Shown: positions 1 through 24,562 of the stretch, piece by piece | Layout: every line of letters begins with the position of its first letter | How positions within the stretch are numbered: the stretch's first letter is position 1 | Virus record (IMG/VR): IMGVR_UViG_3300033153_005525 | Span: 1-24,562 of that record | Direction: 5' to 3' (one strand) | Length of the DNA: 24,562 nucleotides | From: a virus | Translations under genes and position numbers: made by a program | Notes under the pieces: generated by a model | Seen by the model: the letters and a program-made list of their open reading frames with translations, nothing else | Databases searched by the model: none | Told to the model about the DNA's origin: nothing

Positions 1-1806
1 ACATAAAATAGGCATGCCGTAAAAAACGCACGCCATCAACACATCTTCAAAAAATATTTCTGCGGTCTGAGGACGCGCAATATATTCTAAGAAAAAATGA
101 TTTGTTGGTATCTCTTCCATAGAAAATTTAGTTAATCCATGTAAAGATCCATTCGATCCTCTTCCTACTACTACTCCTGAAATATCATAAGAGTCACACC
201 CAAATGATCCTAAATGTTCGTTCGCAGGATAAAATCTGCCTCCTTTTTTAATAACATTATTTTGTAAAGGAGTTTGTGGTATGTAAGTTACAAAAAATCT
301 TCCTCTTTTATTTGGAGTCCAGACCACTTTACTATCTTTAATACCATCTTTCCAACTAAAAGATCCTTGAGTTATAAAATGTTCTTTAATTAATGTGTCA
401 TTATAATCAATTTGTTGATATAGTTTTGTTAAATTAAAAATAGATTGTTTGCTTTCATCTCTAAAAGCATGAGACTCAGAACGAGGGAATTGACGATAAA
501 ATTCATTTAAAGCATCTGGATCTATAGTTAATGAATCCACCTCATTTTCCCAGTAGTTGATAGCTCCTTTATATATATTTTCATTATCAATTCCTTTAAC
601 ATATGTAGAGGGAGTGTGTAATACAGGCATCCCATATCTATCTATAAATCCCTCCATGTTCCATTCCATAGGAATAAACAAACTATATAACCCACTTTTT
701 GTTTGTCCATTATTATTACGATTAGTACAAACAGAATCATAAAATAATTTTTTAAAATTTCCCCCTCCTTTTTCTAAAGCATTAGACGTAGAACCCATCA
801 TACATTTACCAATAATTTTACTTCCTAATCGTAAACATGTTTTAGTTACTCTCCAGTTATTTAAAATATTTTCAGGCCTTTCCCATTTTCCACTTTCATC
901 ATGTATTAACAACTGTAATTTTTCACCATCATAACTGTTATCGGAAGTATTTTTCCAGTCAATAGTAGTATCTAAACCCTCTAAGGTGTCTTGTTCTACA
1001 TCAAACATATTTTTCTTGGTAATCTTAGAAGCTGGAACTCTATAGGCTAATTCTGTTTTAGGTTTATCCATACCATCTTGTATAGGTTTAAAGAAAAATG
1101 GATAGTTGTGGGATATAGGAACTATTTTATCTGTAAACATTTTTTTAGCATCTCCTCCAGTTTTTGAAAGAACTCCGACTCTGGCATCTTTAGTTATAGT
1201 AGCGGTATTAACCCCTTCACATGAACTCATAAAAGAAAACCCAGACCTTCTAATTTTTAAATAACAAATACCAAAACATCTATTGTCGGCTTTACAAGCT
1301 TCCCAAAATATATAAAATATTCTATTAGCTTCACGAAAATCAGGATGTCCTACATCTATTTTAGTCCATTGAAGATACATATAATGTGTACCTGTTATAT
1401 AAGTAGGAATACCATTATTTAAAAACCAATGTCCTTGTTCTCGTCTATCAAATTCAGTTTCAATATAATCAATCCACTGTTTTTTAAAAGATAAAGGAGC
1501 ATCATGCCAATGAAATATAGAAGGGATTCGGCTAATAGCTTTAGGAGTTTCTTGAGCCTCCCAATATTGATCTTCTTTTTTAGATGAGCGTTTATAAATA
1601 TTTTTAGGCTGTAATGGTAACGCCACTTTTAATCCTGAGATATTTATAATTTCACCTATTTGACCAGATTTTGAAATAATTATAAAATCATATTTTTCGT
1701 TGTAACCATATAACCACGTACGCGCTTTATTTTTACGCGTAAAAACACTTTTAGGAATTTTATTTTTTTCCGTAAAATAAATACTATCGTGATCGTGATT
1801 CTGCAA
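1..1806 (-). CDS. terL: Terminase large subunit, 3' end cut by window edge
   Basis: This is the ATPase-nuclease motor that cuts concatemeric phage DNA and packages it into proheads. The frame is open from 1806 to the window edge, about 602 codons, and the C-terminus lies outside. Around residues 183-195 there is a variant Walker A loop (KIRRSGFSF) of the K-x-R-x-x-G-x-S type found in phage terminases. Near residues 296-303 a hydrophobic strand ends in DE (LLIHDE), the Walker B and catalytic glutamate. A GSTSN segment follows as the likely coupling motif. GCDSYD near residues 534-541 fits the first acidic strand of the RNase H-like nuclease. There is no ATG before roughly residue 130. The TTG at 1806 is a candidate start that overlaps the upstream gene by 23 bases; an ATT at 1782 would avoid the overlap. 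The family call is firm; the start is not. Confidence 0.9.
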   Translation of the reverse strand, partial: MQNHDHDSIYFTEKNKIPKSVFTRKNKARTWLYGYNEKYDFIIISKSGQIGEIINISGLKVALPLQPKNIYKRSSKKEDQYWEAQETPKAISRIPSIFHWHDAPLSFKKQWIDYIETEFDRREQGHWFLNNGIPTYITGTHYMYLQWTKIDVGHPDFREANRIFYIFWEACKADNRCFGICYLKIRRSGFSFMSSCEGVNTATITKDARVGVLSKTGGDAKKMFTDKIVPISHNYPFFFKPIQDGMDKPKTELAYRVPASKITKKNMFDVEQDTLEGLDTTIDWKNTSDNSYDGEKLQLLIHDESGKWERPENILNNWRVTKTCLRLGSKIIGKCMMGSTSNALEKGGGNFKKLFYDSVCTNRNNNGQTKSGLYSLFIPMEWNMEGFIDRYGMPVLHTPSTYVKGIDNENIYKGAINYWENEVDSLTIDPDALNEFYRQFPRSESHAFRDESKQSIFNLTKLYQQIDYNDTLIKEHFITQGSFSWKDGIKDSKVVWTPNKRGRFFVTYIPQTPLQNNVIKKGGRFYPANEHLGSFGCDSYDISGVVVGRGSNGSLHGLTKFSMEEIPTNHFFLEYIARPQTAEIFFEDVLMACVFYGMPILC

Positions 1807-2059
1807 AGCCTTTAGGTAATTTATTGGTTACATTTTCTTTCCCGTCTATTTTATCTCTTTCTTCTTCAATTCTTTTGAGTATCTCAAACGCATCAAAGAT
1901 AGCTAATTTTTTAGTGGCCGCTGCATTTTTTAATCTATCAGCAGCTAACTCATCATCCTTATCGTATTTTATTATATCCTCTTTAGCCACTTTTATTAAC
2001 TGAGTAACAGCTTTCTCTCCAGCTTTTATTATTTCTTCTTTTATTTTATTTATATCCAT
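1784..2059 (-). CDS. Small charged helical protein upstream of terL; possible small terminase subunit
   Basis: The product is 91 residues, almost entirely predicted helix, with a Lys/Glu-rich N-terminal half, an Ala-rich middle (ELAADRLKNAAATKK) and a basic Arg/Ser tail. No recognised domain is visible. It lies directly before terL and overlaps its possible TTG start, and it overlaps the preceding SET-domain gene by 14 bases, so the three are translationally packed. Small terminase subunits commonly occupy this position and are small and helical, so this is a candidate DNA-recognition subunit. That rests on position and size only; no helix-turn-helix could be confidently drawn. Confidence 0.7.
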   Translation of the reverse strand: MDINKIKEEIIKAGEKAVTQLIKVAKEDIIKYDKDDELAADRLKNAAATKKLAIFDAFEILKRIEEERDKIDGKENVTNKLPKGFAESRSR

Positions 2060-2447
2060 AACTGTGATTTCTATAATTTACAACTATTTCTTCATTTACA
2101 TCTATATCTTGCGTAGCAATAGCCTTCATATTTCTACCATCCTCAACAAATATAGCATTGTTATAGGGAGAATGATTAGTATATCTACCTAACAATGTTC
2201 TATGATCTTCTTTAATAGCATATCCTATCAGTGAATCTTTTAATATTTTTTGATTAGAAAAAATTCCTTTTTTATGAATAGAAGATTTTTTTATACAATA
2301 AAGATTTGTTTTTTCAGGCACAACTTCTCCTACACGCTCATCAAACTCTTTACTATTAATCAACCTATCCACATCTTCTTCTCTTAAAGAATTTTCTTGC
2401 AGTAGTTTAAGATAATCTAAAACAACCTCTAAATTATTCACTCCCAT
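2046..2447 (-). CDS. SET-domain protein, putative lysine methyltransferase
   Basis: The product is 133 residues: a helical N-terminal part (about 1-45) followed by a compact SET-like domain. The visible SET signatures are KGIFSNQKI at about 60-68 (the strand-turn near the start of SET domains), GRYTNHSPYNNA at 87-98, with the Asn-His-Ser knot residues that bind S-adenosylmethionine, and EEIVVNYR at 119-126, with the tyrosine expected in the active site. Known SET enzymes transfer methyl groups to lysine side chains of proteins; the target here is unknown. The domain is shorter than most, and pre-SET and post-SET cysteine clusters are absent. The gene overlaps the oxygenase gene by one base. 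The fold call is good; the activity is inferred. Confidence 0.8.
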   Translation of the reverse strand: MGVNNLEVVLDYLKLLQENSLREEDVDRLINSKEFDERVGEVVPEKTNLYCIKKSSIHKKGIFSNQKILKDSLIGYAIKEDHRTLLGRYTNHSPYNNAIFVEDGRNMKAIATQDIDVNEEIVVNYRNHSYGYK

Positions 2448-3022
2448 TAAACTATTTTATAAAACATTACATAAATTTTTCTTCCTTGTGGCCACGCAAC
2501 ATTCGGGTATTTACTATGAAAATAACTGGAAGGATAAGATATTAATCTATTTTCTTCATATCCTAATACAGTAGATAATTTCCATTTTTCTAATTTCTCA
2601 GAATCTACCTCTAACATTCTATCATACTCCGCATCACTTACATCAACAGGAAGCTCTCTACCATAAACCTCATGCTCCCAAAAAGCAGTTCCGTGTAAAT
2701 CATTTCTTTTGCGTGGAGAGAGATATAATACTAAAGCTCGATCAGGACGTTGTCCTTCAATATTTAAATCTGAATGAATATTCCATTGGGTGTCTAAAGT
2801 GTCTGTAGCTTCTCTAAAAAAACTTAAAATATTTTTAAGCTCCCGTTGCTCCATAACTTCTAATCTGCTTAATATATAGTCATCAAAATCAGAGTTTGAA
2901 GGTATAACATAACACTGCCTATCACCGCCCATTTCAACCTCCGTAAACTTACTCTCATTTAAATAATTTTGAGTTATTTGTAAAAATGTAGAATCTAAAA
3001 AATCATCAATTAAATATATCAT
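2447..3022 (-). CDS. 2-oxoglutarate/Fe(II)-dependent oxygenase-like protein
   Basis: The product is 191 residues. A facial-triad pattern is visible: HSD at residues 83-85 (His83 and Asp85), a distal His169 in SSYFHS, and Arg181 in QGRKIYVMFY, where the 2-oxoglutarate carboxylate is normally held. LHGTAFWEH at about 109-117 matches the segment often seen after the first metal ligands in prolyl-hydroxylase-like phage proteins. Family members hydroxylate protein or small-molecule substrates using Fe(II), oxygen and 2-oxoglutarate; the substrate cannot be told here. The start overlaps the end of the double GroES-like gene by four bases (ATGA), and the stop meets the SET gene, so all three are likely translated together. 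Confidence 0.78.
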   Translation of the reverse strand: MIYLIDDFLDSTFLQITQNYLNESKFTEVEMGGDRQCYVIPSNSDFDDYILSRLEVMEQRELKNILSFFREATDTLDTQWNIHSDLNIEGQRPDRALVLYLSPRKRNDLHGTAFWEHEVYGRELPVDVSDAEYDRMLEVDSEKLEKWKLSTVLGYEENRLISYPSSYFHSKYPNVAWPQGRKIYVMFYKIV

Positions 3023-3585
3023 ATTAACATAGTTATATTATTAGTAAACATACGATAGAGCTTTTCCTCATCTATATAAAATACATATTCGGTATCAGGC
3101 TGATAAGAGACCTCATCTCCCACATTTAATCCTAATTTTTCTAATTGTTGGTTTGAATATTTAATTTTACCACACAACGGCTCTTCATGAACTCCCACAC
3201 CATCTAAATAAAAATCTTTTTTTGGTAGAGGTTTTATAAAACAATATTTATCATATCCTTTCCATTCATCATTTCTTTTATATAAAAAAAACTGATCTGG
3301 ATCCACTAAAAATAAATTATCTTTTAACCAGCTTTTACCGCTTTGTCTTTTACCATACATATCATTATAAAATTTAAATACATTATGATGAACTAATAAT
3401 GTGTCCCCGATTTGAACTTCCCCTTTATAATTAATAGGTACATTTACAACTTTAGCAAATCTATTGGAAACGGTATGATCTTCCTCAGAAACACTGGTAT
3501 AAAACTTTTTATCGCCATACATTTTAATATTATCGTATCTGCGATTTTTTAAAGGGGTAACTATAAAAGAATAAGGTGATTGCAT
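3019..3585 (-). CDS. Tandem GroES-like (co-chaperonin fold) protein
   Basis: The product is 188 residues and reads as two GroES-like beta-barrels in series. The first (about 5-105) has a FIVTPL opening strand, AKVVNVP at 44-50, then QIGDTLLVHHNVF, and ends with LVDPDQFFLYKRN. The second (about 113-188) has YCFIKPL, a loop, GKIKYSN, LNVGDEVSYQP, EEKLYRM and a terminal INxx-type strand. The order of strands, the V/IGD turn and the late 'ydge.lyrm...di' strand follow the GroES pattern. A clear mobile-loop sequence is not obvious in either half. Phage co-chaperonins such as T4 gp31 are very divergent, so a cooperating or alternative GroES role is possible. It lies in the late block near terL, far from the groEL operon. 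The fold assignment is an inference from pattern. Confidence 0.6.
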   Translation of the reverse strand: MQSPYSFIVTPLKNRRYDNIKMYGDKKFYTSVSEEDHTVSNRFAKVVNVPINYKGEVQIGDTLLVHHNVFKFYNDMYGKRQSGKSWLKDNLFLVDPDQFFLYKRNDEWKGYDKYCFIKPLPKKDFYLDGVGVHEEPLCGKIKYSNQQLEKLGLNVGDEVSYQPDTEYVFYIDEEKLYRMFTNNITMLI

Positions 3586-3591
3586 ATAAGG

Positions 3592-3777
3592 TTATGAGCC
3601 GCAACCAATACAATCTATTATTGAATCAGTTGGTTTAACTCCATTTAATTTCATTTTAATATTATGTATTTTATCTGCTAACTCCAACTGTGAGTCAAAA
3701 GATAAATTAGATTGTTTTTTTTGATTAGTATACAGAGCTAATTCTTGTATAAGGCTTTGTTTAAGAAGATCCTCCAT
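3592..3777 (-). CDS. Small helical protein with C-terminal CIGCG motif
   Basis: The product is 61 residues. The body is predicted helical (EDLLKQSLIQELALYTNQKK, then a second amphipathic helix), and the end is DCIGCGS, a CxxC pair in the last six residues. A terminal Cys pair of this sort could bind a metal or form a disulfide, but nothing else supports a function. It lies 6 bases upstream of the tandem GroES-like gene and 3 bases downstream of the next small gene, inside the late operon. Close packing and a clean frame argue that it is real. Confidence 0.65.
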   Translation of the reverse strand: MEDLLKQSLIQELALYTNQKKQSNLSFDSQLELADKIHNIKMKLNGVKPTDSIIDCIGCGS

Positions 3778-3780
3778 AAT

Positions 3781-4005
3781 TTAGAAGTTAATATTATATT
3801 CTAAAGAAATTGGTAAGGTAGTTTTAAACTCTTTCCATAACAAAATCTCTCCCTTTTTTTCAATCCAAATTTTAAATGATTTATGTTTAGAATCTTCTTG
3901 TATAAGATGAATAACATGAGCGCCACCTAATACTTCTTGCCCTACTATATAGTGCATTGCACCAGACTTATAGTCAGCGCCTATAGAAATTTTTCTAATA
4001 TCCAT
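3781..4005 (-). CDS. Hypothetical small beta-rich phage protein
   Basis: The product is 74 residues. Alternating hydrophobic and polar residues (HVIHLIQED, SFKIWIEKKGEILLWKEF) suggest a small beta-sandwich or beta-sheet. No catalytic motif, signal peptide or membrane segment is visible. It is packed between the CIGCG protein and the 175-residue structural-type gene with gaps of 3 and 4 bases, so it is co-transcribed with virion genes. The function is unknown. Confidence 0.65.
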   Translation of the reverse strand: MDIRKISIGADYKSGAMHYIVGQEVLGGAHVIHLIQEDSKHKSFKIWIEKKGEILLWKEFKTTLPISLEYNINF

Positions 4006-4009
4006 TTAA

Positions 4010-4537
4010 TTAAAATGTTGTCCCTACCGTCAATATACGATAAAAAATATTAAAATACATTACACCATTCCCAGTAGCGGAATCAGCAGCCGAAGTTAAA
4101 GTAACTGCAGTATTTTGATCTATTACTTTAGTAGTTCCTCCTGTTTCAATTTTACTTACTAAATCAGTAGCAAAATTAGCAGATTGTAAACTTAATGTTC
4201 CAAAAACTGTAGCCCCTATTTTTACTTCTAAATTATTACCAAAAGCAAAAACTGTCGTTCCCGCATCCAAATAAGTATCAATACTCATTATATCTATTAC
4301 TTTCCCTGCTCCTGGTGCAGCTATTAAAACAGCTGGTGTTGTATTCATTGCGCGTACTTGGGCTTCATTAAGTATCACATGAGCTACATTGGTATCTATA
4401 CCAAAAAAATTTTGCATCTCAGACACAAGTACTGTCTTGGTTTTTAATTCATTTTCCGCATCAGTTATAATTAAATAATCTGCTGCATCAAGGGTTGAAA
4501 TACCAGGGTAAGCGCCTGTGTTACTTATTTTTGCCAT
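4010..4537 (-). CDS. Putative virion or tail-fibre accessory protein
   Basis: The product is 175 residues, rich in Thr, Ala, Val and Gly and beta-type throughout, as in phage fibre and decoration proteins. The N-terminal segment LDAADYLIITDAENELKTK belongs to a module of the form AD-x-hydrophobic-x-I-x-D...K that recurs in the three long fibre-type genes of this window. It starts MAKI, as does the 248-residue fibre protein at 13084-13830. The middle (GAGKVIDIMSIDTYLDAGTTVFAFGNNLEVKIG...) reads as a beta-domain that could sit on the virion surface. A structural role is inferred from composition, the shared module and location; the exact role is unknown. Confidence 0.65.
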   Translation of the reverse strand: MAKISNTGAYPGISTLDAADYLIITDAENELKTKTVLVSEMQNFFGIDTNVAHVILNEAQVRAMNTTPAVLIAAPGAGKVIDIMSIDTYLDAGTTVFAFGNNLEVKIGATVFGTLSLQSANFATDLVSKIETGGTTKVIDQNTAVTLTSAADSATGNGVMYFNIFYRILTVGTTF

Positions 4538-4540
4538 AAT

Positions 4541-4813
4541 TTATTTTTTTTCTTCTACGACAGCCTCTTCTGTTTCCTCTTCAACTGGAGGATCTTTTAC
4601 TTCTCCCGTCTGAAGATTAATAGTAGCATTCTTGCCGTATGTAAGAGTAAGCTCTTTTTCCACCTCAGCAAAATCTTCTTTGATTTTTTCGAGTGCATCA
4701 AGCATTACTTTTTTTTGTACTTCTGCGTCCGCAATCGCAATTTTAGTGTTTGTAAAATCTTGATTTAATTTTTGAACCTTTTGTAGTTCTTCGTCTGTTA
4801 AGTTTTTTGACAT
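4541..4813 (-). CDS. Coiled-coil protein with acidic tail
   Basis: The product is 90 residues. Residues 5-58 form a long heptad-like helix (LTDEELQKVQKLNQDFTNTK..., then ALEKIKEDFAEVEKELTLTYG). This is followed by a short TINLQTGEV strand and a strongly acidic tail (PPVEEETEEAVVEEKK). Small coiled-coil proteins with acidic ends next to fibre genes may act as assembly factors or packers, but this is not shown here. A TAnnTTTG element 33 bases upstream could give it and the genes after it their own promoter. Confidence 0.7.
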   Translation of the reverse strand: MSKNLTDEELQKVQKLNQDFTNTKIAIADAEVQKKVMLDALEKIKEDFAEVEKELTLTYGKNATINLQTGEVKDPPVEEETEEAVVEEKK

Positions 4814-4845
4814 TGTATTAAATTTTTTTGTTAAACATTATTTCA

Positions 4846-4853
4846 CAAAGATA
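4846..4853 (-). promoter_or_regulatory. Possible Bacteroidetes -7 element (TATCTTTG)
   Basis: On the minus strand the 53-base gap between the methyltransferase gene and the coiled-coil gene contains TATCTTTG, an exact TAnnTTTG match, 33 bases before the ATG. No TTG is found at the usual 19-base spacing, so this is half of a promoter. It could give internal initiation inside the late block. Confidence 0.4.
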
Positions 4854-4866
4854 ATAAAAAATACTT

Positions 4867-5385
4867 TTAGTTTAATGATAAAACAACCAGAGGTAAAATA
4901 ATTTTTCCCCCCACATTTAAGTTGTCTGACCAATTAGTTAAAAGGTCGTTTTTATTTTCATCTGTAATTTCATTTTCATACCACCACAAATCTACTATAA
5001 TGAGATCGTATTTTTTATCACTATTGTAGGAATACATATCCCCTTCAATAATATTTATATCCGAATCAATAAAATCTACATAATCAATAAGTTCTGTGTT
5101 ATTTTCTATAACATCTACTACAGTAGAGTTTTTAACGGTTTTAGCATATTCTGGTAATAACCCTAAACCTAAACCCCCTACTAATACGTTATCAAAAGAA
5201 ACACCCTCATATAAAGCATTCATTTCTGGACAACTTTCACAGTCACCAAACAACACCTCTCCATAATAATCAGCGTTTTCTATCCAGTGATTACCCCCAA
5301 AATCTATTTTAGAAACACCATCTGTTTTAGTTACACTAAAACTACTTCCTGAATGTTCTGTTATTTTACTTTCATCTATCTTCAT
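4867..5385 (-). CDS. SAM-dependent methyltransferase, spermidine-synthase-like fold
   Basis: The product is 172 residues with a Rossmann-type methyltransferase order. Motif I is VLVGGLGLGLLPEYA at 67-81 (glycine-rich S-adenosylmethionine loop). VVDVIENN at 89-96 supplies the acidic residue for the ribose. NIIEGDMYSY at 111-120 carries the Asp that usually contacts adenine, and YDLIIVDLWW at 126-135 is motif IV. An N-terminal beta part (1-60) resembles the small domain of spermidine synthases. There is no substrate motif, and the C-terminus stops early, at a single strand after motif IV, so the protein is shorter than true polyamine synthases. Its start overlaps the end of the S74-tailed gene by four bases, tying it to fibre expression. 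The target could be a protein or a small molecule. Confidence 0.75.
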   Translation of the reverse strand: MKIDESKITEHSGSSFSVTKTDGVSKIDFGGNHWIENADYYGEVLFGDCESCPEMNALYEGVSFDNVLVGGLGLGLLPEYAKTVKNSTVVDVIENNTELIDYVDFIDSDINIIEGDMYSYNSDKKYDLIIVDLWWYENEITDENKNDLLTNWSDNLNVGGKIILPLVVLSLN

Positions 5386-6098
5386 GCGAAATATATTCTT
5401 TTAAAGTCTACATCTATTTTGGAATAATCAACCGCATCATACTCACCAAAACAATTCTTCATAACCGCATAGCTTGGTATTTCATCAGACATTACACCTT
5501 GGAAAACTCCATCGCCAAATACCTTGTCTAAATACTCAAAAGTATATATTTTTAATCCTGTAGGAGAATATCCTATTAATTTTATATTTTTCTTCAGTCT
5601 TCTATCACTCGGAGAACATGGAGTAAATACTGTTATATAACCTGAAGAATTTGTTGTAAATCTTGAGCCTGCTGAAGCTACTGCTGTTTCTCCATAACCC
5701 CAGTTTCCTGCTCCTAAAGGTGTTGTTCCTGCAGCATCAGTATATACATATTCGTTAACAGCTACCGTAGTAAAGTATCTATCTGCTGATGTTGTTACTC
5801 CACATGCAAAAACAGGTTTTGGAACAGTCGTAGGAGTACCATATTTATGATATAATGCTACAGCATCTTTATCATAACTATAAAATTCATCTGCTCCATA
5901 AGGAGTGCTTGAGTTAGGATGTGAGGGACTGTCTGTGTTAACTGCAGGATATGTAAGGCCACCACTACCAGCCTGTCCACCTATAACCAATTCTTTAATT
6001 CCTATAATTCCAGTAATTGTTCCACTACCGTAAGTTCCATAATAACATTCTTGAGCTAAAGAAGTCCAATCTAATACTCCACTTCCTGGTACTGCCAT
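5382..6098 (-). CDS. Small tail protein with C-terminal S74-type chaperone domain
   Basis: The product is 238 residues. Residues 1-160 are Gly/Ser/Thr/Tyr-rich beta structure and begin with an assembly-type segment (GVLDWTSLAQE...). From residue 164, SDRRLKKNI matches the start of the S74 intramolecular chaperone, in which the serine and a nearby lysine carry out self-cleavage after the fibre trimer folds. GVMSDE near 201-206 corresponds to the GVxAQE helix of that domain. The chaperone is only about 75 residues and lacks the usual terminal coiled coil, so it may be a reduced or diverged version. It lies three bases downstream of the large S74-tailed fibre gene, so two S74 tails are encoded back to back. 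Confidence 0.8.
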   Translation of the reverse strand: MAVPGSGVLDWTSLAQECYYGTYGSGTITGIIGIKELVIGGQAGSGGLTYPAVNTDSPSHPNSSTPYGADEFYSYDKDAVALYHKYGTPTTVPKPVFACGVTTSADRYFTTVAVNEYVYTDAAGTTPLGAGNWGYGETAVASAGSRFTTNSSGYITVFTPCSPSDRRLKKNIKLIGYSPTGLKIYTFEYLDKVFGDGVFQGVMSDEIPSYAVMKNCFGEYDAVDYSKIDVDFKRIYFA

Positions 6099-6100
6099 AA

Positions 6101-9100
6101 TTAAGATTTTTTAAGTTCATCAATTTCAGCTTTTAATTCTTTAATAGACTCAATAAGTAATGGAACTAATTTGTCATAAGAAACTGTTTTATATTCTACA
6201 CCATTAGCAACTTCTGTGTCTGATATTGGAGCGACATGTACTACTTCTGGCATTATTTTTTCAACCTCTTGTGCGCTTACACCGACCTGTCTTTTATCAT
6301 CATCATAGCCTAACTCTTTAGCTAATTCATTTTCTCTAAAGTAATATCCTCCTAATTGACAAACCTTATCTAAAGCATTAGGAATTTTTCCTTCAAAGTC
6401 TTTAAGTCTTTCATCAGAATAATAAGCATAAATATTATTTGTAGCTCTTATCATTCCTGTAGTTCCTGAAGCATTTGTTCCAACTCCAAAAGAATCAAAT
6501 CGAACATCTGCACCAGTATCAATATCTTGTTCTGTAGAAACAGTAACAGCTCCTGTCGCACCACTCACATCTATACCCGTTCCTGCGACAATAGACGTAA
6601 CCCCGCTATTAGTAATGGTTACCGAACCAGACGTTCCCCCACCACTTATTCCAGTACCAGCGTTTACCGCAGTAATATCTCCCGATGATGTAGTATAGCC
6701 TGAATCATTTGTCCACTGACTTATATTACCACCTTTATTAGTAAATGTTTGGGAATTTGAGGCTGTTGTTGTACCTGTATTGGTGGTATAACCTGAACCA
6801 TTTGTTAATTGATTATTATTAGTAATACTACAATTTAAAGTAACTGTTCCTGAAGTACCTCCTCCGCTCATTCCAGTTCCTGCAGTAACACCCGTTATAT
6901 CTCCAGTATTAGTAGTATAACCACTATCATTAGTCCATTGTGAAATATTACCTCCTTTGTTGGTAAATGTTTGACTATTACTTGCTGTAGTAGTTCCCGT
7001 GTTGGTTGTAAATCCTGAATCATTGCTAAATATACTTAATCCAATTTCATTTGCTGCTTTTCTTCTTTCTGCTCCTGAGTCTAATACAATAAATTCATCT
7101 GTACCTGTCATAGCAGCCGTCATATCTGTAAGTTCAGATAAGTCTAAAGTAATTGTACCTGATGTAGTAAACGATCCATCTAACCCAGTTCCTGTTGCTA
7201 CTGAAGTAACTGTACCAGTATTTGTTGTATATCCAGAACCATTAGTAAGTTGATTGTTGTTTGTTATAGAACAATTCAAAGTAACAGAACCACTTGTTCC
7301 ACCACCGCTCATTCCAGTACCCGCTACAACCGCTGTAATATCTCCTGAAGCAGTAGTATAACCACTATCATTTGTCCACTGTGAAATATTACCGCTTTTA
7401 TTGGTAAATGTCTGAGAATTTGAGGCTGTTGTTGTACCTGTATTGGTTGTATATCCAGATCCATTAGTAAGTTGATTGTTATTTGTAATAGTACAGTTTA
7501 ATGTAACAGCCCCACTTGAGCCTCCACCTGACATGCCTGTACCCGCAGTGACCGCTGTTATATCACCTACCGCAGTAGTATACCCACTATCGTTTGTCCA
7601 TTGAGAAATATTTCCGCCTTTGTTCGTAAAAGTTTGGCTATTACTTGCAGTGGTAGTTCCTGTATTAGTTGTCCATCCTGAATCATTATTCATTCCTGAC
7701 AAATTGATGTTGGCTTTAGTTAATTTTCTCTGAGCAGAAGAAGTGTCTGTTACCACAAAGTAATCACCATCACCATTTGTAGTAGATGTAGATAATTCAG
7801 ATAAATCCACATTTAGTGTTACTGTACCTGATGTTCCTCCACCATCTAATAATGTTCCTGCGGTTACTCCAGTTATATCTCCTACAGCTGTGGTATAACC
7901 ACTGTCATTAGTCCATTGTGAAATATTTCCGCCTTTGTTAGTAAATGTCTGAGAATTAGACGCGGTAGTAGTTCCTGTGTTGGTTGTATAACCCGCTCCA
8001 TTAGTTAATTGGTTATTATTTGTAATAGAACAGTTTAATGTTACAGTTCCACTTGTGCCTCCACCACTCATTCCAGTTCCTGCAGTAACACCAGTTATAT
8101 CACCTACATTTGTTGTATAACCTGCACCATTTGTTAATTGATTATTATTGGTAATAGAACAATTTAATGTTACAGACCCACTTGAGCCTCCACCACTCAT
8201 TCCTGTTCCTGCTACTACAGCAGTAATATCACCTGTAGCTGAAGTCCAACCAGCATCATTATTCATGGTGGACAGGTCTATATCTCCTGGGGCAATTTTA
8301 TATGTAGTACCCGCGGTATTAGCAATAGAGAACCAATCTGCATTACTTGATGTGGTAGTTGTTGTTGAATCTTCCACATCCAAATCTAAAGAACCAGTAG
8401 ATGTAACTGATCCTGATAATCCAGTACCACCATCCACTCTTGTTACACCAGAGGTAGTTACATACCCTGCTCCATTAGTAAGTTGATTGTTGTTTGTAAT
8501 ACTACAATTTAAAGTAACTGTTCCTGAAGTGCCTCCTCCGCTCATACCTGTTCCTGCAGTTACTCCTGTTATGTCTCCAGTATTAGTAGTGTATCCTGAA
8601 TCATTAGTCCATTGTGAGATATTACCTGACTTATTAGTAAATGTTTGAGAATTACTTGCGGTAGTAGTCCCAGTGTTAGTTGTATAACCTGCACCATTAG
8701 TTAGCTGATTGTTATTTGTTATCGTATTAGTTACCGTTATTGTTCCACTGCTTGTTATAGGTGAACCAGATATACTAATTCCAGCTCCTCCCGAAACAGC
8801 TACTGAAGTAACTGTTCCTGAATTAGTAGTCCATCCACTATCATTATTCATTGTAGATAAATCTATATCCCCAGGAGCTATTTTATAAGTTGTTCCTGCA
8901 GTGTTGGCAATAGCAAACCAATCCGCATTACTTGAAGTTGTTGTAGTGGTTGCGTCTTCTACATCCAATACTAATGTTCCTGTTGAAGTTATTGTGCCTC
9001 CGCTTAAACCAGCACCAGTAGCTACCGAAGTTACTGTTCCTGAGGTTGTGGTATATCCTGAATCATTTGTCCATTGTGATATGTTACCACCCTTGTTTGT

Positions 9101-10597
9101 AAAAGTTGTGGAAGAAGAAGCTGTGACATCTGCTGTTAATGTAATTGTTCCTGAAGTAGTTACTGTTCCACCACCACCAAGTCCAGATCCTGCACTTACA
9201 GTAACAGAAGTTACAGTTCCTGAAGTGCTGCTTGTTCCAGCGCCAATTAAAGATCTTACTTCGGCTGCAGTTACACCACTTGCTAAAGTTGGTGTACCAC
9301 CACCCGAAAATATTCCTGGCTCTGCATAAGTTGTATAGCCCGCTCCATTGGTAAGTTGATTATTATTTGTAATAGAACAATTTATAGTAGGTACAGGCCC
9401 TGTAGGACTTGTAATAGTTATACCCGTCCCCGCTGTTAAACCTGTTAGGTCTCCTTGCGGAACAGAAGCCAATAGATTAGCAACTGTAATTTTTTTGTTT
9501 TGTGGAACACCTTCGTCATAAATTAATAATATATCCTCATCTGCTGGTGTGGCTAATGCTGTTAAACCAGCTAAATTTATACCAACATCTGGAACAGGGC
9601 CAGTAGAAGTAGCTACAGTAATACCTAAATAACTATTGTTTGTTGAAGCGGTTACAGCTGTTATATCTCCAGGACTTCCACTTGAAGCCGCAGTAATTCT
9701 ACCTTGAGCATCTACAGTTAGAGCTGTGGAGGTATAGCTTCCAGCTGTTACTGCTGTATCTGCTAAGTCTATTGTGCCAGAACCTGTTATAGTTCCTCCA
9801 TCTAAACCTGTTCCTGCCGTTATACTTGTTACTGTTCCTGAAGTTGAAGAAGTTCCTGCTCCGATTAAAGTTCTTACTTCTGCCGCAGTTACTCCACTGG
9901 CTAATGTAGGTGTTCCTCCGCCAGAGAATATTCCTGGTTCAGCATATATAGTTGAAGAATTAAATGCGTTTGATCCAAATATTTCTGAGGATAATTTTCT
10001 TTTTTGTGATGAGCCACCATCTAATACTACAAACTCATCAGCCGAGGTATCCCAAGCTTGAGTCATGTCCGTTAATTCTGTTAAATCTACTAATATGGCA
10101 TCTGCGCATCTACATCAATCAATGCGCCTGCTCCTACATTTAATGTAACAGCACCAGATGTACCACCTCCTGTTAAACCAGAACCTGCAACTACTGAAGT
10201 TATATCGCCTTGAGGTAAAGTAGATAAATTTGTTAAAGTTCCTGCACCATCTATAAATTGAGAAGAAGTTCCTGCCATTGTTATAGCAATAGTACCAGAG
10301 CTTGTTACTGGTTGACCACCTACTGTAAAAGCATTTCCTGCATGAGTAAATCCTACTGAAGTAACACTTCCACCTCCTGTGCCAGCACCTATATCGGCTA
10401 ATACTTGCGCACCAGTTCTATATTTAATGTCTCCACTTTTTATCGGGATCGGTTGCCATTGCAGGCACAGAAACGCCTGTTATAGCATTGCTACCCATGG
10501 CTAAGCCAGAGGTAAATGTAGCTCCTGCAAGAGTGGATGAAGATGCAGTGGTTATTCCACTGTCTATGTCTAACGCTGATAAGTAACTAATTGCCAT
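6101..10597 (-). CDS. Very large repetitive tail fibre with S74 chaperone tail, broken by two frameshifts
   Basis: Three successive open frames form one gene of about 1,497 residues once two indels are repaired. The first piece starts at ATG 10597 (MAISYLSALDIDSG) and hits a stop just after a TTTTT run at 10437-10441. Removing one base there restores SGDIKYRTG. That frame ends at 10090; removing two bases at GCGC 10104-10107 joins it to the last 1,321 codons in the original frame. The body is built of repeats: ISQWTNDSGYTT seven times, NNNQLTNG about eight times, GTGMSGGG many times. The last 105 residues begin SDERLK, contain VGVSAQE and end in a coiled coil (IKELKAEIDELKK), a full S74 self-cleaving chaperone. 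The fibre presumably binds the host surface. The fibre call is firm; whether the shifts are real or sequence errors is open. Confidence 0.85.
6660..9370 (-). repeat. In-frame coding repeats of the large fibre gene
   Basis: This stretch encodes degenerate units of about 60-70 codons, each combining NNNQLTNGxGYTT, TGTTTASNSQTFTNK, GNISQWTNDSGYTT and GDITxVTAGTGMSGGG. The units vary at synonymous positions, so the repeat is much clearer in protein than in DNA. Several stretches of near-identical DNA remain and could support recombination, unit gain or loss, and assembly error. Confidence 0.85.
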
Positions 10598-10612
10598 ATT
10601 TTATTTAAGTGT

Positions 10613-13069
10613 TTATGCACACTTAGATACTAATACTCTGGCTGCTGCTGTTCCTAATGCTGTTACCGTTGTAATATCAACATAATCAGGATCAGTTCTA
10701 ACCACATCCGCATTAATAGTATCATAAGTAGTTGTGTCGTAAATTTGTACTATTACATCTCGGGTGTCTAAGCTATGAGTTACCCTATAGGTTACTGCAC
10801 TATTGTCTCCAATATTTGCCGCATATGTTAAATTACTATCTGCACATGTTTCTACCGCAGCACAGAAATCAGATACTTGAGATGCTGTAATTGAAATAGA
10901 GGTGTCTGCCATTGCAGTTACCAACCCTTGAGCATCAACTGTCGCAGTTAATGTTTCAGAAGCTGAACCATAAGCTGCAGCTGTTACTCCTGAAGTATCT
11001 AAAGTAACCCAACCATTCGTTGTTACACTGAAGTTGTCAGAATCAAAACCTGCAATACCTTTTACTGCTGCTCCATCTGTTGCGGCTGCTGTAGCAATTC
11101 CAATATTGTTTTGGACAGTAGTCCATTTAGCTAAGGTACTGCCTCCACTTGCCGACATATCTTCTTCAGCAATTAACAAATCACCAACCTCTACTGCCTC
11201 AGTAAAGAAGTCACCTGCAACAGTAACTGTATATGTCCATCCTTTTGTAATAGCAATATTACTTCCACTATCTAAGTCTGGAGAGTTGGTTGTGGCATTA
11301 TAGCCTCCTTGATAAACTAAAGCTCCCGTTACGGAAGTGTCTACATAACTTTTTGAAGCCGCATCTGTTCCTGCAGATGGGGTTGTTGGAACGGTTACTT
11401 GACCACCAAAGCTTGATTGTCCAGTTCCTGAAACTGCTAATTCTCCTGTCACAGTTAAATCATTTCCAATAGTTACATCAGATGGTAAACCGATAGTAAT
11501 ATCACCACCGTCACCAGTAGAAGGAGTTGTAATTTCAATTTCATTAGTAGTACCTGAGAATTTAGCAGTAGTACTACTACCACCTCCACCACCAGTTAAT
11601 GTTAATGTGCTTTCATTTGAAGATACCGCACCTACACTTAAAGCATAAGTATAGTTAGTATTGGTCACAGTATTTGTTACTGTTACCGCCCCTGTAGCGC
11701 TATTTATACTTATTCCAGTACCTGCTACTATAGAGGTTACACCTGTGTTTGTAAATGTTACCGCGCCTGTTGCGCCACTTACACTAATACCTGTGCTTGC
11801 AACCGCTGAGGTTACACCTGCATTTGTTATAGTAGGTACAGGCCCTGTAGCACTGGTTATAGTTATACCTGTTCCTGCTGTTAAACCTGTTAGGTCTCCT
11901 TGAGGTGCAGCTGCAATTAAGTTCGCAACTGTAATTGATTTATTCGTTGTTGTGCTAAGATCATATATAATAAGCTCATCATCGACTGCTGCTGTAGCAG
12001 CAAGATTTGTTTGGTTTATTATATCTAAACCAACATCTGGAATAGGTCCAGTTCCAGTGGCAACTGTAATCCCTTTTTTAGCATTAGCTGTTGAAGCAGT
12101 TACTGCTGTAATGTCTCCCTGTGGAGCTGCTGCAAGTAGATTAGCAACTGTAATAGATTTATTTGTTGTTGTGCTTAAATCATAAATTAAAAGCTCATCA
12201 TCAGTTGCTGCTGTACCGCCCAAATTAGTTTGCCCAATAATATTTACTCCTACCTCTGGGATTGGGCCAGTTCCTGACGTAACCTCAATACCTTTTTGAT
12301 CATTATCTGTTGACGCTGCTACTGCCGTGATGTCTCCTTGTGTATCTGCGTTAATTGTTACTGCACCAGTTGCTCCACTAATAGTAACATTTGTTCCAGC
12401 TACTATACTTGTTACACCTGTATTATTTATAGTAGGCACAGGCCCTGTAGGATTCGTAATACCTATAGCTGTTCCTGCTGTTAAGCCCGTTATATCTCCT
12501 TGTGGCGCTGCTGCAACTAAATTAGTAACACTAATCTTTTTATTTGCATCTGCATCAGCATCCCAAATTAATACATAATCTCCAGCTGCTGCCGTTGCAC
12601 TTAATTCTGTTTGTCCTTCTATATCAACTCCGATAGTTATTGTACCAGAAGAAGTAATAGGAGAACCTGAAACTATAGCTATACCCGCTTTATCTCCAGT
12701 TCCTGCTGCTGCTGCAACACTTGTTACTGTCCCTGAAAGATCTGCATTGATTGTAACTGTTGTTCCACTTACTGAGGTTGTTATATTTGTGCCTCCTGTA
12801 AATGTAAATGTTCCTGCAGAGGTTATGGCTGTTCCAGACCCTGAGTCTGCTCCTAATGTAATAGAAGTTACAGTTCCTGAACCAGAACCCGTTCCAAGAG
12901 TTGACCAGCTATTTGATCCTGTGTGAAATTTTAATTCGTTTGTATCTGTTCTGTAGATAAGTTGACCTTCGCCTGAGAGTCCTGAAGGATCAGATGTTAC
13001 ATTATCAACTTTAAAGTTTGTAAGTTGATTGTTTGATAAGTTAATATTACTTAAATATTTTATTGCCAT
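10613..13069 (-). CDS. Long tail-fibre protein with modular repeats
   Basis: The product is 818 residues. The N-terminus MAIKYLSNINLSNNQLTNF resembles the start of the next fibre (MAISYLS) and is followed by LIYRTDTNELKFHTG, a common virion-attachment opening in phage fibres. The middle carries repeated units, including two near-identical copies of DDEL(L/I)IYDLSTTTNKSITVANL and several PQGDITAVxAST and TGPxPxV segments, shared with the large S74 fibre. The C-terminus holds YRVTHSLDTRDVIVQIYD, a beta-rich end domain that also appears in related form in the 248-residue protein upstream. There is no S74 tail. The gene lies 15 bases from the start of the large fibre. It is likely a second side fibre or the proximal part of the same fibre. 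Confidence 0.85.
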   Translation of the reverse strand: MAIKYLSNINLSNNQLTNFKVDNVTSDPSGLSGEGQLIYRTDTNELKFHTGSNSWSTLGTGSGSGTVTSITLGADSGSGTAITSAGTFTFTGGTNITTSVSGTTVTINADLSGTVTSVAAAAGTGDKAGIAIVSGSPITSSGTITIGVDIEGQTELSATAAAGDYVLIWDADADANKKISVTNLVAAAPQGDITGLTAGTAIGITNPTGPVPTINNTGVTSIVAGTNVTISGATGAVTINADTQGDITAVAASTDNDQKGIEVTSGTGPIPEVGVNIIGQTNLGGTAATDDELLIYDLSTTTNKSITVANLLAAAPQGDITAVTASTANAKKGITVATGTGPIPDVGLDIINQTNLAATAAVDDELIIYDLSTTTNKSITVANLIAAAPQGDLTGLTAGTGITITSATGPVPTITNAGVTSAVASTGISVSGATGAVTFTNTGVTSIVAGTGISINSATGAVTVTNTVTNTNYTYALSVGAVSSNESTLTLTGGGGGSSTTAKFSGTTNEIEITTPSTGDGGDITIGLPSDVTIGNDLTVTGELAVSGTGQSSFGGQVTVPTTPSAGTDAASKSYVDTSVTGALVYQGGYNATTNSPDLDSGSNIAITKGWTYTVTVAGDFFTEAVEVGDLLIAEEDMSASGGSTLAKWTTVQNNIGIATAAATDGAAVKGIAGFDSDNFSVTTNGWVTLDTSGVTAAAYGSASETLTATVDAQGLVTAMADTSISITASQVSDFCAAVETCADSNLTYAANIGDNSAVTYRVTHSLDTRDVIVQIYDTTTYDTINADVVRTDPDYVDITTVTALGTAAARVLVSKCA

Positions 13070-13083
13070 TTTTAATTCTTTTT

Positions 13084-13830
13084 CTAATTACACATTACAA
13101 CACCGTTAAAAGTCGTGTCAAAATCTACTCTGACTTGATTTACATTTAAATAAACAACCGAACATTTTATTTCATCGGTTGGGTCGTTAGCTCCATCTTT
13201 TTCTGTTACCGTCACAGAACAATACTTGTTGAGGTTGTGACTTATAGTATAAGTCGAAGCATTTCCATTTAATACAGCAGTAAAATATTTATCATTTGTA
13301 CTTGATGTATCATACGTAAGCAAAGATATAAAATAATCTTTACTATCGGTTAAGCTACCACTCCCATCTTTATAGGTAAGAGAGATGTCATAAAAATCAG
13401 TTTCCACCCCATCTTTAACAGAATTAGTCCAAGAATATACTGCCCATACCGTAAGATTATCACATTGAGTTAAAAGAATCTCGGAACCTTTTAATGGATC
13501 TGTATACCAATTAGCAACATCTATTGTGCTGTTTCCTACATTTAACGCATATTTACTTAACATCATCGTGGTAATACCACTTAGAGCAACCGTAGTCGCT
13601 CCACCTGCAGCAAAAGAAATACTGGACGTAGGACGGGTTGTCCCTGGCGCACCAGCTGTACTATATACATATCTCAAGCATTGGGATTCAGCAGCAATGC
13701 GATTCATATACTCCGCTACCGCTTCGGCTGTAAAGTTTTTAGTTTGCCATTTGTTTACCGAATCGGAACCGATCCACTTATCTGCTCCTACTACGGGCGA
13801 TGCGTTTGAATATGATGCTATTTTTGCCAT
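13084..13830 (-). CDS. Short tail-fibre or receptor-binding-type protein
   Basis: The product is 248 residues. It starts MAKIASYSNASPVVGADKWIGSD...K, carrying the same N-terminal ADxxIxSD-K module as the 175-residue virion protein at 4010-4537. The central part is beta-rich with one Cys and several Trp/Tyr clusters. The C-terminus, YTISHNLNKYCSVTVTEKD followed by VRVDFDTTF, matches the end domain of the 818-residue fibre (a His-Asn/Ser-Leu turn followed by two strands). This suggests a small fibre or tip with a shared terminal fold. It is the first fibre gene after the holin gene. Confidence 0.75.
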   Translation of the reverse strand: MAKIASYSNASPVVGADKWIGSDSVNKWQTKNFTAEAVAEYMNRIAAESQCLRYVYSTAGAPGTTRPTSSISFAAGGATTVALSGITTMMLSKYALNVGNSTIDVANWYTDPLKGSEILLTQCDNLTVWAVYSWTNSVKDGVETDFYDISLTYKDGSGSLTDSKDYFISLLTYDTSSTNDKYFTAVLNGNASTYTISHNLNKYCSVTVTEKDGANDPTDEIKCSVVYLNVNQVRVDFDTTFNGVVMCN

Positions 13831-13835
13831 TTACT

Positions 13836-14285
13836 TTATTTATTAATAGATTTACCTTTTTCATACGACCTTCCGCCAAAATAGGCTGCCGTAATTGTGA
13901 TCAGGAGCATTTTTAAAAGTTCCTTCCACTCATCATCAACTGCAAAGTTAATAAATCCTGAATCAATAAAAATAAGCACAACCGTAGACACAAATAAAAA
14001 AATCAATGTTAAAGGTCTGACTGATTTCGATAATTTATTATCCGAAGCCATATCCGACTGCCACCTGTTGGTAACAGCTTCCATTTCTTTATTCTGGTGA
14101 TCATAAATCATTTCTTGAAGCTTTATTTTATCTTCAGCAGAAATATCCGCTTTAGTTATTTGCGATAAAGCTTCTTTAGGTGAAGTTACTCCTTCTAACA
14201 CTCTTCCTAATGTAGGGTTGATTGCTGAAGCAGCCCCTAATAAAATTTGACCTACAGTCGTGTCTTTGAACTTTTTTTTACTCAT
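13836..14285 (-). CDS. Holin of the 3-TM / gene-transfer-agent type
   Basis: The product is 149 residues. The soluble N-terminal part (1-85) ends with a TNRWQSDMASDNKLSKSVRP stretch, a signature that precedes the membrane part in the holin family first described from gene transfer agents. Membrane segments are at about 91-107 (LTLIFLFVSTVVLIFI) and 123-136 (LLKMLLITITAAYFGG), with a short hydrophobic turn between, and a basic C-terminus. Holins form the inner-membrane hole that releases the endolysin and times lysis. It overlaps the M15 peptidase gene by four bases, the usual lysis-cassette arrangement. Confidence 0.85.
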   Translation of the reverse strand: MSKKKFKDTTVGQILLGAASAINPTLGRVLEGVTSPKEALSQITKADISAEDKIKLQEMIYDHQNKEMEAVTNRWQSDMASDNKLSKSVRPLTLIFLFVSTVVLIFIDSGFINFAVDDEWKELLKMLLITITAAYFGGRSYEKGKSINK

Positions 14286-14737
14286 ATTACTTTATATTTT
14301 GTTTTTCCATTTTCTCTATAGGCTTGTAAAGCCCTATTTCTATTTGATTTCTCGTCTACATAACTTACATGAACCCAGTCTGGATTATACTCGTCTCCAA
14401 ATTCCCATATAATCTGATCATAAGACAAATTATCTTGAATCCAATTAAACATTGTTGAATTAGACATCACATCGAATGTGTCGTCAATATCCATAGCCCT
14501 TCCTTGACAATGTTGAGATTTTTTACTTCCTCCTATAGCTTTATTTAAAGCAGGACATCTATAGAAAGAATTAATTTTAATTGGGCCGCCAACATATTTT
14601 CTTAAAGGTTCAAATATTTTTTGTGCTATGAGTTTCATGTTTTTCATTTCTTCTTCCCCAGGAGTATTATCAATTCCTAACCGTATTGCTGTAATACTTT
14701 TTGTTCCTTCAATTTTACTTACGTGTTCGCTAATCAT
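14282..14737 (-). CDS. Endolysin, zinc peptidase of M15 family
   Basis: The product is 151 residues and spans one M15 (D,D/L,D-carboxypeptidase-like) domain. The zinc and catalytic pattern is visible: SQHCQGRAMDID with His76 and Asp83 (H-x6-D), a conserved acidic WEFG turn near 111-114, and WVHVSY with the third ligand His123. SFYRCPALNKAIGG at 57-70 is the usual preceding helix. The enzyme would cut peptide cross-bridges of peptidoglycan at lysis. No signal peptide is present, so export depends on the holin just downstream. It overlaps the barrel-like protein gene by one base. Confidence 0.88.
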   Translation of the reverse strand: MISEHVSKIEGTKSITAIRLGIDNTPGEEEMKNMKLIAQKIFEPLRKYVGGPIKINSFYRCPALNKAIGGSKKSQHCQGRAMDIDDTFDVMSNSTMFNWIQDNLSYDQIIWEFGDEYNPDWVHVSYVDEKSNRNRALQAYRENGKTKYKVI

Positions 14738-15918
14738 TATTTAAGTGTTATATTTAATCCAACTGAACTATTATATATTTCTGAATCCCAAAATTTAGTA
14801 TATTCTCCTTCAACAAAAACTCCAATACTTTTTGATAATTTCCAGCCCATAATTAAACCTCCCTGATAATCACTCCATTGATCCCCAGATCCTTCAGAGT
14901 GCATCTGATTATGTCCTTGTGCTTCCCATCCCTTTCTGTGTAAATAACTAAAAGATTCATCACCTTGAATATACTTATGATATGGAGGTAAATAGTTAGC
15001 ATAGAAATGCACCCAAAAGTTATTTTTGTAATGTATAAAGTCCATTCCGATGATTGGAGATAAGACACCAAAAGCATCTAACTCTGCCCATCTCTCTTGA
15101 TTGTATCGATTCATAAGATCAGTAAATACTGTCTCTCTAAATTCTAAATCTGTATGTGCTACCACATTACCATCAGGATCTGTCCAATACCAATCAGATA
15201 ATGTTGAGCCTTGATATTCTATTGTAACAAAATGGTCATCATATCCATAATCAAATCCTAATGTATACCAAGGATTTACCGCATTACCATTATCATCTGT
15301 TTCGTTTAACCAAATTTCAATCGGGTTGTAACCATAAGGTTTTTGATGAGACCTATATATTGCTCCAACTGAAAAACTGAATTTTTTTCCGATAGGAATC
15401 CTGCCTCGTATTTCAGCCGATTTATATTTAAAATCTATATTTCCTTTAGCTCTGCTTTCTAATTTTACAATATGGTACTTTCCCGTATGTCTTATAAAAT
15501 ATCTGTGGTTTTCAAACATTTCATCTCTTTCTCTTTCTCTTTCAAAATGAAAAACATATTCTAATCCTTTAACCGCAGAAGTAGGTGCAGACAAGCCTGT
15601 GTTTTTTTCCGAACCATCATAATAATGTTTGTCTTTTATTTCGTAATCAAACCGTGCTAACTTTCTGATACCGAATCCATAGCGATAATCAAACTCATGG
15701 TAATCTGTTCCATCTACCACTTCTGGTATATCATAAAGTCCGCCATCTGGATTGGTTCTTACAAAATAATCTTTTACAGGTTCTTCATAAGAATTTGTAA
15801 TATCGCCCGCTACATAAAGAGTGCTATATTTAAATAGTTCTTTATACAGGTCTTTAAAAAATTGTCCTTGAGCAGTCAAAGACATAATCATAAATAATAA
15901 TGTGAGTAGTTGTTTCAT
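14737..15918 (-). CDS. Exported outer-membrane beta-barrel-like protein
   Basis: The product is 393 residues. The N-terminus MKQLLTLLFMIMSLTAQGQ is a clear Sec signal peptide with a QGQ end typical of Bacteroidetes. The mature part is rich in Tyr, Trp, Asp and Gly, with many alternating strands: FSFSVGAIYRSHQKPYG; YTLGFDYGYDDHFVTIEYQG; NFWVHFYANYLPPYH; GGLIMGWKLSKSIGVFVEGEYTK. These read like barrel hairpins with periplasmic turns, ending in SSVGLNITLK. It sits between the endolysin and another exported protein. A phage-encoded outer-membrane protein could act in lysis, in surface change against superinfection, or in uptake. The localisation is well supported; the role is unknown. Confidence 0.7.
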   Translation of the reverse strand: MKQLLTLLFMIMSLTAQGQFFKDLYKELFKYSTLYVAGDITNSYEEPVKDYFVRTNPDGGLYDIPEVVDGTDYHEFDYRYGFGIRKLARFDYEIKDKHYYDGSEKNTGLSAPTSAVKGLEYVFHFERERERDEMFENHRYFIRHTGKYHIVKLESRAKGNIDFKYKSAEIRGRIPIGKKFSFSVGAIYRSHQKPYGYNPIEIWLNETDDNGNAVNPWYTLGFDYGYDDHFVTIEYQGSTLSDWYWTDPDGNVVAHTDLEFRETVFTDLMNRYNQERWAELDAFGVLSPIIGMDFIHYKNNFWVHFYANYLPPYHKYIQGDESFSYLHRKGWEAQGHNQMHSEGSGDQWSDYQGGLIMGWKLSKSIGVFVEGEYTKFWDSEIYNSSVGLNITLK

Positions 15919-15922
15919 AATG

Positions 15923-16261
15923 TTAAAATTTACTTTCTATTAGTTTATCAATATGTTTCAGAATTGTATCTTTACAATCCTCGGGTAATGAAAGAGTAAT
16001 GTCCGATTCTACTCGGATTATTTCTTTTCCATTGTTATATAAAATTACAGTAGGTAAAAATTTAATTTTTTCTTTTTTAAATATATCTGGTTTTTCTGTT
16101 ATACAGAAATTATAAATATGAAAATCGTCAAATGGTTTTAAGGAAATTTCGGCATCAGAAGTAAAAGGAGCGCTAAATTGAACTATGGATATATCAGCTT
16201 TAAAGTTTTGACCATGCAGCGTATATAAAGGTAGAATTAGTAATAATATCCATAATTTCAT
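15923..16261 (-). CDS. Exported thioredoxin-fold-like protein without CxxC
   Basis: The product is 112 residues. MKLWILLLILPLYTLHGQ is a signal peptide, so the protein is periplasmic or surface-bound. The mature part follows a thioredoxin layout: a VQFSAPFT segment where thioredoxins have their WCGPC active site, a FHIYNFCIT strand, a helix, then KIKFLPTVILYNNGKEIIRVE, the cis-proline strand and hairpin. The catalytic cysteine pair is absent, so redox activity is unlikely; a binding or scaffold role fits better. It overlaps the upstream membrane protein gene by four bases and is followed four bases later by the barrel-like gene. Confidence 0.6.
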   Translation of the reverse strand: MKLWILLLILPLYTLHGQNFKADISIVQFSAPFTSDAEISLKPFDDFHIYNFCITEKPDIFKKEKIKFLPTVILYNNGKEIIRVESDITLSLPEDCKDTILKHIDKLIESKF

Positions 16262-16566
16262 TTTTCTTTGCTTATTTCATAGAGTCTTTCATCCAATTTA
16301 GTTAATGTTCCTTTTATTTCTACGATGTCTTCTTTGATAGTAGATACATCTTGTTGGGTTTGCTCAATGGTAGATCTCACTAATTGATCTTTATAATCGA
16401 ACTCAATTTTTTGAACTTCTGGTTTCGGAAGCTCCATGGCTTTAGCAATGTCAGCTTGTAGTGTAAAATAAATTCCTAACAAGGAAGAAAACCCTATACC
16501 AGCTGCAATTAATTCTTTGATTGTTAAACTAAACTTACTGTTAGGGGTAATACTTCCTTTATCCAT
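16258..16566 (-). CDS. Single-membrane-span protein with coiled coil, possible lysis accessory
   Basis: The product is 102 residues. One membrane segment lies at about 18-37 (LIAAGIGFSSLLGIYFTLQ). It is followed by a long coiled-coil region (about 55-100: QLVRSTIEQTQQDVSTIKED, then IVEIKGTLTKLDERLYEISK). This topology is seen in small holin accessory proteins and in inner-membrane spanin-like proteins, and the gene lies a few genes from holin and endolysin. No lipobox or further motif is present, so the role stays a suggestion. Confidence 0.7.
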   Translation of the reverse strand: MDKGSITPNSKFSLTIKELIAAGIGFSSLLGIYFTLQADIAKAMELPKPEVQKIEFDYKDQLVRSTIEQTQQDVSTIKEDIVEIKGTLTKLDERLYEISKEK

Positions 16567-16584
16567 TATTTTTTATTTTCTACA

Positions 16585-16604
16585 TAAACGTAATTAAACG
16601 TAAT
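16585..16604. repeat. Perfect 10-base tandem duplication (TAAACGTAAT x2)
   Basis: Two adjacent identical copies of TAAACGTAAT lie in the 75-base gap just upstream of the membrane/coiled-coil gene. The placement suits a small regulatory or promoter-proximal element, but no promoter consensus overlaps it. Confidence 0.5.
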
Positions 16605-16641
16605 GTTAGTTGAACATGTGTGTGTTTGAGTATATTCCATT

Positions 16642-16866
16642 TTATCCCTTTTTGTTTTGTTTTCTTACTATTGGGTTTCTAATACTTATAGTATCTCCAC
16701 CTTTTGTTGTAATCACAGGCTTCTTTATAAATTTCTTAACTTTCTTGCCAGTGGTTTTAATCTTTTCTATCTTGCAATTATTGATCTGTTTTCTTTGCTC
16801 TTTAGACACTTTACCTTTAAAGTTTTTGCCTAAGACCTGAATCCTACATGTTGTTTTATCAGCCAT
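16642..16866 (-). CDS. Small lysine-rich basic protein
   Basis: The product is 74 residues, heavily Lys/Arg (FKGKVSKEQRKQ, then KIEKIKTTGKKVKKFIKK), with a beta-type tail (DTISIRNPIVRKQ). Its two Cys residues (CRIQVLG and NNCKIE) are not in a paired motif. Composition suggests nucleic-acid contact, as for the other small basic proteins of the late block. It follows the 170-residue putative virion gene by 18 bases. A rightward open frame overlaps it but is only its antisense shadow. Confidence 0.6.
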   Translation of the reverse strand: MADKTTCRIQVLGKNFKGKVSKEQRKQINNCKIEKIKTTGKKVKKFIKKPVITTKGGDTISIRNPIVRKQNKKG

Positions 16867-16884
16867 CTTATTATTATTTAAAAA

Positions 16885-17397
16885 TTACCAAATAGCTACA
16901 CAGTTGTTGTCTGCATTGGCATCAGTGCCAGTTGCATAAACCTGTAATATTTGAAGAGGAAGATAGTCTCCAACTGGAAACTGAGTAAAGGTTACAACAC
17001 TACCTCCAGTGGTTTTTACTTTTACATCTAATGCGGTATCTGTTCCAGAACTGCCTACATATAATAAACACCCATCAGAATCAGAAGACTCTTGGTCAGG
17101 GCCAGCAAGAAAGACAATATAAGCTTCTCCTGAAGCCAAAATATCTGCGCTTAATTCTAAAATTGTTGTGCTATCTATAGCTGTTACTGTCGCTACAGTG
17201 TTATCGGTTGTGTTATATACAATGTCTCCAATAACAACACCTGTAAAATCTGCTCCTACATCTACTAATTTATCAGTAGTTGTAGCGGTGGTTGTTCCGC
17301 TCATTTGTTGAACTCCAGGGTTTGGTATTGGGATTGTGTCACTGGCTATAACTTGTAGTGCTACTCCAGTGTTTACGGTTATTTTTGGGTACGCCAT
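16885..17397 (-). CDS. Putative virion surface or decoration protein
   Basis: The product is 170 residues and beta-rich. It opens MAYPKITVNTGVALQVIASDTIPIPNPG, then carries TTDKLVDVGADFTGVVIGDIVYNTTDNTVATVTAIDS and ends FPVGDYLPLQILQVYATGTDAN...CVAIW. The 'gvkvGDiVyn.....atVtai.....l.ls.di...g..y.if' middle is the type of small barrel seen in phage head-fibre and decoration proteins. The final 'pvgdylPlqilqVyatGTda' segment resembles the ends of small spike proteins. The exact virion position cannot be told. Confidence 0.65.
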   Translation of the reverse strand: MAYPKITVNTGVALQVIASDTIPIPNPGVQQMSGTTTATTTDKLVDVGADFTGVVIGDIVYNTTDNTVATVTAIDSTTILELSADILASGEAYIVFLAGPDQESSDSDGCLLYVGSSGTDTALDVKVKTTGGSVVTFTQFPVGDYLPLQILQVYATGTDANADNNCVAIW

Positions 17398-17427
17398 TAT
17401 TTTATGTTTTGAGGGTTAAAAATCTCT

Positions 17428-17583
17428 TTACTTTTTATAAGGAAAAACTCTATTAAGGGTATCACGCCTCTCGTTACACCCACAGTCATTTCCAGTTACT
17501 TTGCTTACTTTGTCTACAACTCTTTTTATACCTGTAGCCTTAGTAATTTTTTCTATACTATCGCCTAAGCCTTTAGATTTCAT
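17428..17583 (-). CDS. Small conserved-looking basic protein with DCGC motif
   Basis: The ATG at 17583 gives 51 residues: KGLGDSIEKITKATGIKRVVDKV, then a DCGCNERRDTLNRVFPY end. The combination of a GLGDxIEKxTKATGI helix and a C-x-C followed by an Arg-rich helix and a FPY tail looks like a defined small phage family rather than a random frame. An upstream TTG at 17628 extends the frame by 15 residues, and the same frame stays open to 17698 without any ATG, so the true start is uncertain. The Cys pair might hold a metal. The function is unknown. Confidence 0.65.
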   Translation of the reverse strand: MKSKGLGDSIEKITKATGIKRVVDKVSKVTGNDCGCNERRDTLNRVFPYKK

Positions 17584-17702
17584 TTTATTTACATTTACAC
17601 AATTTGTGTGGACATTTTTCCACTTCAAATAATAATTTAGATATAAGCCAGTTCCATTTACATTGAAACTTGCACCACACTCCTTGAATCCACTTGCCTA
17701 TT

Positions 17703-17909
17703 CTAATAAGTAATTTTCCCATCTTTATCTATTTTTGGTGGAGGAATGTTTTTAATTCTCCTTCCATCATGAGGCACAACTTGACGATAGGTTTTACTAT
17801 CGATATGAATATGTGCTTTTTTAGGAGCAGCTTCCTTTTTTTTAGCTACCGCCTTTTTTTTTACTACCACCTTTTTTTTGGTAGTAGCTTTTTTGGATCT
17901 TCCCCACAT
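17703..17909 (-). CDS. Lysine-rich histone-H1-like small protein
   Basis: The product is 68 residues. The first half is a tandem of basic units (KKATTKKKVVVKKKAVAKKK), followed by EAAPKKA, the composition of histone-H1-like and DNA-condensing tails. The second half (HIHIDSKTYRQVVPHDGRR, then IKNIPPPKIDKDGKITY) is a short beta-type, proline-containing segment that could be the specific contact. It is likely a nucleic-acid-binding protein, possibly packaged with DNA. The call rests on composition. Confidence 0.65.
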   Translation of the reverse strand: MWGRSKKATTKKKVVVKKKAVAKKKEAAPKKAHIHIDSKTYRQVVPHDGRRIKNIPPPKIDKDGKITY

Positions 17910-17929
17910 TATATTAAATTTAAATTAAA

Positions 17930-18079
17930 TTATCTATTTCTTGCCATCTTTCTAAAGGTCTTCGCTAAATTGTAACGCCTTGAACCTTTAGGGCAAGATT
18001 TACTTCCAAATTTTTTACCAGTACAAGGCTTATCTTTCCTCATACCTTTGGTTGCTTTTTGTATCCAATCCTTTGCCAT
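17930..18079 (-). CDS. 49-residue basic microprotein
   Basis: The gene runs from ATG 18079 to TAA 17930. The product begins MAKDWIQKATKGMRKDKP and ends NLAKTFRKMARNR, with two Cys residues (PCTG, SCPKG) that could pair. The MAK start, compact gap of two bases to the next gene and high Lys/Arg content match its neighbours. It is too short for most gene finders but fits exactly between two other small genes, which supports it. Confidence 0.7.
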   Translation of the reverse strand: MAKDWIQKATKGMRKDKPCTGKKFGSKSCPKGSRRYNLAKTFRKMARNR

Positions 18080-18081
18080 AA

Positions 18082-18303
18082 TTATTTTTTAATTAAAGAT
18101 GACAGGTGACTTTTTACTTTATGAACATGTTTGTGTTCATGTCTATAACCCATTCCTTTGTCCGCGCCATAAGCGTGGCCATAGATTTTTTTAGACATTG
18201 CTTTAGATTCATCTCTTCTGTCTTTTAAAGATTGAGAGTGATGGCCGCGGTGTCTTCCACCTAATGACTCATCTAATCGAGCGTTATATCCTTGTTTTGC
18301 CAT
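18082..18303 (-). CDS. 73-residue Arg/His-rich basic protein
   Basis: The product starts MAKQGYNARLDESLGGRHRG, has an SLKDRRDESKAM helix and ends in a His-rich stretch (YRHEHKHVHKVKSH). The N-terminal half looks like a conserved short module; the His cluster could bind metal. It belongs to the run of tiny basic proteins at the front of the late block. A TATATTTG element lies 30 bases upstream of its start. The function is unknown, with nucleic-acid or virion association inferred from charge. Confidence 0.7.
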   Translation of the reverse strand: MAKQGYNARLDESLGGRHRGHHSQSLKDRRDESKAMSKKIYGHAYGADKGMGYRHEHKHVHKVKSHLSSLIKK

Positions 18304-18332
18304 AATACAAAATTTAGTAATTAATAATACTA

Positions 18333-18340
18333 CAAATATA
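18333..18340 (-). promoter_or_regulatory. Possible -7 element (TATATTTG)
   Basis: In the 62-base gap between two small basic genes the minus strand reads TATATTTG, a TAnnTTTG match 30 bases before the downstream ATG. No TTG at the 19-base spacing is present. It is weak support for an internal promoter. Confidence 0.3.
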
Positions 18341-18365
18341 GTAATAATTTATTTTTGATTTTGAG

Positions 18366-18506
18366 CTAATCCCAGGGGTTGTGAGATTTTCTTGCAGCTC
18401 TTCTTTTTTTTCTTCTCTCCTTATTTCCTTTTAATACTGCTTTAACAGAACGTAAAATATTACCTACTTTAGTTCCCCCTTCTTTTTTCTTTTTTTTCTT
18501 AGCCAT
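18366..18506 (-). CDS. 46-residue Lys/Arg-rich microprotein
   Basis: The gene runs from ATG 18506 to TAG 18366. The product opens with MAKKKKKKEGGTKVGNILRS, carries NKERRKKRRAARK and ends SHNPWD. Nearly half of the residues are Lys or Arg. The clean fit between its neighbours (one base from the upstream gene's stop) and the MAK start favour a real gene. It is likely nucleic-acid binding. Confidence 0.65.
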   Translation of the reverse strand: MAKKKKKKEGGTKVGNILRSVKAVLKGNKERRKKRRAARKSHNPWD

Positions 18507-18507
18507 G

Positions 18508-18714
18508 TTATGATCTTTGATTTGATGATTCTACCCAATTTTTCATTTGAGTATTTCCTCCTAACAAATATGCAGAGTTAGAACTACGACCTGAAGGCCC
18601 TTTTTTAGGGTCACCTGGTTTCCATTTTCCTTTAGGTTTTTTAGGTTTAGTACGTCCCAATCTTATATTTCTTTCTGCAATCAGCTGTTTAGCTGTTTTA
18701 TGTCCATTTCCCAT
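18508..18714 (-). CDS. 68-residue basic Gly/Pro/Lys protein
   Basis: The product reads MGNGHKTAKQLIAERNIRLG, then TKPKKPKGKWKPGDPKKGPS, then a SSNSAYLLGGNTQMKNWVE tail. It is a helix followed by an unstructured Lys-Pro linker and a polar end. There is no recognised domain. It is packed within 1-2 bases of the neighbouring microgenes, so it is one cistron of the basic cluster. Confidence 0.65.
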   Translation of the reverse strand: MGNGHKTAKQLIAERNIRLGRTKPKKPKGKWKPGDPKKGPSGRSSNSAYLLGGNTQMKNWVESSNQRS

Positions 18715-18716
18715 TA

Positions 18717-18803
18717 TTATTTCTTTTTATAAACTGCTCTTAATGCTTTTTTGGAGGCCTTTGAACCTTTCTTGAGTAATCTTTTTGGTTTTACTTTTTT
18801 CAT
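18717..18803 (-). CDS. 28-residue basic microprotein
   Basis: The gene runs from ATG 18803 to TAA 18717. The product begins MKKVKPKRLLKKGSKASKKA and ends RAVYKKK; it is half Lys/Arg and would form one amphipathic helix. It fills exactly the gap between two accepted genes with spacings of 2 and 4 bases. The short length keeps confidence moderate. Confidence 0.5.
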   Translation of the reverse strand: MKKVKPKRLLKKGSKASKKALRAVYKKK

Positions 18804-18807
18804 AATT

Positions 18808-19194
18808 TTATTTATTTATACGTTTGGTTATTCTTTTAATTCTTTTGGTTAAATGCTTTGACCTGGTAGCAACTCTTTTTGCAGAACCAGCTAAGCGTTC
18901 CCTTTTACCCTTGAGCTTCGCTACTTTAGTGGCTTTTTTACCATGTAATTTTTGAGATTGTTTTTTCTTTTGCTTTTCAGACAAGCCATGCACATTAACT
19001 TTTCCTCTTTTTCTCTGAGCAGCTCTTGCTTTTCTTACGGCTGAGGTTCTCATAGCTCCCGCAGTCTTTTCATTTAATTTACCGCTTTTTAATCCTTTGT
19101 TTGCTGCTTGCATTAGCTTTTTAGCTTTGCCTTCTTTTCTTTCAGCGGCAGCTATTTTTCTGTTATATTTCTTTACTCTTAATCCTTTGGGCAT
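18808..19194 (-). CDS. 128-residue extremely basic helical protein
   Basis: The product is the largest of the basic cluster. It is made of Lys/Arg/Ala helices (GKAKKLMQAANKGLKSGK; SAVRKARAAQRKRGKVN) and ends in RITKRINK, with hardly any acidic residues. This is the composition of DNA- or RNA-condensing proteins. No cysteine, no membrane segment and no enzymatic motif are present. It may be an internal virion or nucleoid-type protein; this is inferred from charge only. Confidence 0.7.
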   Translation of the reverse strand: MPKGLRVKKYNRKIAAAERKEGKAKKLMQAANKGLKSGKLNEKTAGAMRTSAVRKARAAQRKRGKVNVHGLSEKQKKKQSQKLHGKKATKVAKLKGKRERLAGSAKRVATRSKHLTKRIKRITKRINK

Positions 19195-19220
19195 AATATG
19201 ATTGTTTTTAAATTGTTATC

Positions 19221-19361
19221 CTATCTTCCTTGTCCTCGATACATTGTGCCTTTATAATATTTACCATTTTTTTGTTTAGTATGTCTATTCTTAGAATGGA
19301 CACCTGGTCTCTTTGTGGAGGGAGAAGAATTGTATATACTTAACTGTATTTTCCTCGCCAT
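19221..19361 (-). CDS. 46-residue basic microprotein with YRGQGR end
   Basis: The gene runs from ATG 19361 to TAG 19221. The product opens MARKIQLSIYNSSPSTKRPG, continues VHSKNRHTKQK and ends KGTMYRGQGR. The KRPGVHSKNRHTK core and YRGQGR tail look like a defined small phage family and not a chance frame. It is the first gene of the leftward late block and lies 23 bases after a -7 element on the minus strand. Confidence 0.72.
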   Translation of the reverse strand: MARKIQLSIYNSSPSTKRPGVHSKNRHTKQKNGKYYKGTMYRGQGR

Positions 19362-19376
19362 TATTTTAATTGTTTG

Positions 19377-19392
19377 TATCTTTACAAAGATA
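19377..19392. promoter_or_regulatory. Palindromic divergent promoter region (TATCTTTACAAAGATA)
   Basis: Two 7-base arms (TATCTTT / AAAGATA) flank a two-base centre in the 53-base gap between the leftward late block and the rightward regulator gene. On the minus strand 19385-19392 reads TATCTTTG, an exact Bacteroidetes -7 element for the late block. On the plus strand 19377-19384 reads TATCTTTA, a near match for the regulator. The symmetry could also be a binding site. No TTG is at the expected spacing on either strand. Confidence 0.5.
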
Positions 19393-19414
19393 ACAATTTA
19401 ATTAAATAAAATTT

Positions 19415-19867
19415 ATGAGCATCCCCGTGCGCAATAATTCTTCGCGTAAACAACCCTCTAATGATTATTTAAAATACTGGAAAGTAGTAAAGTATTGGGT
19501 TAAAAGGAAATATGCTATATCTTCTGGAGATTTAGATCTAATGTTGTTCTTATATAGCGAACATTTATTTAATAAAACAAAATTTGAAGAGTTCAATGAA
19601 CTCATGTCGTGGGATTCTAATAGGTTCTATAGATTGATAAAAGAAGGGTGGATACATAAATGGAGAGAAAAAAAGGGTAAACAAGCTGCCCTCTATGAAT
19701 TAACCTATGCAGGGAAGCGCATGATAGATAATGTATATAAAAAATTAAATGGTGAAAAATTTTCAGAATCTTACGTTAACAATCCTATTTTTAAACATGA
19801 TGTTAAGTTTAGAGATAAGGTCTATAGAAACTATATGAAAAAAATCAATCAAGAAAACCGATCATAG
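19415..19867 (+). CDS. Putative winged-helix DNA-binding regulator
   Basis: The product is 150 residues. A helix-rich N-terminal half (YLKYWKVVKYWVKRKY, DLDLMLFLYSEHLF, NELMSWDSNRFYRLIKEGWI) is followed by a basic wing (HKWREKKGKQAALYELTYAGKRMIDNVYKKL). The closing 'aalYeLT.aGkrmi' strand-helix is characteristic of MarR/PadR-type winged helices. It is the only rightward gene between two leftward operons and shares a palindromic promoter region with the late block, so it is a natural candidate for switching that block. Its end overlaps the groES end by six bases, tail to tail. Confidence 0.7.
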   Translation: MSIPVRNNSSRKQPSNDYLKYWKVVKYWVKRKYAISSGDLDLMLFLYSEHLFNKTKFEEFNELMSWDSNRFYRLIKEGWIHKWREKKGKQAALYELTYAGKRMIDNVYKKLNGEKFSESYVNNPIFKHDVKFRDKVYRNYMKKINQENRS

Positions 19868-20119
19868 TACAACTACTACGTCTCTTTCTTGAATAATCGT
19901 GTAGGTGTCATCATTAATAATCATCGAATGTCCAGCTGCTTTATCAAAATAAATTAAATCTTTAGATTTAATAGTATCAACATTAGTTCCTGGTTCTACT
20001 ACTTCAGCCTTGTGATAACGTAAAGAAGAAACATCTTCGGAGGAAAGTAATATTCCTGAATCTGTTTTATACTCTTCGTTTATTTTTTTTATAATAATAT
20101 ACTTTCCTACTGGCCTCAT
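19862..20119 (-). CDS. groES: GroES co-chaperonin
   Basis: The product is 85 residues, somewhat shorter than bacterial GroES (about 95). The strand order is typical: YIIIKKI, a mobile-loop region YKTDSGILLSSED with ILL in place of the GroEL-contacting hydrophobic tripeptide, HKAEVVEPG, DLIYFDKAAGHSM, INDDTYTIIQERDVVVVL. It would cap the phage GroEL ring and close the folding chamber. It is the last gene of a leftward operon with groEL and a small unknown gene, whose stop overlaps its start as ATGA. Confidence 0.88.
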   Translation of the reverse strand: MRPVGKYIIIKKINEEYKTDSGILLSSEDVSSLRYHKAEVVEPGTNVDTIKSKDLIYFDKAAGHSMIINDDTYTIIQERDVVVVL

Positions 20120-20352
20120 TCTTTAGTTGGATCTACTATAGTTAAATCTAATTCATTAGCGACATAAACAATATGTTTTGTCGTATCTTCTGAAGAGGTA
20201 TGTTCTTTACCTTTATCATCACAAAAGATATACTCGCGTACAACTAATTGATCATTAGAGATAGTAGCTACATAAGTCCAACCATGATTCCAGGAAAAGA
20301 TTTGACTCCCTTCCTTCTTTAAGGTTTTTTTGTACTTTTTAAACTTGGTCAT
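20116..20352 (-). CDS. Hypothetical small protein between groEL and groES
   Basis: The product is 78 residues with a basic N-terminus (TKFKKYKKTLKKEG) followed by beta-type strands (WTYVATISNDQLVVREYIFC; KHIVYVANELDLTIVD). It is not similar to GroES or to any recognised domain. It lies 10 bases after groEL and overlaps groES by four bases, so its product is made together with the chaperonin and might be a substrate adaptor or regulator. The function is unknown. Confidence 0.7.
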   Translation of the reverse strand: MTKFKKYKKTLKKEGSQIFSWNHGWTYVATISNDQLVVREYIFCDDKGKEHTSSEDTTKHIVYVANELDLTIVDPTKE

Positions 20353-20362
20353 AATAAAATAT

Positions 20363-21982
20363 TTAATCTTTAATTCGTGCGTGAGTTATAATTGCATTGG
20401 TACTTAAAATTGTAGTAGCGACACTGCTCGCATTTATTAATGCGTTCTTAGTTACTTTAAGAGGATCTATTACCCCCAACTTATATAAGTCACCAAACTT
20501 CTCATTTTTTACATCGTATCCGAAATTAGCCTTTTTTTCTTTTTCAATTAAGGAGATTATTTTCTTTGGATCTATTCCTGCATTAACAAGTATTTGTTCT
20601 AAAGGTTTAGTAATAGCATTTTTTACTATATTAAAAGCGCTCATATAATCCAAATCAATCTCTTTATTAACTAATTTTTTAGAAGCTGAATATAATGCAA
20701 GTCCTGCACCAGGGACTATGCCTGCTTCTAAAGCACTGCGCACCGCGCATACCGAGTCATCGACTCGGTCAAATTTTTCTTTTTGCTCTACATCACTATT
20801 ACCGCCTACGTAAATACAGCCTATAGCACCTGCTAAGCTCGCTATTCTTTCATTTATAAATTTTTTACTTACTGCATCAGTAGTAGATTTCTGTTGTTCT
20901 TTGAGTTCTTTTATTCTTTGTTTAAGTTCTTCACTTGGTTCTTGATTTTTAATCATCACCGAAGAGTGTTGTCCTATAATTACTTTATCAGCATGTCCTA
21001 AGTCTGTTTCATTTAGTAGGGTTAAATCATCACCTGTTTTTTCAGAAAAATATTTAGCACCTAAGGTAAGGGCAATATCTTGTAGTAGCTCATGTTTCTT
21101 ATAGCCGAATGAAGGGGTAGGTATATTACAGAGCTTTAAATTATTTCTCACCACATTAGCGGCTAATGTATTTACTACATTGGGAGCGCAATCGGCAATA
21201 AGTAATAGTGTCTCATTTTTTTGAATGATAGGTTTAAGTATCGTTTCTATTTGAAGGATGTTACTTATATCTTGATCACACACTAAAACTTTCGCATTCT
21301 CTAAAATACACTCGTCTTTCTTTTGGTTATTAATAAACAAATTAGATGAGTATCCTCTATCTACTTTTATTCCGTTTGTTACTTCCGCATATGTCTCATG
21401 ATTTTGGGAACGCTCTACGGTAACAATTCCATCACGTCCTACTTTTTTATACGCATCATAGATCAACTGTCCTATCTCAGGATCATTGTTCGCTGAAATT
21501 TTTGCTACATCTAACAAACTACTTTGCGTTATTTTTTTTGCTGTCTTATTTAAGTCTTTAACTACCTCTTTTATTATTTGATTTACATAACGTACTACTT
21601 GGGCAGTATTATTTGAGGGTAGTATATGGGTTTCACCTGCCTTTACAAAGGCTTCCGCTAAAACAATAGCCGTAGTTGTTCCATCTCCCGCTTCATTAGA
21701 AGTACGGTTGGCGGCATCTTTCATCATCTTAATAGCTAAGTTCTCAACGGGGTCATCTAAATAAACTGCACGCGCCACAGTCACTCCATCTTTGGTAACG
21801 GTTATTCCCGCAAGATGATCAGTCGACTCTATGATAACGGTTTTACCGCGTGGGCCTAAAGTACTCTTTACAGTCTTAGCAATAGATTCTATTCCTTGCA
21901 TTAATTTTCTTCTACCTTTTTTATCGAAATGGAGGTCTTTAGGAATGTAGCCTTGTTTTTGAGGCGAATTGGTTATAGGCAT
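20363..21982 (-). CDS. groEL: Phage GroEL chaperonin (Hsp60)
   Basis: The product is 539 residues, full length. The ATP site is intact: TLGPRGKTVI near 41-50, VTKDGVTVA near 62-70, GDGTTT at 99-104, and VDDSVCAVRSALEAGIVPGAG with the conserved catalytic Asp and glycine-rich segment near the end. The apical domain keeps GYSSNLFI and the FGYKKHELLQDIA helix. Differences from bacterial GroEL are an N-terminus about 13 residues longer and loss of the Gly-Gly-Met tail; the protein ends TTILSTNAIITHARIKD. It is expected to form ATP-driven rings that fold phage proteins, paired with the GroES encoded downstream. The promoter is probably the TATCTTTG about 100 bases upstream. Confidence 0.95.
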   Translation of the reverse strand: MPITNSPQKQGYIPKDLHFDKKGRRKLMQGIESIAKTVKSTLGPRGKTVIIESTDHLAGITVTKDGVTVARAVYLDDPVENLAIKMMKDAANRTSNEAGDGTTTAIVLAEAFVKAGETHILPSNNTAQVVRYVNQIIKEVVKDLNKTAKKITQSSLLDVAKISANNDPEIGQLIYDAYKKVGRDGIVTVERSQNHETYAEVTNGIKVDRGYSSNLFINNQKKDECILENAKVLVCDQDISNILQIETILKPIIQKNETLLLIADCAPNVVNTLAANVVRNNLKLCNIPTPSFGYKKHELLQDIALTLGAKYFSEKTGDDLTLLNETDLGHADKVIIGQHSSVMIKNQEPSEELKQRIKELKEQQKSTTDAVSKKFINERIASLAGAIGCIYVGGNSDVEQKEKFDRVDDSVCAVRSALEAGIVPGAGLALYSASKKLVNKEIDLDYMSAFNIVKNAITKPLEQILVNAGIDPKKIISLIEKEKKANFGYDVKNEKFGDLYKLGVIDPLKVTKNALINASSVATTILSTNAIITHARIKD

Positions 21983-22080
21983 TTAAATATATTTAATTTC
22001 TTTTTTATCTTTTTAAAACTAATGGTAGTAATATGTTTTACATATCGCTTAAAGGATTTCATTCTATCAGCGTACATAAA

Positions 22081-22088
22081 CAAAGATA
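22081..22088 (-). promoter_or_regulatory. Probable groEL operon -7 element (TATCTTTG)
   Basis: The minus strand reads TATCTTTG about 99 bases before the groEL ATG, an exact TAnnTTTG match, with a cluster of TGTCAT/ATGACA hexamers just upstream. No TTG at 19 bases was found. The long leader leaves room for post-transcriptional control. Confidence 0.5.
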
Positions 22089-22109
22089 CAATATATTTTT
22101 AAAATTCCT

Positions 22110-22300
22110 ATGACGGAATGACAACTTTGTTCCTGCTTTTTAAGCTATAGTGTTTTTTCTATTTCTTCTTTTTTTATTACACAAAATTATTGGAAAAAAA
22201 CTGTCATTTCTGTCATTTTACATTTAACTTATTGATTATCAATATATTATATATTTAATTATTGTCATAAAACTGTCATAAAAATGACAATAATAGTCAT
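22110..22300. promoter_or_regulatory. Cluster of TGTCAT / ATGACA hexamers, operator- or iteron-like
   Basis: Exact copies of TGTCAT lie at 22202-22207, 22211-22216, 22263-22268 and 22274-22279. Inverse copies (ATGACA) lie at 22119-22124 and 22284-22289, and near copies at 22110-22115 and 22295-22300. The pair at 22274-22289 forms a perfect inverted repeat, TGTCATAAAAATGACA. The surrounding sequence is almost pure A+T. It sits in the gene-free stretch 21983-22433 upstream of groEL, which fits a multi-site operator; an origin with iterons is the other reading. Nothing else was seen in that stretch apart from the promoter element and the terminator. Confidence 0.55.
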
Positions 22301-22362
22301 ATTAATAATAATATAAATAATAACTATAAAAAATTAAACAATTAATAAAAGATGATATAAAA

Positions 22363-22390
22363 AAAAGAGTTCCTTTTAAGAAACTCCTTT
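22363..22390 (-). terminator. Rho-independent terminator (leftward)
   Basis: Arms GAGTT (22367-22371) and AACTC (22382-22386) form a hairpin with a ten-base loop. On the minus strand it is followed by a run of T, the usual intrinsic terminator shape. It lies about 45 bases after the stop of the 72-residue gene and separates it from the groEL operon. Confidence 0.6.
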
Positions 22391-22433
22391 TCAAAACTAA
22401 ATCAAAAACAGAATAAATTGGGAATGTAATATT

Positions 22434-22652
22434 TTAAAATTCAAGCTCTCTCCACTTCTTTTTGTTCTCAGCAAGTTCTATGCCTTCAGCTATCTGATTA
22501 ATTTTTCTGTCGTTTGTGACAGCTCTTTTAATTGATGCCGCTCTGGCTATACCGCTTTGTCCTGGAGGTCTTTCGTTTATTAGTCGACCGTCTTTTATAT
22601 ATAGACCGTCTACGTAGTTAGATGTTGATGGATCTTTAATAGGTCTTTTCAT
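22434..22652 (-). CDS. Hypothetical small basic protein
   Basis: The product is 72 residues: RPIKDPSTSNYVDGLYIKDG, then RPPGQSGIARAASIKRAVTN and a charged helix ending KKKWRELEF. There is no signal peptide, membrane segment or known motif. It stands alone between two gene-free stretches, with a -7 element 15 bases upstream of its ATG and a terminator downstream, so it is likely a single-gene unit expressed independently of the blocks around it. The function is unknown. Confidence 0.6.
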   Translation of the reverse strand: MKRPIKDPSTSNYVDGLYIKDGRLINERPPGQSGIARAASIKRAVTNDRKINQIAEGIELAENKKKWRELEF

Positions 22653-22666
22653 GGTTATTGTTTTAA

Positions 22667-22674
22667 CAAAGATA
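22667..22674 (-). promoter_or_regulatory. Possible -7 element (TATCTTTG) for the 72-residue gene
   Basis: The minus strand carries TATCTTTG 15 bases before the ATG at 22652, an exact match to TAnnTTTG. A TTG at the 19-base spacing is lacking. The very short leader fits Bacteroidetes transcripts. Confidence 0.45.
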
Positions 22675-22789
22675 ATAAAATTTTTTTAGATACATGGGGG
22701 TTGAGGGTAATACTACCTTATACGTTGATGGTGGGTAAAAGGAAAACGATTATTTTTTAGTTGCTTGACTTTTTTTTGAATTTTTTTCT

Positions 22790-22808
22790 GCCAACTTTTT
22801 GGCTTTTT
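22790..22808 (+). terminator. Rightward intrinsic terminator with no gene before it
   Basis: A perfect 5-base-pair stem GCCAA/TTGGC with a CTTT loop (22790-22803) is followed by TTTTT. This is a short terminator for plus-strand transcription. No rightward gene precedes it; the nearest gene on that side reads left. It may end a small RNA or protect against read-through. Confidence 0.5.
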
Positions 22809-22810
22809 CT

Positions 22811-22925
22811 GTGGGGGTATGGGTGGACACCTGACCACCTCGCAAGGTCGCAAGGGGTACGCCTTCCCTCGTTTAATATTTAAAGGGGCGAGGCCTTCCC
22901 TCGCTTTATGCCTGCGCTTTGTCCT
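22811..22925. repeat. G+C-rich, hairpin-rich intergenic island
   Basis: This island inside the gene-free stretch 22653-23107 is far richer in G+C than its surroundings. It contains a GGTGG/CCACC hairpin (22822-22839), the perfect tandem TCGCAAGG x2 (22840-22855), two copies of GCCTTCCCTCG (22861-22871 and 22893-22903), and a perfect GCGAGG/CCTCGC hairpin with a five-base loop (22888-22904). It could be an origin, a structured RNA, a packaging site or a host-type repetitive palindrome. The rest of the stretch, apart from the terminator and promoters, shows nothing. Confidence 0.6.
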
Positions 22926-23039
22926 CCAACAATAAACAAAACTTATTTAGAACGATTATAAATTAAGCTTGTAAGTCGTTGAGTATCAGCAAGTTATAAC
23001 TATTTTATTAGTGTAGATAAATATTTATTACTTTATAGC

Positions 23040-23069
23040 TTGTTTATTTAAAGTATTTAAGTATCTTTG
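23040..23069 (+). promoter_or_regulatory. Full Bacteroidetes-type promoter (TTG-N19-TATCTTTG)
   Basis: TTG at 23040-23042 is followed after exactly 19 bases by TATCTTTG at 23062-23069, matching the known -33/-7 promoter of Bacteroidetes. The ATG of the first rightward gene lies 38 bases downstream. It is the best promoter in the window and supports host sigma-factor use for early genes. Confidence 0.75.
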
Positions 23070-23107
23070 ATTATTAAATAAAACTTAATTAACTAAAATT
23101 AATCATT

Positions 23108-23614
23108 ATGGGAATAAGAACAAGTAATAAAGCAAGTGCAAATTTTGTTTTAAGTAGAACAGAATTTCAAGCAAATAATTTATCAGGCGAATGGATTAAC
23201 AATATATATGTTGTTAAATCTTACGGCTATTATCCGATATTTATTTTTTCAGGTGGTCAATGGTACGAAAACGAAGATCGCTATTCACATAGTACAGCCG
23301 TACAAATGACGCAATGCAGTTACGGAATGAGGGACGAAGCAATAAAAAAAGATAATCAATTTATGCAAGATCTAATGAACGGCAAAGGCGAAAAATCAAC
23401 AAAGACCGACCCAACAAATTTTATGAAAGCATTTTTATTAATGGGGGATCTAACAAGTAATAACGAAAGCCAAGAAGATAAATTAAAATATAAGGAAAGG
23501 ATTGTATTTGCTACAATGAAAAGCCAAATTCCAGATTGGCAAAAGCCGTCCGATTGGGACAGCTTGCCGATAGACGAAAAGATGAAACGATTAAATAAAT
23601 TACAAACTATATAA
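23108..23614 (+). CDS. Hypothetical early phage protein
   Basis: The product is 168 residues. The N-terminal part (ANFVLSRTEFQANNLSGEWI, then NNIYVVKSYGYYPIFIFSGGQWYENEDRYSHSTAVQMTQ) is a compact beta domain of a kind often seen in small phage early proteins, with the 'YVV.SYG.yPifif....WyeN.d.YS..Ta..m.Q' pattern. The C-terminal half is helical and charged, ending WDSLPIDEKMKRLNKLQTI. There is no catalytic motif. It is the first gene behind a strong host-type promoter, pointing to early expression and a possible host-takeover role. Confidence 0.7.
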   Translation: MGIRTSNKASANFVLSRTEFQANNLSGEWINNIYVVKSYGYYPIFIFSGGQWYENEDRYSHSTAVQMTQCSYGMRDEAIKKDNQFMQDLMNGKGEKSTKTDPTNFMKAFLLMGDLTSNNESQEDKLKYKERIVFATMKSQIPDWQKPSDWDSLPIDEKMKRLNKLQTI

Positions 23615-23618
23615 TAAT

Positions 23619-23852
23619 ATGGCAAAACTTACAAAACTTATAAAATTTTTAAATGACTTTGACGAAGATTTAGAAGAAGAATTATATAACCGAGAAGATC
23701 AAGCCAACGAAGAAGAATATAAATGGGACGGCTACCGAGATAGCGACAAAGGGACAGAGTATATAAATAAAACGGAAGCACTTGACGAATTAAAAGAGTT
23801 AATTTTTGAAGTTGTTGAAAAAGCCGAAGCCATTAAAAATAAAGAATATTAA
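23619..23852 (+). CDS. Small acidic hypothetical protein
   Basis: The product is 77 residues and strongly acidic (FDEDLEEELYNREDQANEEE), helical, ending with LKELIFEVVEKAEAIKNKEY. It lies four bases after the previous gene, so it is the second cistron of the early unit. Acidic small phage proteins sometimes act as DNA mimics or inhibitors, but nothing specific is visible here. Confidence 0.65.
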   Translation: MAKLTKLIKFLNDFDEDLEEELYNREDQANEEEYKWDGYRDSDKGTEYINKTEALDELKELIFEVVEKAEAIKNKEY

Positions 23853-24003
23853 TAATAAAAATATATAAGGGGGAAGAAATAAGGAAGTAATACCGATAAG
23901 CGATAAGGTAAGTAATCGAGGATTAAGTTCATTGAAAACTTTATTTGACTTACGGGAATATAAGTAGAGCTTCATTTCCTCCTCCTAATTAAAACCAAAC
24001 AAA

Positions 24004-24111
24004 ATGAAACTAAATGAATGGATATTACATAAAGCAAATAATCCAACCAAAAAAGAATTAGAAAAAATAAGAAAACTTTTAAAAACAAATAAACAAAACC
24101 AAACAAAATAA
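24004..24111 (+). CDS. 35-residue basic microprotein
   Basis: ATG 24004 to TAA 24111 encodes MKLNEWILHKANNPTKKELE followed by KIRKLLKTNKQNQTK, one amphipathic helix with a basic end. The AACCAAACAAA leader before the ATG resembles that of other small Bacteroidetes phage genes. The 150 bases before it hold no gene that I can see. It is plausible but unproven. Confidence 0.45.
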   Translation: MKLNEWILHKANNPTKKELEKIRKLLKTNKQNQTK

Positions 24112-24124
24112 TATTTGTTAGTAG

Positions 24125-24153
24125 TTGTGCCAGCCAACAATGTTGGAACACAA
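24125..24153. repeat. Interrupted inverted repeat
   Basis: CCAACAATGTTGG (24134-24146) is a perfect 13-base palindrome around a central A. It is enclosed by outer arms TTGTG (24125-24129) and CACAA (24149-24153). It lies in the gap between two small rightward genes, and a second, weaker pair (AACTC/GAGTT at 24172-24191) follows. It could be a protein-binding site or an mRNA hairpin; there is no T-run for a terminator. Confidence 0.45.
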
Positions 24154-24215
24154 AAAACAATAAGAATAATAAACTCTATAAATATGGAGTTAAAAACTAA
24201 TTAAAAACTATAACA

Positions 24216-24562
24216 ATGCAAACAAAAACGAAAAGAAGATATATTAAAATATTACAGGATGCTTCAAAATGGGGACTAAACTATAAAAAATATAAAAAAG
24301 ATTTCAATTATAACTCAATAGGCGAATATTTTGAAGATGATTTAGGGACGCTTGTAGAAAACTATATAATGGAAACAAGGAAATATCAATATGTAAACGA
24401 GGAGGGGGAATTATTTTGGGAGGATAACGACAGGTTAGATTATTATTATGAGAGTGCATTAGCCAACTTAACATCTCTATTAAAAATAACATACAATTCC
24501 CCTAAACTTTTATGTAAGGCGACAGGAAAAATTATAAACAATCCTAACTATGAAGATAATAA
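24216..24562 (+). CDS. Hypothetical early protein, 3' end cut by window edge
   Basis: The frame is open from ATG 24216 to the right edge, 115 complete codons. The start is basic (QTKTKRRYIKILQDASKWGL), then a Tyr/Lys/Asp-rich stretch (NYKKYKKDFNYNSIGEYFED), then an acidic helix (NEEGELFWEDNDRLDYYYES), and KATGKIINNPNYEDN at the edge. No known motif is present. The leftward open frame across this region is its antisense shadow; codon use and position in the rightward unit favour this frame. Confidence 0.6.
   Translation, partial: MQTKTKRRYIKILQDASKWGLNYKKYKKDFNYNSIGEYFEDDLGTLVENYIMETRKYQYVNEEGELFWEDNDRLDYYYESALANLTSLLKITYNSPKLLCKATGKIINNPNYEDN

Follow-up and report, generated by a model that had tools for sequence, protein, structure and literature searches.

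A fixed locus with changing tiny basic genes in a group of marine phages: candidates for head-internal proteins

What might a phage gain from an uninterrupted run of tiny genes encoding strongly basic proteins? The DNA that tailed phages package is regarded as essentially free of protein, and a run of this kind, lying between the chaperonin genes groEL-groES and a gene for an acidic protein, raises the question of whether its products act within the infected cell, assist in building the particle or may be cargo of the particle itself. We consider this question for a 24.6-kb viral record (IMG/VR IMGVR_UViG_3300033153_005525; the full stretch of 24,562 nucleotides is hereafter the window), which is probably a genome fragment, and for its sister sequences, all of which are metagenomic contigs. 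The original prediction had recognized nine leftward genes at positions 17428-19361, closely spaced and rich in lysine and arginine, and had proposed that they encode a set of nucleic-acid-condensing proteins made at the start of the late block.

All nine reading frames are present where they had been placed, with products of 51, 68, 49, 73, 46, 68, 28, 128 and 46 residues, including the four that fall below 50 residues (Table 1). A tenth frame of 45 residues, which had been overlooked, occupies the gap between the 51-residue gene and the gene for the histone H1-like protein. The claimed small gaps hold for 7 of the 9 junctions (1-26 nt), the two exceptions being a 20-nt overlap and a 62-nt gap that coincides with an internal promoter motif. 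The richness in basic residues is likewise borne out, with isoelectric points of 9.9-12.0 (pI and net charge throughout are values computed from sequence) and a Lys+Arg content of 23-50%. Ten tiled ATG-initiated frames of at least 27 residues cover 94.9% of 17428-19361, whereas 2000 sequences simulated with the dinucleotide frequencies of the same stretch averaged 16% and never exceeded 53%. Codon-usage log-odds favour the annotated frame in nine genes (+6 to +45 nats); the 45-residue gene has a neutral score (-0.8) and is accepted because it is conserved in sister loci. Short-frame conservation, on which the prediction could have foundered, is evident in every family with enough relatives, all being under purifying selection (dN/dS 0.03-0.36), and the families that could be tested in this way are thus real genes. 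The tiling, together with dN/dS where relatives suffice, rules out chance frames in A+T-rich DNA. Genes of 28-50 residues, readily missed by length cut-offs, can be both real and selected.

Table 1. Genes of the array, its boundaries and promoter motifs, with positions in the window.
Feature	Position	Strand	Observations
GroEL	20363..21982	-	phrog_5725, 9e-134
GroES, upstream island boundary	19862..20119	-	phrog_3188, 1.6e-15
HTH-like regulator, divergent, island boundary	19415..19867	+	PHROG transcriptional regulator, 9e-4; conserved in 67 loci
Bacteroidota-type promoter motif TANNTTTG preceding the first array gene	19385..19392	-	beside the HTH gene in 48/66 loci
46-aa basic protein, family kkRPGVHAKxKxSxxKxSKxYxKxYRGQGr	19221..19361	-	11 relatives in fetched loci
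128-aa protein, pI 12.0, net charge ~+42, orphan	18808..19194	-	no relatives found
28-aa protein, 50% Lys+Arg, orphan	18717..18803	-	no relatives found
68-aa Gly/Lys-rich protein, orphan	18508..18714	-	no relatives found
46-aa Lys/Arg-rich protein, orphan	18366..18506	-	no relatives found
Bacteroidota-type promoter motif TANNTTTG in the 62-nt gap preceding the 73-aa gene	18333..18340	-	upstream of 40/64 relatives
73-aa core protein, RxDES repeats	18082..18303	-	398 relatives; dN/dS 0.20; AlphaFold pLDDT 58
49-aa basic protein, (W/F)IQKA...GSKSCPKGS	17930..18079	-	14 sister loci; dN/dS 0.03-0.05
68-aa protein, H1-like Lys/Ala/Val tail and C-terminal RRIxxxPPPK part	17703..17909	-	two distant relatives; repeat
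45-aa Trp/Cys-rich amphipathic basic protein	17585..17722	-	54/80 loci; dN/dS ~0.35
51-aa core protein, three predicted helices, invariant CGC	17428..17583	-	76/80 loci; dN/dS 0.29; pLDDT 88
Acidic 170-aa protein, pI 4.1, downstream boundary	16885..17397	-	phrog_12296 tail fiber, 2.3e-6; 79 loci

The closest annotated genome, MW202828, is circular, measures 60.8 kb and is described as Podoviridae. It shares with five long sister contigs the order groEL-groES, divergent HTH gene, island of tiny genes, acidic 170-residue-type gene, M15 endolysin, terminase, portal and structural genes, with some genes unlabelled in some of the contigs. Judging from this order, it is reasonable to regard the array as the start of a late block that continues leftward to the endolysin and terminase; in the long sister contigs of this clade, the island is distant from the portal and capsid genes. 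The Bacteroidota-type promoter motif is far more frequent at the sister loci (48/66 beside the HTH gene and 40/64 upstream of the 73-residue gene) than its background of 11% per 120 nt. Because it precedes both the first array gene and the 73-residue gene, the array looks like two units: the 46-residue 'RGQG' protein and the four orphans form the upstream unit, and five families that have relatives form the downstream one. A search of Rfam returned no matches. Relatives of the 51-residue protein in bacterial assemblies occur mostly in Bacteroidota metagenome-assembled genomes, with a few in other bins, which together with the promoter motifs suggests that the host of this marine phage is probably a member of the Bacteroidota. 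Past the acidic 170-residue gene, the window contains a further basic gene of 74 residues (16642-16866, minus strand; pI 10.7), with no relatives among the fetched loci.

Sister loci were picked from the viral contigs by similarity to the 73-residue protein, 80 of its relatives' loci being fetched, so that this gene is universal among them by construction while the frequencies of the other genes are unaffected. In ~80 sister phages, the island occupies the same place, between groEL-groES with the divergent HTH gene and the acidic 170-residue gene. Its content is another matter. The 61 anchored loci contain, by approximate count (families by BLAST single linkage, genes by simple ORF chaining), 488 genes, 3-16 each (median 7), in ~115 families or singletons; 83% of the genes have a pI above 9.5 and the median summed net charge is +78. 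The 73-, 51- and 45-residue genes are mostly retained and the remainder is variable. Downstream of groES and the HTH gene, most fetched loci keep the order 73-(49)-45-51-170, and thus the conserved microgene order that had been anticipated extends to 73-(49)-45-51, whereas the rest turns over. Median pairwise dN/dS is 0.20, 0.29, 0.35 and 0.03 for the 73-, 51-, 45- and 49-residue families, respectively, and lies at 0.08-0.22 in six recurrent variable families present only in sister islands. As read from these loci, what selection keeps is a cassette that stays basic while its content changes, and not a fixed nine-gene 'phage nucleoid', given that the gene order is conserved only in part. Nor is basicity a general feature of tiny genes in these genomes: in the five long sister contigs, 38/55 tiny genes are basic and K/R-rich in the island versus 36/236 elsewhere (odds ratio 12.4, P = 1e-14). 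In two of the five contigs, some of the tiny genes elsewhere form a second basic cluster adjoining the M15 endolysin gene, in the contigs of loci L003 (L120: ~51.7-53.3 kb of G001) and L034 (L126: ~30.5-32.0 kb of G010).

Are the array proteins condensing proteins of one kind? As proposed, they are real, selected where this is testable, placed at the start of the leftward block and nearly all basic, and DNA condensation is possible, but the set is not uniform, as the 51-residue, 73-residue, H1-like and 45-residue proteins differ in predicted character. The 51-residue protein is predicted with good confidence to be a folded three-helix domain; in its family the CGC is invariant and the RRDxLNRxFPY end conserved, and the predicted fold had no match among PDB structures. 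The 45-residue protein reads from its sequence as amphipathic and Trp/Cys-rich. Neither of these looks like a condenser, and both probably have other, more specific roles. The 73-residue protein is predicted, with low confidence, to be mostly disordered; the resemblance of its N-terminal part to gp47 of phage HTVC027P (hhalign 91%; hmmsearch 1.6e-4 on a small set) is suggestive only. A likeness of the 49-residue protein to HTVC027P gp44 is not claimed at 34% probability, and a supposed relative of the 45-residue protein in Nonlabens phage P12024S was dropped once the sequence had been read out.

The gene that had been singled out as the clearest histone H1-like case does encode a Lys/Ala/Val-rich tail of ~30 residues, with 2.6 copies of an 18-nt unit at 17834-17879, and this tail is like that of histone H1, whereas the separate C-terminal half is not H1-like, the array protein lacks the globular H1 domain and no histone match was found. 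Its RRIxxxPP motif is common to two sister phages, and searches of the fetched loci with phmmer and a profile identified two distant relatives from the corresponding part of the island, L034 (5382) and L073 (5514). Seeding of the viral contigs with 8-residue words found no relatives for the 128-residue, H1-like and 68-residue (18508) proteins. As the H1-like relatives were found by phmmer and profile only, seeding misses such proteins, and 'orphan' is a provisional label for the 128-, 28-, 68- (18508) and 46-residue (18366) proteins, which had no relatives by phmmer in the fetched loci. The remaining members, namely the 73-, 51-, 45- and 49-residue, H1-like and 46-residue (19221) proteins, have relatives. 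No array protein matched a Pfam model, including those for histones, HU, IHF, DUF6321 (PF19846) and PF19058, and the H1-like and 128-residue proteins had no match in PDB. On these searches, membership of the histone, HU or IHF families is rejected.

Several sister-island families extend well beyond this phage group. One sister island (L025) encodes a DUF6321 domain (PF19846; 6.8e-22, 78 bits versus a cut-off of 28.5) that we found in 527 phage records, mostly of cyanophages and pelagiphages, and that no paper in a search of the open literature names. The cyanophage and pelagiphage proteins with this domain are basic like that of L025 and often adjoin terminase or head genes; the domain is absent from the array of the window, and in cyanomyoviruses it makes up the C terminus of a large protein. 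Another sister (L044) encodes a small basic protein resembling Tlr6F/DUF5754, with a score of 21.4 bits that falls short of the PF19058 cut-off of 27.4; the window has no match to this model. This module occurs in 119 records (tblastn), including the cultured Flavobacterium Elemovirus, roseophages, pelagiphages and Aeromonas phages. Cultured Flavobacterium phage elemoE_10-3D (L090, 5099-7527) has GroES-GroEL, the Tlr6F-like gene and a gene homologous to that for the 170-residue protein as direct neighbours, and so offers a laboratory system for study of the cassette. Tlr6F is reported to be conserved, with unknown function, across polinton-like viruses, giant viruses and some phages (PMC4642659), and an algal virus has annotated DUF5754 and DUF5872 proteins (PMC12085832). 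The YPSAYAN and DUF5872-like families of sister islands are found in pelagiphages too. Some sister-island modules are common to pelagiphages, cyanophages and roseophages, and some have relatives in giant viruses.

In these unrelated phages, frequent neighbours of the shared modules are portal, scaffold, capsid or terminase genes. In HTVC027P and 023Pt_psg01, such modules make up a series of tiny genes, most of them basic, that lies between portal-region genes and GroES/capsid. The series of Pelagibacter phage HTVC027P (L084, 6532-8843) comprises nine consecutive small genes preceding GroES and capsid, mostly basic and all annotated as hypothetical, among which are DUF6321, DUF5872-like and YPSAYAN modules. 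In P-SCSP2, modules are placed between scaffold and capsid. The Tlr6F-like module has head genes around it in KBS-S-2A and Aeromonas phage 4L372D but no obvious head-gene setting in HTVC008M and Celeribacter phage P12053L. In cyanophage S-CREM2, the DUF6321 domain is the C-terminal domain of gp137 (OR473000, 108049-109521; match at 109306-109518), and ORF137, with the same coordinates, was detected by mass spectrometry of CsCl-purified virions with 4 peptides and 4.1% coverage (PMC10665884, Table 3). This detection concerns gp137 as a whole and is indirect evidence, silent on position in the virion and on DNA binding by the basic domain.

A precedent for such a locus is offered by phage T4, the internal proteins of which are basic, present at ~360 copies each and DNA-binding at low salt, with other basic proteins taking their place in relatives (PMC9026906). 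Like T4 IPI, IPII and IPIII, the island proteins are small, basic, several together, poorly conserved and swapped for other basic ones, and the 61 loci show the T4-type pattern of one locus with differing small basic genes between close relatives. The island differs from the T4 case in having many more and smaller genes per phage and in that a head location is a proposal here; no sequence relation to the T4 proteins was seen. We tentatively favour, as the best available explanation while granting it somewhat less than an even chance, that the array represents one variant of an exchangeable late cassette, whose basic proteins would bind nucleic acid and travel in or with the head in the manner of the T4 internal proteins. 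Supporting this reading are the ten real frames, purifying selection, the fixed locus with its changing, 83% basic content, the enrichment of basic tiny genes in the island, the modules adjoining head genes in unrelated phages, the presence of gp137 in S-CREM2 virions and the T4 precedent. In the mechanism that we infer, the island proteins would be produced early within the late block, bind by virtue of their positive charge to the core of the head and to the DNA packaged there, be retained inside the head as internal proteins, help to neutralize and arrange the charge of the DNA, and pass together with it into the next cell, where they could take part in an arms race against host defences that act on incoming DNA. 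The gain and loss of families would then follow, as we propose, from selection for basic charge with loose demands on sequence, combined with that arms race. With ~100 interchangeable families of basic microproteins in a single genomic slot, the question of basic proteins inside the head becomes open to test in a marine phage group that is abundant and has been little studied.

Several observations weigh against the head-internal reading. The S-CREM2 peptides may lie outside the basic domain; by eye, the array N-termini have M-x-K starts in common but no evident head-targeting leader; the island is distant from portal and capsid genes; and two core members are not condenser-like. In addition, published work sees no evidence of a large contribution of basic proteins to the neutralization of phage DNA (PMC3281028). 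The same source reports that basic, virus-encoded proteins, A278L and A282L, are recovered with the virion DNA of chlorovirus PBCV-1; these are basic likewise, but belong to a eukaryotic virus with another packaging mode, and no sequence match to them was found. A bolder version of the head-internal reading, in which an interchangeable kit of tiny basic proteins would act as protein 'chromatin' in the head of a tailed phage, neutralizing the packaged DNA and entering the host with it, and would be drawn from a gene pool of unrelated phages with relatives in polinton-like and giant viruses, strikes us as improbable, because PMC3281028 sees no large neutralizing role for basic proteins.

The proteins might instead act within the cell only and be absent from virions, binding phage or host nucleic acid so as to displace the host nucleoid, condense DNA before packaging, bind RNA or ribosomes, or contribute to host takeover. 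Their basic and partly disordered character suits such roles, a variable cassette is typical of host-interaction genes and the proteins of the window's clade are known from genes alone, which makes this the most serious competitor, if an unlikely one, given that the array opens a late-type block rather than an early region, that head genes are recurrent neighbours of related modules in unrelated phages and that one such module sits on a virion-detected protein. Adjacency to groEL-groES, and the position of modules in other phages between portal and GroES/capsid or next to scaffold, would also accord with assembly accessories (prohead core, scaffold partners, or chaperonin-linked folding or packaging helpers) that are largely gone before the virion is complete, an explanation we hold to be quite doubtful, as such factors are usually conserved, yet most island families turn over, and in the window's clade a long distance separates the island from the portal and capsid genes. 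That the variable genes outside the conserved core are mostly short-lived frames of little specific function, Lys-rich through A+T-rich DNA, fits the lack of relatives of 4/10 array genes in the searched loci and the many singletons among island families but has the poorest prospects, in view of the dN/dS of the recurrent variable families, the much less basic tiny genes elsewhere in the same genomes and the conservation of several variable modules across unrelated phages.

Other minus-strand genes of the window were noticed as well. A SET-domain protein (2046-2447, minus strand; PF00856, 7e-7, above the cut-off) is possibly a lysine methyltransferase encoded in the same block as the Lys-rich array; SET is found in only 2/25 sister contigs, which rules it out as a conserved partner of the array. 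Adjoining the SET gene and the terminase is a gene matching DUF6445 (2447-3022, minus strand; 1.4e-5, above the cut-off). A fibre-like protein of 1321 residues (6101-10066, minus strand) is highly repetitive and has a C-terminal Peptidase_S74 chaperone domain.
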